Positions 1-64,000 of a DNA stretch of 64,000 bases are shown piece by piece. A program made the position numbers and the translations under genes. Where the stretch lies: the NCBI RefSeq assembly GCF_001441535.1, contig NZ_LMAU01000001.1, positions 496,001 to 560,000 of the forward strand, read 5' to 3'. Under the pieces are notes generated by a model. It saw nothing but the letters and a program-made list of their open reading frames with translations, was not told the DNA's origin and searched no databases. This DNA comes from Tsuneonella troitsensis. GTDB taxonomy: Bacteria; Pseudomonadota; Alphaproteobacteria; Sphingomonadales; Sphingomonadaceae. Position 1 is the stretch's first letter. Every line of letters begins with the position of its first letter.

Positions 1-293
1 GGGTGGCTGTTCGCGAGGTAGGCGTTGGACGATTCGACCCGCATGGCGAGGTTGTTGGTCACGAACAGGTCGAGGATGCGGTAGATCGAGTTGGGCGCGA
101 TGCGCTTGCCGCGCTTGGCCGACACCTCGTCCGCGATGTCGTAAGCGCTGGCGGGCGTGGCATGGGTCGACAGGGCGTCGAAAACGTCGGCGCGCAAGTC
201 GGTCCACTGCTCGCCGGCCTCGATCAACGCGGTTTCCGCGGCGCGGGCAAGGTCGTGCCCCGAATGTTCGTGATGATGATGCTGGGTGGCCAT
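1..293 (-). CDS. Fur family regulator, Zur-like (3' end beyond window)
   Basis: Reading leftwards from an ATG at 293, about 97 residues are visible before the window edge. The N-terminus is His-rich (HHHHEHSGHD at residues 5-14). It is followed by a winged-helix segment with the Fur-family pattern PNSIYRILDLFV and then NAYLANSHP. This is the DNA-binding half of a Fur-type metalloregulator; the metal-binding dimerisation half is cut off. The wording of the recognition helix fits the Zur branch, and a ZnuD-like receptor lies at 23-25 kb, but zinc specificity is inference. It follows msrA on the same strand after a gap of about 56 bases. Confidence 0.82.
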   Translation of the reverse strand, partial: MATQHHHHEHSGHDLARAAETALIEAGEQWTDLRADVFDALSTHATPASAYDIADEVSAKRGKRIAPNSIYRILDLFVTNNLAMRVESSNAYLANSH

Positions 294-349
294 GGCAGGT
301 ATGTAATGCCTGCCGCGCGCCAGCGCCAGACGCCGGGGGACTTCGCCCC

Positions 350-1027
350 TCAGTTCGGCGTGAAGCTGGCCTTGTATAGCGACGGGTACATGGACTTGAG
401 CGCGCGGACCTTGGGCGCGTCCCAACGCACGATGTACGAATGGCGGGGATTCTTCTGCGCGAAATCCTGATGGTACGTCTCGGCGGGGTAGAACGCCTGT
501 GCACGTTCGATCCCGGTCACGATGGGTCGCTTCCATTTGCCCGACGCGGCCATTTGCTTGAGGTACGCACTGGCAACGGTGCGCTGTTCATCGTTCAGCG
601 GGACCAGCGCGGCGCGGTAATGCGCGCCCACGTCGGGCCCCTGCCGGTTCTTGAGCGTGGGATCGGCGACGACCGAAAAGAACACCTGCAACAACTGGTC
701 GTAGCGGACGACGCGGGGATCGTAGGTAACCCGAACCGCCTCCGCATGGTCCGTGACGCCGGACGAAACGAGATCGTAGGTCGCCGAACGGGCCGTGCCG
801 CCGTGGTAGCCGCTGACGGCGCTCGTGACGCCCTTCATGTGACTGAACACCGCTTCCACGCCCCAGAAGCATCCGCCCGCGAATACAGCGGTCCGGAGTC
901 CGGGCTTCTCGGCGGCGATGCGCTTCGGCGCGGGGGCGGCGACGACCGCCTCTCCGGCCACGGCGGGCTGCTGGCAAGCGGTAAGCGCGAACCCTGCTAC
1001 GGCGAGGATCAGCGCAGCGCGGTTCAC
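350..1027 (-). CDS. msrA: Peptide-methionine (S)-S-oxide reductase MsrA, lipoprotein form
   Basis: Reduces the S-epimer of methionine sulfoxide in oxidised proteins. The GCFWG motif lies at about residues 52-56 with catalytic Cys53, followed by the typical GYxGG and HAEAVRVTYDP blocks. The GTG start at 1027 is chosen because it overlaps the stop of the upstream gene as GTGA. It also yields a short lipoprotein signal (AGFALTAC, lipobox Cys18), so the enzyme should be anchored on the periplasmic side. A longer frame to 1114 adds a Pro/Gly/Arg-rich stretch that looks non-coding. Length is 225 residues, normal for an exported MsrA. Confidence 0.93.
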   Translation of the reverse strand: MNRAALILAVAGFALTACQQPAVAGEAVVAAPAPKRIAAEKPGLRTAVFAGGCFWGVEAVFSHMKGVTSAVSGYHGGTARSATYDLVSSGVTDHAEAVRVTYDPRVVRYDQLLQVFFSVVADPTLKNRQGPDVGAHYRAALVPLNDEQRTVASAYLKQMAASGKWKRPIVTGIERAQAFYPAETYHQDFAQKNPRHSYIVRWDAPKVRALKSMYPSLYKASFTPN

Positions 1028-1185
1028 TTTGCCCGCGCGTCTGCGGGTGCCGAAACCGGTGCGGCCTGCGCCTGGGGGATGAGTTCCGCATTCATGCTCG
1101 GGGCAATCTGCCACACGACGAGGCCCGCGCCCAGCGCGAAACCGATGGCGAAATTGCGATAGAGATCGGGTTTGAACAGGCCCAT
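1024..1185 (-). CDS. Small membrane-anchored hypothetical protein upstream of msrA
   Basis: A protein of about 53 residues starting MGLFKPDLYRNF, with one hydrophobic segment (FAIGFALGAGLVVW) and then an Ala/Pro-rich tail. I do not recognise a named family. It overlaps msrA by GTGA, so the two are probably translationally coupled. The start at 1185 follows a purine-rich AAAGAAG; an in-frame ATG at 1218 would add 11 residues. Function is unknown. Position suggests a partner or simply a neighbour of the exported MsrA. Confidence 0.6.
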   Translation of the reverse strand: MGLFKPDLYRNFAIGFALGAGLVVWQIAPSMNAELIPQAQAAPVSAPADARAK

Positions 1186-1284
1186 GGCGTGGTCTTCTTT
1201 CGTCTGATTGCCGGACATGGTTAGACGGGCCGCTATTGCAACCGCCTTAATGCGCGGGTTGCGCACTGTTCAGGAAGGGGCGGG

Positions 1285-2871
1285 ATGCTCGACGCGGTGG
1301 TTATCGGTGCGGGTCACAACGGGCTCGTGTGTGCGTACTACCTCGCCCGCGCCGGGCTGAAGGTCCGGTTGTACGAGGCACGCGACGTGGTCGGCGGGGC
1401 GGCGGTGACCGAGGAATTCGCGCCGGGCTTTCGCAATTCGACCGCCAGCTACACCGTCAGCCTGCTCCAGCCCAAGGTCATCGCCGACATGGAGTTGGAG
1501 CGGCGCGGCTACCGCGTGATCGAGCGCCCGGTGTCGAACTTCCTGCCGCTGGATGACGGCCACCTCGTGCTGGGCGGCGGCCTCGAAGCGACGCAGGCCG
1601 AGTTCGCCCGCTTCTCGCGCAAGGACGCCGACGCGCTGCCCGGTTACTACGCCATGCTGGAAGGGGTGGCCGAGGTCCTGCGCGATCTCGCCTTGCGGAT
1701 ACCGCCCGATGCCGCCGGCGGCCCGCGGGCCCTGCTCGATGCGGTCATGCAGTCGCGCAAGGTCGCGCGACTGCCTCTGGCGGCCAAGGGCGACGTGCTC
1801 GCCCTGTTCACGCGGTCCGCGCGCGAGGTCCTCGATACGTGGTTCGAGAGCGAACCGGTCAAGGCCGCGTTCGGCTTCGACGCGTGCGTCGGCAACTATG
1901 CCTCGCCGGACGCCGCGGGTAGCGCATACGTGCTGCTGCACCACGTGTTCGGCGAGGTGAACGGCAAGAAAGGGGGGTGGGGACACGTGCCCGGCGGGAT
2001 GGGGACGATCACCCGCCTGATGGCCGAGGCCGTGCGCGAGGCGGGCGGCGAGATCGTGACGGGCGCGCCGGTCGACCGGGTCCTGATCGATGGCGGGAAA
2101 GCGGTCGGTCTGCGGCTGGCGAGCGGCGAGGAGGTGCGGGCCAGGCGGGTGATCGCCAACCTCGGGCCCAAGCCGCTGTTCGATCGGCTCGTGCCGCGCG
2201 CCGCGCTGCCGGACGATTTCGCGCGGGCGATGCAGATGTATGCCGGCGGATCGGGGTCGCTGCGGATGAACCTTGCGCTGTCGGGATTGCCGCGGTTCCG
2301 TCATGCTCCGGCGGGCGACGATTACCTCAAGGCCGGAATCGTGATCGCGCCCAGCCTCGATTACATGGACCGCGCCTGGCACGACGCGCGCGAGCAGGGC
2401 TTCAGCAAGGCGCCGATCGTCGAGATGCTGATCCCCAGCCTCGTCGATGACAGCCTGGTCGATCGGAACCTCGCCCCTCCGGGCAGCCATGTGGCCAGCC
2501 TGTTCTGCCAGCACGTCGATCCCGACCTGCCCGAAGGGCGCGAAGACGCGGCGGTCGACGCGGTGCTCGACACGGTCGAACGCCACGCGCCGGGCTTCCG
2601 CGACCTGATCCTGCACCGGCAGGTCCACACGCCCCGCGCGCTGGAGGCGAAGTTCGGCCTGTGGCGCGGCGACATCTTCCATGGCCGGATGAGCCTCGAC
2701 CAGCTCTGGGCCGCACGCCCGGCGCTGGGCGCGGGCAGCTACCGGATGCCGGTGCCGGGACTGTGGCTGTGCGGATCGGGCGCACACCCCGGCGGCGGGG
2801 TCACCGGCGCACCCGGCCACAATTGCGCCCACGCCATTCTGCGAGAAGGGAAATGGCTGCGTCGGGGCTGA
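1285..2871 (+). CDS. FAD-dependent oxidoreductase, PYROXD2/phytoene-desaturase-like
   Basis: 528 residues. The N-terminus carries the Rossmann dinucleotide motif VVIGAGHNGLVCAYYLARAG (residues 4-23) followed by the GGAAVTEEFAPGF block. The C-terminus has the flavin-binding signature GLWLCGSGAHPGGGVTGAPG. This layout is that of the CrtI/PYROXD2 group of amine-oxidase-like flavoproteins. No carotenoid genes are adjacent, so a carotenoid substrate is not supported and the substrate is unknown. The start follows AGGAAGGGG at a good distance. It stands alone on the plus strand between minus-strand genes. Confidence 0.88.
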   Translation: MLDAVVIGAGHNGLVCAYYLARAGLKVRLYEARDVVGGAAVTEEFAPGFRNSTASYTVSLLQPKVIADMELERRGYRVIERPVSNFLPLDDGHLVLGGGLEATQAEFARFSRKDADALPGYYAMLEGVAEVLRDLALRIPPDAAGGPRALLDAVMQSRKVARLPLAAKGDVLALFTRSAREVLDTWFESEPVKAAFGFDACVGNYASPDAAGSAYVLLHHVFGEVNGKKGGWGHVPGGMGTITRLMAEAVREAGGEIVTGAPVDRVLIDGGKAVGLRLASGEEVRARRVIANLGPKPLFDRLVPRAALPDDFARAMQMYAGGSGSLRMNLALSGLPRFRHAPAGDDYLKAGIVIAPSLDYMDRAWHDAREQGFSKAPIVEMLIPSLVDDSLVDRNLAPPGSHVASLFCQHVDPDLPEGREDAAVDAVLDTVERHAPGFRDLILHRQVHTPRALEAKFGLWRGDIFHGRMSLDQLWAARPALGAGSYRMPVPGLWLCGSGAHPGGGVTGAPGHNCAHAILREGKWLRRG

Positions 2872-3053
2872 GCCGACACGCCTGCACGATTCGGCGAAAT
2901 GTCCCAAAGGTCGCAGTGGCCATGGCGGCCGGCCCGGCCGCGTCCCGTCTGCTGTCCGCACGTGTCAAAGAACGGCGAGACACATCGCAGGGCGCGGCCG
3001 TGTAGGAAAACGAAAGTCCCCCTCAGGGCGAACCGGAATGGATGGAAACCGCT

Positions 3054-4643
3054 CTAGTGGCGGAAGTGGCGCATCCCGGTGAATACCATCGCGAGCCCGG
3101 CTTCGTCGGCGGCCTTGATGACTTCGTCGTCGCGGATCGACCCGCCCGGCTGGATCACCGCGGTCGCGCCCGCTTCGGCTGCTGCCAGCAAACCGTCGGC
3201 GAAAGGGAAGAACGCATCCGATGCGACGGCACTCCCCACCGTCCGGGGCGTGTCCCAGCCGAATTTCGTCGCCGCTTCCGCTGATTTCATCGCTGCGATG
3301 CGCGACGAATCTCGTCGATTCATCTGTCCCGCGCCGATCCCGGCGGTCACCCCGTCCCGGGCATAGACGATCGCATTGGATTTCACGTGGCGCGCCACGG
3401 TCCAGGCGAACAGGCAGTCCTTGAGTTCCTGTTCGGTCGGCGTGCGCTGCGTAACAACCTTCAATTCGGCTTCCAAAATGGCGCCGTTGTCGCGGGTCTG
3501 CACAAGCAGTCCGCCGGTAATCGGCTTGATCGCCAGCCCGCCGCGACGCGGATCGGGCAGGTCGCCGGTCAACAGCAGGCGCAGGTTCTTTTTTCGGGCA
3601 AAAGCTTCGCGCGCCGCCGCGTCGGCATCGGGGGCAACGACGACCTCGGTGAAGATCTCGCAGATTGCCTCGGCGGTCGGTCTGTCGAGCGGCACGTTCA
3701 CCGCCACGATCCCGCCAAAGGCCGAAACGTCGTCGCAGGCAAGTGCCTCGCGCCAGGCCTCGAGCAGGGTCGGCCGCTGGGCGACGCCGCAGGGGTTGGC
3801 GTGCTTGACGATCACCACCGCGGGCTCCTGTCCCGCAAACTCGGCGACGAGTTCGAGCGCCGCGTCGGCATCGGCGTAGTTGTTGTAGGACAGCTCCTTG
3901 CCCTGCAGCTGCTCTGCCTGCGCGATGCCTTTGCCGTGCGGGCCGACCGGCGTGTAGAGCGCGGCCTTCTGATTCGGGTTCTCGCCATAGCGCAGCTCGC
4001 TCACACGGCGACCGTTGACGCAGAGCAGGTCGGGGAACAGTTGCTGCTGGTCGGCGAAGGCGAACCACTGGCTGATCATGCTGTCGTAGGCTGCGGTCGC
4101 GCTGAACGCCTTGGCGGCCATGCGCTTGCGGAAGGCGAGGGTCGTCGCACCGTCGTGCGCGCCCAGTTCGGCCAGCAGGTCGCCGTAATCGGCCGGATCG
4201 GTCACGATGGTCACGTAGGCGTGGTTCTTCGCGGCCGAGCGGACCATGCTCGGGCCGCCTATATCGATGTTCTCGATGATCTCGTCGCGTGTCGCGCCCC
4301 GCGCGACGGTTTCCTCGAACGGGTAGAGGTTGACCACGACCAGGTCGATCGCACCGATCTCGTGCGCTTCCATCGCGGCGGCGTGATCGGGATTGTCGCG
4401 CACCGCCAGCAGCCCACCGTGGACCATCGGGTGCAAGGTCTTCACCCGGCCGTCCATCATTTCGGGGAAACCTGTGAGTTCCGACACGTCGCGCACCGTC
4501 AGCCCGGCGTCGCGCAGAGCCTTGGCCGTGCCCCCGGTCGACACGAGTTCGACGCCCGCATCGGCAAGGGTAGAGCCGAGCGAAACAAGTCCTTCCTTGT
4601 CGGACACCGAAAGCAGCGCCCGCCTGATCGTCACGTCAGTCAC
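3054..4643 (-). CDS. purH: Bifunctional AICAR formyltransferase / IMP cyclohydrolase
   Basis: Catalyses the last two steps of IMP synthesis. The N-terminal MGS-like IMP cyclohydrolase domain begins [13 protein letters not shown] and holds STGGTAKAL and [11 protein letters not shown]. The C-terminal formyltransferase domain holds KHANPCG, the conserved catalytic Lys-His pair, and [10 protein letters not shown] near the end. Length of 529 residues is typical. It is the last gene of a minus-strand set rpe-heparinase-purH, starting 7 bases after the heparinase stop. Confidence 0.97.
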
Positions 4644-4650
4644 GGTTGGT

Positions 4651-6501
4651 CTATCCCATTTTCTTGAGGAGCCAGGCGAAGCTACCGCCGCTCCTCGGGG
4701 TCATCCCCTGAATCACGATCTGCTCTATCGGATGCGGGCGGCCCTGGCCATCGACCCACAGGCTTTCTTCGACGGACAGTTCCACGCCCTCGCCGGCCTG
4801 ACCCAGGCGGAACTGCCAGTAACTGCCGTCGGGCAGGGCCAAGCCGGCTCCCAGCCTGTCTTCGGAAAGCCCCAGATCGATTCCCGGGCCGATATGAAAG
4901 CGTAGCGCGAAGCCGATCTTGCCGCGTTTGGCGGTCTTGCCCGCCGGAACGAGCAGGTCTTCGCCGCGCAGTTCGCTGCCGTCGTCGCGCAGGATCAGGA
5001 TACGGCGATGGACCAGGCCGTGGCGGCTTGCGTATCCGTCGTGGCTCGCTTCGAGCCGCGTTGCGCCGCCGGTATCTAGGCGCATGACCCGGCGGTCGAT
5101 CTCGACCTCGCCTACCCCCGCGCCGAGCTTCCCATGGAGCAGTACCGCCGTGGAATTGGCGTCGGCGAGCGACAGCGTGGAATGCGCCGCGGTTCCCCGC
5201 AGACCCTGCTCGATCCGTACCGGAACCTGCCCACCTGCAAACGCCGCGCCGCCGCAGTTTACGATCAATCGCTGCGGTCCGTGGCTGAATTCGAAGGCCA
5301 GGGTCGACGCGCAGCCCGACCGCGCGTGCCGAGCCAGGGGAGGCGGGGCTGCATCGAACTGCAGCACCGCCTTGCCTCCACTGGCGCGCTGATAGCCCCA
5401 CTGGCGCGCTTCCTTGAGCGGGCGCGTCCGCACGCCGCTCGCCGAAACGAGCGCGGCGATTCGCTCTGCCGTGACCGCGCCGGCGCCTTGCCACGATCCC
5501 AGCCCACCGTCGCCATGAGTGAGGCCGAGGAGCGGAGGGACGAGCATCGCCAGCATGGCCTCGATCGCCGCTGGCGGATCGCGCCGCACCGCGCGGTAGC
5601 AGGCCTTGAGCTCTACCAGCAGCACGATGGCGTCGATCTGCGCGAGCGGACTGCGCGAAAGCACACCACCATCGTCGGCCACGAGTTCGCCCAGTGCGCG
5701 GATCAGACCCGCTTCGCCGTAGAGCCGACGGGGCTTGCCGTCCGGCAGAAGCAGACCGGCCGCGACGATCGCGGTCCAGCCGGCGACCTCGCCCAAGCGA
5801 TCGGGGGCTTTGCTCACGTTGCGGTCGAGCCAGCGCGCTGTCTCGTTGATCGCGGTCAATGTCCGGCTGCGCAGCTTGGCATCGCCCGACAGGATCAGCG
5901 GGGCGTGGACCAGCCAGCCGAGCAGTCGCTGGCCCGCATTCTCGACCTGCCACGCCGCGCCCTTGCCGGGCTTGCGGTTGGCGGCGAGCCAAGCCGACAG
6001 AACCCGTTCCGCGGTTCCCGTGCACTGCTCGCGCGGGGCGCAGGCGGCCAGGTCGCGCAGCCAGGTGAAGCCGTGGATCGTGCGGGCGAACGGCGGCGTG
6101 AGCGTGGCGACGGGCGAGAAATCCATCTGCGCGATGGGTGCCTTCACGCCATGCACGAAGAAATGCCCTGCACGCAGCGCCACGCCTGCCGATCGCTCGC
6201 CCACGACAGGGCTGTCGACGGTGCCGAGCAGTCGGGGCTTGGCCGCCTTGCCGAAGGGGCGGACCAGCGTGGTGCCGGACACGCCGAGCCGATAGGCCAG
6301 ACGGATCAGCGCTTCGCCGGCACCGAGCGAAGGCGGCGCGAAGTCGGCGATCGCGAGTGCCCGGCCCGGCTCGATGACTTCGCCGGGCGCATCTTCCGTC
6401 GATGGCAGGGCCTGCAGCTCTTCCGCGCGGCCGAGCGGTATCGCGCGTGCCTCCTTGGCCGGGGCGCGCTCGCGGATCGTGCCGAGCGCCGCGTCGGCCA
6501 T
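4651..6501 (-). CDS. Heparinase II/III family protein
   Basis: 616 residues. The N-terminal half is an all-helical (alpha/alpha toroid-like) region with FTWLRDLAA and an [10 protein letters not shown] segment. The C-terminal half is beta-rich and contains [11 protein letters not shown] and [14 protein letters not shown], the conserved blocks of the heparinase II/III-like C-terminal domain. Family members are polysaccharide lyases, but the sphingomonad homologue beside purH has no substrate I can name. There is no signal peptide, which is unusual for a secreted lyase and suggests a cytoplasmic or cell-envelope role. Its ATG overlaps the rpe stop by one base (TGATG). Confidence 0.9.
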
Positions 6502-7175
6502 CAGGCGCGGACCTCTTCTTGCCCCTTCAACGCCGCGATGTTCGCTGCGTAGCGGTCCGGACCGCCCTTGAAAGTGGCCGAACCGGCGACCAGCACGTCG
6601 GCCCCGGCGTCAACGCACTGGCGAGCGGTGACCGGATCGACCCCGCCATCTACCTCGAGGTGAATCGCGCGGCCCGTCTTGTCGATCATCTTGCGCACCG
6701 CTTCGATCTTGCGAAGCTGGCTGGAGATGAAGCTCTGACCGCCGAAGCCGGGGTTTACGCTCATCACCAGGACGAGGTCGATCTCGTCGATCAGGTAATC
6801 GAGCATCTTGGCGGGCGTTGCCGGATTCAGGCTGATTCCCGCCTTCTTGCCCAGCGCCTTGATCGCCTGCACCGTACGGTGGACGTGCGGCCCGGCTTCG
6901 GGATGCACCGTGATGATGTCCGCGCCGGCCTCCGCGAAAGCCTCGAGCCAGTTGTCGACCGGGCTTACCATCAGGTGGACGTCGAACGGTTTGGCGGTAT
7001 GCGGGCGCAACGCCTTCACCACGCCCGGGCCGATGGTGAGGTTCGGCACGTAATGGCCGTCCATCACGTCGACGTGGATCCAGTCGGCGCCGGCGACGTC
7101 GATCGCGCGCACCTCTTCGCCCAGCCGCGAAAAGTCGGCTGACAGGATGGATGGGCTGATCAACGGGCGGGCCAT
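6501..7175 (-). CDS. rpe: Ribulose-phosphate 3-epimerase
   Basis: Interconverts ribulose 5-phosphate and xylulose 5-phosphate. Visible blocks are [14 protein letters not shown] at the N-terminus, [17 protein letters not shown] (metal-binding His and Asp), [13 protein letters not shown] and [11 protein letters not shown] with the catalytic Asp. Length is 224 residues, typical of the family. It is the first gene of the minus-strand set leading to heparinase and purH, so transcription probably starts in the gap between 7176 and 7420. Confidence 0.97.
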
Positions 7176-7292
7176 GGCGGACGCGGGCTCCTGATGCCTT
7201 TCCCCGGCTTAACCACCGCGTTGGAGAGCGCACAAGCGAGTGACACCCCTTTTCCACACCGCCCCCGATGGAAATGCACGGAATCGCGGGAC

Positions 7293-7312
7293 GGGAATGC
7301 TTGCACATTCCC
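7293..7312. promoter_or_regulatory. Inverted repeat in the rpe / DUF2141 divergent gap
   Basis: GGGAATG and CATTCCC form a perfect 7-base inverted repeat around a 6-base centre. It sits between two divergent genes and is followed by two copies of AATTCAGC. It could be an operator for either side. No known regulator consensus is matched. Confidence 0.3.
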
Positions 7313-7420
7313 AATTCAGCACAAATTCAGCCCGAGAAGGCCATTTACGCGTCCGAACAGAGGGGCAACTCGGCGAACGCGGCTTGAGCAGCGCGCCCTC
7401 CCCGCCATATGGACACTTCC

Positions 7421-7921
7421 ATGAAGACCACCAGATTTCGCTTTTCCGCCGTCCTGCTTGCCTCCGGCGCGCTGATCGTCGGAGCCGGTGCGCCCGCCAG
7501 CGCGCAATACAACCAGAAGATCGGCAACGACATGAGCCAGTGCCGTAACGGTGCCGGCCCTGCCGTTCTCGTGACGGTCGATGGCGTGAAGAGCGCGCAA
7601 GGGCGCGTACGGGTGCAGACCTATCGCGCGACTTCGGGCGACTGGCTCCAGAAGGGGCGCTGGCTGAGCCGCATCGAAACGGGGGCAAGGGCCGGAACGA
7701 TGACATTCTGCGTTCCGGTACCTTCGGCCGGTTCCTATGGCATCGCGGTCCGCCACGATCTCAACGGCAACGGCAAGACCGATCTTTCGAGCGACGGCGG
7801 CGGAATGTCGAACAATCCGTCCATCAACATCTTCAATCTGGGCAAGCCAAGCTACACGAAGACCGCGTTCCCCGTCGGCAGCGGCGTGAAGTCGATCAGC
7901 ATCCAGATGCGATATATGTGA
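7421..7921 (+). CDS. DUF2141 domain secreted protein
   Basis: About 166 residues with a clear Sec signal peptide ending at ASAQ. The mature part has the DUF2141 pattern: VLVTVDGVKSAQGRVRVQTYRA, then YGIAVRHDLNGNGKTDLSSD, and SINIFNLGKPSYTKTAFPV near the end. The DLNGNGKTD segment resembles a calcium-binding loop typical of this family. Function of the family is unknown; it is periplasmic or secreted. An in-frame ATG at 7409 would add 4 residues; the inner ATG gives a cleaner signal peptide. Confidence 0.85.
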   Translation: MKTTRFRFSAVLLASGALIVGAGAPASAQYNQKIGNDMSQCRNGAGPAVLVTVDGVKSAQGRVRVQTYRATSGDWLQKGRWLSRIETGARAGTMTFCVPVPSAGSYGIAVRHDLNGNGKTDLSSDGGGMSNNPSINIFNLGKPSYTKTAFPVGSGVKSISIQMRYM

Positions 7922-7922
7922 T

Positions 7923-8822
7923 CTAGCGCGGGTCGGCGTGCCGGGCGCGCCAGACCCGCCACAACACACCCGGCGCGGCGAGCAGCGGGTGTTTTTCACG
8001 CCACGGCGTGACCACGATCGCCACCCCGGTGTGCCGTTCTATCTTCCACGCGGCATAGGTGGCTGCGCCCTCGAACGTCGTGCTTGCCTTCGCCAGTCGC
8101 AGCAGGTTGAGCGGTTTGCCGAACCTTTCGCGGATGCGCCACCATTCAAAGATGCGGCGCCGCTCGGCGTCGCTGAGCCGGGGAGTGAGGATTTCACCCT
8201 CGCGATCGAAGGAGATGCCGCTAGCCTGCCACGCAAGCGGCAGGAGGCCGGCGAAGTGTGCGGCGTTGACCGATAGAATATCGTTCTCGCGCCCGGCTTT
8301 CTCTACCCGGAACTCGGCGCGATAGGTGGCCCGGAACAGCGCGCGCCAGAATGTGGAAGCCGTCCCCCGCGCAGGCCCAAGCGCCGCGGCGAGCCGCGCG
8401 GCTGTCTGCGCTGCAGCGGCCACCGCACCGGCTACCGATCTGCGAGCGGCTTCGTCCTTCGCCCAGGCCAGTCCGGCGGGCTGGACGAACCGTGCCCAGA
8501 TCGTCGTGTCGCGCGATTCGCCGCGAGCGGCCCGCTCGAACGTGTCCAGCGCCATCGTCGCGATCTTGGCGCGCAGGGTCAGTCTGCCACGCGGCCATTC
8601 GCGATACGAAACCAACGGCCAGATCTTCTCACGCTGGGGACCCGGAAGCAGGACGTAGAAATCGAGCACGCCGTCAAGCGATCCGGTGCGCAGATTCGAA
8701 CCATAGAACAGCACTGCGAGCGCGCCGGCCTCGCGCCCCAGTTCAGCGGCGATGTCTGCTACCTCGGGTGCAACGGGAGCGTCGAGCGCCGTCGCGACGC
8801 GCTCCTCGAGCGTACCCGTCAC
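7923..8822 (-). CDS. TAM41-like nucleotidyltransferase (possible CDP-diacylglycerol synthase)
   Basis: 299 residues from a GTG at 8822, which overlaps the stop of the lipid kinase as GTGA. Residues 39-56 carry YGSNLRTGSLDGVLDFYV, a GS...D(x)Y arrangement of the nucleotidyltransferase superfamily. It resembles the YGS...DFI signature of mitochondrial TAM41, which makes CDP-diacylglycerol from phosphatidate and CTP. No transmembrane segment is evident. The tight overlap with a diacylglycerol-kinase-type gene supports a lipid role: the kinase could make the phosphatidate and this enzyme could activate it. The family match is by motif only. Another nucleotidyltransferase role is possible. Confidence 0.6.
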   Translation of the reverse strand: MTGTLEERVATALDAPVAPEVADIAAELGREAGALAVLFYGSNLRTGSLDGVLDFYVLLPGPQREKIWPLVSYREWPRGRLTLRAKIATMALDTFERAARGESRDTTIWARFVQPAGLAWAKDEAARRSVAGAVAAAAQTAARLAAALGPARGTASTFWRALFRATYRAEFRVEKAGRENDILSVNAAHFAGLLPLAWQASGISFDREGEILTPRLSDAERRRIFEWWRIRERFGKPLNLLRLAKASTTFEGAATYAAWKIERHTGVAIVVTPWREKHPLLAAPGVLWRVWRARHADPR

Positions 8823-9787
8823 GGGACGACGAACGACAGCTCGGGCCCGGGGACGATCGCATAGCGGCCCTCGGGAAAGGCCTCGCCGTCGAGGATGAAG
8901 CGTCCACCCAGGTCGATCTCGATCCGATCGGTCGCGCAGCGGTGCACACCGTTCTTGCGCAGCCAATCGCCGTCCCAGCCACCCGCGATCGCCGGGATCG
9001 CGGCCATCACGCGCCGGCGCGGGTGGTCGAGCACCGCCATCTTCATCCCCTCGAGCTCGCCGAACGGCTTTGCGCCCATCGGAAAGCGCTCGAGCGTGGC
9101 GGCCAGCATCAGCATCCGCCGATCCGGCTCGCCCCAGCGAGTGCGCGGTAACTCGTCGCGTCCCGGACCGGTGCGGATCGTCATCGGTACGCCCCGACGC
9201 CAGCGATTGCGATCGCTCCCCAGCAGTCCCTGAACGATACCCCAGACGGCGGTCGCACCCACGGCTAGACTGTCGAACGCGCCAAGGCGGTGCGCGTCCT
9301 GTCCCGCCGCGATCGCGGTGGTGAACACGCCCGCGCCGAATACGAACCCGGCCAGTTCTCCGCCGCCCTCGAGATCGCGAACGATCAGGGGCCGGCGCGT
9401 GACCCGGTTGCCGCGGCGCAGCGCGCCGATGACCCCGGCGACGTCCCAGTCCTTGGGCGCACCGAGATCGACGTTGAGCGCGTTGGTCTTACCCGCGGGT
9501 ATTACCGCAAGCGCGGGCCAGTTGTCGCCGAACAGCGACAGGCCGGCGGTCAGCACGTCGCGCACGGTGCCGTCGCCGCCGCTGATCGCGATGCATTCCA
9601 CACCCTTTGCCAGGAAGTCCTCCAGCGTCGGGCGGAGGTCCGCCCTGCTGGACGGCGTGGCGATGTGCACGCCGGGCAGCGCCGCGATCGCATCGCGCAC
9701 CTTGGCGTTGCGATGGCTGCGCGGGTTGAACAGCACGCCCACGCCTGCTGCGGGAGCCGGTTCGCAAGAGGCGAGGGTAAGGGCCAT
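8819..9787 (-). CDS. Diacylglycerol-kinase-catalytic-domain protein (YegS/LCB5 type lipid kinase)
   Basis: 322 residues. The nucleotide-binding motif SGGDGTVRDV lies at about residues 69-78, followed by IPAGKTNALNVDLGAP. The C-terminal part has FILDGEAFP, matching the conserved LDGE of lipid kinases. Members phosphorylate diacylglycerol, sphingoid bases or related lipids with ATP. Which lipid is used here cannot be read from the sequence; sphingomonads do make sphingolipids. It overlaps the TAM41-like gene by 4 bases and probably forms a two-gene operon with it. Confidence 0.85.
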   Translation of the reverse strand: MALTLASCEPAPAAGVGVLFNPRSHRNAKVRDAIAALPGVHIATPSSRADLRPTLEDFLAKGVECIAISGGDGTVRDVLTAGLSLFGDNWPALAVIPAGKTNALNVDLGAPKDWDVAGVIGALRRGNRVTRRPLIVRDLEGGGELAGFVFGAGVFTTAIAAGQDAHRLGAFDSLAVGATAVWGIVQGLLGSDRNRWRRGVPMTIRTGPGRDELPRTRWGEPDRRMLMLAATLERFPMGAKPFGELEGMKMAVLDHPRRRVMAAIPAIAGGWDGDWLRKNGVHRCATDRIEIDLGGRFILDGEAFPEGRYAIVPGPELSFVVP

Positions 9788-9872
9788 ATCGTCGCTCGGC
9801 CTTTAGATGGGCAGCCGGGGGCCATGCCACAAGTTTTTGCCACTTGCGCCGATCCCGGGTTACCCTGCCACC

Positions 9873-11069
9873 ATGCTGCACCCCGACCTGCTCGATTCGG
9901 CGCGCGCGATCTCCGATCGGATCGTGACCCTGCGCCGTGCCATCCATGCCGAGCCCGAGCTTGGCCTCCACACGCCGCTGACGCTGGCCAAGGTTCGCGC
10001 CGCGCTGGCGCACCTGCCGCTGGAATGGCGCGAGGGCGGGGCGACCACCGGGGCGGTCGCGACCCTCAAGGGCGCCAGTAAGGGCCGCCGCGTGCTGCTG
10101 CGCGGCGACATGGATGCCTTGCCGATGCCCGAGGAAACGGGCCTCGACTTCGCCTCGACCATTCCGGGCCGGATGCATGCATGCGGCCATGATACCCACA
10201 CCGCGATGCTGGCCGGCGCGGCCGAATTGCTTTGCGCGCGTCGCGATGAGATCGCGGGCGAGGTCCAGTTCATGTTTCAGCCGGGCGAGGAGGGCTATCA
10301 TGGCGCGCGTCACATGCTCGACGACGGCCTGATCGATCCGTTGCCCGATGCGGCATTCGCGCTCCACATCATGCCCAATGCTCGTCACGGCGCGGTAGCC
10401 GGGCGGGCGGGCGCGCTGATGGCAGCCGCGGACCAATTCGATATCGTAATCCAGGGCCGCGGGGGCCACGCCTCGATGCCGCACGATACGCTCGACCCGG
10501 TGCCTGCCGCCTGCGCGGTGGTGTCCGCGATCCAGGCTATGGTGACGCGCCGGTTCAACGCCGCCGACGCGGTGGTGGTGACGGTGACGATGATCGAGGC
10601 GGGCACGGCACACAACGTGATCGCCGACCGGGTCAACCTGCGCGGCACGATCCGCACGCTTTCGCCGCGCAACCGCGATACGGTCCATCGCCTTGTGGAG
10701 GAGACCGCCAGCGGCGTAGCTGCGGGATACGGCGTTCGCGCCGACGTGACGATCACGCACGGTTTCCCGGTGACGATCTGCGACGAGCGTGCGGTGTCGC
10801 TGGGCTGCACGGTGACGGGCGAACTGTTCGGAGAGGCAGCGTGGACCCCGATGCCCGCGCCGATCATGGGCGCGGAGGATTTCTCCTACGTGCTCGAAAA
10901 GGTGCCCGGGGCGATGTTCTTCCTGGGCGTCGCACACGAAGGGGACGACTGGCGGTCGTGCTGCTCCATTCATTCGACCCGCATGGTAGTCGACGAAAGC
11001 GTCCTGCCGCGCGGTTCGGCACTGCTCGCCGGGTGCGCGCTGCGCTTCCTGGAGTCCGGGTTCGACTAA
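9873..11069 (+). CDS. M20 family amidohydrolase (hippurate hydrolase / carboxypeptidase type)
   Basis: 398 residues. The M20D metal-site blocks are all present: LRGDMDALPMPEETGLDF, MHACGHDTHTAMLAGAAELL, FQPGEEGYHGARHMLDDGL and MGAEDFSYVLEKVPGAMFFLG. These enzymes cleave N-acyl amino acids or similar amides with two metal ions. There is no signal peptide, so it is cytoplasmic. The start at 9873 (MLHPDLLDSARAISDRIV) is preferred to an upstream in-frame GTG or TTG that would add a non-conserved stretch. Substrate is not predictable. Confidence 0.92.
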   Translation: MLHPDLLDSARAISDRIVTLRRAIHAEPELGLHTPLTLAKVRAALAHLPLEWREGGATTGAVATLKGASKGRRVLLRGDMDALPMPEETGLDFASTIPGRMHACGHDTHTAMLAGAAELLCARRDEIAGEVQFMFQPGEEGYHGARHMLDDGLIDPLPDAAFALHIMPNARHGAVAGRAGALMAAADQFDIVIQGRGGHASMPHDTLDPVPAACAVVSAIQAMVTRRFNAADAVVVTVTMIEAGTAHNVIADRVNLRGTIRTLSPRNRDTVHRLVEETASGVAAGYGVRADVTITHGFPVTICDERAVSLGCTVTGELFGEAAWTPMPAPIMGAEDFSYVLEKVPGAMFFLGVAHEGDDWRSCCSIHSTRMVVDESVLPRGSALLAGCALRFLESGFD

Positions 11070-11149
11070 GCCGCTTGCGGTAATCGGTTCGCTGCAGCAA
11101 CCTGTTCCCGCGGAGATTCGCCAGCACGGCGGACCCGCGGGAGAGGCCG

Positions 11150-12688
11150 ATGCAATTCGAAGACAAATCGCGCACCCTGGGCGAGGCTTTGGCCGATTGG
11201 GCGAAGGCGATGCCGGACGAGACCGCGCTGCGCCATGGCGACTTGACGATCGACTGGAAGACCTACGACCGGCACGTCACGCAGATTGCCAACGGGCTGG
11301 CCGCGATGGGCCTCAAGAAGGGCGACCGGGTCGCCTACCTCGGCAAGAATGGCGCGCGCGCATGCGAACTGGCGATGGGCTGTGCGCGTGCGGGAATGAT
11401 CGTCGTTCCGGTGATCTGGCGCCTCGCTCCGGCGGAGATCGAATACATCCTCAAGGACTGCGATGCCTCTGCGCTGTTCGTGGAACCGCTGTTCGAAGGC
11501 CAGCCCTTCGATGGTCCGCGCACGATCATGGACGAACGGTTCGACGCCTGGCGCGATGCGCAGCCGGACGCGGCGGTAACGACTCCGGTCGACCGTGGCG
11601 ACGTGTTCCTGATGCTCTATACCTCGGGCACCACGGGCATGCCGAAGGGCGTCATGCTGACCCATCGCAACGCGACGGTGCTGCGCCCGATCGTGCAGGA
11701 AACCGGGCTCGGCTGGTTCAACTCCGAACCGGGCGATGCGCTGATCCACGCAATGCCGTTCGGCCACATCGCCGGGATCGGATCGATGACGAGCGCGGTC
11801 AATTCCGGACAACACCTGATCGTGCATACCGAGTTCGATCCCGCGCTGATCATCCGCGACATCCAGCGTTATAACGCCAAGCAGGCGTTCCTCGTCCCAG
11901 CCGCGCTCGCGATGATGTTCGACCACCCGGACGCGAAGGATGCCGATTTTTCCAACCTGCAGGGCATGGGCTACGGCGCCAGCCCTATCCCGCTCGACCT
12001 GCTCAAGCGGGGGGTCGAGCGCCTGCAGTGCGACTTCGCGCAGATGTACGGGATGACCGAAACCTATGGCACCGTGGTCTGCCTCGGCCCCGAAGATCAT
12101 GGTCCGGGCAAGGAGCACGTCATGCGTGCGGCGGGCAAGGCGCTGCCGTCCGTCGGGCTGCGCATCCTCGACGAGAACGGTAACGACGTGCCGTCGGGCC
12201 AGATCGGCGAGGTGGCGATCAACAGCCCGACCAACATGGCCGGTTACTGGAACAAGCCGGAGGAGACCGCCCGCGTATTGAGCGCTGACAACTGGCTGCG
12301 CACCGGCGATGCCGGCATCCTCGACGAGAACGGCTACCTGTTCATCCAGGACCGGATCAAGGACATGATCATAACCGGCGGCGAGAACGTCTACCCGGCT
12401 GAAGTCGAGAGCGCGCTCTACGGCCATCCCGACGTTGCCGATGTGGCGGTGATCGGCGTGCCTGACGATCGCTGGGGCGAGGCGGTCAAGGCGGTCGTCG
12501 TGCGCCGACCCGGGGCCGACCTCGAGGCCGACAGCGTCATCGCCTGGGCGCGCGAGAAGATCGCCGGGTTCAAGTGTCCCAAGACGGTCGATTTCATAGA
12601 CGCGCTGCCGCGCAATCCGTCGGGCAAGATCCTGCGCCGCAGCTTGCGCGCGCCCTATTGGGAAGGGCGCGACCGGCAAGTCAACTGA
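11150..12688 (+). CDS. AMP-dependent acyl-CoA synthetase
   Basis: 512 residues. The ATP/AMP motif YTSGTTGMPKG lies at residues 157-167. Further blocks are MYGMTETYG, WLRTGDAGILDENGYLFIQDR and the C-terminal lysine motif PRNPSGKILRRSLR. It activates a carboxylic acid to the acyl-CoA; chain length is not readable. The start follows GGGAGAGG. It is on the same strand as the M20 enzyme and putA, but the gaps (about 80 and 50 bases) do not prove an operon. Confidence 0.93.
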   Translation: MQFEDKSRTLGEALADWAKAMPDETALRHGDLTIDWKTYDRHVTQIANGLAAMGLKKGDRVAYLGKNGARACELAMGCARAGMIVVPVIWRLAPAEIEYILKDCDASALFVEPLFEGQPFDGPRTIMDERFDAWRDAQPDAAVTTPVDRGDVFLMLYTSGTTGMPKGVMLTHRNATVLRPIVQETGLGWFNSEPGDALIHAMPFGHIAGIGSMTSAVNSGQHLIVHTEFDPALIIRDIQRYNAKQAFLVPAALAMMFDHPDAKDADFSNLQGMGYGASPIPLDLLKRGVERLQCDFAQMYGMTETYGTVVCLGPEDHGPGKEHVMRAAGKALPSVGLRILDENGNDVPSGQIGEVAINSPTNMAGYWNKPEETARVLSADNWLRTGDAGILDENGYLFIQDRIKDMIITGGENVYPAEVESALYGHPDVADVAVIGVPDDRWGEAVKAVVVRRPGADLEADSVIAWAREKIAGFKCPKTVDFIDALPRNPSGKILRRSLRAPYWEGRDRQVN

Positions 12689-12739
12689 TCGGCCACTCTG
12701 GTGCTTGATTGCAGGTGAAACCGGGTGCAGGGGCGCGCC

Positions 12740-15700
12740 ATGCCCAGCGCCCCTGCGATCGACCGCCACGCCCTTCGCCTCGCCTACCGGATGGAGGAGG
12801 AGGCCTGCGTCGCCGAACGCATCCGAATGGCCGCGCCGGCGCAGGCCGTGCATGGCGAGGCCGCCCGGATCGCGGGCGGGCTGATCGAGGGCGCGCGGGC
12901 GCGCAAGGCCAGCGGGCTCGACGCGTTCCTGCAGACCTACGGCCTCGATACCGAGGAAGGCATCGCGCTGATGTGCCTGGCCGAGGCGCTGCTGCGGGTG
13001 CCCGACGCGGCCACCGCCGACGCGCTGATCAAGGACAAGATCGGCGCGATCGACTGGAGCGAGCACCTCGGCGAATCGAGCTCGACCTTCGTCAACGCGG
13101 CGACCTTTTCGCTGATGCTGACCGGCGAAGTGCTCGATCCGCCCGAAGCGCACCAGCGCGGTGCGGGTGCCGCGCTCAAGCGCGCAGTGGGCCGCATGGG
13201 CGAGCCGGTGATCCGCAAGGCGACGCTCCAGGCCATGAAGATTCTCGGCGGCCAGTTCGTGTTCGGGCGGACGATCGACGAAGCGCTCAAGCGTGCCGCA
13301 CCGGAACGCGCGAAGGGACTGACGCACAGCTTCGACATGCTGGGCGAGGCAGCGATGACGTTCGCCGATGCCGAGCGCTACCGGGCGAGCTACGAGGCCG
13401 CAATCGCGCGGCTTAGCCGGGAAACGAATGCGGGGTGGGAGCGATCGCCGGGCATCTCGGTCAAGCTCTCGGCGCTCTATCCGCGATACGATTTCCTCCA
13501 TGCCGAAGCGGCCAGGGCGGCCCTGGTGCCCATGCTCAAGGACCTCGCCGCCAAGGCGCGCGACGGCGGGATGCACTTCACCATCGACGCCGAAGAAGCC
13601 GAACGGCTCGAACTGTCCATGGACATCATCGAAGCGCTGGTCGCCGACGATGAACTGTTCGCTCGGGCCGACGGCACGAGCTGGACCGGTTTCGGCCTTG
13701 CGCTGCAGGCCTATCAAAAGCGCGCCGTTCACATGTGCGACTGGGTCGCCAAGCTGGCGCGGCGGCACGGGCGGCGTGTTTTCGTGAGACTGGTCAAGGG
13801 CGCCTATTGGGACAGTGAGATCAAGCTGAGCCAGGTGGGCGGGTATGCGGATTATCCGGTGTTCACCCGCAAGGTCGCGACCGACGTCTCCTACCTCGCT
13901 TGCGCTTCCAAGTTGCTCGAGGCCGAGGACGCGATCCATCCCGCATTCGCGACGCATAACGCCTACACGATCGGGGCGATCAAGGCGCTCGCCAAGGGCC
14001 GCAAGTTCGAGTTCCAGCGCCTGCACGGAATGGGCGAGGACGTGTACGAGGAACTCGCCAAGACCGAAGGCAATGACCGCACGCCGGTGCGCATCTATGC
14101 GCCGGTCGGCGGGCACAAGGACCTGCTCGCCTACCTCGTGCGGCGCCTGTTGGAAAACGGCGCAAACTCGTCGTTCGTCAATCGCATGGCCGATGCCGGC
14201 GTGCCGGTGTCCGAGCTGACCGTCGATCCGGTAGCAGAACTGGCCGCGCTGCAGCCCAGGCGCAATCCCTCGATTCCTCTGCCTCCCGAAATCTTCGCCA
14301 ACCGTGCCAACAGTGGGGGCGTAGACCTTGCCGATCCGCTCGTGCTCGCGCCGCTTCTCTCCGAGCTGGAGAAGCTGGCGGATCGCCGCTGGGAAGCTGC
14401 ACCGACGTTTGTGGCATCGCAGCCGGGTGAAATTGCCCCGATCACGTCGCCGCAGGACATGATCCGCGAAGTCGGCACCAGGCGCGATGCCACCGCGATC
14501 GAGGTCGCCGATGCGATCACCCGCGCCGAAGCGATCCAGCCCGGCTGGAACGCACTCGGCGGCGAAAGGCGCGCACTGCTATTGGAAGCGGCTGCCGACG
14601 CGTTCGAGGCGCATACGGCGGAATTCATCTCGCTGTGCCAGCGCGAGGCGGGCAAGACTTTGATCGACGGCGTGCTCGAAGTGCGCGAGGCGGTGGACTT
14701 CCTGCGGTTCTACGCGGGCGAAGCGCGGCGGCTGTTCTCGGCGCCGATCCCCTTGCCCGGTCCGACTGGCGAGGAGAACCGCTTGAGCCTCGCGGGGCGC
14801 GGCGTGTTCGCCACCATCAGTCCGTGGAACTTCCCCCTGGCGATCTTCATCGGGCCTGCGGCCGCTGCGCTCGCGGCGGGCAACACTGTGGTCGCCAAGC
14901 CAGCCGAACAGACCCCGCTGATCGCCGCGCTCGCGGTGCGGCTGTGCCACGAGGCGGGAATTCCGGAGGAGGTCTTCCAGCTTCTCCCCGGCGCGGGCGA
15001 GGTGGGCCAGCTCATCACGGCGGACCCACGCATCGCCGGGGTTGCCTTCACCGGCTCGACCCAGACCGCGCAGGCGATCAACCGCAGCCTGGCCGCGCGC
15101 GAAGGACCGATTGCCACTCTGGTAGCAGAGACCGGCGGCCAGAACGCGATGATCGTCGACAGCTCGGCGCTGCCCGAGCAGGTGACCCGCGACGTGGTCG
15201 CCAGCGCGTTCCAGAGCGCGGGGCAGCGGTGCAGCGCGTTGCGCGTGCTCTATCTGCAGGATGACGTCGCCGACGCTATGCTCGAGATGATCAAGGGCGC
15301 ATTCGAAGCGCTCGAAATCGGCGATCCGGCCGATCTTGCCACCGATGTCGGCCCGGTCATCGACGAGGATGCGCGTAGCCAGCTCGAGCGTCATGTCGCG
15401 CGGCGGACGACCGAAGGACTGCCCGTATGGCGGCGCGAGTTACCCGCAGGCGTCGCAGCCGGCTGCTTCGTCGCCCCGACGATCATCGAGATCGGCTCGA
15501 TCCGCGACCTCAAGCGGGAGAACTTCGGGCCTATCCTGCACGTCGCCCGGTTTGGCGCGGGTGAGCTCGAAAGCGTGATCGCCGATATCAACGCTGTCGG
15601 CTTCGGTCTGACGCTGGGCCTGCACAGCCGCATCGCCGACACGCGGCGGACGGTCGAGCGACTGGCGAAAGTCGGCAACCTGTACGTCAATCGCAACCAG

Positions 15701-15862
15701 ATCGGCGCGGTGGTCGAAAGCCAGCCGTTCGGCGGCGAAGGACTGTCGGGCACCGGGCCCAAGGCCGGCGGGCCGCACTATGTCCTGCGTTTTGCGACCG
15801 AGCGCGTGGTGTGCATCGATACGACCGCTGCGGGAGGGAACGCGAGCTTGCTGGCGAGCTGA
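12740..15862 (+). CDS. putA: Bifunctional proline dehydrogenase / glutamate-semialdehyde dehydrogenase
   Basis: Oxidises proline to glutamate. About 1040 residues. The N-terminal part is helical. The FAD-linked proline dehydrogenase domain (about residues 180-480) has VRLVKGAYWDSEIK, FQRLHGMGEDVYE and RLLENGANSSFVNR. The NAD-linked aldehyde dehydrogenase domain has the catalytic Glu in VAETGGQNAMIVDSSA and Cys in SAGQRCSALRVLYL. There is no ribbon-helix-helix segment at the N-terminus, so it is not an autorepressor like enterobacterial PutA. The ATG at 12740 follows AGGGGCG; a GTG at 12725 would add 5 residues. Confidence 0.96.
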   Translation: MPSAPAIDRHALRLAYRMEEEACVAERIRMAAPAQAVHGEAARIAGGLIEGARARKASGLDAFLQTYGLDTEEGIALMCLAEALLRVPDAATADALIKDKIGAIDWSEHLGESSSTFVNAATFSLMLTGEVLDPPEAHQRGAGAALKRAVGRMGEPVIRKATLQAMKILGGQFVFGRTIDEALKRAAPERAKGLTHSFDMLGEAAMTFADAERYRASYEAAIARLSRETNAGWERSPGISVKLSALYPRYDFLHAEAARAALVPMLKDLAAKARDGGMHFTIDAEEAERLELSMDIIEALVADDELFARADGTSWTGFGLALQAYQKRAVHMCDWVAKLARRHGRRVFVRLVKGAYWDSEIKLSQVGGYADYPVFTRKVATDVSYLACASKLLEAEDAIHPAFATHNAYTIGAIKALAKGRKFEFQRLHGMGEDVYEELAKTEGNDRTPVRIYAPVGGHKDLLAYLVRRLLENGANSSFVNRMADAGVPVSELTVDPVAELAALQPRRNPSIPLPPEIFANRANSGGVDLADPLVLAPLLSELEKLADRRWEAAPTFVASQPGEIAPITSPQDMIREVGTRRDATAIEVADAITRAEAIQPGWNALGGERRALLLEAAADAFEAHTAEFISLCQREAGKTLIDGVLEVREAVDFLRFYAGEARRLFSAPIPLPGPTGEENRLSLAGRGVFATISPWNFPLAIFIGPAAAALAAGNTVVAKPAEQTPLIAALAVRLCHEAGIPEEVFQLLPGAGEVGQLITADPRIAGVAFTGSTQTAQAINRSLAAREGPIATLVAETGGQNAMIVDSSALPEQVTRDVVASAFQSAGQRCSALRVLYLQDDVADAMLEMIKGAFEALEIGDPADLATDVGPVIDEDARSQLERHVARRTTEGLPVWRRELPAGVAAGCFVAPTIIEIGSIRDLKRENFGPILHVARFGAGELESVIADINAVGFGLTLGLHSRIADTRRTVERLAKVGNLYVNRNQIGAVVESQPFGGEGLSGTGPKAGGPHYVLRFATERVVCIDTTAAGGNASLLAS

Positions 15863-15885
15863 GCGGCGCGCTCGGCCGGGCTGGG

Positions 15886-16779
15886 TCAGGGCACCCTGTC
15901 GAGGAACGACAGCAGCGCGTCCCTGCTTGCGGACTCGCTCAGTGTGGGCGCATGGCCGACGCCAGGCACCTCGACCAAGGTGACGTTCGTACGCCCGGCA
16001 GCCATGCGCTCTGCCGTCTTCCCGCTGAGGATGTCGGAGGTTTCCCCCCTGATCACCAGGGCCGACCGCGACCTCACCAGGCTGCGATACAGTATCCACG
16101 CGAGAAACGCGGGGGCCTTCGCCTTGCCGGCGTTCAGCGGCGCGGCGATGGCGGGATCGTAACGGGGCGTGGGTGCGCCAGTGCCGCGCGTGTAGGTCCG
16201 CGCGGTCATCCGCTCCCAGTCGTCGTCATCGAAATGCGGCAACGAGCTTTCGTTGAGCGTGCGGACATAGGACACCGCATCCGCCCAGCTGGCCAGGTTT
16301 ACCGGGCGTCCGACATAAGACTGGATGCGGGCCAATCCTTCGGGTGAGACTTCGGGGCCTACGTCGTTGAGAACAGCGGCCGCGATGCGTCCGCGATTGC
16401 GCAGCGCAAGGAACATCATGATCACGCCGCCCATCGACGTTCCCACGAACACGGCCCGACCGATGCCGAGCGCATCGAGAAGTTCGACGACGTCGTGCGC
16501 GTAAGTGCGGGGCGCGTAGTTCGCGGAATTGACGTCCCACTGCGATTCGCCGCGCCCCCGTACATCGGGAACGATCACCCGCCGTCCCGTTGCCGCGATA
16601 AGCGGGGCGATATCCTCGAAATCACTGCTGTTACGGGTCAAGCCGTGGAGGCAGACGACCGGCAGGCGCGCCGCGCCCCCGGCACCGGAATAGTCGCGGC
16701 AATAGAGCGACAGGCCGTCGCTCGATGTCCAGCGGCGCTCGACAAAGCCGGCTTCCGGCTCGTTCTTCCCGCCGATCAT
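15886..16779 (-). CDS. Alpha/beta hydrolase
   Basis: 297 residues with the alpha/beta hydrolase fold signatures. The oxyanion block is LHGLTRNSSDF, the nucleophile elbow is GTSMGG with Ser115, and the catalytic His is in VPGVGHAPTL. No signal peptide. Substrate unknown. It lies 13 bases downstream of a TetR gene on the same strand and is probably co-transcribed with it. Together they face a TonB receptor gene, so a role in using an imported compound is possible but unproven. Confidence 0.9.
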   Translation of the reverse strand: MIGGKNEPEAGFVERRWTSSDGLSLYCRDYSGAGGAARLPVVCLHGLTRNSSDFEDIAPLIAATGRRVIVPDVRGRGESQWDVNSANYAPRTYAHDVVELLDALGIGRAVFVGTSMGGVIMMFLALRNRGRIAAAVLNDVGPEVSPEGLARIQSYVGRPVNLASWADAVSYVRTLNESSLPHFDDDDWERMTARTYTRGTGAPTPRYDPAIAAPLNAGKAKAPAFLAWILYRSLVRSRSALVIRGETSDILSGKTAERMAAGRTNVTLVEVPGVGHAPTLSESASRDALLSFLDRVP

Positions 16780-16792
16780 CCGTGCATATCTT

Positions 16793-17434
16793 TCAAGTCC
16801 CAGACCGATGAGGCGGCGCGATCCCGTTGCGCAGCAGCCGCTCGATCACCGCCGCGATTTCCGCAGGGTTGCGGCTGTCGTCCCACGCGCCAAATCGCAT
16901 GCCGAGGAACACGTTCATGCCCATCAGCGCCCAGGCGCGCACTTCGTTGTCGCCGGGAGCGATGTCTCCATCGTGCGCCGCCTGGTCCAAGCGCGCCGCG
17001 ATGCGCCCGGCCGCATTCTCGTAGTGCGCACGGTAATTGGCGGGGTCGACGAATTCCGCCTCGTCGATGATGCGATAGATTTCCTTGTGCTCGCGGGCGA
17101 AGCTCAGGAACGCGGACGTAACGTCGCGCTCGCGTTCGATCCCTGAAATGCCGTCAGGCATGGCGGCTGCGGCCGCTTCGGCGACTGCCCGGCTCATGTC
17201 GCGCACCAGGGCGGAGAAGATCGCCTCCTTGCTGTCGAAATAGGTGTAGAAACTTCCCAGCGCAGTACCGGCGCGCCGCGTGATCCCGCTGATCGATGCG
17301 GCGTGGAATCCGTGCTCACCGAATTCCTTCGCCGCGGCATCGAGCAACTTGCGCATCGTCGCGCGACCCCGCGCGGTCCGCGGTTTCTTGCTGATGCTTG
17401 CGGCACTCTCCCCGGACTGTGCTCTTGTGGCCAT
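16793..17434 (-). CDS. TetR/AcrR family transcriptional regulator
   Basis: About 213 residues. The helix-turn-helix segment GFHAASISGITRRAGTALGSFYTYFDSKEAIFSALV is clear in pieces (ASISGITRRAG and GSFYTYFDSKE). The ligand-binding C-terminal half is not assignable. The ATG at 17434 (MATRAQSGESA) is preferred to 17470. It is divergent from the TonB receptor at 17561 with a gap of about 126 bases. Such layouts usually mean local control of both sides. The ligand is unknown. Confidence 0.9.
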   Translation of the reverse strand: MATRAQSGESAASISKKPRTARGRATMRKLLDAAAKEFGEHGFHAASISGITRRAGTALGSFYTYFDSKEAIFSALVRDMSRAVAEAAAAAMPDGISGIERERDVTSAFLSFAREHKEIYRIIDEAEFVDPANYRAHYENAAGRIAARLDQAAHDGDIAPGDNEVRAWALMGMNVFLGMRFGAWDDSRNPAEIAAVIERLLRNGIAPPHRSGT

Positions 17435-17518
17435 TGCGCAACGGATATGCGCTGCGGCACGAACAGGCAACGAAAAAAGTTGAAAGGTGGTTCAGGTTTC
17501 AATAATGGAGGGGCAAGA

Positions 17519-17538
17519 GTGCCGGCAAGGCTCGGCAC
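17519..17538. promoter_or_regulatory. Candidate operator between tetR and the TonB receptor gene
   Basis: GTGCCG and CGGCAC form a perfect 6-base inverted repeat with an 8-base centre, 22 bases before the receptor start. The size and position suit a TetR-type operator. The match rests on symmetry only. Confidence 0.3.
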
Positions 17539-17560
17539 CATGTCAGGGAGAGACGAACCG

Positions 17561-19951
17561 ATGATCCGCATGCCCGTCCGCGCAAGCCGCATTGCCCTTG
17601 CCAGTTCGCTGGCTTTCGGTGCTTTCGCCATGCCTGCCACTGCGCAGGATACTGCTGGCGAGCCGGAAGTCGCAGCGAGCGAAGCTGACGGTGCCATCAT
17701 CGTTACCGCGCGTCGCCGCGAGGAAAATCTCCTCGACGTGCCGATCGCGGTCACGGCCTACAGCGCCGAAGCGCTCGAGGAGAGCGGCTCTCTAGACATC
17801 ACCGACATCGGTGACACGACCCCCAATGTCACCGTCGAGAACAGCCGTGCCACCAACTCGACGTTGTCGGCATTCATCCGCGGCGTCGGCCAGCAGGACC
17901 CGGTCGGCGGGTTCGAGGCCGGCGTAGGAATCTACCTTGATGATGTGTACCTCAACCGTCCGCAGGCCGCGGTGCTCGACATATACGACGTCGAGCGGAT
18001 CGAAGTGCTGCGCGGTCCACAGGGCACGCTCTATGGCCGCAATACGATCGGCGGCGCGATCAAGTATGTCACCCGCCGGCTTCCCGACGATCCCGAGTTC
18101 AAGCTGCGCGCGACATACGGCAGCTACGACCAGGCCGACGCCGTGGTCAGCGTCAGCGTTCCGCTGGGCGACATGTTCAAGTTCGGCGCATCGGGCGCGC
18201 GCCTGAGCCGCGGTGGATTCGGCGACAACCTCAACCTCGGCATCGAGAACTACAACAAGGACGTGTGGGCGGGGCGCGCCTCGGTCGAATTCGAATCCCC
18301 GGACAATCGCCTCTTCGTGCGCATTTCGGGCGACTACACGAAGGATGAATCGAATCCGCGCAACGGCCACCGCCTGATCCCCGGTTTCTTCTCGGGCGCG
18401 CCAGTCCTCGACAACGTTTACGACACACGCGCTGGGCTTTCGACGCCGACCCAAGACGTCGAAGCCTACGGCCTGCTGATGAATGTCACGGCCGAGCTGA
18501 GCGACAACTTTACGCTGCGCAGCATCAGCGCGTGGCGCGAAGACAAGACCTTCGGGCCGATCGATTTCGATTCGCTCCCGACGATCGACGTCGACGTGCC
18601 GGGCATCTACTTCAACGACCAGATCAGCCAGGAAGTGCAGTTTCTGTACAACAGCAGCAGACTTAACGGCTTGGTCGGGTTCTATTACCTGGAAGCCAAC
18701 GCGCTGACCCAGTTCGACGTGATCCTGGCGACGACCGGCCCCTTGATCGGCATCCCGCAGGCGAGCAACTTCGGCCAGTTCACCAGCGGTGACGTCAACA
18801 CCGAGACCTGGTCGGTGTTCGGCGACTTCACCTTCGACTTCACCGATTGGCTGAGCGTGTCGGGCGGCATCCGCTATACCCGGGACAACCGCCGTTCGGT
18901 GATCTACAAGGCCAACCGGCTGTTCCTGCCCTCGCCGTCGTTCGGCGGCAACGGGGTCGATCTCGGCGCGCCGATCACCAATTTCACTGGGAAGGCCCGC
19001 TTCGACAAGTGGACCCCGCGCATCTCGGTCTCGGTCAAGCCGACGGAAGACTTGATGGTCTATGCGTCGTATTCGCAAGGCTTCAAGGGTGGCGGCTTCG
19101 ACCCGCGCGGCAGCGCCAACATCACGCCCAATACCGATGGCGTCGCCGGACCGCCGAGCTACGCGGAAATCTACGACTTCTTCCTGTTCGAGCCCGAAAC
19201 GGTCGACAGCTACGAAGTCGGCATCAAGGGTTCGCTCTTCGACCGCGCCTTCACTTACGCACTGACCGGCTTCTATGCCGATTACACCAACGTCCAGATC
19301 CCGGGATCGGTCGGCGTCGACGCCAACGGTGACGGGATCTTCGAAGGCTTTGCGGGTGTCACCACCAACGCAGGCAAGGCGCGCTTCAAGGGGATCGAGG
19401 CCGAAGTGTCGGCCCGCCTCGCCCGCGACTTCGCGGGTCCGGGGTCGGGTATCACTCTTGGCGGCACCGCCGGTTACATCGACGCGGAATACCAGGAATA
19501 CTTCGCGATCATCGCCGGGGTCGAAACCAACCTTGCGCCGTTCCGCGGCATCCAGAATACGCCCAAGTTCACCGCATCGGCCACGCTCGGCACAAACCTG
19601 CCGGTCGCGGGAGGCGACTTGTCGGCCAACCTGACGCTCTCGCACCGCTCGCGCACCCAGCAGTTCGAGATTGCCAATCCCTATCTCGACCAGCCAGGCT
19701 ACGAACTGCTCGATGCGGGCGTGACCTACCGGTTCACCGGCGACCGGTTCACCCTCGGCGTTTACGGCAAGAACCTGACCAACGAGCGCTACATCACCTC
19801 GGGCTATCCGTTTATCGCGACCAATGCGACGACCGGTGTGCCCGTCCTGAGTGGCGGCAACCCTGTTCCCGCGCTTGGTCGCGAAGGTGTCCTGACAGCG
19901 TTTTACGGCAACCCGCGCCAGATCTTCGTGACCGGTTCGGTGAAGTTCTAA
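17561..19951 (+). CDS. TonB-dependent outer-membrane receptor
   Basis: About 796 residues. A Sec signal peptide ends near MPATAQ. A TonB-box-like IIVTARRREENLLDVPIAV starts the plug, which continues with the VERIEVLRGPQGTLYGRNTIGGAI block. The C-terminus ends in FVTGSVKF, with the terminal Phe needed for barrel assembly. The ATG at 17561 follows CAGGGAGAG; the open frame extends upstream but without a signal peptide. Sequence style fits the large sphingomonad receptor group for organic substrates rather than classical siderophore receptors. The substrate is unknown. The neighbouring TetR probably controls it. Confidence 0.93.
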   Translation: MIRMPVRASRIALASSLAFGAFAMPATAQDTAGEPEVAASEADGAIIVTARRREENLLDVPIAVTAYSAEALEESGSLDITDIGDTTPNVTVENSRATNSTLSAFIRGVGQQDPVGGFEAGVGIYLDDVYLNRPQAAVLDIYDVERIEVLRGPQGTLYGRNTIGGAIKYVTRRLPDDPEFKLRATYGSYDQADAVVSVSVPLGDMFKFGASGARLSRGGFGDNLNLGIENYNKDVWAGRASVEFESPDNRLFVRISGDYTKDESNPRNGHRLIPGFFSGAPVLDNVYDTRAGLSTPTQDVEAYGLLMNVTAELSDNFTLRSISAWREDKTFGPIDFDSLPTIDVDVPGIYFNDQISQEVQFLYNSSRLNGLVGFYYLEANALTQFDVILATTGPLIGIPQASNFGQFTSGDVNTETWSVFGDFTFDFTDWLSVSGGIRYTRDNRRSVIYKANRLFLPSPSFGGNGVDLGAPITNFTGKARFDKWTPRISVSVKPTEDLMVYASYSQGFKGGGFDPRGSANITPNTDGVAGPPSYAEIYDFFLFEPETVDSYEVGIKGSLFDRAFTYALTGFYADYTNVQIPGSVGVDANGDGIFEGFAGVTTNAGKARFKGIEAEVSARLARDFAGPGSGITLGGTAGYIDAEYQEYFAIIAGVETNLAPFRGIQNTPKFTASATLGTNLPVAGGDLSANLTLSHRSRTQQFEIANPYLDQPGYELLDAGVTYRFTGDRFTLGVYGKNLTNERYITSGYPFIATNATTGVPVLSGGNPVPALGREGVLTAFYGNPRQIFVTGSVKF

Positions 19952-20023
19952 GCCGAGGAAGTCCAAGCGGCTGAAATCGCGGGGGGTTCATTCACGCGGC
20001 GGGGAATGATAGGGCGCGGCGTA

Positions 20024-20566
20024 ATGCGTCGCACCCTTTTCCTTCGCCTCTGGGCCACCATCGTCGCCGCCGCCGTCCTGGCTTGGTCGCCGGCCGCGAC
20101 GGCCAAGGTGACGATGAGCTTTCACAGCTTCAACGGCTCGGTCCTGTTCGGCCGTTACCCGCACACTTTCATCGTCCTTGAAGGAACCGAAGAAGCCACC
20201 GGTCGACGCGTCAGCGAGAATTACGGTTTCTCGGCGAAAAGCGCCGGGCCTGCGGTCCTCAATGGGCCGGTCGAGCACATCGTGATGACCGAGAAGCCAA
20301 AGTACATCAAAACCACCAATCGGCATTTCACGGTCGAACTGACCGACGCCGAATACCGCCGCGTCGTGCAGGAAGTGGCCCGCTGGCGCGACGCGCCGGG
20401 CAGGTATTACGACCTCGATACCCGCAACTGCATCCATTTCGTCGGCAAGATGGCCGAGATCGCGGGCTTGCGGGTCGAATTTCCCAAGTCGATGCTGCGC
20501 AAGCCGAAGGCCTGGCTCAACCACGTCACCGGACTCAATCCGGGCCTGCGCGCCAAGCCGATTTAG
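20024..20566 (+). CDS. Hypothetical secreted protein with papain-like Cys/His pattern
   Basis: About 180 residues with a Sec signal peptide ending at AATA. I do not recognise a named family with certainty. The conserved-looking points are [12 protein letters not shown] near the start of the mature part and [18 protein letters not shown] further on. A His followed by an NC motif before a helix resembles NlpC/P60- or LRAT-like thiol enzymes, so a cysteine hydrolase or transferase is a weak possibility. An upstream ATG at 20006 would add 6 residues. It is followed closely by dcd. Confidence 0.75.
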
Positions 20567-20622
20567 CGGATAAGCAATCCGGCTCGCTTGCTACCGGCCC
20601 CGGCGTGGGGAAAGACGGGTGC

Positions 20623-21177
20623 ATGGCGATTCTTTCCGACACATGGATCCGTGAGGCGGCGACGACGCGCGGAATGATCGAACCTTTCGTGGAGGCGCAG
20701 CGGCGCGAAGGCTGCATCAGCTACGGCCTGTCCAGCTATGGCTACGATGCCCGGGTGGCCGACGAGTTCAAGATTTTCACCAACGTAGATTCGGCGGTGG
20801 TCGATCCCAAGGATTTCGCCGCAAACAGCTTCGTCGATCGCAAGACCGATGTCTGCGTCATCCCGCCCAATTCCTTCGCGCTGGCAAGGACGGTGGAATA
20901 CTTCCGCGTGCCGCGAGACGTGCTGGTCATCTGCCTCGGCAAGAGCACCTACGCGCGTTGCGGCATCATCGTGAACGTCACCCCGCTCGAACCGGAGTGG
21001 GAAGGGCACGTGACGCTCGAGTTTTCCAACACCACTCCGTTGCCTGCGAAAATCTACGCCAACGAAGGCGCGTGCCAGTTCCTGTTCCTCAAGGGTGAGC
21101 AGCCTTGCGAGACGAGCTATGCCGACCGCGCGGGCAAATACATGGGCCAGCGCGGCGTGACACTGCCCCGACTCTAG
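20623..21177 (+). CDS. dcd: dCTP deaminase
   Basis: Deaminates dCTP to dUTP for thymidylate supply. The family pattern is complete: [58 protein letters not shown] and [10 protein letters not shown], ending RGVTLPRL. The ATG at 20623 ([11 protein letters not shown]) follows GGGGAAAGACGG at a workable distance. 184 residues matches the family. Confidence 0.97.
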
Positions 21178-21256
21178 CAACGTAGTTTCCAGCCGCGACG
21201 TAGCGGCTTTGACTCAGGTCTCGTCGCGGCGCATCCCTGCGCCAAAGGAGAGTCCG

Positions 21257-22438
21257 ATGGCCGATACCCCCCGCGAGTTCGATATCGTCGTCTATGGCGC
21301 CACCGGGTACACCGGGCGGCTCGTCGCCGAGCATTTCGTGCGCGAATACGGTGGTAAGCCCGACGCCCCCAAATGGGCGATGGCGGGGCGATCGAAGGAG
21401 AAGCTCGCCGAAGTGCGCGACCTGATCGGCGCGCCGGCCGACACGCCGCTCGTCATCGCCGATGCGAGCGACCCCGGTACGCTCGACGCGATGTGCCACC
21501 GCACGCGCGTGGTCCTGACCACGGTCGGGCCCTACCAGCTATACGGCGACGAACTGGTGGCGACCTGCGTGCGCAGCGGCACCGACTATGCCGACCTGTG
21601 CGGCGAGCCGGTGTGGATGCGCCAGAAGATCGACCAGCACGAGGACGCCGCCAAGGCGAGCGGGGCGCGCATCTGCTTTTCGAGCGGGTTCGATTCGATC
21701 CCCTTCGACCTGGGTGTGTTGATGGCCCAGAAAGAAGCGAAGGCGCGGTTTGGCGCACCTGCGCCGCGGGTGAAGGGGCGGGTACGCGGGATGGCCGGCG
21801 GCGCTTCGGGCGGGACCGTTGCCAGCCTCACCGAAACGATGAAGGCGGTCGCGAAGAACCCCAAGCTGATCGGCGTCCTGCGCTCGAGCTTCGGTCTGAC
21901 CCCTGGGTTCGAGGGTCCCGACCAGCCCAGCGGGATGATCCCGCACTACGAGGAGAGCCTCGGCAAGTGGGCCGCCCCGTTCGTGATGGCGCCGATCAAC
22001 ACCAAGAACGTCCATCGGACCAATTTCCTGCTGGGCCACCCATGGGGCCAGGACTTCCGCTATGATGAGATGGTCCTCACCAGCCCGGGAGACGCCGGCA
22101 AGGCGGCGGCCAATGCGCTCGCCTCGATGATGAAAAACCCGTTCGGCGCCAAGCCGCCCAAGCCGGGTGAGGGGCCGACCAAGGAAGAGCGCGAGAACGG
22201 CTTTTATGACGTGCTTTTCGTGGCCGAGATGCCTGACGGTCGCGCGCTGCATTACGCGGTAAAGGGCAAATACGATCCGGGATACGGGTCGACCAGCCGG
22301 ATGTTGGCTGAGACCGGCATGGCACTACTCGAGAGCAAGTCACCAGGCGGAATTGGCACGCCGGGGTCGTTCCTGGGTGAAGCGCTCGTCGAGCGTCTGC
22401 GGGCGCATGCGGAGATTACGTTCGAAGCGGAAAATTGA
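21257..22438 (+). CDS. Saccharopine dehydrogenase-like / trans-acting enoyl reductase family protein
   Basis: 393 residues starting after a strong AAAGGAGAG site. The N-terminal Rossmann motif is DIVVYGATGYTGRLVAEHF. A second block, CFSSGFDSIPFDLGV, is typical of this family, which includes the mycobacterial trans-acting enoyl reductases and eukaryotic SCCPDH. Members reduce lipid or amino-acid-derived substrates with NADPH. No lipid synthase cluster is adjacent, so the substrate is unknown. It stands between dcd and doxX on the plus strand. Confidence 0.88.
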   Translation: MADTPREFDIVVYGATGYTGRLVAEHFVREYGGKPDAPKWAMAGRSKEKLAEVRDLIGAPADTPLVIADASDPGTLDAMCHRTRVVLTTVGPYQLYGDELVATCVRSGTDYADLCGEPVWMRQKIDQHEDAAKASGARICFSSGFDSIPFDLGVLMAQKEAKARFGAPAPRVKGRVRGMAGGASGGTVASLTETMKAVAKNPKLIGVLRSSFGLTPGFEGPDQPSGMIPHYEESLGKWAAPFVMAPINTKNVHRTNFLLGHPWGQDFRYDEMVLTSPGDAGKAAANALASMMKNPFGAKPPKPGEGPTKEERENGFYDVLFVAEMPDGRALHYAVKGKYDPGYGSTSRMLAETGMALLESKSPGGIGTPGSFLGEALVERLRAHAEITFEAEN

Positions 22439-22503
22439 CCGATCTTGGCCATTTCCCGCGATGGTGCGTTACCTAGGGGAAACTGGGGATAGGAGCTTTC
22501 GTC

Positions 22504-23001
22504 ATGCCCGCCATTGCCGCGTTTTTCGGTCGCCTGATGCTTGCCGCACTGTTCGTGCTGGCGGGCATTCCGAAGATCATCGATCCATCGAGCGCAGCCA
22601 CGATGCTTCAGGGAGCGAACCTGCCTGCAACTCTCGCTCTGCCGGCCGGCGTGTTCGAGGTTGTCGCCGGCCTGCTGCTCGCGCTCGGCTTCATGACGCG
22701 CTTCGTGTCGATCCTGCTTGCGGGCTTCACTCTGCTGGCGACCTTCTTCTTCCACAACCAGATCGGCGATCCGCTGCAGGCGGCGATGGCGATGAAGAAC
22801 ATCGCGATCGCTGGCGGCCTGCTGGTCGTCTTTGCATACGGCCAGATGCGCTGGAGCTACGATCACATGCGTACCACCCGCAAGGGCGAGATCGCGACCC
22901 GCAAGGCCGAAGAGCGTGCCCACGAGGCCGAGCTGGCCGCGGCGCGGGCCGAAGGCCGCGCCTCGGTGCTCGACCGCGATGGCGACGGTCGGATCGGCTA
23001 G
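22504..23001 (+). CDS. DoxX family membrane protein with charged, EF-hand-like tail
   Basis: 165 residues. Four hydrophobic segments occupy roughly residues 1-110 (FGRLMLAALFVLAGIPKI, then GVFEVVAGLLLALGF and others), the DoxX/SURF4 layout. The C-terminal 50 residues are a charged Ala/Glu/Arg helix ending DRDGDGRIG, which matches an EF-hand calcium loop start. The start follows ATAGGAGC. Its stop overlaps the stop of the convergent TonB receptor by 4 bases. Members act in redox or detoxification complexes in some species. The role here is unknown. Confidence 0.85.
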   Translation: MPAIAAFFGRLMLAALFVLAGIPKIIDPSSAATMLQGANLPATLALPAGVFEVVAGLLLALGFMTRFVSILLAGFTLLATFFFHNQIGDPLQAAMAMKNIAIAGGLLVVFAYGQMRWSYDHMRTTRKGEIATRKAEERAHEAELAAARAEGRASVLDRDGDGRIG

Positions 23002-25175
23002 AAGCTCGCGCGCAGGCTCAGCTTGAAGTTGCGGCCCGCCAGCGGCACGAAGTCCTTCGTGAAGCTGGCGTGTCGGCGAACTTCGGAGTCGAACACGTTG
23101 TCGACCTGAGCCAGCAGGGTCAGATTGCTGCTCCCGGCCAGTGGCTTCCATGCGATCGACGCGTTCACGTGGGTGAAACCGTCGGTCGGCGTCTCGAACG
23201 GCGCGACCCGGTCCTGGGCGGAGAACCACTGCACTTCGCCGCGAACGTCGAAGGGTCCGGTCCCGGCTTCGAGAGCGCCCAGCAGGCGAAGCGGCGGGAT
23301 GCGGGGCAGCGGCGTGCCGTCCGACAGCGATGCGCGGACGTAGTCGCCGCGCAGGTCGGCGCGCAGCGTGAACCCGTCCGATTGCACCAGCGGATAGCTG
23401 ATCTCGCCCTCGACGCCGAAATAGCGGGCGTCGCCCTGCCGGTACGCGAACACCGGCAGGCCGTCTTCTTCACCGCCCGTTTCAGCCAAGTAGATGTAGT
23501 CGTCGAACCAGCTGTTGAAGACGGCAAGGCTGACCGTGCCAGCGCCCAGCGCGCCGCGCGCGTAGCCCTCCAGACCCCAAGCCGTTTCGACCGTCAGGTC
23601 GGGGTCACCGATCTCGAACGCCTGCGTGGCGATGTGCGGTCCGTTGGACAGCAGCTCTTCCGCGCTCGGCGCGCGGGCCGCGCGGCTGCCGCTGACGCCG
23701 AAGCGCAGGCCCCCAGCGGTTTCGTAGGCAAGGCCGAGTGCGCCCGAGAAGGTATCGAATGATCGATTGAAGCCGACGACCTGCGATTCGACGTCGGTCG
23801 TCTCATATCGGCCGGCGACTTCGAGATGGACCGGGCCTACGTCGAACTCCTGCAGGCTGAAGATCGCGAGCTGTTCGGTATCGTTCTTGGGGACGTAGGC
23901 TTCCGCCCCGAAGGCGTCGAAATCTCGGAAATAGTACTGCACGCCGGTCGAACCGCCCCAGCCGCCGCGGCGGTTCTGTTCCAGCACGGCGCGGGCCTCG
24001 ATGCCCTTCGTTTCGAATACGGTGCCGACTTCGTCGCCCTCGAACTCGGTGTGGGTATAGTCGCTGAAGCCGACCCGCGTGTTGAGCGCCGAGAACGCGC
24101 CATCGCCCAGCGCGAGGCGGCCGCGCATGTCCGCGCGGTACTGGCGCAGGCCGATCGAGACGGTCTCTGCGCCCTCTTCCTCGCCGCCCTCTTCCTCCTC
24201 GCCTTCCTCGCCGTGCGCGTGGCCGGCGCCGGGGCGCGTCGGCACGCCATAGGCGGTATCGTAGATGCCGAACGATGCGCCCAGATTGCTGTCGCCTTCG
24301 AAAAAGGCAAACCCGGCATTGGCGCTCCAGGTTTCGGTCGCGCTGTTGGGCAGCACGCCGCGCGTGTCCGCTAGTTCACGCAATTCCGCCGCTTCATCGA
24401 GGTGACCTTCAGCCTCTTCCTCGGCCGCATCGGCGAGAACGTCTGCCCGCAGGTCGCGCGAAAGAACGAAGCCGGGAATCTCGACGTCGTCGGTCCGGCT
24501 GTAGGCGCCGTCGACATGGAACACGAAGCGCTCACCGACCGGCACGTCGAGCGAAGCACCGCCCTGGCGCAGCTCCGAGGCGGTATCGAGTGCGCCGATC
24601 ACGTCGAGGTGGAGGTGCTCGTCGAGGCGGCGCTGCGGGATGCGCTTGTCGATCACGTTGACCGCGCCGCCGATTGCCTGGCTGCCGTACAGCAGTACTG
24701 CCGGACCGCGCAGGACTTCGATCCGTTCTGCAGTCAGCGGGTCGATCGTGGTGGCATGGTCGGCCGAGGTGTTCGAGACGTCGATCGTGCCGATCCCGTC
24801 GACCAGTACGCGAACGCGCTCGCCGGAAAAGCCGCGCAGGACCGGGCGCGAAGCGCCGGGGGAAAAGCTTGTCGAGGATACGCCCGGCAGCGACGTCAGC
24901 ACGTCGCCGATCTGGCCCGCGAGATTGCGCTGAAGTTCGTCGCCCTCCATCACCGACACGCCGGCCAGCACGTCGAGCTGTTCGAGGCCCGCCGCCGCCG
25001 TGACGACGATTTCGCCGGTCGTCGCGACACGCCGGTCGTGGAAGTCGTCGGGCACCGGACGCGGCGCCGGTGTGGGCGCGGGGGCCGTCTGGGCATAGGC
25101 CGGAGCGGCGGCTGCGCAGAGGACGGTTGCGATGGACAGGGCGAGGGGGCGATTAGCGATTGAACGATACAACAT
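22998..25175 (-). CDS. TonB-dependent receptor, ZnuD-like (zinc)
   Basis: 725 residues with a signal peptide ending APAYAQ. The plug block is VLRGFSGERVRVLVDGIGTIDVSNTSADHAT and the barrel block AERIEVLRGPAVLLYGSQAIGG. The pattern RAPSAEELLSNGPHIATQAFEIGD in the barrel is typical of ZnuD-type receptors. About midway there is an extracellular-loop-like insert rich in His and Glu (AGHAHGEEGEEEEGGEEEG), suited to metal capture. The protein ends in LRASF. Zinc as substrate is inferred from family likeness and this insert. Expression may be under Zur. Confidence 0.88.
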   Translation of the reverse strand: MLYRSIANRPLALSIATVLCAAAAPAYAQTAPAPTPAPRPVPDDFHDRRVATTGEIVVTAAAGLEQLDVLAGVSVMEGDELQRNLAGQIGDVLTSLPGVSSTSFSPGASRPVLRGFSGERVRVLVDGIGTIDVSNTSADHATTIDPLTAERIEVLRGPAVLLYGSQAIGGAVNVIDKRIPQRRLDEHLHLDVIGALDTASELRQGGASLDVPVGERFVFHVDGAYSRTDDVEIPGFVLSRDLRADVLADAAEEEAEGHLDEAAELRELADTRGVLPNSATETWSANAGFAFFEGDSNLGASFGIYDTAYGVPTRPGAGHAHGEEGEEEEGGEEEGAETVSIGLRQYRADMRGRLALGDGAFSALNTRVGFSDYTHTEFEGDEVGTVFETKGIEARAVLEQNRRGGWGGSTGVQYYFRDFDAFGAEAYVPKNDTEQLAIFSLQEFDVGPVHLEVAGRYETTDVESQVVGFNRSFDTFSGALGLAYETAGGLRFGVSGSRAARAPSAEELLSNGPHIATQAFEIGDPDLTVETAWGLEGYARGALGAGTVSLAVFNSWFDDYIYLAETGGEEDGLPVFAYRQGDARYFGVEGEISYPLVQSDGFTLRADLRGDYVRASLSDGTPLPRIPPLRLLGALEAGTGPFDVRGEVQWFSAQDRVAPFETPTDGFTHVNASIAWKPLAGSSNLTLLAQVDNVFDSEVRRHASFTKDFVPLAGRNFKLSLRASF

Positions 25176-25179
25176 ATCG
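25165..25179. promoter_or_regulatory. Inverted repeat over the ZnuD-like start codon
   Basis: CGATA and TATCG form a perfect 5-base inverted repeat with a 5-base centre that contains part of the start codon. On the coding strand it reads CGATATGTTGTATCG, which loosely resembles AT-rich Zur-type operators. A match this short may be chance. Confidence 0.3.
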
Positions 25180-25323
25180 CGCGCTCATAGCCATGCGATC
25201 GGTGCTGTCCACACCAAAAACGACGAAATGCCTACGCTCGAAGACGGACGGATTCATCGTCTTTACCAGTCGAATGCGACATCGGTCCCCTGAGGGACGC
25301 GTTTGCACGACAATGTCGGGAAA

Positions 25324-25398
25324 TGGAGCGGGCGAAGGGATTCGAACCCTCGACCCCAACCTTGGCAAGGTTGTGCTCTACCCCTGAGCTACGCCCGC
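25324..25398 (-). tRNA. tRNA-Gly (GCC)
   Basis: On the minus strand the 7-base acceptor arms GCGGGCG and CGCCCGC pair. The D-arm region reads TAGCTCAGGGGTAGAGC. The anticodon loop holds TTGCCAA, giving anticodon GCC, and the T-loop is GGTTCGAATCC. The 3' CCA is encoded. No integrase or duplicated 3' end is seen nearby. Confidence 0.98.
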
Positions 25399-25584
25399 TC
25401 ACTGGCGTTTGGCCGGGGCAGTTGCCCGGGCCGGGGAGGCGCGCGATTAGCAACAGGTCACCGGTGCCGCAAGCGCTAAATCGAGCCGATCGTTTCCGCT
25501 TCACAAATGGCTGCGAACGCCCACATTGGTTTCTCGCACAACGGTGCACCGCAGTGCACAGACATATCGCAAGGGGACCTGAAC

Positions 25585-26493
25585 GTGGCCAGCATGGGGC
25601 TGAACCTCGACGAGCAGAAGGCGGTCGACCGCTTCCGCAAGGATGTCGTCGAACCGTCGATGAGCAAACTCGTCGTGCTCGATTTCTGGGCCGAGTGGTG
25701 CGGGCCGTGCAAGGCGCTTACGCCGGTGCTGGAAAAGGTCTGCGGCGAATATGCCGACAGGGGCGTGGTCCTGGCCAAGATCAACGTCGACGAGGAACAG
25801 TTCATCGCCGCGCAGTTCCAGGTGCGTTCGATCCCCACCGTCTATGCGATGTTCCAGGGGCAGCCGGTTGCCGACCTGACGAATGCGCGGGGCGAATCGC
25901 AATTGAAGGCGATGCTCGACCAGCTGCTCGAGCAATTGCCGATCGGCGGCGAGGCGGAAGCCGGACCCGACGTCAGCGAATTCGTGGCGATGGGCGAGCA
26001 GGTCCTGGCCGATGGCAACGGCGAGCGGGCCGCAGGCATTTTCACACAGGTCGCCGAAATGGCCCCCGACAATGCCGCCGCGCACGCCGGGCTGATCCGC
26101 GCGCTCGTGGCCGCTGGGCGGACCGAGGAGGCTCAGGCCCACGCCGCCGGGCTGGACGAAAAGCTGGCCGGTGATCCCGCGGTCAAGGCGGCGCTCGCCG
26201 CGCTGGAACTGGCGGGCGAGAAGGTCGACGATACCGAACTGCAGAACCTGCGCGCCGCCGCTGCCGAGCGTCCCGCCGACATGGACGCGCAGATGGCCTT
26301 CGCCGAGGCCGCCTTCGCCGCCGGGGAGCGCGATGCCGCCGCCGATACCTTGCTCGGCATGATCCGCACCGATCGGGAGTGGAACGAGGGCGCCGCCCGC
26401 GCGCGACTGGTCAGGATGTTCGAGGCGGTCGGACTTGAGGATCCGTGGGCGGTGGCGACGCGCCGCAAGCTTTCGACGATCCTGTTCGGATAA
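25585..26493 (+). CDS. Thioredoxin-like co-chaperone, CnoX/YbbN type
   Basis: About 302 residues. The N-terminal thioredoxin domain has FWAEWCGPCKALTPVLEK with both active Cys (about residues 39 and 42) and the cis-Pro region RSIPTVYAMFQG. The C-terminal half is an Ala-rich helical TPR-like region (ERAAGIFTQVAEMAPDNAAAHAGLIRAL). This two-part layout is that of CnoX, a chaperedoxin that guards GroEL clients under oxidative stress. The GTG at 25585 follows AAGGGGACC; the longer frame to 25507 lacks conserved sequence. The Lon-domain gene starts 3 bases downstream. Confidence 0.92.
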   Translation: MASMGLNLDEQKAVDRFRKDVVEPSMSKLVVLDFWAEWCGPCKALTPVLEKVCGEYADRGVVLAKINVDEEQFIAAQFQVRSIPTVYAMFQGQPVADLTNARGESQLKAMLDQLLEQLPIGGEAEAGPDVSEFVAMGEQVLADGNGERAAGIFTQVAEMAPDNAAAHAGLIRALVAAGRTEEAQAHAAGLDEKLAGDPAVKAALAALELAGEKVDDTELQNLRAAAAERPADMDAQMAFAEAAFAAGERDAAADTLLGMIRTDREWNEGAARARLVRMFEAVGLEDPWAVATRRKLSTILFG

Positions 26494-26495
26494 CC

Positions 26496-27107
26496 GTGGC
26501 GACCCGCCTGTCCATCTTCCCGCTGCCCGGCGCGATCCTGTTTCCCGGATTGCACCTTCCGCTGCACATCTTCGAACCGCGCTACCGGGCGCTCGTGGGC
26601 GATGCGCTCGCCAGGGACCGGCGGATCGCGATGATCCAGCCGCAATCGATGGCCGAGGGCGCGCCGCTCTTTTCGATCGGCTGCGTCGGCAAGATCGACG
26701 AGGTCGAGGCGCTGGACGACGGACGCTACAACATCGTGCTGGCCGGCGAAGCGCGGTTCCGCGTGCGCCGCGAGCTCGACGTCACGACCCCGTTCCGCCA
26801 GGTCGAGGGCGACCTGCTGCTGGAGGACGAGGGGGCCGCCCTCGCCAGTGTCGAGCGGGCCGGGTTCGAGCAGGAGGCGCGCGCCTTTGCCGAAGCGCAA
26901 GGCTACATCGTGGACTGGGATTCGGTGGCGCGGCTCGACGACAGGACGCTGATCGACGGAGTCAGCCAGATCGCCCCGTTCGATCCCGCTGCCAAGCAGG
27001 CGCTTCTGGAAGCCGACACGCTGTCCGAGCGGTGCGAACTGTTGATCCAGCTTATGCAGTTCTTCGGACGCTCCGATCCCGACGAGGCCCGCGTAACGCT
27101 GCAGTGA
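26496..27107 (+). CDS. LON peptidase substrate-binding domain protein
   Basis: 203 residues from a GTG 3 bases after the CnoX stop. The N-terminal pattern LSIFPLPGAILFPGLHLPLHIFEPRYRALV is the Lon N-terminal domain signature. No AAA+ or protease domain follows, so it is a stand-alone substrate-binding domain. Its coupling to a chaperedoxin gene suggests a protein-quality-control pair, though its partner is unknown. Confidence 0.93.
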   Translation: MATRLSIFPLPGAILFPGLHLPLHIFEPRYRALVGDALARDRRIAMIQPQSMAEGAPLFSIGCVGKIDEVEALDDGRYNIVLAGEARFRVRRELDVTTPFRQVEGDLLLEDEGAALASVERAGFEQEARAFAEAQGYIVDWDSVARLDDRTLIDGVSQIAPFDPAAKQALLEADTLSERCELLIQLMQFFGRSDPDEARVTLQ

Positions 27108-27108
27108 T

Positions 27109-27129
27109 CCTCCCCGTGCCGGGGAGGAA
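27109..27129. terminator. Hairpin between convergent genes
   Basis: TCCTCCCCG and CGGGGAGGA pair as a perfect 9-base stem with a TGC loop. It sits between the ends of two convergent genes. There is no clear T-run, so it may act as a weak bidirectional terminator or an RNA 3' stabiliser. Confidence 0.55.
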
Positions 27130-27765
27130 CTAGAGCCCGAAGCTGCCTTTCAGCCCGTCGATCACGTATTGCGCGGCGAGCGCGGCCAGCAGCACGCCGA
27201 GAAGGCGGGTGATGACGGCCTCGACCCGCGCGCCGAACAGCCGCATCAGCGGGCTCGCGGCGATCAGCGCCAGCAGCGTGAGAAGCAGCACCGTCCCCAG
27301 CGCGCTCAGCACGACGAGGGTGTTCTCCAGCCCCTGCGCCTTGGAGGTGAGCAACATAACGCTGGCGATCGCGCCGGGTCCGGCGAGCATCGGCATCGCC
27401 ATCGGAAACACGGACACGTCGTCGACCTCGGGCTTGCCGGCATGGTCGGCCACGACCTTTTCCGCGCGCTGCTCGCGGCGCTGGGTGCGCTTTTCGAACA
27501 CCATGTCGAGCGCGATCACGAACAGCATGATGCCGCCGGCGATGCGAAAGCTGTCGAGCTCGATGTGCAGCGCGTTCAGCAGGTCTTCGCCGAACAGCGC
27601 GAAGATTACCAGGATCACGCCCGCGATCAGGCAGGCGCGGATCGCCATGCTGCGCTGCTGCGCGGCGCTCGCTCCCTTGGTCAGCCCGGCATAGATCGGC
27701 GCGCAGCCGGGCGGGTCGATGACCACGAACAGGGTGATGAAGGCAGAGAGAAACAGTTCGAGCAC
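27130..27765 (-). CDS. MarC family integral membrane protein
   Basis: 211 residues with about six hydrophobic segments. The N-terminus LELFLSAFITLFVVIDPPGCAPIYAGLT is the MarC signature, and FPMAMPMLAGPGAIASVMLL is the second conserved block. Transport function of the family is not established. It starts 7 bases after the stop of an upstream lipoprotein gene on the same strand. Confidence 0.93.
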   Translation of the reverse strand: MLELFLSAFITLFVVIDPPGCAPIYAGLTKGASAAQQRSMAIRACLIAGVILVIFALFGEDLLNALHIELDSFRIAGGIMLFVIALDMVFEKRTQRREQRAEKVVADHAGKPEVDDVSVFPMAMPMLAGPGAIASVMLLTSKAQGLENTLVVLSALGTVLLLTLLALIAASPLMRLFGARVEAVITRLLGVLLAALAAQYVIDGLKGSFGL

Positions 27766-27772
27766 GATAGCC

Positions 27773-28495
27773 TCAGCAGCTGGGCGCGGGAGCGCCCGAG
27801 GCGACCGGCGGGACGGAAGAGGTGCGGCGGAAGACCTCGCGCATCGACCCTTGCGACAGCGCGGTCACGATCAGCGTGCGGCGGCAGTCTGGGGCGAGAG
27901 CGGTGGTCCAGGACAGGGTCGCGTCGTCCGAGCTGGCGGATTGCCACGCCTCGCCGCGCCGGGCGCGCGGTATCTTGCGCAGTCGGTTGGCCTGACCCTT
28001 CTGGCATTCGGCCTTGCGCCCGCTGATCATTTCGCGCGCCGCGTAACCGTCTTCGAGGTCGAAGCCCTGGTCGATCACCCAGCGATATTCGCCGTCGTTC
28101 TGGCGCTGCCAGATCGTCGCGAAGCGGCTCTTGCGTCCGTCGGGATAGGTGGCCGGACCGGTCGAGAAGCCGAAGCTGCCGTCGCAGCTGGTCCACACGA
28201 GGTCAGGGCCCCAGACGATCGGCTGCGCCGGGTCGGCCTGTCCCTGGAGCGAGGATTGCACGTTGACCCAGCCCGGCGACGGCCAGACCGCGTCGTTGGT
28301 CGCGTATTCGCGAAACGCGGTCCACGTGCCTTTTTCCCGCGCGGCGCGGGCGAAGGCGAGTTCGGCGGCAATCACCGTGCTCGGCTCGCCGCGCGGAGCC
28401 AGCGTGCGCGCGGCGGGATCGCGCGGCATCGTATTGGTCGCGCAGGCGGAGAGCGACAGGGCGACGAGCGCGGCAGCGGCGAGGGACCGGATCAT
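27773..28495 (-). CDS. Hypothetical lipoprotein, NTF2/SnoaL-like (DUF4440-type)
   Basis: 240 residues with a lipoprotein signal (LVALSLSAC). The mature part starts IAAELAFARAAREKGTWTAFREYATNDAVW, a helix pattern common at the start of DUF4440/SnoaL-like folds, with SRFATIWQRQNDGEYRWVIDQGFDLE further on. It also holds three other Cys residues in the C-terminal half. Function unknown; periplasmic lipoprotein inferred. Confidence 0.75.
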   Translation of the reverse strand: MIRSLAAAALVALSLSACATNTMPRDPAARTLAPRGEPSTVIAAELAFARAAREKGTWTAFREYATNDAVWPSPGWVNVQSSLQGQADPAQPIVWGPDLVWTSCDGSFGFSTGPATYPDGRKSRFATIWQRQNDGEYRWVIDQGFDLEDGYAAREMISGRKAECQKGQANRLRKIPRARRGEAWQSASSDDATLSWTTALAPDCRRTLIVTALSQGSMREVFRRTSSVPPVASGAPAPSC

Positions 28496-28541
28496 CCGCC
28501 CTGTCTAGGCCGCCGGACGACCGCTGCCAACACGCGGGCCT

Positions 28542-29438
28542 TCAAGGCAGATCGGTCGGCGGTGCCAGACCCTCGCGCCGATGCGCCGCGACCACCGCGT
28601 TGCGCAGCAGAACGGCGATCGTCATCGGGCCGACTCCGCCCGGCACCGGGGTAATCGCCCCGGCAACCGCGGCGGCTCCGTCGAACGCCACGTCGCCGAC
28701 CAGCCTGCCCTTCGCCGCGCCGGGTTCGGGCGCGAGGCGGTTGATGCCGACGTCGATCACCGTGGCTCCGGGGGCGATCCAGTCGCCGCGGATCATCTCG
28801 GGCCGGCCGACTGCGGCCACGACGATCTCGGCGGCGCGGACCACCGCGGGCAGGTCGCGCGTCCGGCTGTGGGCGATGGTGACGGTGGCGTTGGCGTTGA
28901 CCAGGAGCTGCGCCATCGGCCGCCCGACGAGCTGCGAACGCCCCACGACGACCGCGGTCTTGCCCGACAGGTCGCCCAGCCGATCCTCAAGCAGCATCAT
29001 GCAGCCCATCGGCGTGCAGGGAAACAGCCCGGCCTGCTGGTTGGCGAGGCGTGCGATATTGGTGTCGGTCAGTCCGTCGACGTCCTTGTCGGGATCGATC
29101 AGCGCGATGACCGCCTTGTCGTCGAGGTGGCCCGGCAGCGGCAGCTGCACGAGGATGCCGTCGACCGCCGGATCGGCGTTCAGCCGCCGGACGAGCGCCT
29201 CGAGTTCGTCCTGGGCGGCATCGCCGGGCAGCTTGTGTTCGAAGCTGGCCATGCCCGCCGCGATCGTGGCCTTGCCCTTGGACGCGACGTAGACGTGGCT
29301 CGCCGGATCGTCGCCCACCAGCACGACCGCGAGCCCCGCCTTGCGTCCCGCCGCCTCCTCGAACGCGCGGGCCGCGTGGCCGACCTTGTCGCGCAGCGCG
29401 GCGGCGAACGCCTTTCCGTCGATCACCTCCGCCGGCAT
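28542..29438 (-). CDS. folD: Methylenetetrahydrofolate dehydrogenase / cyclohydrolase
   Basis: Makes 10-formyl-tetrahydrofolate from 5,10-methylene-tetrahydrofolate. Visible blocks are [15 protein letters not shown] with the catalytic Lys, [41 protein letters not shown] and [16 protein letters not shown]. 298 residues is typical. Its ATG overlaps the yggT stop by one base (TGATG), so the two are translationally coupled. Confidence 0.97.
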
Positions 29439-29719
29439 CAGATCGGCCTCAGGCTCTCGAGCACGATGATGAGGGCGTAGATCAGCAGCAGCAGGACCAT
29501 CGGCGAAAAGTCGATCGCGCCGGTATCGGGCAGGACCCGGCGGATCGGGCGCAGCACCGGCTCGAACAGCCGTGCGATCGCATCGTGGACCGCGACGAAG
29601 AACTGGTTGTCCCGCCCGATCACGTTGAAGCTGAACAGCAGTCCGACGATGAACCAGATGATGACGAGCATGTTCGCGGTGTTCGCGAGCATGATGAAAA
29701 TCTGGATCAGCGCGTCCAT
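29438..29719 (-). CDS. YggT family membrane protein
   Basis: 93 residues with two hydrophobic segments and the central [30 protein letters not shown] block that defines YggT. Family members are linked to osmotic resistance or cell-envelope assembly, with no fixed biochemical role. It is coupled to folD by a one-base overlap. Confidence 0.93.
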
Positions 29720-29791
29720 CGAAGGTCCTTTTCGGGTTGCAAGCCTGCCTCTAGCCGAGGGCCGGGCGGTGTATCAACAGGGTAATACGGG

Positions 29792-30346
29792 TTAGCGCCA
29801 TTCGAGACGCTCGATGTGCCAGCGAAGCTGGTCCGCGGTTGCGCCCGGCACGTCGTTGACCCGCCGCACGGTGATCGTCCCGTCGCGCCGCGCAGGGCCG
29901 TCGAGCCGCCGGGCGGTCAGGGTGACGGGCACCGCGTAGAACAGCGACCCGGCGGCGCCCTCGACCTCGCCGTCCCCCAGCGCGATAGTGATGCCTTCGT
30001 AGGCCGCATAGCTGGCGGCGTATTCCTCGGCCGATTGGCCGCTCTTGCCGCCGCCATCGCCGAACAGCAGGCGGGCGCTGTCGAACGCCCCTTTCTCCAT
30101 CGCCGCGGCCCAGCTGAGCAGAACGTTGCGCGCGCCCTTCTCGCCGCGTTCGGCCTCGGGCGTCAGCTCGGGCGGGGCGAAGCGCGGATCGATAGATTCG
30201 GTCGCGGCTTCGTTCGCCTGGGGCGCGGCGGGTTCGGAAGCGGATGTCGTCGCCGCAGCGCTCGGCGCAGGTTCGGCGTCAGGCTCTGCAGCGGGCTGGC
30301 AAGCGGTGAGCGCCAGTGCGGGCAAGAGAACAAAGCGTACCGTCAT
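29792..30346 (-). CDS. Hypothetical lipoprotein downstream of argB
   Basis: 184 residues. The lipoprotein signal ends at ALALTAC. An Ala/Pro/Ser-rich linker of about 50 residues follows, then a folded domain with NVLLSWAAAMEKGAFDSARLLF and LRWHIERLEWR at the end. The shape suggests an NTF2-like fold, but this is a guess. The ATG at 30346 is preferred to 30373 because the extra residues precede the signal. It starts 7 bases after the argB stop and is probably in the same operon. Confidence 0.75.
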   Translation of the reverse strand: MTVRFVLLPALALTACQPAAEPDAEPAPSAAATTSASEPAAPQANEAATESIDPRFAPPELTPEAERGEKGARNVLLSWAAAMEKGAFDSARLLFGDGGGKSGQSAEEYAASYAAYEGITIALGDGEVEGAAGSLFYAVPVTLTARRLDGPARRDGTITVRRVNDVPGATADQLRWHIERLEWR

Positions 30347-30353
30347 GGGCGGA

Positions 30354-31265
30354 TCAGCCCTGCCCGTCGGCATCGGCGCGGATCAGCGTTCCGGCGCCGC
30401 GCGCGGTGAAGAATTCCAGCAGCATCGCGTGGGGCACGCGCCCGTCGAGCACCACCGCCGCTTCGCACCCGGCCTCGACCGCGTGGACGCAGGTCTCGAG
30501 CTTGGGGATCATGCCGCCGCTGATAGTGCCGTCGCGCTGAAGCTCGGCAATGGCGGACGGGGTCAGGTCGGTCAGCAATTCGCCCTGCTTGTCGAGCACC
30601 CCGGCCACGTCGGTCAGCAGGAACAGCCGCGCCGCGCCGAGCGCCGCCGCTACCGCGCCCGCCATCGTATCGGCATTGATGTTGTAGGTGTGACCGTCCA
30701 CGCCTGCACCGATCGGGGCGATCACCGGGATCATCCCGGCCGCGACCGCGGTGTCGATCAGCGTGGTATCGACCACCGACGGCTCGCCCACGAAGCCCAG
30801 GTCGATCGCCTGCTCGATGTGGCTGTCCGGATCCTTGCGCGTGCGTTCGACCTTGGTCGCGGTCACCATGCCGCCGTCCTTGCCCGATACGCCCAGCGCC
30901 TTGCCGCCGGCCTTTGCGATCCAGCCGACGAGTTCCTTGTTGATCGCGCCGGACAGGACCATCTCGGCAACCTCGGCGGTCGCCTTGTCGGTGACGCGCA
31001 AGCCGTCGACGAACGTGCTCTCCACGCCAAGCTTTTTCAGCATGGCGCCGATCTGCGGGCCGCCGCCGTGCACCACGACCGGATTGATGCCGACCGCCTT
31101 CAGCAGCACGATGTCCTCGGCAAAATCGCGTGCGGCGCCCGGATCGCCCATCGCGTGGCCGCCGTACTTCACCACGAAGGTCCGCCCGGCGTAGCGCTGG
31201 AGATAGGGCAGCGCCTCGATCAGCACTTCGGCCTTGGCGAGCATCGCCTGGGTGTCGCCGGTCAT
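30354..31265 (-). CDS. argB: Acetylglutamate kinase
   Basis: Second step of arginine synthesis. The blocks [32 protein letters not shown] and IPVIAPIG are visible. The C-terminal [35 protein letters not shown] is typical. 303 residues. It is the first gene of a minus-strand series running through yggT, folD and marC. Confidence 0.97.
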
Positions 31266-31547
31266 CCTTGCATCCTTCGCTCGTCACGCCCCCTGCTTAC
31301 AATGGGCGCGTTCGATGGGCGTGGCGGGCGCTTAGCGGCAACTCGCCCGCGAGGAAAGCGTGGGTTCGGGCCGCCTTCCTGTGGCTGTCGTGCAACGGGT
31401 AACGGGATGCGCCGTGGAGCGGCTCGGCATAAACTCTTGAAGTGCGGCCTTTAATGCCACCCATCGATTTGCACGGCGACCGCCGTTGCGATCCGCTCGC
31501 AACGAATGGTAAGGTCGGACCACCGAAAAAAACAAAACGGGTTGCAA

Positions 31548-31985
31548 GTGACAGATAATTTCCGGCAGCGCCTGGCCGCTGCCTACGAGGTGTGGGGCGC
31601 GAGCGCCGGCACCACGCCCGCGCGCTTTTTCGAGCTGATGGACGAGGCGATCGAGTTTCACTCGGTCCTGGAGCGCGAGTTTCCGCGCGATCCCCTGAGC
31701 GGCCCGTTCAACGGGCGAACGGCGGTGATCGGGTACTGGTCCGCCATCGCGGAAAGCTGGGAACTGCTGTCCAGCAAGACCGATGCCCTCGTCGGCGACG
31801 AGGACCGGGTGGTCTGGGTCGGCCGGGTTCGCTGGCGCCACCGGCGCACCCTGCGCGAGTTCCAGTCCACCAAGGTCGACGTGTGGTCGGTGTGGCAGGA
31901 CCGCGCGATCCGCTATTTCGAGATGTTCGACAGCGCCGGGTACGCCCGCGCGACCGGCCAGCTCGAGCCGGCGATCTCGCAGTAA
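31548..31985 (+). CDS. Hypothetical SnoaL/NTF2-like protein
   Basis: About 145 residues from a GTG at 31548 (VTDNFRQRLAAAYEVWG). The pattern FFELMDEAIEFHSVL then VWVGRVRWRHRRTLREFQSTKVDVWSV fits the SnoaL-like NTF2 fold, which includes small isomerases, hydrolases and binding proteins. An ATG at 31506 would add a Lys-rich stretch that looks non-coding. No signal peptide. Function unknown. Confidence 0.75.
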   Translation: MTDNFRQRLAAAYEVWGASAGTTPARFFELMDEAIEFHSVLEREFPRDPLSGPFNGRTAVIGYWSAIAESWELLSSKTDALVGDEDRVVWVGRVRWRHRRTLREFQSTKVDVWSVWQDRAIRYFEMFDSAGYARATGQLEPAISQ

Positions 31986-31991
31986 AGCGAA

Positions 31992-32023
31992 CGGGCGGCG
32001 CACCCGTTAAGGTACGCCGCCCG
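31992..32023. terminator. Hairpin between convergent genes
   Basis: CGGGCGGCG and CGCCGCCCG form a perfect 9-base stem with a 14-base loop, located between two convergent genes. There is no T-run. Likely a shared transcription end. Confidence 0.45.
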
Positions 32024-32046
32024 CTGCGTTATCGGTCAGGCCGCGA

Positions 32047-32535
32047 TCAGTTGATCGCGTGCTTGAGCTGGCTCATCTGGTCGTGGCCGGCGCGGACCGA
32101 GGTGTAGGCTTCCTCGACCGCGGCGCGGGCCTCGACCGGCAGGTCCTTGTGCTTCAGCGCGGCCTCGAATTTCTCCTTGAGGTAGTCCTCGCCGCTCTCG
32201 ACCGAGTTCACGATCGCTTCGTCGTCGCGGCCGACGACCGCTTCCTTGAGGTTGATCCACCCGCGGTGGATCGCACCGGCGGTCGTGCCGTCGTCTTCGG
32301 GGTTGCCGCCCAGGCGGGCGACCACGGCCTGAAGCTTGGTCACCGCGGTCTGGCGTTCCTGCGCGCGGGCATTGAACAGCTCGGCGAAGCGGGCGTTCTC
32401 GGTGTCGGCGGCAGCCTTCTGGTAGCCGTTCACCGAATCGATCAGCGTCGCGATCAGGGTGTTGAGGGTGGCGGTGTCGCCGGTCGTCGCATGGGTCGTG
32501 GCGGCATCGTTGCGGACATAGGCATCGGTAGTCAT
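32047..32535 (-). CDS. PA2169 / DUF2383 four-helix-bundle protein
   Basis: 162 residues from an ATG after AAGGGAATC. The family pattern is clear: LNTLIATLIDSVNGYQKAAAD, FNARAQERQTAVTKLQ, RGWINLKEAVVG and SGEDYLKEKFEAAL. This is a ferritin-like helical bundle of unknown function, found often with stress-response genes. A shared regulation with the adjacent zinc-ribbon gene is not evident. Confidence 0.88.
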   Translation of the reverse strand: MTTDAYVRNDAATTHATTGDTATLNTLIATLIDSVNGYQKAAADTENARFAELFNARAQERQTAVTKLQAVVARLGGNPEDDGTTAGAIHRGWINLKEAVVGRDDEAIVNSVESGEDYLKEKFEAALKHKDLPVEARAAVEEAYTSVRAGHDQMSQLKHAIN

Positions 32536-32639
32536 GTTTCTGATTCCCTTGTGGAATGGATTGAACATGACTCAAGCGCACGGGGCCTGCGGACGTTCCG
32601 GCATTTCGTCGCAGCCACCGCGCGGCTCGTGCGATCGCC

Positions 32640-32933
32640 TCAGTCGAAGATCTCCTCGATCCACGACTTGCGCTTCTTGTAGGGCTTGCCGTAGCTGCCG
32701 TGGCCGAAGCCGCCGTGCTGCGCGCCGCCATGCTGGGCATAGCTGGGCGCGGGGCGCTGGGCGGGCGCTGCAGGGGCGCTGCGCTCGATGATCTTGTCGA
32801 GCTCTCCCCGGTCGAGCCACACGCCGCGGCACTGCGGGCAATAGTCGATCTCGATGCCTTGCCGGTCGCTCATCGCCAGCGGGACGCGGCAGACGGGGCA
32901 TTGCATGGCGGCGACTTCGGCTTCGGTGCGCAT
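32640..32933 (-). CDS. TFIIB-type zinc-ribbon protein
   Basis: 97 residues. Two CxxC pairs, MQCPVCRVPL and IDYCPQCRGVWLDRGELDKII, define the zf-TFIIB family. The C-terminal half is a low-complexity Gly/His/Gln stretch (AQHGGAQHGGFGHGSYG) ending in a basic KKRKSWIEE. The start at 32933 follows GAGAGGA. Function unknown; perhaps a metal- or RNA-binding accessory protein. Confidence 0.88.
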   Translation of the reverse strand: MRTEAEVAAMQCPVCRVPLAMSDRQGIEIDYCPQCRGVWLDRGELDKIIERSAPAAPAQRPAPSYAQHGGAQHGGFGHGSYGKPYKKRKSWIEEIFD

Positions 32934-33044
32934 CGGGGCTGGGTCCTCTCGAGTGATTGTCGTGCCACCGAAATGGGGAGGAGGCAGAGGCCGATCAAGC
33001 ACCGCGCCTTGCCGCGCCCGCCCCGGACTGCCAGACCGCGTGTC

Positions 33045-33677
33045 ATGACCATTGCCCCGCGCGCCGCGCTCCTCGCCCTCGTTTCCGCCCTTGCTCTTGC
33101 CGGATGCGCCACCGTGCCGGCCCCGGCATCTTCGCCGCAAGACGCGTTCTGGCAGGCCCTGAGCAGCCATTGCGGCAAGGCGTACGCCGGCGGCCTCGTC
33201 AGCACGCAGGAGGCGGACGCCGACATGCGCGGCAAGGCGATGGCGATGCACGTCCGCACCTGCTCGGCCGACCGGATCGAGGTGCCGTTCCACGTCCAGC
33301 AGGCCGACGGCACGTGGGACCGCAGCCGCACCTGGGTGTTCACCCGGACCCCTGACGGACTGCGCCTCAAGCACGATCACCGCCACGCGGACGGATCGCA
33401 CGACGCGGTCACCATGTACGGCGGCGATACTGCCGGCGAAGGCACCGCGCGGGCGCAGGACTTCCCGGTCGACGCGGAAAGCATCGCGCTGTTCGAGCGC
33501 GAGGGGCTCAACGTGTCGGTCACCAACGTCTGGCGGGTAGAGGTCGACCCGGCCGGGGCTCGCCAGGGCAAGTTCGCCTACCAGCTCACCCGCCGCCCAC
33601 CGAGCGACCGCCTGTTCCGCGTCGAGTTCGATTTCGCCCGCCCGATCGCCCCGCCGCTCGCGCCCTGGGGCCACTGA
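33045..33677 (+). CDS. Hypothetical lipoprotein
   Basis: 210 residues with a lipoprotein signal (ALALAGC). I do not recognise a family. The mature domain has DAFWQALSSHCGKAYAGGLV and a conserved-looking RSRTWVFTRTPDGLRLKHDHRHADG block, then a hydrophilic C-terminal beta-rich part. Two Cys in the mature part (SSHC and VRTC) could form a disulfide. The first gene of a short plus-strand pair with the nuclease-like gene at 33701. Confidence 0.8.
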   Translation: MTIAPRAALLALVSALALAGCATVPAPASSPQDAFWQALSSHCGKAYAGGLVSTQEADADMRGKAMAMHVRTCSADRIEVPFHVQQADGTWDRSRTWVFTRTPDGLRLKHDHRHADGSHDAVTMYGGDTAGEGTARAQDFPVDAESIALFEREGLNVSVTNVWRVEVDPAGARQGKFAYQLTRRPPSDRLFRVEFDFARPIAPPLAPWGH

Positions 33678-33700
33678 GCCACGGCGACGGCGACGGTTCC

Positions 33701-34285
33701 GTGGGTAAGTCCCTGCGCTTTCGTCGCAAGCCGCGCTGGCGCCGCTCCGCGCCCAGGCCGGCGCGCTTCCGCACGAAGGCGCGCCCGAAGTCGTGGGGCC
33801 AGGCGCTGTCCGAAGTGCGGCCGATCCTCCTGTTCATCGCGCTGGCCACGCTGGCCGTGCTGCACCAGACCCCCGGCTTCTACGAGCCGCCCGCATTCCT
33901 GCAGAGCGATCCGCGAGAGGTTTCGGGCCAGTTCACCCGTTGCGGTCCGGGACGAGGCACCTTCTGCGTGGTGGACGGCGATACCTTCAAGCTGGGCGAC
34001 GACAGCTTTCGCGTAAGCGGGATCGACACTGCCGAGATCGACGCCCGCTGCCCGGCAGAGGCCGCGCAGGCCGAAGCCTCCGCCGCCGCGCTGCAGCGCT
34101 GGCTCAACCGCGGGCCGTTCCGCATCGCCACCCGGCTGGACGAGCCGACCGACCGATATGGCCGCACGCTGGCCATCGTGAAGCGCGCGGGCGCGGACGG
34201 CGGCGAGGACCGGCTGGCGGAATTCATGCGCGATGAGGGCGGCGCGCGCTGGTACGACGGGGGCCTGCGCGGCGGCTGGTGCTGA
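33701..34285 (+). CDS. Membrane-anchored SNase-like (thermonuclease) protein
   Basis: 194 residues from a GTG at 33701. A basic N-terminal stretch precedes one transmembrane segment (PILLFIALATLAVL). The exported domain has the SNase pattern FCVVDGDTFKLGDDSFRVSGIDTAEID, and TRLDEPTDRYGRTLAIV with the Arg expected near the active site. Homologues cut nucleic acids, so this could be an anchored periplasmic nuclease. Confidence 0.85.
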   Translation: MGKSLRFRRKPRWRRSAPRPARFRTKARPKSWGQALSEVRPILLFIALATLAVLHQTPGFYEPPAFLQSDPREVSGQFTRCGPGRGTFCVVDGDTFKLGDDSFRVSGIDTAEIDARCPAEAAQAEASAAALQRWLNRGPFRIATRLDEPTDRYGRTLAIVKRAGADGGEDRLAEFMRDEGGARWYDGGLRGGWC

Positions 34286-34298
34286 GCCATACGAAAAT

Positions 34299-34330
34299 GG
34301 CCGCCGCTTCCGGTTAGGGAAGCGGCGGCC
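34299..34330 (-). terminator. Strong hairpin terminator
   Basis: A perfect 13-base stem (GGCCGCCGCTTCC with its complement) and a 6-base loop. Read on the minus strand it is followed by ATTTTCG, so it best fits termination of the minus-strand gene at 34366-34710. It may also stop plus-strand transcripts from the nuclease gene. Confidence 0.75.
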
Positions 34331-34365
34331 GTCTCGCGAGGTCGACTGCGAGATTCCCTTAAAGG

Positions 34366-34710
34366 TTATTCCTGCCCGAAGTCGGGATCGTCCTGGCTCC
34401 GGTCGCGCCGGTTTTCGGACTGCTCGGCCTGCCGGGCGTGCTCGCTGTCGGGGGAATAGCGGTCGTCCTGCTCGTCGCGCGGCTCGCCGGGCGCGCGGTT
34501 GCGGCCCTTCTCGCCCTGCTCGAACTGCGTGTCGCCGACGCGGCCGCTCTGGCTTCCCGGCGCGCCATAGTCGTCGCGGTCGCTGCCGGGCTGCATGCCC
34601 TGCTGCCGCTCACCGGGAGCCTGCTCGCGGCCCGACTGGTTCTGGGACTGCTGGTTGTCACGCTGCCCCTGCGACTGGCGATTCCCGCCGTTGTCGTTCT
34701 GCTGGTTCAT
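34366..34710 (-). CDS. Gln/Asp/Arg-rich disordered hypothetical protein
   Basis: 114 residues from an ATG after GAGAGGATGATC. The sequence is almost wholly polar (NQQNDNGGNRQSQGQRDNQ at the start, QDDRYSPDSEHARQAEQSE near the end) with no hydrophobic core, so it should be intrinsically disordered. Strong ribosome binding and a dedicated terminator argue that it is a real gene. Such proteins are often stress-related, but no function is assigned. Confidence 0.65.
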   Translation of the reverse strand: MNQQNDNGGNRQSQGQRDNQQSQNQSGREQAPGERQQGMQPGSDRDDYGAPGSQSGRVGDTQFEQGEKGRNRAPGEPRDEQDDRYSPDSEHARQAEQSENRRDRSQDDPDFGQE

Positions 34711-34911
34711 CGGATCATCCTCTCGTGTCGTTGGATACCCGCACCCGGCGGGCACACGAGAGGAAGTTACGTGCGGCGCGATTGGTTTCCGCCGATGCGC
34801 CGGACCGGGAGTCGCTTGCGCCAAGCGGCTGGAATGGCGCGGGAATGTTGATGGATGTTAGGGAAAGGTCCCGATTATCCTACAAGCCATATCCCGATCT
34901 AAGATCTTTCC

Positions 34912-35241
34912 ATGACTAGATGGAACAAGACTTCCAAATGGAAGCGCTCGATGATCGCGCGGCTGCTCAAGCGGGACGGCGAGGATTGGTGGCTATGTGG
35001 CCGTGCGATGCCTGATCCGCCCAGGCACCCGAACAAGCGACGAACGATCGAACACCTCAACCCGAGAAGCCTCGGCGGCGGCGACGAGGAGTCCAACCTC
35101 GTCGTCTGCCACCAACACTGCAACATGCACCTGCGCGACCGCCCGCCGGACCGGAAATTGAAGATGCGGGCGAAGTGGAGGCGATTTCTGAAGAAGGGCC
35201 CACCCCCAACCCCTCCCGCAGGCGGGAGGGGGACCAAGTAG
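34912..35241 (+). CDS. HNH endonuclease family protein
   Basis: 109 residues. The HNH core is RRTIEHLNPRSLGGGDEESN with LVVCHQHCNMHL after it, giving the paired Cys and His residues of a metal-beta-beta-alpha fold. No HNH-linked phage genes are nearby. The last 14 residues (GPPPTPPAGGRGTK) are encoded by the palindromic repeat at 35198, so the repeat has replaced or extended the native 3' end. No ribosome site is obvious. Confidence 0.8.
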   Translation: MTRWNKTSKWKRSMIARLLKRDGEDWWLCGRAMPDPPRHPNKRRTIEHLNPRSLGGGDEESNLVVCHQHCNMHLRDRPPDRKLKMRAKWRRFLKKGPPPTPPAGGRGTK

Positions 35242-35286
35242 CGCAACCTACTCCCCTCCCGCTTGCGGGAGGGGCCGGGGGTGGGC
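35198..35286. repeat. Palindromic REP/BIME-like element, copy 1
   Basis: The ends GCCCACCCCC and GGGGGTGGGC are inverted repeats. Inside are two hairpins, CCCTCCCGC...GCGGGAGGG in two orientations (about 35211-35230 and 35253-35274). Copy 2 at 35664 has the same order and orientation with a few differences. Copy 1 overlaps the 3' end of the HNH gene and ends 11 bases before the DUF559 gene. Confidence 0.9.
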
Positions 35287-35297
35287 AAGATCGCTAA

Positions 35298-35675
35298 ATG
35301 CCCGTCCCGCAATGGAAACCCCGCAACACCGTCCGCGCGCAGGCGCTGCGGCGGCAGGCTACCCCTGCCGAGCGCGAACTGTGGCGCCACATCTCGCGCA
35401 GCCAGCTAGGCGTGCGGTTCAGCTGCCAGATGCCGGTCGGCCCGTTCTTCGCCGACTTCCTCTGTCGCGAGCTCAAACTGGTGATCGAACTCGACGGCTT
35501 AAGCCACGACCTGGAACCGGAGCGTGACGCCAGCCGCAACCGCTGGATGGCGCGCGAGGGCTACACCGTCCTGCGCTTCGCCAATGCCGATGTGTTTGCG
35601 AACATGGAGGGCGTCGTCACCGCGATCCGGCTGGCGGTGGAGCGGCAGCGGGCATCACGACTGGCCCACCCCTAA
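35298..35675 (+). CDS. DUF559 domain protein (Vsr-like endonuclease fold)
   Basis: 125 residues. The core FSCQMPVGPFFADFLC and LKLVIELDGLSHDLEPERDASRNRWMAREGYTVLRFANADVF fits DUF559, a Vsr/PD-(D/E)xK-like nuclease fold. The Asp of FADF and the Glu-Asp pair in VIELDG are the probable metal ligands. It is bracketed by two direct copies of the REP-like element; its stop codon lies inside copy 2. Such proteins are widespread next to these repeats in sphingomonads in my recollection. Activity is not proven. Confidence 0.88.
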   Translation: MPVPQWKPRNTVRAQALRRQATPAERELWRHISRSQLGVRFSCQMPVGPFFADFLCRELKLVIELDGLSHDLEPERDASRNRWMAREGYTVLRFANADVFANMEGVVTAIRLAVERQRASRLAHP

Positions 35676-35750
35676 CCCCTCCCGCAAGCGGGAGGGGGAT
35701 CAATAACGCTACCAACTCCCCTCCCGCTTGCGGGAGGGGCCGGGGGTGGG
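35664..35750. repeat. Palindromic REP/BIME-like element, copy 2
   Basis: Same layout as copy 1: GCCCACCCCTAACCCC at the left, two CCCTCCCGC hairpins, GGGCCGGGGGTGGG at the right. The differences from copy 1 are mainly in the central spacer (CAATAACGCTACCAA against CCAAGTAGCGCAACC) and single bases. It carries the DUF559 stop codon. The direct orientation of the two copies would permit recombination that removes or amplifies the DUF559 gene. Confidence 0.9.
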
Positions 35751-35788
35751 TAAATTCTAGTTCGGGGAATGAGAAGTATCGTTAGAAC

Positions 35789-36340
35789 TTAGTCGATCTG
35801 AATGTTTAGAAGTAACCGGACGAGCACGAAAGCTAAATAGCCAAGCGTGATTAGACCTGTTGCCATTAGCAAAGCGACGGAAGCATTGATCCAGCGTGGA
35901 AAGAGGCGTTGGTGGACAACTGGGACGGCCTTGGCCGGTCCTTCTTTTGCGCGGACGGAAGCGATTTGCGGGCCATTCAAGACCTGCAACGTTACGTTCT
36001 CACCAGGCCCAAGAAATCCAACCTCTAAAATCCACTCTCCTCGAGCACCAATGCGGGTCGAGTGATCGATCGTAGGTACGATGCTATAACCCCAAGGAAG
36101 AACTCCCGGTTCGGCGACGAATTGTATCTCAGTGGCGCTCTTGCGTCCGTTATTTTGAACTATGATCTGCCCAGCCCTAATGTTCATTGGGGGCCTACCC
36201 TCCTCTGGAGGATCAAGTTGAAAGGCAGTCGAATTTGGACTTAAGACAATCAAGCGTGGCTTTCCCGCAAGCCAGTAAGCAAACCATGAGGCCGCAAAGG
36301 CAATCATGGCCGACCAAAATACCGTCCAGAATTCGGGCAA
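35789..36340 (-). CDS. Hypothetical membrane protein, AT-richer than neighbours
   Basis: 183 residues. One transmembrane segment at the N-terminus (AMIAFAASWFAYWLAG) and one at the C-terminus (ASVALLMATGLITLGYLAFVLV). The part between is beta-rich and probably on one side of the membrane. Base composition and codon choice (many TTA, ATA-type codons) differ clearly from the flanking genes, which suggests recent acquisition. It starts only 4 bases after the nrdB stop. No family recognised. Confidence 0.7.
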   Translation of the reverse strand: MPEFWTVFWSAMIAFAASWFAYWLAGKPRLIVLSPNSTAFQLDPPEEGRPPMNIRAGQIIVQNNGRKSATEIQFVAEPGVLPWGYSIVPTIDHSTRIGARGEWILEVGFLGPGENVTLQVLNGPQIASVRAKEGPAKAVPVVHQRLFPRWINASVALLMATGLITLGYLAFVLVRLLLNIQID

Positions 36341-36344
36341 TACC

Positions 36345-37409
36345 CTACTCCGCCGCCTGCACCCCAGCCTCGTCCCCGAACAGGCCCGGCTCGCTAGTGT
36401 CCGCCACGTCGTTCGCGCCGTCGCCGGCCTTGGCCTTGCGGCGGCTGTCGAAGCTCGACCACACGTCGTTCCAGTTGCCGCGGGTGGCGGCCTTCGAATA
36501 CTCGGTGGCGCGGGTTTCGAAGAAGTTGGCGTGCTCCACGCCGTTCAGCAGCGGGGCGAGCCAGGGGAGCGGGTGGTCCTCGACCATGTAGATCGGCTGG
36601 AAGCCGAGCTGGCCCAGGCGCCAGTCGGCGATGTAGCGGATGTAGCGCTTGATCTCCTTGGCGCTCATGCCCGGGACCGGACCCTGCTCGAACGCCAGGT
36701 CGATGAAGGCATCCTCCAGCCGCACCGTCTTCTGGCAGGCGTCGATGATGTCTTCCTTGACCGCCTTGGTCAGGCAGTTCCGCTCGGCGCAGAAAGCGTG
36801 GAACAGGCGGGTGATGCCTTCGCAGTGCAGGCTTTCGTCGCGCACCGACCAGCTGACGATCTGGCCCATGCCCTTCATCTTGTTGAAGCGCGGGAAGTTC
36901 ATCAGCATCGCGAAGCTGGCGAACAGCTGCAGCCCTTCGGTGAAGCCGCCGAACATGGCGAGCGTGCGGGCGATATCCTCGTCGGTGTCGACGCCGAATT
37001 CCTGCAGGTAGTCGTGCTTGGCCTTCATCTCCTCGTACTCGAGGAACATGCCGTATTCGCTTTCGGGCATCCCGATCGTGTCGAGCAGGTGGCTGTAGGC
37101 GGCGATGTGCACCGTCTCCATGTTGGAGAAGGCGGTCAGCATCATCTTGATCTCGGTCGGCTTGAACACGCGGCCGTACTTGTCGTGGTAGCAGTCCTGC
37201 ACCTCGACGTCGGCCTGCGTGAAGAAGCGGAAGATCTGCGTGAGCAGGTTGCGCTCGTGGTCCGAGAGCTTCTGCGCCCAGTCGCGGCAATCCTCGCCCA
37301 GCGGCACTTCCTCGGGCAGCCAGTGGACCTGCTGCTGGCGCTTCCAGAACTCGTAGGCCCACGGGTATTCGAAGGGCTTGTAGGTCTTGCGGGCTTCGAG
37401 GAGCGACAT
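36345..37409 (-). CDS. nrdB: Ribonucleotide reductase beta subunit, class I
   Basis: 354 residues. Holds the di-iron and tyrosyl radical subunit pattern: FFTQADVEVQDCYHDKYG, NMETVHIAAYSHLLD, EYEEMKAKHDYL and SWSVRDESLHCEGI. The ATG follows AAAGGACC. Works with NrdA to reduce ribonucleotides for DNA synthesis. It lies downstream of nrdA on the same strand; the 216-base gap includes a hairpin, so it may have its own promoter. Confidence 0.97.
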   Translation of the reverse strand: MSLLEARKTYKPFEYPWAYEFWKRQQQVHWLPEEVPLGEDCRDWAQKLSDHERNLLTQIFRFFTQADVEVQDCYHDKYGRVFKPTEIKMMLTAFSNMETVHIAAYSHLLDTIGMPESEYGMFLEYEEMKAKHDYLQEFGVDTDEDIARTLAMFGGFTEGLQLFASFAMLMNFPRFNKMKGMGQIVSWSVRDESLHCEGITRLFHAFCAERNCLTKAVKEDIIDACQKTVRLEDAFIDLAFEQGPVPGMSAKEIKRYIRYIADWRLGQLGFQPIYMVEDHPLPWLAPLLNGVEHANFFETRATEYSKAATRGNWNDVWSSFDSRRKAKAGDGANDVADTSEPGLFGDEAGVQAAE

Positions 37410-37579
37410 GGCGTGGTCCTTTGCGGGTCTAGCGGGCGGCGGGCGTGGAACCCGCGGGGCCTTCGTGAATTGGGTGGTTAACGACCGCGAGGAATGCAAT
37501 TTCCTGCGGCCGCATGAGGGAAAAGCGCGGACGGTGTTCCGAATTTTCCCCTTTTCGCGGGGCACCGTCCCGCACCCTC

Positions 37580-37607
37580 GCGCCCCTCTGTTTCGACAGG
37601 GGGGCGC
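37580..37607. terminator. Hairpin downstream of nrdA
   Basis: GCGCCCCTCTG and CAGGGGGGCGC pair with one mismatch around TTTCGA. Located 19 bases after the nrdA stop, in the gap before nrdB. It has no T-run, so it may attenuate or stabilise rather than end the transcript. Confidence 0.4.
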
Positions 37608-37625
37608 TCTGGTATTCGGGCCGGC

Positions 37626-39638
37626 TCACTGACAGGCCAGGCACTCGTCGTAGTCCGTCGTGGGCAGTTCGTACTTGGCGGCCTCGGGCGTGTTGTCCGC
37701 CTCCACCCCGCCGGCGAAACCGGCGCGCTGCACGCTCTTGGAGCGGAGGTAGTACAGGCTCTTGATGCCCTTCTCCCACGCCTGGAAGTGGAGCATGGCG
37801 AGGTCCCACTTGTCGACGTCTGCGGGGATGAAGAGGTTGAGGCTCTGCGCCTGGTCGATGAACGGCGTGCGGTCGGCCGCGAATTCGAGCAGCCAGCGCT
37901 GGTCGATCTCGAACGAGGTCTTGTAGACCGCCTTTTCCTCGGGCGTGAGGAAGTCGAAGTGCTGGACCGAGCCGCCCTTCTCCAGGATCGAGTTCCACAC
38001 GTTGGTGGAATTCTTCGACTTCTTCTCGAGCAGCTTTTCGAGGTACGGGTTCTTCACGATGAAGCTGCCCGACAGCGTCTTGTGGGTATAGATGTTCGCC
38101 GGGATCGGCTCGATGCAGGCCGAAGTGCCGCCGCAGATGATGCTGATCGACGCGGTCGGCGCAATCGCCATCTTGCAGCTGAACCGCTCCATCGCGCCCG
38201 CGTCGGCGGCGTCGGGGCAGGGCCCGCGCTCCTCGGCCAGCACCATGCTCGCTTCCTCGGCCTTGGCGGCGATGTGCTTGAACATTTTCAGGTTCCAGAC
38301 TTTCGCCATCGGGCTTTCGAAGCCGATGCCCTTCATCTGGAGGAAGCTGTGGAAGCCCATCACGCCCATGCCGACGCTGCGCTCGCGCATCGCCGAATAG
38401 CGGGCGCGCGACATTTCCTCGGGCGCGCGGTCGATATAGTCCTGCAGCACGTTGTCGAGGAAGCGCATCACGTCTTCGATGAAGGTCTTGTCGCCTTCCC
38501 ACTGCTCCCAGGTTTCGAGGTTCAGCGACGACAGGCAGCAGACCGCGGTGCGATCGTTGCCCAGGTGGTCGATGCCGGTCGGCAGGGTGATTTCCGAGCA
38601 CAGGTTCGAAGTCGATACCTTGAGGCCCAGTTCGCGGTGATGCTTGGGCATCATGCGGTTCACCGTGTCGGAGAACACGATGTAGGGTTCACCCGTGGCG
38701 AGACGCGTCTCGACCAGCTTCTGGAACAGGCTGCGCGCATCGACGGTGGCGCGCACCTCGCCCGTCTTGGGGCTGGTGAGCTGCCATTCGTCGCCGGCGC
38801 GGACCGCTTCCATGAAGGCGTCGCTGATCAGCACGCCGTGGTGCAGGTTCAGCGCCTTGCGGTTGAAGTCGCCCGAAGGCTTGCGGATCTCGAGGAACTC
38901 CTCGATCTCGGGGTGCGAGATATCGAGGTAGCACGCGGCCGAGCCGCGGCGCAGCGAGCCCTGGCTGATCGCCAGCGTCAGCGAATCCATCACGCGGACG
39001 AACGGAATGATGCCGCTGGTCTTGCCGTTGAGGCCGACCGGCTCGCCGATCCCGCGCACGTTGCCCCAGTAGGTGCCGATGCCGCCGCCCTTGCTGGCAA
39101 GCCAGACGTTCTCGTTCCAGGTGTTGACGATCCCGTCGAGGCTGTCGGAGACCGAGTTGAGGTAGCAACTGATCGGCAGCCCGCGATTGGTGCCGCCGTT
39201 CGACAACACCGGCGTCGCCGGCATGAACCACAGCTTCGAGATGTAATCATAAAGCCGCTGGGCGTGGTCCTGGTCGTCGGCATAGGCATCGGCGACGCGA
39301 GCGAACAGGTCCTGGTAGTTTTCGCCCGGCAGCAGGTAGCGGTCGGTCAGCGTGTCCTTGCCGAAATCGGTCAGCAGCGCATCGCGCGATTCGTCCGTGA
39401 CGACGCTGAAGCGCCGGTCGGCGATCTTCTTGCTGTCTTCGGCAGGCTTCGCCGCGGCCTTCACCGCGCCGGACATCGCCTCGGCAACCTTCTCGGCGAC
39501 CAGCGCCTCGCTGCCCTTGTCTGATCGATCCATCTTCACCGCCGCGTTCTTGGAAGCAGCCGGCTCGGGCGAGGTCGCGTGGTCCGCAGTCGTCTCGTCG
39601 AGCCCCATGGCTGCCTCGTTTCCAGTCCTGAATTCCAT
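37626..39638 (-). CDS. nrdA: Ribonucleotide reductase alpha subunit, class I
   Basis: About 670 residues. The catalytic barrel begins with ATPVLSNGGTNRGLPISCYLN and continues with TSNLCSEITLPT. The C-terminal redox pair is CLACQ at the very end. About 100 residues at the N-terminus are Ala/Lys-rich, with no ATP-cone visible, so the usual overall activity site appears absent. The ATG at 39638 (MEFRTGNEAAMGLDE) is chosen; another at 39608 is possible. Two NrdR-like boxes lie upstream. Confidence 0.95.
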   Translation of the reverse strand: MEFRTGNEAAMGLDETTADHATSPEPAASKNAAVKMDRSDKGSEALVAEKVAEAMSGAVKAAAKPAEDSKKIADRRFSVVTDESRDALLTDFGKDTLTDRYLLPGENYQDLFARVADAYADDQDHAQRLYDYISKLWFMPATPVLSNGGTNRGLPISCYLNSVSDSLDGIVNTWNENVWLASKGGGIGTYWGNVRGIGEPVGLNGKTSGIIPFVRVMDSLTLAISQGSLRRGSAACYLDISHPEIEEFLEIRKPSGDFNRKALNLHHGVLISDAFMEAVRAGDEWQLTSPKTGEVRATVDARSLFQKLVETRLATGEPYIVFSDTVNRMMPKHHRELGLKVSTSNLCSEITLPTGIDHLGNDRTAVCCLSSLNLETWEQWEGDKTFIEDVMRFLDNVLQDYIDRAPEEMSRARYSAMRERSVGMGVMGFHSFLQMKGIGFESPMAKVWNLKMFKHIAAKAEEASMVLAEERGPCPDAADAGAMERFSCKMAIAPTASISIICGGTSACIEPIPANIYTHKTLSGSFIVKNPYLEKLLEKKSKNSTNVWNSILEKGGSVQHFDFLTPEEKAVYKTSFEIDQRWLLEFAADRTPFIDQAQSLNLFIPADVDKWDLAMLHFQAWEKGIKSLYYLRSKSVQRAGFAGGVEADNTPEAAKYELPTTDYDECLACQ

Positions 39639-39853
39639 CGTTGCCCCGTCCGTTCTTTCTGCCTTCGGATCACCCGGCTTTCCCCGTCCGGTGTTCCGCA
39701 TTCGTTCGATTCGGGGCCCAAGCCCCCGTGCTACCATTTCCCGGGTCCGGGCGGGGATAAACTTTTCCCCAGATCGGTCCCCGATGTCGGTGCGAAGGGC
39801 CTTGCGCGACGCAGTTTCGTGGGCCCGGCTGATATGGGGATCGCCGCGCTGTG

Positions 39854-39869
39854 AAACTAGGTCTTGTGG
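39854..39869. promoter_or_regulatory. NrdR-box-like site, promoter-distal or proximal copy 1
   Basis: AAACTAGGTCTTGTGG fits the conserved core C-W-A-N4-T-W-G (CTA-GGTC-TTG) of the NrdR box. Its core starts exactly 32 bp from the second box. Tandem boxes about three helical turns apart are the known NrdR layout on nrd promoters. Confidence 0.68.
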
Positions 39870-39885
39870 GTCCCCCTCAGTCACC

Positions 39886-39901
39886 AACCTAGCAATAGTG
39901 A
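39886..39901. promoter_or_regulatory. NrdR-box-like site, copy 2
   Basis: AACCTAGCAATAGTGA carries the core CTA-GCAA-TAG and the following TG of the NrdR consensus. With copy 1 it forms a pair 32 bp apart upstream of nrdA. NrdR itself is not in the window. Confidence 0.7.
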
Positions 39902-40135
39902 TTCAATCGGGACTCGGGCGCAATAGGGTCAACTATCGATTAACCGCGATTCGAGCGTCAGGGGCCGGGTGTATTACCTTTGTGCAACGCCGCGACGCGC
40001 CGGATTTCCAAGGCCCGCGAGCAGTGCAAGTGGCAATCGCGATTGTGCGAAATTTTTTTTGTCCCCGAAGCTTCGCGGTCCGGTTTGAATCCGGGCCAGC
40101 AATTTGCGAATCCGGCGGCGCAATTGGTGTGCCGA

Positions 40136-40735
40136 TCAGGTGGCCAGACAATCCCCCCGGCCGTCCGCGGCCTTGCGTGCCGAATCGTTCTGGCCCGGTC
40201 CCGGAGCGACCTTCGCCACGATGCAGGGCGCGCTCCCGAGCTTTACCGCGAGCAGGTACGACGTCTCGGGCGCGGGATAGGGCTCTTCCGCCACGTTGTA
40301 GCGCACGATCAGCGAATCGGGGGTGAACCGCTCCTGTTCGTCGCCGCGCCATTCCGCGGTGGGACCGAACGAACTGAACGCGCCGCCGCTTATCCGGCTG
40401 GTCGGGAGGGTATGCGCGCCGTACGGTCCCTCAAGGGTCATCGACTGGCGAGCATCCGAGTCGGAAATTCGCACCGCCCATCCGCCGGGGCCAGGGCACA
40501 GGGTTTCGGTGTAGGGCATTTCCTCCACCTCCTGACGCACGACCCGGCATTCCTCGAGCGAGGTGAAGCGAAACGCGCGGCCTGGCACGGTCGTCAGTGC
40601 AGGTTCGGCGGGGGGAGGCGCTGCCGCGGCGCCAGCGCTGGACGAAGGGGCCGAATCCGGCACGGCCGATTCCGGCTCCTGCGAGCAGGCGGCGGCGAGG
40701 AGGGCAAGCACGCTGGCGCCGAATACACGGATCAT
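40136..40735 (-). CDS. Hypothetical lipoprotein
   Basis: 199 residues. The lipoprotein signal ends at ALLAAAC. An Ala/Pro/Ser-rich linker follows, then a domain containing FRFTSLEECRVVRQEVEEM, ETLCPGPGGWAVRISDSDARQSMTL and APCIVAKV. Four Cys lie in the mature domain (EECR, TLCP, APCI, GDCL) and could form disulfides. I recognise no family. The upstream frame to 40981 overlaps the hydrolase gene and is rejected. Confidence 0.78.
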   Translation of the reverse strand: MIRVFGASVLALLAAACSQEPESAVPDSAPSSSAGAAAAPPPAEPALTTVPGRAFRFTSLEECRVVRQEVEEMPYTETLCPGPGGWAVRISDSDARQSMTLEGPYGAHTLPTSRISGGAFSSFGPTAEWRGDEQERFTPDSLIVRYNVAEEPYPAPETSYLLAVKLGSAPCIVAKVAPGPGQNDSARKAADGRGDCLAT

Positions 40736-40769
40736 GGGCAACCAACCCGCCCGCGCCGGAAAAGCTCCG

Positions 40770-41702
40770 TCAGGCGGCGGCCGGCTGGGCCCTGTCGGTC
40801 CGGGTCTTTTCCGCTTCCTGGGCCGCTTTGGCGTGCCGAGCGATCGCATCGGCGATCTCGTCGACCAGTTCGGTCGGCAGGTCGTGACCCATGCCCGGCA
40901 CGGTCTTGAGCGTCGCGCCGGTGATATGGCGCGCGGTGTCCTCGCCGCCGGAAAGCGGGACGAGCGGGTCGGCCTCTCCATGAATCACCAGCGTCGGCGC
41001 CTTGACGCTGCGCAGCCGCTCGCGCCGGTCGCCATCGGCGATGATCGCGGCAAGCTGGCGGGGGAAGCCGGCGGGATAGAAGCTGCGCTGGATCAGTGCA
41101 CGGCTGCGTTCGCGCAGGGCCTCTATGTCGGGGCGATAGGCTGGGCTGCCGATCGCATGGGCCACCTTGACGCCGTGCGCGACAAGCGTTTCCTCGTCCA
41201 TCGAGGCGGGCCGCTTGGTCAGGACCGAGATCGCCTCGCGCTTGGCGGGGGGCAGCTTGCGATTGCCGGTGGTCGACATGACCGAGGTCAGGCTGATCAC
41301 GCGGTCCGGGTGGGAAAAGGCCATGTGCTGCGCGATCATCCCGCCCATGCTGGCGCCGACCACGTGCGCGCGATCGATGCCGAGCGCGTCGAGCAGCCCG
41401 ATCCCGTCGTCGGCCATGTCGGCCAGGGTATAGGGAACCCGCGGCTTCAGCCCGAAGCGCGCGGACAGCATCAGGCGCACGATCCCGGGTGCCTTGGCGC
41501 CTTCGAACTTGTGGCTGAGGCCGATGTCGCGGTTGTCGTAGCGGATCACCCGAAAGCCGTGCTCGACCAGCGCATCGACCAGCTCCATCGGCCACAGCGT
41601 CATTTGCGCGCCCAGACCCATGACCAGCAGGATCGGCGGCGCGGCGGGATCGCCGAAATCGTCGTATTCGAGTTTGATCCCGTTCGCTTCGATCTGCGCC
41701 AA
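40770..41702 (-). CDS. Alpha/beta hydrolase
   Basis: 310 residues. Nucleophile elbow GASMGG with Ser118, acid-region APTLVIHGEADPLVPLSGGED, and catalytic His in VPGMGHDLP. No signal peptide. Style resembles the esterase/epoxide-hydrolase-like group. Substrate unknown. It lies between a lipoprotein gene and a serine hydrolase gene, both on the same strand. Confidence 0.93.
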   Translation of the reverse strand: MAQIEANGIKLEYDDFGDPAAPPILLVMGLGAQMTLWPMELVDALVEHGFRVIRYDNRDIGLSHKFEGAKAPGIVRLMLSARFGLKPRVPYTLADMADDGIGLLDALGIDRAHVVGASMGGMIAQHMAFSHPDRVISLTSVMSTTGNRKLPPAKREAISVLTKRPASMDEETLVAHGVKVAHAIGSPAYRPDIEALRERSRALIQRSFYPAGFPRQLAAIIADGDRRERLRSVKAPTLVIHGEADPLVPLSGGEDTARHITGATLKTVPGMGHDLPTELVDEIADAIARHAKAAQEAEKTRTDRAQPAAA

Positions 41703-41755
41703 GCCGTCGTCCCCTTATAGGTTGCGGGACGAGACTAGATGTCGTGGGAGCGCTG

Positions 41756-43447
41756 TCAATCGGTCGGAGGAGCGTCGCGCGTCGCCGGCAACTGTCCGCC
41801 GCCCTGGTGGATCACGAGGCCGGACACCTTTCCGTCGGCCTGCTCGAACACGACTCTTGCATCGACGCCTACCGCGGCAAATTCCCGCTCGCCGGTCGCG
41901 CGCAGCGGAACCGGCGGCTGCCCGCCGAGCTTCAGGGTGAGCACGGCGTCATCGCGCACGGCGACGACGATCGGCGCGAACGCGGAAGTGTAGTTGCCCG
42001 CATAGGTATCGAGCACGTCGCGCGGCACGGCGAAGCTCGCTGTCGCAGCCGCGGGAACCGGGCCGGTCCGCACCGCCCGCTCCGCCTTGTCCGCGCCGTT
42101 CTGGTGCATCATCATGGCGTAGGTGCCGGAAGGCTCGCGCACCAGTTCGAACCAGTTGAGGCTGTCGGGGCCATAGAAGAACCGGTTGTCGCCGGCGTGA
42201 TAGACGCGGCTTTCGCTCGCCCCGCTACGCTGGGTGTAGAGCTGGCCTTCGCGCAGGAAGAAGGAGCGGGTCGTGTCGCCCCCGTCGATCCGGTAGAGGC
42301 CCAGCGCCGGCTCCAGCGTCGCGGCTTCGAACGGCGTTTCGGTGAACACCGGATACGGCTTGCCGATCGCTTCGGCGGCCAGCCTGTTCATCGTCAGCCC
42401 GGCCGATGCGATGCCCGAATCGGCATTGGTGAACACCGCGACGAACAGGTCCTTTTCCGGCAGGTAGATGCTGTCGGTCGAGAAGCCGAATATGCCGCCG
42501 CCATGCCCGATCGCCTTGACCCCGCGCACGTCGCCCTGACCAATGCCGTAGCCATACGGTTCGCTCTTGCCGTCGGGAAGCGCGGTCGGTGCGATCATCT
42601 CGGCATAGAGCGGCGCGGGGACAACCTTCCCGGCGTGCAGCGCCTGTGTCCACCGCGCCAGATCGCCCACGGTGCCGATCAGCGCGCCTGCCGCGTGGGG
42701 CACGCTCATATGAATCTTCTGCGCCGGCGTGAACTTGGCCCCTTCGCCGCCCGTGTAGCCGACCGCGAAACCGGGTGTCCGGGATTCCTCTCCGCCATAG
42801 CGGATCGTCGCAAGGCCGAGCGGCGATGCGAGCCGTTCGCGGACGACCTCGTGCCACGGCTTGTCGGCGACCGCCTCGATCACCGCGCCGACGAGGACGT
42901 ATCCGGAATTGTTGTAGTCCCACTTCTCGCCCGGCTGGAACGCGGCCGGCTGGTCGCGGAACTCGGCGATCAGCTCGGCGGTGGTGTAGGGCCGGTTGGT
43001 CTTGGCCTCCACCATCCACCCCGGAATGCCGGTATAGGACTGGATGCCCGACGTGTGGTTGAGAAGCTGGCGCACCGTCGCGCTCGCGCCCGGTTCGGGA
43101 TAGCCGGGCACGAACTGCGACACCTTGTCATCCAGCGACAGCTTGCCTTCGGCGACGAGCTGCAGGAGCGCGGCGGCGGCGAACTGCTTGGTGATGGAGC
43201 CCAGGCGAAAGACCGTTTCGGGTGTGATGTCGGTACCGGCGGCAATGTCGGCCTTGCCCGACCCGCCGGCGAATACGACCTTGCCGCCTTCGGTCACGAT
43301 CACCGCAGCTCCCGGTCCGGTGTCGGGATAGGCCTTGTCGATCAGCGCCTGTGCGCGGGCGGCGAAGCCTTCGTCGACAGCGAAGGCCGGTGCGGACAGG
43401 GCGAGCGCACTGGCGGCGGCGACTTTCAAAAGGCGTGCGGAAACCAC
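41756..43447 (-). CDS. Secreted serine hydrolase, class C beta-lactamase family
   Basis: 563 residues from a GTG after GGGGAGG. A signal peptide ends at PAFA. The SxxK motif is SITK (Ser84-Lys87), the YxN-type motif is YNNSGY, and the third box is GHGGGIFGFST. A C-terminal beta-domain of about 150 residues follows. The family includes D-aminopeptidases, esterases and penicillin-binding-like enzymes; a true beta-lactamase is unlikely at this length. An inverted repeat lies 18-41 bases upstream. Confidence 0.9.
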   Translation of the reverse strand: MVSARLLKVAAASALALSAPAFAVDEGFAARAQALIDKAYPDTGPGAAVIVTEGGKVVFAGGSGKADIAAGTDITPETVFRLGSITKQFAAAALLQLVAEGKLSLDDKVSQFVPGYPEPGASATVRQLLNHTSGIQSYTGIPGWMVEAKTNRPYTTAELIAEFRDQPAAFQPGEKWDYNNSGYVLVGAVIEAVADKPWHEVVRERLASPLGLATIRYGGEESRTPGFAVGYTGGEGAKFTPAQKIHMSVPHAAGALIGTVGDLARWTQALHAGKVVPAPLYAEMIAPTALPDGKSEPYGYGIGQGDVRGVKAIGHGGGIFGFSTDSIYLPEKDLFVAVFTNADSGIASAGLTMNRLAAEAIGKPYPVFTETPFEAATLEPALGLYRIDGGDTTRSFFLREGQLYTQRSGASESRVYHAGDNRFFYGPDSLNWFELVREPSGTYAMMMHQNGADKAERAVRTGPVPAAATASFAVPRDVLDTYAGNYTSAFAPIVVAVRDDAVLTLKLGGQPPVPLRATGEREFAAVGVDARVVFEQADGKVSGLVIHQGGGQLPATRDAPPTD

Positions 43448-43464
43448 GATATCGACCTCCCCAA

Positions 43465-43488
43465 GGTGTAATGCTCGCCTAATACACC
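43465..43488. promoter_or_regulatory. Inverted repeat upstream of the serine hydrolase
   Basis: GGTGTA and TACACC form a perfect 6-base inverted repeat around 12 bases. On the coding strand the site begins GGTGTATTAG, which resembles operators of some GntR/YtrA-type regulators in my recollection. It sits just upstream of the ribosome site. Confidence 0.4.
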
Positions 43489-43530
43489 AAGGGTGGGGCC
43501 GGTCAAGGTCGCGTGCCGCACGCGGCAACA

Positions 43531-43565
43531 CCGCCGTCGCCGTATCCGCAGTACGGCGGCGGCGG
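43531..43565. terminator. Hairpin downstream of the TonB-C-like gene
   Basis: CCGCCGTCGCCGTA and TACGGCGGCGGCGG pair over 14 bases with one mismatch and a 7-base loop. Located about 30 bases past the stop of the minus-strand gene at 43596. No T-run. Confidence 0.4.
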
Positions 43566-43595
43566 TGCCTACCCGCCTGTCAGGAACAGGACGGG

Positions 43596-44102
43596 TTACC
43601 GGCGCGTGGAATTGAACGCGAGAACCCGGCGCTCGGCGGTCGATCGGGCGAGCCGCTCGGTTTCCCATCCCGCAAGCTTGCGCGATAGATGACGCATGTG
43701 CGCCTCGTCGTTGGCGAGCAGGATGTTGACGATAACCTCGTTCGTCGCGGCATGGGCTGCGGGCAGGGGCGGCAGGTCGCGCAACCTCGAAACGGCCCGT
43801 CTCGCGGATGATTTGACTGCGCTGGACGCGGCGCTGCGATAGACCTCGATGTCGCGCGGACTCCCGTCGACCCCGCGGCTGAAGCGCAACTGGACGATGC
43901 CGGTATGCGCCTCGCCCGGGCGCATCATGCGCTCCTGGTAGGCGAGTTGGTCGTCGAGCTTCTGCCCGACATTGTCGGTCCAGTTGCGAACTTCGGGGAC
44001 GCCGGACACGACGAACCCTTCGTCCGGCGCCTGCTGAGCAAGGGCGCCTGACGGCAGGACAAGCAAGGCTGTGGAGAGTGCGGCTGCAAGATACGCGTTC
44101 AT
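43596..44102 (-). CDS. Periplasmic TonB C-terminal-domain-like protein
   Basis: 168 residues. The ATG at 44102 (MNAYLAAALSTALL) is chosen because GAGAGG lies 9 bases before it; an ATG at 44111 sits directly on that site. A signal peptide ends at GALAQ. The domain GIVQLRFSRGVDGSPRDIEV followed by SAVKSSARRAVSRLRDLPPLP matches the TonB C-terminal fold. There is no membrane anchor or Pro-rich spacer, so it is not a classical TonB. Confidence 0.7.
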   Translation of the reverse strand: MNAYLAAALSTALLVLPSGALAQQAPDEGFVVSGVPEVRNWTDNVGQKLDDQLAYQERMMRPGEAHTGIVQLRFSRGVDGSPRDIEVYRSAASSAVKSSARRAVSRLRDLPPLPAAHAATNEVIVNILLANDEAHMRHLSRKLAGWETERLARSTAERRVLAFNSTRR

Positions 44103-44430
44103 TTTGATCATCCTCTCATGACGAATGGATGATCGGCCAAAAAGGCCAAATCGCACGAATGCACGACCGTTTGTTATTTAATGAGCTAGCGAATTGGGTC
44201 CAGTGGTCGATCAGGATCGCGGATGACTGCGGACCACGCGCTTTCCAATGCGGAGATAAAGCGCAGTTTTTAACAAAAGTCAAGAATAATTTCAAAACCG
44301 AGGCGAATCATGCAATTATATTGCGGTATCCGCAAATGATAACATTCTGTTGCTTATTACCTCGGACCCTTAGCCAAACGATCGGCTAGCGTACGAAACA
44401 TACCGCCTCATGTAACGACTCGGCATCGGC
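44103..44430. other. AT-richer gap between the TonB-C-like gene and nadB
   Basis: About 328 bases. It is clearly AT-richer than the flanks and includes GGCCAAAAAGGCC near 44140, a small hairpin. One 86-codon open frame (44129-44389) has no ribosome site or family likeness. Likely regulatory DNA upstream of the TonB-C-like gene, with the nadB 3' end at the right. Confidence 0.5.
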
Positions 44431-46014
44431 TCACGGGATCAGCACGGTGTCCCGCGCGACAGGATCGGTCTCGGGGTAATCGAGGATATAGTGCAAGCCG
44501 CGGCTTTCATGGCGTTTCAGCGCGCTCTTCACGATCAGGTCCGCGCACTGGTGCAGGTTGCGCAGTTCGATGAGGTCGGTGGTGACGCGGAAGCTGCCGT
44601 AATAGTCCTCGATCTCCTGCGCGAGCAGGTCGATCCGGTGCGCCGCGCGTTCCAGCCGCTTGGTGGTGCGGACGATCCCGACGTAGTTCCACATCATCCG
44701 CCGGATCTCGGTCCAGTTCTGCTTGATGACCACTTCCTCGTCGGAATCGGTGACGCGGCTTTCGTCCCATTCGCGGATCGCCGGCGGATCGTCCATCTCG
44801 TCCCACGCGGCCAGGATGTCGCTCGCCGCAGCCTCGCCGAACACGAAGCATTCGAGCAAGCTGTTGGACGCCAGGCGGTTAGCGCCATGCAGTCCGCTTT
44901 CGGTGCATTCGCCGGCGGCCCACAGCCCCGGCAGGTCGGTCCGCGCGTCGAGTCCGATCAGTACGCCGCCACAGGTGTAGTGCTGCGCGGGGACGACCGG
45001 GATCGGCTCCTTCGTCATGTCGATGCCGAGGCTGGTCAGCTTCTCGTCGATGTTGGGGAAGTGCGCCTTCACGAACTCCGCGGGCTGGTGGCTGATATCG
45101 AGGTGGACGTAATCGAGGCCGAAGCGCTTGATCTGGTCGTCGTTCGCGCGCGCCACGATGTCGCGCGGGGCAAGCTCCATCCGTTCCGGATCGTACTTCG
45201 CCATGTAACGCTCGCCGGTCGAGGGATTGATCAGGTGACCCCCTTCGCCCCGTACCGCCTCGGTGATGAGGAAGTTCTTCGTCTCGAGGTTGTAGAGGCA
45301 GGTCGGGTGGAACTGCATCATCTCCATGTTCGAGACGCGGCAGCCCGCGCGCCATGCCATCGCGATGCCGTCTCCGGTCGCGCCTCGCGGGGCGGTGGAG
45401 AACTGGTACACCCGGCCCGCGCCGCCGGTCGCCAGCACGGTCGCCCGCGCGACGTGCGCCTCGACCTTGCCGGTCGCCTCGTCGAGCGCATAGACTCCCC
45501 ACACCCGCCCGGATCCCGAATACTTTGCCGCGTTGCGTCCGGTGATGAGGTCGATGCACGCGCGGCCCGGCAGCATCGTCACGTTGGGATTGGCCTCGGC
45601 CGCCCGCAGCAGCGCTTCCTGCACCGCCCACCCGGTCGCATCGTCGACGTGGACGATGCGGCGGTGGCTGTGGCCGCCCTCGCGGGTCAGGTGCAGCGTG
45701 TCGCGGTCCATGTTGAACGGCACACCCAGATCGATCAGCCGCGCGATCGAGGCAGGGGCGTTCTCGATCACGAATTCGACGGTCTCGAGCCGGTTGAGGC
45801 CCGCGCCGGCGATCATCGTGTCGCGGATATGGTCCTCGAACGTGTCGCCCGCGTCGAGCACTGCGGCGATCCCGCCCTGCGCCCAGGCGGTCGATCCCCC
45901 GGTCAGCGAACCCTTGGCGAGCACGAGCACGCGCCGCGTCTCGGCCAGCGCCAGCGCTGCGGTGAGCCCGGCGGCGCCCGAGCCGATCACGATCACGTCA
46001 TATGAAGCGGTCAT
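44431..46014 (-). CDS. nadB: L-aspartate oxidase
   Basis: 527 residues. Oxidises aspartate to iminoaspartate, the first step of NAD synthesis. The FAD motif is IGSGAAGLTAALALAE. Further blocks are TGGSTAWAQGGIAAVL, HYTCGGVLIGLDARTDLPG and ECTESGLHGANRLASNSLLE. No nadA or nadC is in view, so it is not part of a nad operon here. Confidence 0.97.
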   Translation of the reverse strand: MTASYDVIVIGSGAAGLTAALALAETRRVLVLAKGSLTGGSTAWAQGGIAAVLDAGDTFEDHIRDTMIAGAGLNRLETVEFVIENAPASIARLIDLGVPFNMDRDTLHLTREGGHSHRRIVHVDDATGWAVQEALLRAAEANPNVTMLPGRACIDLITGRNAAKYSGSGRVWGVYALDEATGKVEAHVARATVLATGGAGRVYQFSTAPRGATGDGIAMAWRAGCRVSNMEMMQFHPTCLYNLETKNFLITEAVRGEGGHLINPSTGERYMAKYDPERMELAPRDIVARANDDQIKRFGLDYVHLDISHQPAEFVKAHFPNIDEKLTSLGIDMTKEPIPVVPAQHYTCGGVLIGLDARTDLPGLWAAGECTESGLHGANRLASNSLLECFVFGEAAASDILAAWDEMDDPPAIREWDESRVTDSDEEVVIKQNWTEIRRMMWNYVGIVRTTKRLERAAHRIDLLAQEIEDYYGSFRVTTDLIELRNLHQCADLIVKSALKRHESRGLHYILDYPETDPVARDTVLIP

Positions 46015-46089
46015 CGACGCGTCATGACGGGCCGCACGCGCCCCCGCAAGCGCGTTGGCGATCGGGCTGCCACTGAGATCGAATGGCGC

Positions 46090-46620
46090 CTATCGCGGCG
46101 GCAACCGGCGATAATCGAATTCTAGGGATGCCGGCGAGCCATCGGGCTTGTTGTCCATGGCGACCAACACTTTCAGACGGTCGGGACCGACTTGGGTGAA
46201 CGTGGCCGGCCCGAACACCCATTTGCCGGGTTCGCGCGCGCGCAACTGGAAATGCAGCGCGGCGTCGCCTTCCCTCGCTTCCCAGCCGGTCAGGTCGGCG
46301 TGGAAGTGCTTGAGCCGCATGACCAGGCTCTCGCCTTCGGGTTCGATGGTGATCAGTTCGTAGAAACGGACCCCGCCAGTTCCGTCGAGCTGCCAGAAAT
46401 GGCCGACCATCCGGTCGCTGCCGACGCGTGAAAAACTTTCGCCTGCCGGATGGCCATCGATCCCGGTGCCCGCCCAGTCGCCCATCAACCAGTCGAGGTC
46501 CGCGACGGTGGCGGGCGGACGCGGAACCGAAGTCGACTGGACTCCCGGCGGAGGGGCAGCCCCTGCACAAGCCGCAAGCGACGACAACGCCAGGACAAGC
46601 GGTACGACAATCGGACGCAT
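46090..46620 (-). CDS. DUF6265 family lipoprotein
   Basis: 176 residues with a lipoprotein signal (SSLAAC). The mature domain starts TVADLDWLMGDWAG and goes on with RMVGHFWQLDGTGGVRFYELITIE and FDYRRLPPR at the end. The WLxGxW and beta-barrel style fit DUF6265, a lipocalin-like family of unknown function. Outer-membrane or periplasmic face inferred. Confidence 0.82.
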   Translation of the reverse strand: MRPIVVPLVLALSSLAACAGAAPPPGVQSTSVPRPPATVADLDWLMGDWAGTGIDGHPAGESFSRVGSDRMVGHFWQLDGTGGVRFYELITIEPEGESLVMRLKHFHADLTGWEAREGDAALHFQLRAREPGKWVFGPATFTQVGPDRLKVLVAMDNKPDGSPASLEFDYRRLPPR

Positions 46621-46777
46621 TTCGGTTCCCCCCAGTCAATCGGAAGGGCACGCCCATCCCGCCCTCTCAATGTACGGCGGCATTAGCACGTTTCGGCGAT
46701 TCCGACATTGCCACGCCGAGGCAATTCGTTAGCCCTGACGAGGCAGGGGATTCGGGGTCGTGAGGGTCGTTACAGAT

Positions 46778-46966
46778 ATGAAAATCGCTCACCTGGCGTG
46801 CGCGTTCGGTCGGCATAGCGTCGACATGAGCGCGGTGCGGCGCATCCACGGCGGGTCGGTCAGCCGCTGCCGGCACTGTGCCACGCCGATGGAGGAAAGC
46901 ATGCCACACCACTGGACGGTCCAGTACGTGCGCGATGCGGGGCTGGCGGACCGCATCCTCCGCTGA
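46778..46966 (+). CDS. Small zinc-ribbon-like protein
   Basis: 62 residues. Starts MKIAHLACAFGRHSVDM and contains SRCRHCATPMEESMPHHW, with a CxxC and several His. I recall similar short proteins in sphingomonads, but no function. The ATG at 46778 follows GAGGGTCG. It is shorter than many annotation cut-offs. Confidence 0.6.
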   Translation: MKIAHLACAFGRHSVDMSAVRRIHGGSVSRCRHCATPMEESMPHHWTVQYVRDAGLADRILR

Positions 46967-47012
46967 ATGCGATTGCCCTTGCGGTAGCGGGCCGGTGGGC
47001 TAGCGGCAGGCG

Positions 47013-47402
47013 ATGCAGCTTGCCGCGCTCATCGTCGTTATCCTGTTCGCATTCTGGATCGGCGGGGCGGGCGCCTATGCGCTGGCTCGTCCAGAAAAGG
47101 CACGCGCCGCCATCGGACAATTCGCGAGCAGCCACAGGGTCAACCTGATCGAACAGGCGCTGCGGGGACTGGCTGGCGCCGCGCTCGTCGTGCGCGCGCC
47201 CGAAGCGATCACACCTGCCGTGTTTCACTGGGCCGGGTGGATCATCGTGGTAACAGCAGTGCTTCTCGCAAGCCTGCCGCTGCGCTGGCACGCGGGCTAT
47301 GCGCAGTGGTGGTCGCGCAACCTGCCGCTGTTGCTGGTGAAGGTGGGCGGGGTTTTCGCGCTCGCGCTCGCCGGGGTCCTGGCTCGGGCTGCCTTGGGTT
47401 GA
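47013..47402 (+). CDS. Hypothetical membrane protein
   Basis: 129 residues with about four hydrophobic segments (LAALIVVILFAFWIGGAGAYALA at the N-terminus, GWIIVVTAVLLASLP, then LLLVKVGGVFALALAGVL). No family recognised. No ribosome site is strong. Its stop lies 8 bases from the stop of the convergent methyltransferase gene. Confidence 0.7.
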   Translation: MQLAALIVVILFAFWIGGAGAYALARPEKARAAIGQFASSHRVNLIEQALRGLAGAALVVRAPEAITPAVFHWAGWIIVVTAVLLASLPLRWHAGYAQWWSRNLPLLLVKVGGVFALALAGVLARAALG

Positions 47403-47409
47403 GAGCGGT

Positions 47410-48147
47410 TCAGGAGCCCCGCGACACGACGAGGCAATAGCCTGCGTCGATACTGTCCTGTCCAAGCAGGTGGCCGTAGCGCGCGTTCCACGCCCCGCTC
47501 TCGAGATCGGCGGCGAGGCGTGCGAAGCCGTCCTCTGCACCTTCGATCTTCCAGAACGACGATATCGCTTTGCGCACTGCCGGGTCGAGGTAGGCGCGCG
47601 GTCGGCGCCAGTATGCGTACAGGAACCCGTCGGTGCAATCGTGGGGGATCGGGACCGGGATGACCTCCACCTCGCCCAGCACTTCGCCATAAAGCGACAG
47701 CTTGGGCATCGTTGCGTCATCGAGCTCGGCGAGCTGGGGCCAGTAGTCGAGAATCCATGCGACCCGACTGTCCGGGTCGAAGGTCAGCAGGACTACCGGC
47801 CCCCGCGAAACCCGGCGCATTTCTTTCAGGCCTTTGGCGGGATCGGACCAGTGATGGACGGTCAGCACGCCCATTGCCGCATCGAAGCTGTCGGCTTCGA
47901 ACGGCAGGTCTTCCGCGACGCCTTGCACCGCCGGCGCGGCGTGCGCGGGTCGCTGGGCGATCATTTTCGCCGACGGCTCAAGGGCGATCACCTCGCGGTC
48001 CAGCGGCTCGTAGCTGCCGGCGCCTGCACCCACGTTGAGGACCCGCCGCGCATCGCCGAGCGCGTGGTCGATCATGGCCGCAATGCGCGGGTCCGGCCGC
48101 CGCAGGTTGGCGTAATCGATCCCGATCGTATCGTAGAGCGCTGCCAC
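47410..48147 (-). CDS. Class I SAM-dependent methyltransferase
   Basis: 245 residues. Motif I is VLNVGAGAGSYEP, followed by VIALEPSAKMIAQR and EDLPFEADSFDAAMGVLTVHHW. This is the UbiE/Methyltransf_11 layout. Substrate unknown. Its ATG is directly adjacent to the stop of the ABC ATPase gene, so they are probably co-transcribed. Confidence 0.9.
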   Translation of the reverse strand: MAALYDTIGIDYANLRRPDPRIAAMIDHALGDARRVLNVGAGAGSYEPLDREVIALEPSAKMIAQRPAHAAPAVQGVAEDLPFEADSFDAAMGVLTVHHWSDPAKGLKEMRRVSRGPVVLLTFDPDSRVAWILDYWPQLAELDDATMPKLSLYGEVLGEVEVIPVPIPHDCTDGFLYAYWRRPRAYLDPAVRKAISSFWKIEGAEDGFARLAADLESGAWNARYGHLLGQDSIDAGYCLVVSRGS

Positions 48148-49080
48148 TCAGGCCCCGGTCAGCTGGACGAACACGTCCTCCAGGTCCGCCTCGCGCGTGG
48201 TCACGTCCTCGATCACCAGCCCCATGTCCTGCACGAGGCCAAGCACCTGTCCGGCGGTGATCGCTTCCTTGTCGTAGGTGATCTCGACCGTGCGATCGCC
48301 TTTCTTGACGCTCTTCTTGAATGCGGCGTGCGCGGGCGGGGCGGCGAGGTCGCGATCGACGGTAATCTCGACGACCTTTTCGCCCATCATGCCGACGAGT
48401 TCGCGGGTCGGTTTGTTGGCGATCAGTTCGCCGTGGTTGATGATCGCGATCCGGTCGCAGAGCTGCTCGGCTTCCTCGAGGTAGTGGGTGGTGAGCACCA
48501 CGGTGACGCCTTCGCGGTTGAGGCGGGTCACCAGCTCCCACAACTGCCGTCGCAGTTCTACGTCGACCCCGGCGGTCGGCTCGTCGAGCACAAGTATCGG
48601 CGGCGCGTGGACCATCGCCTTGGCGACCAGCAGGCGGCGCTTCATGCCGCCCGACAGCGTGCGGGCATAGGCATCGCGCTTGTCCGACAGGTGCACCGCC
48701 TCGAGCAGTTCGGCCGAGCGTCGCTGCGCCTTGGGCACGCCGTAGAATCCGGCCTGGTTCTCCAGCACCTCGAACGGGGTGAAGAACGGGTCGAAGACGA
48801 TTTCCTGCGGCACGATGCCGATCGACCGCTTGGCGTTGCGCGGGCTTGCGTCGATGTCGAAGCCCCAGATATCGGCGCTGCCGCTGGTCTTCATCACGAG
48901 ACCGGCAAGGATGTTGATCAGGGTCGACTTGCCCGCGCCGTTGGGGCCGAGCAGGCCGAAGATCTCGCCCTGCGGCACGTCGAAGCTGACGCCCTTGAGC
49001 GCCAGCTTGCCTTCCTCTCCCTTCGCTCCGGCATAGCGCTTCACCAGATTGTCGATGCGGATCGCGGGGGGTGTGGTCAT
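48148..49080 (-). CDS. ABC transporter ATP-binding protein
   Basis: 310 residues. Walker A is LGPNGAGKSTLINILAG, signature is LSGGMKRRLLVAKAM and Walker B is PPILVLDEPTAGVD. The C-terminal 80 residues (after VLTTHYLEEAEQLCDRI) form an extra domain seen in ABC-2 type exporters. No permease gene is adjacent in this window. It may serve a permease elsewhere; the neighbour here is a methyltransferase. Confidence 0.93.
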   Translation of the reverse strand: MTTPPAIRIDNLVKRYAGAKGEEGKLALKGVSFDVPQGEIFGLLGPNGAGKSTLINILAGLVMKTSGSADIWGFDIDASPRNAKRSIGIVPQEIVFDPFFTPFEVLENQAGFYGVPKAQRRSAELLEAVHLSDKRDAYARTLSGGMKRRLLVAKAMVHAPPILVLDEPTAGVDVELRRQLWELVTRLNREGVTVVLTTHYLEEAEQLCDRIAIINHGELIANKPTRELVGMMGEKVVEITVDRDLAAPPAHAAFKKSVKKGDRTVEITYDKEAITAGQVLGLVQDMGLVIEDVTTREADLEDVFVQLTGA

Positions 49081-49135
49081 GCGGCGCGATTAGGCCCGTT
49101 GCGCGCCGCTCGCAACAGCGGTATCCGCGCCGGCC

Positions 49136-49384
49136 ATGAGCATCCCGCCTCCCGAAGTCAGCCTGGTCACGACCCACCGCGTCTGGTGCGATGGCGCCAA
49201 CGACATCCGCAGCGGCAAGAACTACCGTCCCGCCGCGCTGGGTCACCCCAAGGTCTGGCTGGAGATCGACGAGCACGGCTATGTCGACTGCGGCTATTGC
49301 GACCGTCGCTTCGTGCTGCAAGGCGGCCCGGCCGACGGCGCCGACCAGGCTTCTCTCAGGGACATTGCATCCGGCGCAAGCTAG
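49136..49384 (+). CDS. zf-CHCC zinc-finger protein (NDUFS6-like)
   Basis: 82 residues. The metal-binding pattern is RVWCDG, then GHPKVWLEIDEHGYVDCGYCDRRF, giving Cys, His and a CxxC. This domain is found in the NDUFS6 accessory subunit of mitochondrial complex I and in bacterial relatives. No other complex I genes are nearby. Starts just upstream of tldD. Confidence 0.9.
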   Translation: MSIPPPEVSLVTTHRVWCDGANDIRSGKNYRPAALGHPKVWLEIDEHGYVDCGYCDRRFVLQGGPADGADQASLRDIASGAS

Positions 49385-49417
49385 ATTTCGGCGGCGGCAG
49401 GGCCCATATCCGGGTCC

Positions 49418-50839
49418 ATGACCGCTGATCCGCACGCATTGCTCTACGCTTCCGGCCAGCTTTCGCCCGACGAGGCGAAGGCGCTGGCCGCCGAGACCCT
49501 GTCCCGCTGCGAGGACGGGGAGCTCTATCTCCAGTTCATCGCGACCGAGAGCTTCGTGTTCGACGACGGGCGCCTGAAGACCTGCGATTATTCGCGCGAT
49601 TCGGGCTTCGGCCTGCGCGGCGTTTCGGGCGAGATGACCGGCTTCGCTCACGCCAGCGAGATCAGCGCCGCGGCCATCCGCCGCGCGGGCGAGACGCTGC
49701 GGTTGCTCGATCCAGCCCGCAGCCCGATGGCCGCGCCACCGCCGCGTTCGAACCGCCATCTCTATACCGACGCCAGCCCGCTCGACGCCATTCCGCTCGA
49801 GCGCAAGATTGCCCTGCTCGAGAGCATCGACGCCGCCGCCCGCGCGCGCGATCCGCGGATCGTACAGGCGACCGCGAGCCTTTCAGGCAGCTGGAGCGCG
49901 ATCGAGATCGTCCGCCCGGACGGCTTCGTCGCGCGCGACGTGCGCCCCCTCGTCCGCCTCAACGTGTCGGTGGTCGCGGAAAGCAACGGCCGGCGCGAAG
50001 CGGGCAGCTTCGGGTTCGGCGGGCGCTATCTCTACGACGACCTGTTCGACCCGGCGAAGTGGACCCGCGCGGTGGACGAAGCGGTCGCGCAGGCTTTGAC
50101 CAATCTCGACAGCATCGCCGCGCCGGCGGGCGAGATGACCGTGCTGCTCGGCCCCGGCTGGCCCGGCGTGCTGCTGCACGAAGCGGTAGGCCACGGACTG
50201 GAAGGCGATTTCAACCGCAAGGGCACCAGCGCCTTTTCGGGCCGCATCGGGACGCGGGTCGCCGCCAAGGGTGTGACCGTGGTCGACGACGGGTCGATCC
50301 TGAACCGCCGCGGCTCGCTGTCGATCGACGACGAAGGCACGCCCACGCAGGAAAACGTGCTGATCGAGGACGGCATCCTGAAAGGCTATATGCAGGACCG
50401 GCTCAACGCGCGGCTCATGGGCGTTGCGGCCACCGGCAACGGACGGCGCGAAAGCTATGCCCACGCGCCGATGCCGCGGATGACCAACACCTTCATGCGC
50501 GGCGGCAGCGACGATCCGGCGGAGCTACTGTCGCGCGTGAAAAAGGGCATCTTCGCCAAGAGCTTCGGCGGCGGACAGGTCGATATCGTCAGCGGCAAGT
50601 TCACCTTCTCGTGCACCGAGGCCTACCTCATCGAGGACGGCAAGCTGGGCGCGCCGATCAAGGGCGCAACGCTGATCGGCGACGGGCCCAGCGTGCTGAC
50701 GCGGGTCACCGGGATCGGTAACGACATGGCGCTAGACGAGGGCGTGGGGATGTGCGGCAAGGCCGGACAGTCGCTGCCCGCGGGGGTTGGCCAGCCAACG
50801 CTGCTGGTCTCGGGTATCACGGTCGGCGGCACGGCCTGA
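49418..50839 (+). CDS. tldD: Metalloprotease TldD
   Basis: 473 residues. Forms a protease with TldE/PmbA that acts on modified peptides and CcdA-like toxins in other species. The metal-binding motif HEAVGHGLEGDF is intact. Further blocks are DDGSILNRRGSLSIDDEGTPTQENVLIE and SFGGGQVDIVSGKFTFSCTEAY. No tldE/pmbA partner is in the window. Confidence 0.95.
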   Translation: MTADPHALLYASGQLSPDEAKALAAETLSRCEDGELYLQFIATESFVFDDGRLKTCDYSRDSGFGLRGVSGEMTGFAHASEISAAAIRRAGETLRLLDPARSPMAAPPPRSNRHLYTDASPLDAIPLERKIALLESIDAAARARDPRIVQATASLSGSWSAIEIVRPDGFVARDVRPLVRLNVSVVAESNGRREAGSFGFGGRYLYDDLFDPAKWTRAVDEAVAQALTNLDSIAAPAGEMTVLLGPGWPGVLLHEAVGHGLEGDFNRKGTSAFSGRIGTRVAAKGVTVVDDGSILNRRGSLSIDDEGTPTQENVLIEDGILKGYMQDRLNARLMGVAATGNGRRESYAHAPMPRMTNTFMRGGSDDPAELLSRVKKGIFAKSFGGGQVDIVSGKFTFSCTEAYLIEDGKLGAPIKGATLIGDGPSVLTRVTGIGNDMALDEGVGMCGKAGQSLPAGVGQPTLLVSGITVGGTA

Positions 50840-50889
50840 CCGGATCGATGTCAGCGCGCGTTCAGCATGGACGTGGTAGCGGTGCCGGG

Positions 50890-51303
50890 ATGAACCGTTT
50901 GCTGCTTGGCTTCGCACCCGCGCTGATCGCACTGACCGCTGTCGCAGCGCCGGCTGCCGCCGCTGCGCAGGATCGCGCCGCCAAGGGTGAGGCCGAGCTT
51001 GCCGAAATCCTCGAAGGCCGCGTGGCGGGCGAACCGGTCAACTGCATCCGCGATCATTCGAGCCAGGCGATGCAGGTCGTCGACGGCACCGCATTCGTCT
51101 TCGGACGCGGGGATACGATATATGTCAATCGCCCGGACGGTGCCGCGATGCTCGACGACTGGGATCTGCCCGTTTTCAAGAAGAGGGGCGGATCGAACCT
51201 TTGCCGCCAGGACCGTGTCGAGCTGCGCCAGCGCTCGACGCTGCTTCCCGGGCCGTCGCTTTTCCTGGCCGAGTTCGTGCCCTATACCCGTTCGAACCGT
51301 TGA
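50890..51303 (+). CDS. Secreted hypothetical protein, tandem paralogue A
   Basis: 137 residues. Signal peptide ends at AAAAAQ. The mature domain has ILEGRVAGEPVNCIRDHS, FGRGDTIYVNRPDG, SNLCRQDRVE and ends FLAEFVPYTRSNR. These points recur in the next gene, so the two are paralogues. Two Cys are conserved in both copies. Family and function unknown. Confidence 0.82.
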   Translation: MNRLLLGFAPALIALTAVAAPAAAAAQDRAAKGEAELAEILEGRVAGEPVNCIRDHSSQAMQVVDGTAFVFGRGDTIYVNRPDGAAMLDDWDLPVFKKRGGSNLCRQDRVELRQRSTLLPGPSLFLAEFVPYTRSNR

Positions 51304-51314
51304 GGAGTTTTGCC

Positions 51315-51710
51315 ATGCGCCTGACCTTCCCTCTCGCCGCAGCAGTCGCCGCCGCCGCGCTGGTGGCCGGTCCGTCCGTCGCCCGCGAGCGTCCGACCGG
51401 AGAGGCGCAGCTTGCCAAGATGCTCGAAGGCCGCATCGCGGGCGAACCGCGCAGCTGCATCAGCACATTCTCCAATTCCAATTCGACCGTGATCGACGAG
51501 ACGGCGGTCGTCTACGGCCGTGGTCGGACGATCTGGGTCAACCGCACCGCCAACCCGCAGGATCTCGACAAGTGGGATGCGTTGCTGATTCGGCAGCACG
51601 GTGCGCAGCTTTGCCGGCAGGATATCGTGACCACGTTCGATCCTTCGAACGGGATGTACACCGGCAATGTCTTTCTGACGGAATTCGTCCCGTACACCCG
51701 CGTCGATTGA
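51315..51710 (+). CDS. Secreted hypothetical protein, tandem paralogue B
   Basis: 131 residues from an ATG after TGAGGAG. Signal peptide ends near GPSVARE. The mature part repeats the pattern of copy A: MLEGRIAGEPRSCISTF, YGRGRTIWVNR, AQLCRQDIV and FLTEFVPYTRVD. Only 11 bases separate the two genes, so they are probably co-transcribed. Function unknown. Confidence 0.82.
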   Translation: MRLTFPLAAAVAAAALVAGPSVARERPTGEAQLAKMLEGRIAGEPRSCISTFSNSNSTVIDETAVVYGRGRTIWVNRTANPQDLDKWDALLIRQHGAQLCRQDIVTTFDPSNGMYTGNVFLTEFVPYTRVD

Positions 51711-51748
51711 CGGTTCGGGTGTGATCGCACGTCGATGACGGCGCGGCG

Positions 51749-52297
51749 ATGACGGCTGCCACCCGCCGCTGGGCGGCCGACCTGCTTCATTTCTGGTTTC
51801 ACGAACTCGGTCCCGCCGACTGGTGGGGCGGGTCGCCCGCGCTCGACGATCAAGTGCGGCGGCGCTTCGGACACGAGCTCGCCATGCTGGCGCAGCGCCC
51901 GGCGTCGGAATTCTTGGGTGATCTGCTGATCGCACAAGCGGCGATCCTGCTATTCGACCAGGTGCCCCGCAATGCCTTTCGCGGTACTCCGGAAGCGTTC
52001 GCGACCGATCCACTGGCAACGCGGCTCGCACACGGCTTCATTGCGCGCCGATGGCATCTATTTCTGCCGAAAGACCAGCGCGCGTTTGCGGGAATGCCGC
52101 TTATGCACTCCGAGCAAATCGCCGATCAGCGTGCGAGCCTCGCCTACTTTCGCCGGATTCCGAGCAATTTCGCCTTCGCGCGCGATCACTGGCGCATGAT
52201 CGCGCGCTTCGGTCGCTTTCCCCACCGCAACGCCGTGCTCGGTCGCCGATCATCGGCTGCCGAGCGTGCTGCGGTTGCGGCGGGGAACGCGTGGTAA
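51749..52297 (+). CDS. DUF924 family protein
   Basis: 182 residues. The family start DLLHFWFHELGPADWWG, then QAAILLFDQVPRNAFRGTPEAFATDPLA, and FLPKDQRAFAGMPLMHSE, match DUF924. The family is all-helical, TPR-like, with no set biochemical role. Cytoplasmic, as no signal is seen. Confidence 0.9.
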   Translation: MTAATRRWAADLLHFWFHELGPADWWGGSPALDDQVRRRFGHELAMLAQRPASEFLGDLLIAQAAILLFDQVPRNAFRGTPEAFATDPLATRLAHGFIARRWHLFLPKDQRAFAGMPLMHSEQIADQRASLAYFRRIPSNFAFARDHWRMIARFGRFPHRNAVLGRRSSAAERAAVAAGNAW

Positions 52298-52307
52298 GCG
52301 GCCCAGT

Positions 52308-52766
52308 CTACTGGTTGTCGCTCAACTGGCCGCGGATCGCGCCGTTGGGATAGGCGGCGTTGTGGACGTTCACGTAGAAATCCGCCGGATTGCCTTGGAG
52401 CCGGTTTTGGGTCCACTCGGCGCCGTCCTTGCAGCCCTGCCAGCGACCTTCGTTCGAACGCTCTAGCGTGAACACCGGCGGCCCGTTGGTGCCCGCGCGG
52501 CCATAGTGGATGTGGGCGGCAGTGGGCGTGTCGATGCCGGTCACGTCCTTGATCTCCCAGCAGACCTGGCCGAAGCCGTCGCTGACCGAGATTTCCGCGC
52601 GCCCGTAACCGTCCGGATCGCCGCCGCCCACTTCATTGGCGCCGGTCAGCACCGTCTTGTAGGTATCCGAAGTGGCGTCGATCGCCTCCTCCTCGATGGT
52701 GGCGCAACCGGCCAGTGCGAAGGTGCCCGCCGCGGCCAGCAGGGCGTGGTGAAGTTTGAAGTGCAT
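52308..52766 (-). CDS. CHRD domain lipoprotein
   Basis: 152 residues from an ATG after GGAGAGG. Lipoprotein signal FALAGC. The CHRD pattern is visible: TVLTGANEVGGGDPDGYGRAEI, QVCWEIKDVTGIDTPTAAHIHYG and FYVNVHNAAYPNGAIRGQL. CHRD domains are of unknown function in bacteria. Confidence 0.9.
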   Translation of the reverse strand: MHFKLHHALLAAAGTFALAGCATIEEEAIDATSDTYKTVLTGANEVGGGDPDGYGRAEISVSDGFGQVCWEIKDVTGIDTPTAAHIHYGRAGTNGPPVFTLERSNEGRWQGCKDGAEWTQNRLQGNPADFYVNVHNAAYPNGAIRGQLSDNQ

Positions 52767-52871
52767 ACGACCTCTCCAATTGTATGTAGAGCGAACTGAA
52801 ATCCCCGGTTCGCGGGATGACAACCATCGTCAGGGCGCGTCCGTTCCGGGCGCAGTCGCGGGAGAGCACTC

Positions 52872-53834
52872 ATGGTTTCGCAGCAACGACCCATCGGCAG
52901 TCCGTTCGGATATCGCTCGACCGCGCGAGATGTGGTCGAAGGGCTGGACCTGTCGGGCAAGCGGGTGTTGGTCACCGGCGGATATTCGGGCATCGGGACG
53001 GAAACGGTGCGCGCGCTCGCCGAAGCGGGTGCGAACGTGCTGGTGGGCGCCCGGCGGCCCGCGCAAGCCGAGGACGTCCTGGCCCCGATGGACGGCGCGA
53101 TCGCCGTGCTGTCGCTCGACCTGTCCGACCCTGCATCGATCGACACGTTCGCGGCCGCAGTCGCCGAGCGCTGGGACGGGGTCGACATCTTGATCAACAA
53201 CGCCGCGGTAATGGCCTGTCCCCTGACGCGCGATTCGCGCGGCTACGAAAGCCAGTTCGCGACCAACCACCTGGGTCATTTCCAGCTCACCGCGCGGTTG
53301 TGGCCGTTGCTGGCGGCGGGCGGCGGCGCGCGGGTTGTGGCGCTGTCGTCGATCGGCCACCGGCTGGGCGCGCCGGACGTGGACGATCCGAACTTCGAGC
53401 GGCGCGATTACGACAAGTGGCTCGCTTACGGTCAGGCCAAGAGCGCCAACGCGCTGTTCGCGCTCCACCTCGACAAGCTGGGCGAAGCCCACGGCGTGCG
53501 CGCGTTCTCGGTCCATCCCGGCGGCATCATGACCGATCTGCAACGGCACCTGACCGAAGAGGAGCAGCGCGCGATGGGCTGGATCGATGCCGACGGCAAC
53601 GTCAGCGAACGGTTCAAGACCACCGAGCAGGGCGCCGCCACGAGCGTGTGGGCCGGCGTCTCTCCGCTGCTCGAAGGCGCAGGTGGCGTCTACCTCGAAG
53701 ACTGCGACGTTGCCGCACCCGCCAGCCCCGACAGCCGGATGAGCGGGGTCCAGCCACACGTCGGCGACCAGGCGCTGGCCGAACGGCTGTGGGCGAAATC
53801 CGAGGAGCTGACCGGAGTGGCGTTCCGGCCCTAG
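52872..53834 (+). CDS. Short-chain dehydrogenase/reductase
   Basis: 320 residues. The cofactor motif is TGGYSGIG (residues 35-42), followed by NNAAVMACP and the catalytic YGQAK (Tyr186, Lys190). The layout resembles the WWOX/retinol-dehydrogenase-like group. Substrate unknown. Its stop overlaps the stop of the convergent kinase gene by 4 bases. Confidence 0.93.
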   Translation: MVSQQRPIGSPFGYRSTARDVVEGLDLSGKRVLVTGGYSGIGTETVRALAEAGANVLVGARRPAQAEDVLAPMDGAIAVLSLDLSDPASIDTFAAAVAERWDGVDILINNAAVMACPLTRDSRGYESQFATNHLGHFQLTARLWPLLAAGGGARVVALSSIGHRLGAPDVDDPNFERRDYDKWLAYGQAKSANALFALHLDKLGEAHGVRAFSVHPGGIMTDLQRHLTEEEQRAMGWIDADGNVSERFKTTEQGAATSVWAGVSPLLEGAGGVYLEDCDVAAPASPDSRMSGVQPHVGDQALAERLWAKSEELTGVAFRP

Positions 53835-54634
53835 AGGCGCGGGGTCCGGTACGCATCGATTTCGATTGCCAAGTCGCCGGGCGGTTCCGCGATCATCCAG
53901 CGGGTGATCCGCTCGTAGTGGGTGACGAAGCGGAGCATCTCTGCACCGGTCATCCCGCGCGATCCGGTTAGCGTTTCGAGATCGTCCTCCTGCTGGGCGC
54001 GCCATCGGTGGACTACGTCGAAGCATGGCGCGCGCAGGAAGATCGTCAGGTCGAGGCGTGCGAACAGGTCGGCATAATCGCTTGCGAGCCGGTGGTTCAC
54101 CGAGCGACGCCAGGTGCCCGCCGCATCTTCTTCTCGCTCGAGTCGATTGACCGGGCGTTCCAGTTCCTGCGCGGATTGCGGTCGCGCACCGACGCACCAG
54201 CCTTCCAGCAGGACGACGTCCCACTGGCCGTCGATCGGTTCGGTCCCGCGTCGGTTGTCGGTCGCCTTGTCGAACCGTGGAACGGTGGCCGGCTGCCCTT
54301 GCAGCATGGCGGTGATCGTATGGTCGAGCAGCGCGATGTCGTGGGTCCCGGGCACCCCGCGCGTGGCGAACAGCGGGTGGACCGATCGCGCCAGCGCCTG
54401 CCGCTCGGGGCGCGTCAGGTAGAAATCGTCGAGCGCGAGCACCGCCGTTCGCAGCCCCCGGTCGGCCAGCAGCGGGGGCAGGCGCGCTGCCAGCGTGCTC
54501 TTCCCAGACCCTTGCGCGCCGGACAGGCCGGCAAGGATCGGGCGTGCGCGTTCGGACCGGCAGCGGACGATCGCGTCTGCGATCACTCGGTCGGCCGCAT
54601 CCCAGCCTAGGCGAGCGTCTGGCCGGTCGGGCAT
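53831..54634 (-). CDS. P-loop kinase, plant-type D-glycerate 3-kinase-like
   Basis: 267 residues. The P-loop is GLSGAQGSGKSTLA. LALDDFYLTRPERQALARSVHPLF followed by TRGVPGTHDIAL is typical of the GLYK/YggC kinase group. Phosphorylates a small hydroxy acid such as glycerate by family likeness; not proven. It overlaps the nth-like gene by 28 bases and belongs to the guaA-nth-kinase series. Another start at 54652 is possible. Confidence 0.85.
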   Translation of the reverse strand: MPDRPDARLGWDAADRVIADAIVRCRSERARPILAGLSGAQGSGKSTLAARLPPLLADRGLRTAVLALDDFYLTRPERQALARSVHPLFATRGVPGTHDIALLDHTITAMLQGQPATVPRFDKATDNRRGTEPIDGQWDVVLLEGWCVGARPQSAQELERPVNRLEREEDAAGTWRRSVNHRLASDYADLFARLDLTIFLRAPCFDVVHRWRAQQEDDLETLTGSRGMTGAEMLRFVTHYERITRWMIAEPPGDLAIEIDAYRTPRL

Positions 54635-55161
54635 AAGGCCAGCGCGGGGCATTCGGGACACTTCGGGTTCTTCGGCGTGCAGATCGTCCGGCCAAGTTCC
54701 TTCATTAGCGTATGATGCGCGTCGATCGTGCCCGCACCCCATTCGGGCGGGAGAAGCGGCATCAGGGCGTCATAGGCCTTGGCGGTGTCCGCGCCTTCGC
54801 CGATCAGGCCGAGCCGCGCGAGAATGCGCAAGTGGTGGGTGTCGAGAACCAGCGCGGGCCGGTCGAGCGTCGTGGTATTGACGACCTGGGCGGCGATCTT
54901 GCGTCCGGTGCCCGGCAGTGCCTCGAGCCATGCGATCGCGGCAGGCGTGTCCATGGCTTCGAGACAGGAGAGATCGACCTTTCCCACCTTGTCGCTGATC
55001 GCGCCGAGCACGCCGTGCACCCGCTTGGCCGATTGGTTGGGAAACCGCACGCCCTTCAACGCGGCGGTCAGGGCCTCAATGGGCAGATTCGCAACCGCGT
55101 CCCACGACCCGTGCTCGGCGAGAACCCGGTCGGCCACTGCGCTGGAGGCCGCACTCGGCAT
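54607..55161 (-). CDS. Endonuclease III family DNA glycosylase, no canonical full-length start
   Basis: The frame has the HhH-GPD catalytic Lys in LPGTGRKIAA, Asp in LVLDTHHLRIL and the Fe-S cluster set C-x6-C-x2-C-x5-C near the end. The first ATG is at 55161, but the frame stays open and family-like upstream to the guaA stop: it reads FLRRLQDALVGRFGP and then EPEWALVQGLIGSR. There is no ATG, GTG or TTG in that stretch. An ACG at 55290 or 55284 with GGGAG before it is the likeliest native start. Confidence 0.75.
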   Translation of the reverse strand: MPSAASSAVADRVLAEHGSWDAVANLPIEALTAALKGVRFPNQSAKRVHGVLGAISDKVGKVDLSCLEAMDTPAAIAWLEALPGTGRKIAAQVVNTTTLDRPALVLDTHHLRILARLGLIGEGADTAKAYDALMPLLPPEWGAGTIDAHHTLMKELGRTICTPKNPKCPECPALALCPTGQTLA

Positions 55162-55296
55162 ACGCGATCCGATCAGCCCCTGGACCAGCGCCCATTCGGG
55201 TTCGCGGCGGTCCTCCGCAGCGCGGTGCGTGGGCCCGAACCGGCCGACGAGCGCGTCCTGAAGGCGGCGAAGGAAATCGGTCGTGCCCGTCGCAAA

Positions 55297-56886
55297 TCAC
55301 TCCCACTCGATCGTGCCGGGCGGCTTCGAGGTGTAGTCATAGACAACGCGGTTGACGCCCTTGACCTCGTTGACGATCCGCGTCGCGACGCGGCTGAGGA
55401 AAGCGGAATCGAAGGGATAGATGTCGGCGGTCATGCCGTCGACGCTGGTCACTGCCCGGAGCGCGAGCACGTGATCGTAGGTCCGATAATCGCCCATTAC
55501 GCCGACGGTGCGCACCGGCAGCAGGACCGCGAAGGCCTGCCATATCGCGTCGTAGAGCCCGGCGGCGCGGATTTCCTCGAGGTAGATCGCGTCGGCCTTG
55601 CGCAGGATGTCGCAGCGTTCCTTGTCCACCGCGCCGGGAATACGGATCGCGAGGCCGGGACCGGGGAAAGGGTGGCGGCCGACGAACAGGTCGTTGAGGC
55701 CCAGTTCGCGGCCCAGTTCGCGGACTTCGTCCTTGAACAGTTCGCGCAAGGGCTCAACGAGCTGCATGTTCATCCGCTCGGGCAGGCCACCGACGTTATG
55801 GTGGCTCTTGATCGTCACCGATGGCCCGCCGGTGAACGATACCGATTCGATCACGTCGGGATAGAGCGTGCCCTGGGCGAGGAAGTCGGCCCCGCCGATG
55901 CGCCTGGCCTCTTCCTCGAACACGGCGATGAATTCGGCCCCGATGAACTTGCGCTTCGCTTCCGGGTCGGTGACGCCGGCGAGGCCGCGCATGAAGCGTT
56001 CCTCGGCATCCACGACAACCAGCGGGATGTTGTAGTGGTCGCGAAACAGCGATTCGACCTGCTCGCGCTCGTTGAGGCGCAGCAGGCCATGATCGACGAA
56101 GACGCAGGTAAGCTGGTCGCCGATCGCCTCATGGATAAGGATGGCGGCGACCGAACTGTCGACTCCGCCGGAAAGCCCGCAGATGACCCGGCCCGATCCC
56201 ACCTGTTCGCGGATCTGGGCGATCTTGGTCTCGCGATAGGCGGCCATCGTCCAGTCGCCGGCCAGCCCGCAGACCCGGTGGACGAAATTGGCGATCAGCT
56301 TGCCGCCATCGGGGGTGTGGACGACCTCTGGATGGAACTGGGTGCCGTAGAACCGCCGCGCCTCGTCCGCGATCACCGCGAACGGCGCGCCGTCGCTGGT
56401 CGCGACGATCTCGAAGCCGGGGGCGAACCGAGTGACCTTGTCGCCGTGGCTCATCCACACTTGGTGACGTTCGCCGACGTGCCACAGCCCGTCGAACAGC
56501 GCGCAGTCCTTCGTGACGGTCAGGAACGCGCGGCCGAATTCGCCCTCCCACTCACCGTCCCGGCCCGCTTCGACTCGGCCGCCGAGCTGGTGCGTCATGA
56601 CCTGCTGGCCGTAGCAGATACCCAGGATGGGAAGGCCGCTGTCGAACAGGACCTGCGGCGCGCGCGGGCTGCCTTCTTCGGGCACGCCGGCGGGTGAGCC
56701 TGACAGGATGATCCCCTTTGGACTCAGGCGATGAAACGCTTCCTCGGCCTGGGTGAACGGCGCGATCTCCGAATAAACCCCCGCTTCGCGCACGCGCCGG
56801 GCGATGAGCTGGGTCACCTGGCTGCCGAAATCGACGATGAGAATGGAATCGGTCACGGCGGAATCGGGAAGGGGGGCGCTGTCCAT
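55297..56886 (-). CDS. guaA: GMP synthase (glutamine-hydrolysing)
   Basis: 529 residues. The glutaminase half has [17 protein letters not shown] with the catalytic Cys and [11 protein letters not shown]. The synthase half has the PP-loop [14 protein letters not shown] and the C-terminal [16 protein letters not shown] and PPGTIEWE. Converts XMP to GMP. It heads a minus-strand series with the nth-like and kinase genes. ATG at 56886 is chosen; a longer frame starts at 56943. Confidence 0.97.
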
Positions 56887-56988
56887 GGGCGCCGATAAAC
56901 CGCCTGCGCGCGCGCTGTCCAGCAAGCGCGTTGCCGCGTCCACGGTGCGGGCCTAGGACGGGTGCGAACAGGACGGGGCGAACCGGGA

Positions 56989-57264
56989 GTGCAGCAGCGA
57001 GCGAGCGTCTGGTTCGTCTTCACGGTCGTGTTGATCGACATGATCGGTTTCGGCCTCGTGATGCCGGTCCTGCCTGGCCTGATCATGGAACTGGGCCGGA
57101 TGTCGATCGACCGCGCGGCGATCTGGGCCGGCTGGCTCGCCGCAGGGGAGGCGATCGCGCAGTTTCCCGCGATGCCGCTGGTGGCGGCGGCTTGCTTCGC
57201 GGTCGTGGCTGCGGCCCTCGTTCTTGCGGGAATCCACCGGGCGAGGCCGTTGCCGTCAGCCTAG
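56989..57264 (+). pseudogene. Collapsed MFS transporter (TCR/Tet-like), internal deletion
   Basis: The N-terminus (SVWFVFTVVLIDMIGFGLVMPVLPG) is TM1 and its loop of a TCR/Tet-type drug:H+ antiporter. After AIAQFP the frame jumps to what looks like the last transmembrane segment and tail (LVAAACFAVVAAALVLAG). About 300 of the usual 400 residues are missing, in frame. It is most likely a non-functional remnant. Confidence 0.75.
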
Positions 57265-57297
57265 TTGCACCAAACGCAACGACTCTCGACTTTTTCT

Positions 57298-57328
57298 CAT
57301 TTGTAGAAAGTCGAACGAAACATTATTT
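57298..57328. repeat. Direct repeat A, AT-rich
   Basis: Begins CATTTGTAGAAAGTCGAACG. Pairs with the segment at 57614 at 24 of 31 positions in the same orientation. Confidence 0.55.
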
Positions 57329-57613
57329 CAGAGGTCGAGCCGGGCGACGCCAGTCCTCTCTCCCAGAAACGGCGTCTTCCGGCACGCGCCTCCGACCACG
57401 TCCCCCCACGGGTCCCGAGGCGCCTTCGCCCCCACCGGTTTCGGTGGCCGCGAATGGAAAGCGGGACGGCGGCATCTCCTCTCCCCCTCAGCCGTCGTCC
57501 CGTCTTTCCCGATTTTTCTCGAACCTGGCTTTCGTATTCGGCGCTTCTGGAATGGGCCTAGTCGATATGACAGGAGCATGTTGCGTGCGGCGCAACCTGC
57601 GTGCCGATTTTGG

Positions 57614-57644
57614 CATTTGTGAAAAGTCAGACGGAATATTATTA
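57614..57644. repeat. Direct repeat B, AT-rich
   Basis: Begins CATTTGTGAAAAGTCAGACG. Same orientation as repeat A, 316 bases downstream of it. It may be part of the promoter region for the small peptide gene. Confidence 0.55.
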
Positions 57645-57699
57645 CTCTTTTGTGAAACGAGCGGCATGGTGCCGTCTCTATGAAACAGGGGTTTCAATC

Positions 57700-57780
57700 A
57701 TGCGTTTTCTCTCGCAAATCTTCGCGCTCGTCTCGGCTTCGGCCATCAGCGCCGTCACGCTCGCAGCAACGATCGCCTGA
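57700..57780 (+). CDS. 26-residue hydrophobic peptide
   Basis: Starts MRFLSQIFALVSASAISAVT and ends LAATIA. It has the shape of one transmembrane segment or a signal peptide without a mature part. AGGGG lies 9 bases before the ATG. Its stop codon lies within an 18-base palindrome. I do not know a function; such short peptides are easily missed by gene callers. Confidence 0.5.
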   Translation: MRFLSQIFALVSASAISAVTLAATIA

Positions 57781-57790
57781 CGTCAGGCGA
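57773..57790. terminator. 18-base perfect palindrome over two convergent stops
   Basis: TCGCCTGACGTCAGGCGA is perfectly self-complementary and contains the stop of the small peptide gene and that of the acyl-CoA synthetase gene. It could form a stem in both transcripts. No T-run follows. Confidence 0.45.
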
Positions 57791-59345
57791 CCGGGTCAAA
57801 CGCTTCGGCAAGCTTTCGCAAGTCCGTCTTCAAGAGCTTGCCGATATGGCTGCGCGGCATGTCGTCGATGGCATGAAGCGAGGATAGCCGCTGGGTCTTG
57901 CCCAGCTTGGCGTTGGTATCGGCCATGATCGCGGGCAAGTCTGCCTCGGTCGATTCGGGAGCCAGCCGTACAAAGCCGACAGGGGTTTCGCCCCATGCGC
58001 GGCTCGGCATTCCGATCACTGCCGCTTCTGCCACTCTCGCATCGGCCTCGAGTACCGCTTCGAGGTCGGACGGGTAGATGTTGAACCCGCCAGAGATGAT
58101 CATGTCCTTGGCGCGGCCGACGAGTTCGACGAAACCCTCGGCATCGATCCGCCCGATGTCGCCCATGCGCTGCCAGGTCTCGCCGGTCGCGGGATCGGTC
58201 CAATAGCCTTCGCGGGTCTTGTCCGGCTGGTTCTTGTAGCCACTCATCATCGTCATGCTGCGCCCCACGAGGTTGCCCGGGGTGCCCGGCGCGACCTCGA
58301 TGTCGTTATCGTCGAGGACCTTGAGCTCGCTTCCGGGGGCGGGCCGGCCGACGGTGTGGAGCTTGTCGGGAAATTCGTGCGCCGGCAGCAGGCACACGAC
58401 CCCGCCCTCGGTCATCGAATAGATTTCGATCAAGGCTCCGGGCATTCGGGCCAGCACCTCTCGCTTCAGTTCGGCCGAGAACGGAGCCGAAGTGCAATAT
58501 TTCAGCCGCATCGCCGACAGGTCGAACGCGTCGAACTCGGCAAAATCCATAAGCCGCTGGTACTGGACCGGGACCAGCATGGTCATGCCGGTGCGATCGG
58601 CCTGCGCGTGCGCGAGCCACTTTCCGCAATCGAACTTGCCCATCACTCGCACGGTTCCGCCGGCGAGCAGCGGCGGGAGGAAGGCGACCATCGTGGTGTT
58701 CGAATAGAGCGGCGTCGAGGCGAGACTCACGATCTCGCCGCCGTTGGCAAGCAGGCTCGACGCAGTGGTGGCGAACTGCCGCCAGCGCATCAGGTGCGAA
58801 TGGACGATCCCCTTGGGGATGCCAGTAGTGCCGCTCGAATAGATGATGTTGAACGGGTCTTTCTCACCCGGCGTGAATGGTGCCGCGCGGGCTCCGGCGG
58901 GGGCCATCCAGTCGTCCAGCTCCTCGTCGAGGACGATCTTCGTCAGGCCCGCAAAGCAATCCGGTCCCAGCTCGGTCAGCTTCGCGCGATCGATGAAGAT
59001 GTGCGCGGCGCCGCTGTCGGCCGCCATTCCGGCGAGCTGGTCGGCGCTGGCACTGGTGGTGAGCGGCGCGGCGACTCCCCCGGCGCGAACGGCGGCGAGG
59101 AACACGAGCGCATAGGGAATCGTCGAAGTGCCGAGGATCGCGACCGATTGTCCTTGGCCAAGGCCGTCGGCCTGGAGCCGCACGGCGATCCGTTCGATCC
59201 GGTCGTCCAGCTCGCCCCAGGTCAGTTCGTCCGTCTCGTCGCGCAGGGCGGGTTTGCCGGGCTGGACCGCGGCCCAGTCTGCGAGAACCTGCGGGAACGA
59301 GCCGAACGGCTCGGCAAGGCGGGCGGCGATATCCTCTCCGGTCAT
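57783..59345 (-). CDS. AMP-dependent acyl-CoA synthetase
   Basis: 520 residues. The motif YSSGTTGIPKG is intact, with IYSMTEGGV, IISGGFNIYPSDLEAVLE and a C-terminal RSHIGKLLKTDLR with the acceptor Lys. Carboxylate substrate unknown. The ATG at 59345 (MTGEDIAARLAEPFG) is chosen; the frame to 59813 overlaps the opposite gene. It is not closely alike to the other synthetase at 11.1 kb. Confidence 0.9.
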   Translation of the reverse strand: MTGEDIAARLAEPFGSFPQVLADWAAVQPGKPALRDETDELTWGELDDRIERIAVRLQADGLGQGQSVAILGTSTIPYALVFLAAVRAGGVAAPLTTSASADQLAGMAADSGAAHIFIDRAKLTELGPDCFAGLTKIVLDEELDDWMAPAGARAAPFTPGEKDPFNIIYSSGTTGIPKGIVHSHLMRWRQFATTASSLLANGGEIVSLASTPLYSNTTMVAFLPPLLAGGTVRVMGKFDCGKWLAHAQADRTGMTMLVPVQYQRLMDFAEFDAFDLSAMRLKYCTSAPFSAELKREVLARMPGALIEIYSMTEGGVVCLLPAHEFPDKLHTVGRPAPGSELKVLDDNDIEVAPGTPGNLVGRSMTMMSGYKNQPDKTREGYWTDPATGETWQRMGDIGRIDAEGFVELVGRAKDMIISGGFNIYPSDLEAVLEADARVAEAAVIGMPSRAWGETPVGFVRLAPESTEADLPAIMADTNAKLGKTQRLSSLHAIDDMPRSHIGKLLKTDLRKLAEAFDPVA

Positions 59346-59421
59346 ATACGCTAGGCTACCCAAGCGGTTCTCTGCTGCAAGAGGATTTGCGTAAGCGGAC
59401 GGGCAAGTTAGTGTCGCGGCG

Positions 59422-60247
59422 ATGAAAGCCCTGCTGCTCCTGCCGCTACTCGCCGGCTGCACCACTATGACCGACCCATCGCGATCGGCTCCGGAACCGC
59501 CGCCCGCACCGGTGCGCATCCTGGCGGTTTTCGCCCACCCGGACGACGAGACGGTTGCCGGGCCCGCGCTCGCCAATGCGGCGCGGCGCGGGGCACACGT
59601 GCGGATCGTCTTTCGCGACGCGCGGCGATGCCTCCGCTCCCGAAACCGATCTCGTGTCCGGACCGGCGATCGCCGCGCGCCGGACCGAAGAGGCGCGCTG
59701 TGCCGCCAGTGCGCTTGGGGCTGCCGAGCCGGTCTTCTACGATTTCGGCGACGGTAAGCTCGGCGAAATCGTCCGCCCGCCGTCGGGCACGCTGCGCACA
59801 CTGAAGCAGGCACTGGCGGCGACCATCGCTGCGGAACGGCCCGATATCATCGTGACCTGGGGCCCGGACGGCGGTTATGGCCACCCCGACCACCGGCTGG
59901 TGACGGCGGTGACGAGCGAGATTGTCGCATCGCAGGACGTTCGCCCGTTGCTGCTGTATGCCGCAGCCGCGCGCGGCGAGTTGCCGCAGGTGCCGGTGGT
60001 CGAGGCGACGGGCTGGGCGGAGACGGCACCCGACTTGCTGACCGTCCGCGCGCGTTTCGAGCCGCAGGACCTCGCGGCAGCGTCACGCGCCTTCGCGTGT
60101 CATGCCAGCCAATACGATGCGGCGAGCCGGGCCGCCCTCGTGCCGCTGTTCGGTAGCGTCACGTGGAAAGACGGCGTGCCCTTCCGACCGGCACTGGATG
60201 GAGCGGTGGGGCATGATCTTTTGTCGCTGAGGAGAACGACGCGCTGA
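59422..60247 (+). pseudogene. PIG-L family deacetylase lipoprotein with frameshift
   Basis: The N-terminus (lipobox LLAGC, then ILAVFAHPDDETVAGPALANAARRGAHVRIVF) is in one frame. The rest (ATRGDASAPETDLVSGPAIAARRTEEARC onwards, then DGGYGHPDHRLV) is in the +1 frame. A single extra T in TTT at 59611-59613 explains the break. The AHPDDE metal motif and the HPDH motif are intact. Either a recent loss or a read error. Confidence 0.85.
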
Positions 60248-60252
60248 AATGA

Positions 60253-60717
60253 TCAGAAAGAGCGACTTCGGTCCTCGTCGTTGCGAGCGATGAAGCTGAT
60301 CTTGCCGTTCGTTTCCAGCACGCCCCAAGCAACGTCGGCGACGTGGGCGATACCCGCCAGTCGCATCTCGGATTCCAGCTCGGACCGAGTCAGGCGATTG
60401 CGTGCCATCGCCCGTTCGAGCAGCGCTCCGTCGCGGACCAGGATCGTGGGTTCCCCATCGAGCAACTTTTCCAGCCGGCGCGAACGAAAGGTCAGCCAGT
60501 TGAGCGCAAGCGCCCAGAACGCGAAGGTGCCGATCGCGAGCGCCGCTCCGGTCAGGCTGAAATCGTTGTGCGTCACGCCCTGCTGGATGAGGTCGCCCAG
60601 TACCACGAGCAGCACCAGTTCGAACGGCGTCATCTCGGCCAGCTCACGCTTCCCCAACAGCCTGAGCAATCCGTAGAGGATCGCGAACATCACGGTGGCG
60701 CGAACGACGATGTCCAT
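60253..60717 (-). CDS. DUF421 (YetF-like) membrane protein
   Basis: 154 residues. N-terminal transmembrane segments (RATVMFAILYGLLRLLGKRELAEMTPFELVLLVVLGDLIQQGV, in pieces) and a cytosolic YetF-type domain with LDGEPTILVRDGALLERAMARNRLTRSELE. Family function is unknown. Its ATG overlaps the stop of the upstream gene by one base (TGATG). Confidence 0.88.
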   Translation of the reverse strand: MDIVVRATVMFAILYGLLRLLGKRELAEMTPFELVLLVVLGDLIQQGVTHNDFSLTGAALAIGTFAFWALALNWLTFRSRRLEKLLDGEPTILVRDGALLERAMARNRLTRSELESEMRLAGIAHVADVAWGVLETNGKISFIARNDEDRSRSF

Positions 60718-61247
60718 CAGGGGAGCACCGTCATTTCGACCGGGACAGCTGCAAGCACACGTTCGTCGTCGCGCAGTTCGATCCGGCCTTGCGTGCCGAC
60801 GAATAGCGAGGGGTTGATCTGCCCGTCTATCTTGACGGTCAGCACGTCGCCCGCATCCATCGCCTCGTATTCGAGAAGAACCATGCCATCCTCGCTCTTC
60901 TCGCTGGTTGCGGCGGGCAGGATCGTGTTGATGGTGATGTCCCGCCAATAGCTTTCGGAAATGGCCAGCAGCGGCTTGGCGATGGGCTGGTTTGCGCGCG
61001 CCTGGATCTCGGCCTCGAAAAACATGCCGCTGCGCAGGACGGACGGGGTCTTTATGGCAAGGTCGGCCGCGGGCGTGCGAACGCTGGAGACCGGGCGGCT
61101 CCCTCCGCCCAGGAGGCCTGTCGCCGCGAGTACGAGCAGTGCCAGCAGCCCGAAAAGGGCGATCCAGTTGACCGTCCGCCGGACCGGTCGGTCACGTTCG
61201 TGGAACGCACCGAGGCCGTCGGGATAGCGGGGCACAGCTTCGCTCAC
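60717..61247 (-). CDS. Membrane-anchored hypothetical protein coupled to DUF421
   Basis: 176 residues from a GTG at 61247. One transmembrane segment (WIALFGLLALLVLAATGLLGG) follows a charged N-terminus; the rest is a beta-rich exported domain with VLRSGMFFEAEIQARANQPIA. No family recognised. It is coupled to the DUF421 gene by TGATG, which suggests a two-protein membrane unit. Confidence 0.7.
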   Translation of the reverse strand: MSEAVPRYPDGLGAFHERDRPVRRTVNWIALFGLLALLVLAATGLLGGGSRPVSSVRTPAADLAIKTPSVLRSGMFFEAEIQARANQPIAKPLLAISESYWRDITINTILPAATSEKSEDGMVLLEYEAMDAGDVLTVKIDGQINPSLFVGTQGRIELRDDERVLAAVPVEMTVLP

Positions 61248-61329
61248 GTTGCTATTACCCGTTAGCCCCCGACGCGTTCCTGCTCGAGGTCCTGGCAATG
61301 AGGGCCAAAGACGCAGCAGTGATGCGACG

Positions 61330-63993
<2,664 letters not shown>

Positions 63994-64000
63994 TCTATCG

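Follow-up and report, generated by a model that had tools for sequence, protein, structure and literature searches.

The DUF559 gene of Tsuneonella troitsensis considered here lies between two direct copies of a palindromic repeat, and the locus raises the question of whether the gene and the repeats form a single entity and, if so, of what kind. The window, that is, the whole stretch of 64,000 nucleotides analysed, corresponds to positions 496001–560000 of contig 1, and the genome measures 2.90 Mb. An earlier note had described the gene as enclosed by two near-identical direct copies, and the copies (approximately 35198–35286 and 35665–35750) were indeed identical at 82 of 92 aligned columns. 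The nested hairpins that it reported were recovered on both strands of both copies (z values of −8.5 to −10.8; none of 200 shuffles equally stable, with RNA parameters), copy 2 supplies the stop codon of the DUF559 gene (TAA, 35673–35675), and copy 1 contains the end of an HNH ORF (TAG, 35239–35241), as it had stated. The 88-bp element that it took as the unit was not retained: each copy actually consists of two abutting motifs with their tails outward, and the unit conserved in relatives comprises the inner motif of copy 1, the DUF559 gene and the inner motif of copy 2, with the tails inward. The features of the locus are as follows.

34912–35241, forward strand: HNH endonuclease-like gene (HNH, PF01844, 24.6 bits against a cut-off of 21.4).
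35199–35231, reverse strand: outer left motif, tail leftward, with a 21-bp spacer to the left end of the unit.
35253–35697, forward strand: proposed mobile unit of 445 bp, composed of the left end motif, the DUF559 gene and the right end motif.
35253–35285, forward strand: left inner end, with stem CCCCTCCCGC-TT-GCGGGAGGGG, linker CCG and purine tail GGGGTGGG toward the gene (TM-motif type B).
35298–35675, forward strand: DUF559 (PF04480) endonuclease-fold gene, 125 aa (E value 1.9e-32).
35665–35697, reverse strand: right inner end, with tail CCCACCCC, linker TAA and stem CCCCTCCCGC-AA-GCGGGAGGGG.
35718–35750, forward strand: outer right motif, tail rightward, with a 20-bp spacer resembling the left one.

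Four palindromes (CCCCTCCCGCnnGCGGGAGGGG) surround the DUF559 gene, two per side, and the purine tail of each motif is single-sided: the stem GGGAGGGG is followed by a linker (TTG, CCG, TTA and CCG) and then by GGGGTGGG, which mirrors the stem, all four motifs scoring 8/8 as an antiparallel third strand (row L009). The right inner linker, which provides the stop codon, reads TTA on the opposite strand (type A), and the HNH ORF terminates within the 21-bp spacer of copy 1. The intrastrand triplex motif of Escherichia coli is described in the available text of PMC4666352 as a stem, a linker TTA (type A) or CCG (type B) and a purine third strand, and triplex formation in vitro has been reported for it (PMC4666352). 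The window motifs have the same TM/PIT layout (Y stem, R stem, linker and mirroring purine third strand), with a stem that differs from the E. coli consensus, and they resemble the TM-ECO/PIT motifs in the TTA or CCG linker and in the A + B doublets. At gathering scores the repeat matched no Rfam family, the sole match in the window being a tRNA. A 13-bp perfect GC-rich hairpin at 34299–34330, between convergent ORFs ending at 34285 and 34366, is not among the repeats under study. An ORF on the minus strand (35789–36340) is the right-hand neighbour of the DUF559 gene.

The HNH-like gene adjoined DUF559 in one of 10 congeners, in the stretch read beside the locus, and is either cargo or a neighbour. 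In one congener (G047), copy 1, including the outer left motif, and DUF559 were present, and copy 2, with the outer right motif, was absent. The DUF559 gene of this congener (L150 1605–1976) has a 30-bp in-frame duplication beside the active-site stretch and no downstream motif; it is perhaps a decaying copy. Neither a clean boundary nor an empty site was found for the window's own copy, nine of the 10 congeners having no HNH or DUF559 gene in the 2.6–4.8 kb read beside nrdB.

The comparison with the bond between REP elements and RAYT transposases, drawn in the earlier note, failed for the 88-bp unit and held for the tie itself, since DUF559 was associated with lineage-specific palindromes far above chance in Proteobacteria and Firmicutes. 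A DUF559 match was found in 127 of the 149 genomes of the family. We examined 90 high-scoring family loci, consisting of 30 top loci (at most one per genome, the best-scoring among the matches listed) and 60 of the next 67, seven sites being left out because they lay on short contigs or adjoined one already taken. A Y-rich perfect palindrome was present within 300 bp of the domain at 84 of these 90 loci: on both sides in 63 (22 + 41), on one side in 21 and on neither in six. When 315-bp intervals were drawn at random from the 60 larger regions concerned, such palindromes lay on either side in 3.0% of cases and on both sides in none of 5000. The density of Y-rich palindromes was 5.9/kb at 0–150 bp from DUF559 versus 0.05–0.12/kb at 1–7 kb, and that of other palindromes went from 0.22 to 0.07–0.09/kb over the same distances.

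At the level of the phylum, 108 of 299 genomes had a DUF559 match, and 27 of 28 new top-scoring loci (best among the matches listed; one locus from the window's own family) had such palindromes within 350 bp. In a second collection of 80 named loci, palindromes were found at 14 of the 15 loci of Proteobacteria type and at 41 of the 65 from Firmicutes (Clostridia for the most part); the latter count includes two loci with a purine-first stem only (L286 and L307), falls to 39/65 if pyrimidine-first stems alone are taken, and is drawn from a set in which some loci are near-duplicates. The commonest stem among these Firmicutes loci (CCTTCCCC) is unlike that of the window in sequence. A second hairpin, whose stem is GGCGTGACC..GGTCACGCC, is common to five clostridial loci (L272, L280, L284, L289 and L319), where it lies 150–270 bp downstream. 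The record L261, titled Chryseobacterium, has an enterobacterial-type DUF559 gene and TM repeats; it is likely mislabelled or contaminated, and was counted as Proteobacteria-type.

The association was confined to one kind of DUF559 gene, with such palindromes at none of 23 weak-scoring loci (from 23 family genomes). Most of these 23 loci have lost the ExDGxxH signature, and L342 and L353–L356 represent other domain contexts. In one genus, a weak paralogue (about 50–61 bits) was present in 20 of 21 genomes, among the matches listed, the exception being a genome 74% complete. The second DUF559 gene of the T. troitsensis genome (L010, C1:376819–377124) is of this weak-scoring, palindrome-free kind. 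This paralogue (L010, L334–L352) is widespread, and its function may be a vertically inherited housekeeping one or the binding of DNA.

The bracketed loci have a common architecture. The unit had a median length of 448 bp in relatives (interquartile range 427–477, range 397–576, n = 64). Among the nearest palindromes of loci other than Firmicutes, a tail scoring 7 or 8 of 8 was found on the gene-facing side of 87 of 149 ends and on the outward side of six, and the common layout is therefore stem-tail, gene, tail-stem, i.e., inverted ends. The triplex tail was rejected as a universal feature, given that 62 of the 149 ends had no scoring tail. At 38 of 64 loci the left and right stems were the same over 9 nt; such identity was seen in 6 of 67 pairs drawn from different loci within the same genome and in 630 of 5407 pairs spanning two genomes. 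DUF559 identity and stem similarity were not significantly correlated in a global Mantel test (the observed value was reached in 178 of 500 permutations), and a tree test was used as a second choice. On a DUF559 tree of 91 loci, built from few columns and with many weak forks, the palindrome type of the 74 loci with one clear type changed 18 times; the mean with shuffled labels was 36.5, or 26.2 when they were shuffled only within genomes, and 18 was reached in none of 300 shuffles in either case. The co-inheritance of palindrome and DUF559 is thus visible in the close pairs and the tree test only.

When related units in different contexts were compared, homology stopped at or near the outer stem edges (L038/L106 and L047/L113), and in the pair L068/L094, both from genome G123, it continued about 30 bp beyond the left stem. 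This genome contains three related copies of the unit, of which two agree at 96% of positions in the matched stretch. Among 821 pairs with both ends, homology stopped within 12 bp of the stem edge in 108 (left) and 133 (right), and extended more than 150 bp beyond the left end in 78 and the right end in 61, indicating that some pairs share their locus.

Sites with and without the unit were compared in relatives. The yqeY-dnaG spacer was read in 70 genomes (dnaG located in 66), the yqeY end being placed by position for 28 of 40 spacers, so that lengths are good to a few bases. In 18 genomes, including G096, the spacer measured only 3–43 bp, with a stem remnant in one; six genomes, including G002, a congener of G096, had the full unit, and the 97-bp spacer of G111 contained a gene-free doublet. 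Three further loci had the unit at this position (L065, with the left palindrome only, L104 and L105), several of the remaining spacers contained remnants and others unrelated sequence. In many genera (e.g., L156, L165, L168 and L184), units, a doublet or other sequence occupy this spacer, which therefore behaves as an insertion hot spot. In genome G103, a solo doublet (L383 2975–3064) lies inside a long open frame, where 105 bases are found versus 36 in the three relatives counted, an in-frame gain of 69 bases, or 23 codons; 15 of the 16 relatives aligned at this site had the short form and G452 was different. At a second G103 doublet, the spacer was about 14–16 bp in four of the nine relatives read; of the other five, two had single palindromes and one each had another doublet, an inverted repeat of unrelated sequence and a long insert. 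Inspection of the junctions by eye revealed no target-site duplication, although a short one could have escaped notice given the divergence of the empty sites. In Legionella evolution experiments, according to the available text of PMC12308824, segments carrying both a transposase and a DUF559 gene were hot spots of mutation and recombination. In relatives, then, a bounded unit is inherited with its ends, and a given site is empty, holds a doublet or holds the full unit. The earlier note had raised the idea of repeat-linked mobility, and palindromes that travel with the gene, gene-free copies and empty sites were all found; we consider it very probable that this is a discrete mobile unit.

In the T. 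troitsensis genome, the palindrome had 15 matches at no more than two mismatches (reversed-pattern control: 1), four of which bracket the DUF559 gene. Exact copies of the window palindrome type numbered 642 in the 149 family genomes (control pattern: 0), 13 of them lying even in the 22 genomes with no DUF559 match, and copies increased with DUF559 number (Spearman 0.53, the genomes not being independent). In 20 solo doublets, picked among the matches listed as two copies at most 200 bp apart, 34 of the 40 ends had an inward tail and none an outward one, and the stem starts lay 61–78 bp apart in 16. Judging from these sequences, the solo doublets are the ends of the unit in the same orientation with the gene missing, in the relation of a MITE to an IS: the same inverted ends occur on gene-bearing and gene-free copies, and empty sites occur in relatives at yqeY-dnaG and at two sites in the genus of G103. 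The abundance of copies also bears on local regulation, by which the palindromes would be terminators or insulators that silence or end the transcription of a dangerous nuclease gene. Their position directly before and after the gene, with the stop codon supplied by one of them here, would suit such a role. However, a genome may hold up to 68 palindrome copies and at most 10 DUF559 matches, the terminator scan listed neither element (its one match in the region is at 36134), and the homology boundaries and empty sites fit insertion. We therefore regard regulation as very improbable, and return to a mobile unit and its enzyme.

The window protein scored 111.8 bits against PF04480 (Pfam cut-off 20.6) and is thus a DUF559 member. 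Its AlphaFold model (pLDDT 88) most resembled 3hrl (Z 15.1), I-Bth0305I (3r3p, Z 13.4) and Vsr (1cw0, Z 9.6), the predicted fold being that of the PD-(D/E)XK/Vsr-EDxHD nucleases. Weak PDB profile matches to toxin B chains (E values of 0.05–0.22) were dismissed as chance beside 3hrl at 2.5e-27. Ten residues (E25, W29, Q44, D53, E64, D66, G67, H70, D77 and R80) were invariant in 51 sequences, including those from Firmicutes, so that the acidic/histidine core of the predicted nuclease is conserved. The dN/dS ratio was 0.06–0.31 in eight of 10 pairs, the other two being saturated. Purifying selection acts on the DUF559 gene and its active site is conserved; the low dN/dS and conserved core together suggest that it has been kept and is active.

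The predicted fold also bears on the main rival explanation, a selfish nuclease of the homing type, by which DUF559 would break its target and host recombination repair would copy the unit in, with the palindromes as recognition or processing sites. The EDxHD homing endonuclease I-Bth0305I is the closest solved relative with known biology, with a catalytic domain of similar modelled fold (Z 13.4 over 94 residues), a DUF559 gene is termed EDxHD in the available text of PMC9403480, and several genera have the unit at a single site, yqeY-dnaG. However, I-Bth0305I is a long multidomain protein, and EDxHD homing enzymes have added DNA-binding regions (PMC3943268, available text), whereas the window protein is a bare, stand-alone 125-aa domain with palindromic ends to its unit. 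Homing also needs a target that matches the flanks; most empty sites had no repeat that could be cut, should the repeat be what DUF559 recognises (most yqeY-dnaG spacers, of 3–32 bp, and one site in the genus of G103), and gene-free doublets with complete inverted ends would be unexpected. Break-and-copy homing is therefore an unlikely account of the unit, less so than regulation, and we prefer a mobile element with DUF559 as its own enzyme.

A second rival concerns whether DUF559 is that enzyme or a passenger, i.e., a hitch-hiker or host repair enzyme within palindromes whose movement depends on some unrelated enzyme, for instance a RAYT. In the genus of G103 (21 genomes), DUF559 with the matching repeat was present in six of nine repeat-rich genomes (at least 20 repeat matches) versus two of 12 repeat-poor genomes (at most nine), with a one-sided Fisher p of 0.03, the genomes not being independent, the cut being set by the analyst, and G460 being counted as having a matching DUF559 gene from coordinates. 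The refuting conditions set in the earlier note thus gave a mixed outcome: three repeat-rich genomes (G448, G459 and G450, the last with 87% completeness) had no high-scoring DUF559, only the weak paralogue. This suggests that repeats can persist, and perhaps spread, with no resident high-scoring gene, as a passenger role would allow. Three of the 18 high-scoring DUF559 loci read in this genus (91–96 bits) had no such palindrome.

Also consistent with a host role is VsrA of Caulobacter, a DUF559 protein for which a function as a Vsr-like repair enzyme has been proposed (PMC12907096). According to the available text of the same source, the SOS response seen without the methylase ScmA requires VsrA, and cellular DUF559 proteins may accordingly act on DNA. 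Vsr itself has a fold similar to the model (Z 9.6); the E. coli vsr gene lies next to the methyltransferase gene dcm and its product nicks T:G mismatches (PMC12907096), whereas no methyltransferase was found among the four neighbouring proteins scanned in the window. Against a passenger, a RAYT-type gene (PF01797) was absent from seven of 12 repeat-bearing genomes, T. troitsensis included, with a match in the other five; in T. troitsensis the bracketed gene is DUF559, and there is no Y1 (HUH) transposase of the REP/RAYT kind. The bracket also holds across phyla despite different repeat sequences (DUF559 being the only bracketed gene examined), and it is missing at weak-scoring DUF559 genes. 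A passenger role seems to us improbable, even more so than homing, and DUF559 is rather likely to be the cognate enzyme of the unit.

A comparable proximity was found in E. coli. In strain MG1655, Holder et al. 2015 (PMC4666352, available text) report 23 copies of the motif, all five inverted doublets joining A with B; the neighbouring genes formed no functional class, and transposons, phages and plasmids showed no connection with the motif. The text of PMC4666352 contains no word beginning with "DUF" or "endonuclease". The MG1655 gene ycjD, which we looked up for being a DUF559 gene, is annotated as DUF559; an exact TM consensus lies 167 bp from its stop end (L116 7206–7240; gene 7408–7761), and a degenerate palindrome, identified by eye, overlaps the end of the gene. 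By chance, with 23 copies in 4.64 Mb, a gene as long as ycjD would have one no farther than 300 bp away in about 0.5% of cases. An exact TM consensus was present within 20 bp of the DUF559 domain at eight of nine Enterobacter-type loci. A fabI-ycjD-sapF query was covered over at least 80% in 3333 of 5426 E. coli genomes. A clean empty site for ycjD was found in neither of the ycjD-less strains read, UTI89 and an O157:H7 strain. In these two strains (L153 and L154), a TetR-regulated RND efflux operon lies next to fabI where ycjD is missing.

Taken as a whole, the locus is probably a minimal mobile element: a unit of about 450 bp with a lone Vsr/EDxHD-fold nuclease and two inverted ends, each a palindrome with a purine tail. 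By folding back on the GC-rich palindrome, the tail may form a third strand. The ends would fold when single-stranded, probably during replication, and DUF559 would recognise the folded ends and nick or cut at them, after which the freed or copied unit or doublet would be inserted elsewhere; for the cleavage of a hairpin or triplex by DUF559, we see the chances as evenly balanced. The gene-free doublets would be miniatures of the unit mobilised in trans, in the way that a transposase mobilises MITEs. More speculatively, the tail-outward doublets of the window could be the joined ends of a circular or tandem intermediate, or could result from recombination with an older copy.

Several known systems are similar in part. 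The REP/RAYT (TnpA-REP), REPIN and REPtron systems share the short palindromes flanking a nuclease-type gene, the dispersed gene-free copies and the lineage-specific repeat types; however, RAYTs are HUH/Y1 enzymes tied to GTAG-tagged repeats (PMC3733652, available text), whereas the window system has a PD-(D/E)XK/Vsr fold and purine-tailed ends. Pairs of IS and MITE likewise combine a gene-bearing unit with short derivatives that have the same inverted ends, but the sole gene of the window unit encodes a 125-aa nuclease and no target duplication was seen. The usual transposases have a fold other than that of this DUF559 nuclease. The system is thus a variant of the repeat-plus-enzyme kind, and if DUF559 alone moves DNA, the enzyme class would be new. 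We advance, with slightly less than even confidence, that DUF559 represents a new class of transposition enzyme, in which a lone Vsr/EDxHD nuclease of about 120 residues recognises hairpin or triplex-forming ends and mobilises both itself and gene-free doublets, and from which the enterobacterial TM/PIT repeats and similar Y-rich palindromes in Proteobacteria and Firmicutes originate.

No link between DUF559 and palindromes was found in the available text of the open-licence PMC literature, and no source or partner gene for the TM/PIT repeats is named in the available text of PMC4666352. Because the pairing recurs in many bacteria that are only distantly related, it suggests a very small kind of jumping DNA, so far without a name, that has also left short gene-free copies. 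If this is true, a cognate nuclease family would provide the TM/PIT repeats with an origin and a testable mechanism. It would also explain a widespread "domain of unknown function", one such gene being ycjD in E. coli K-12, and would add a nuclease fold that is not usually a stand-alone mover of DNA.
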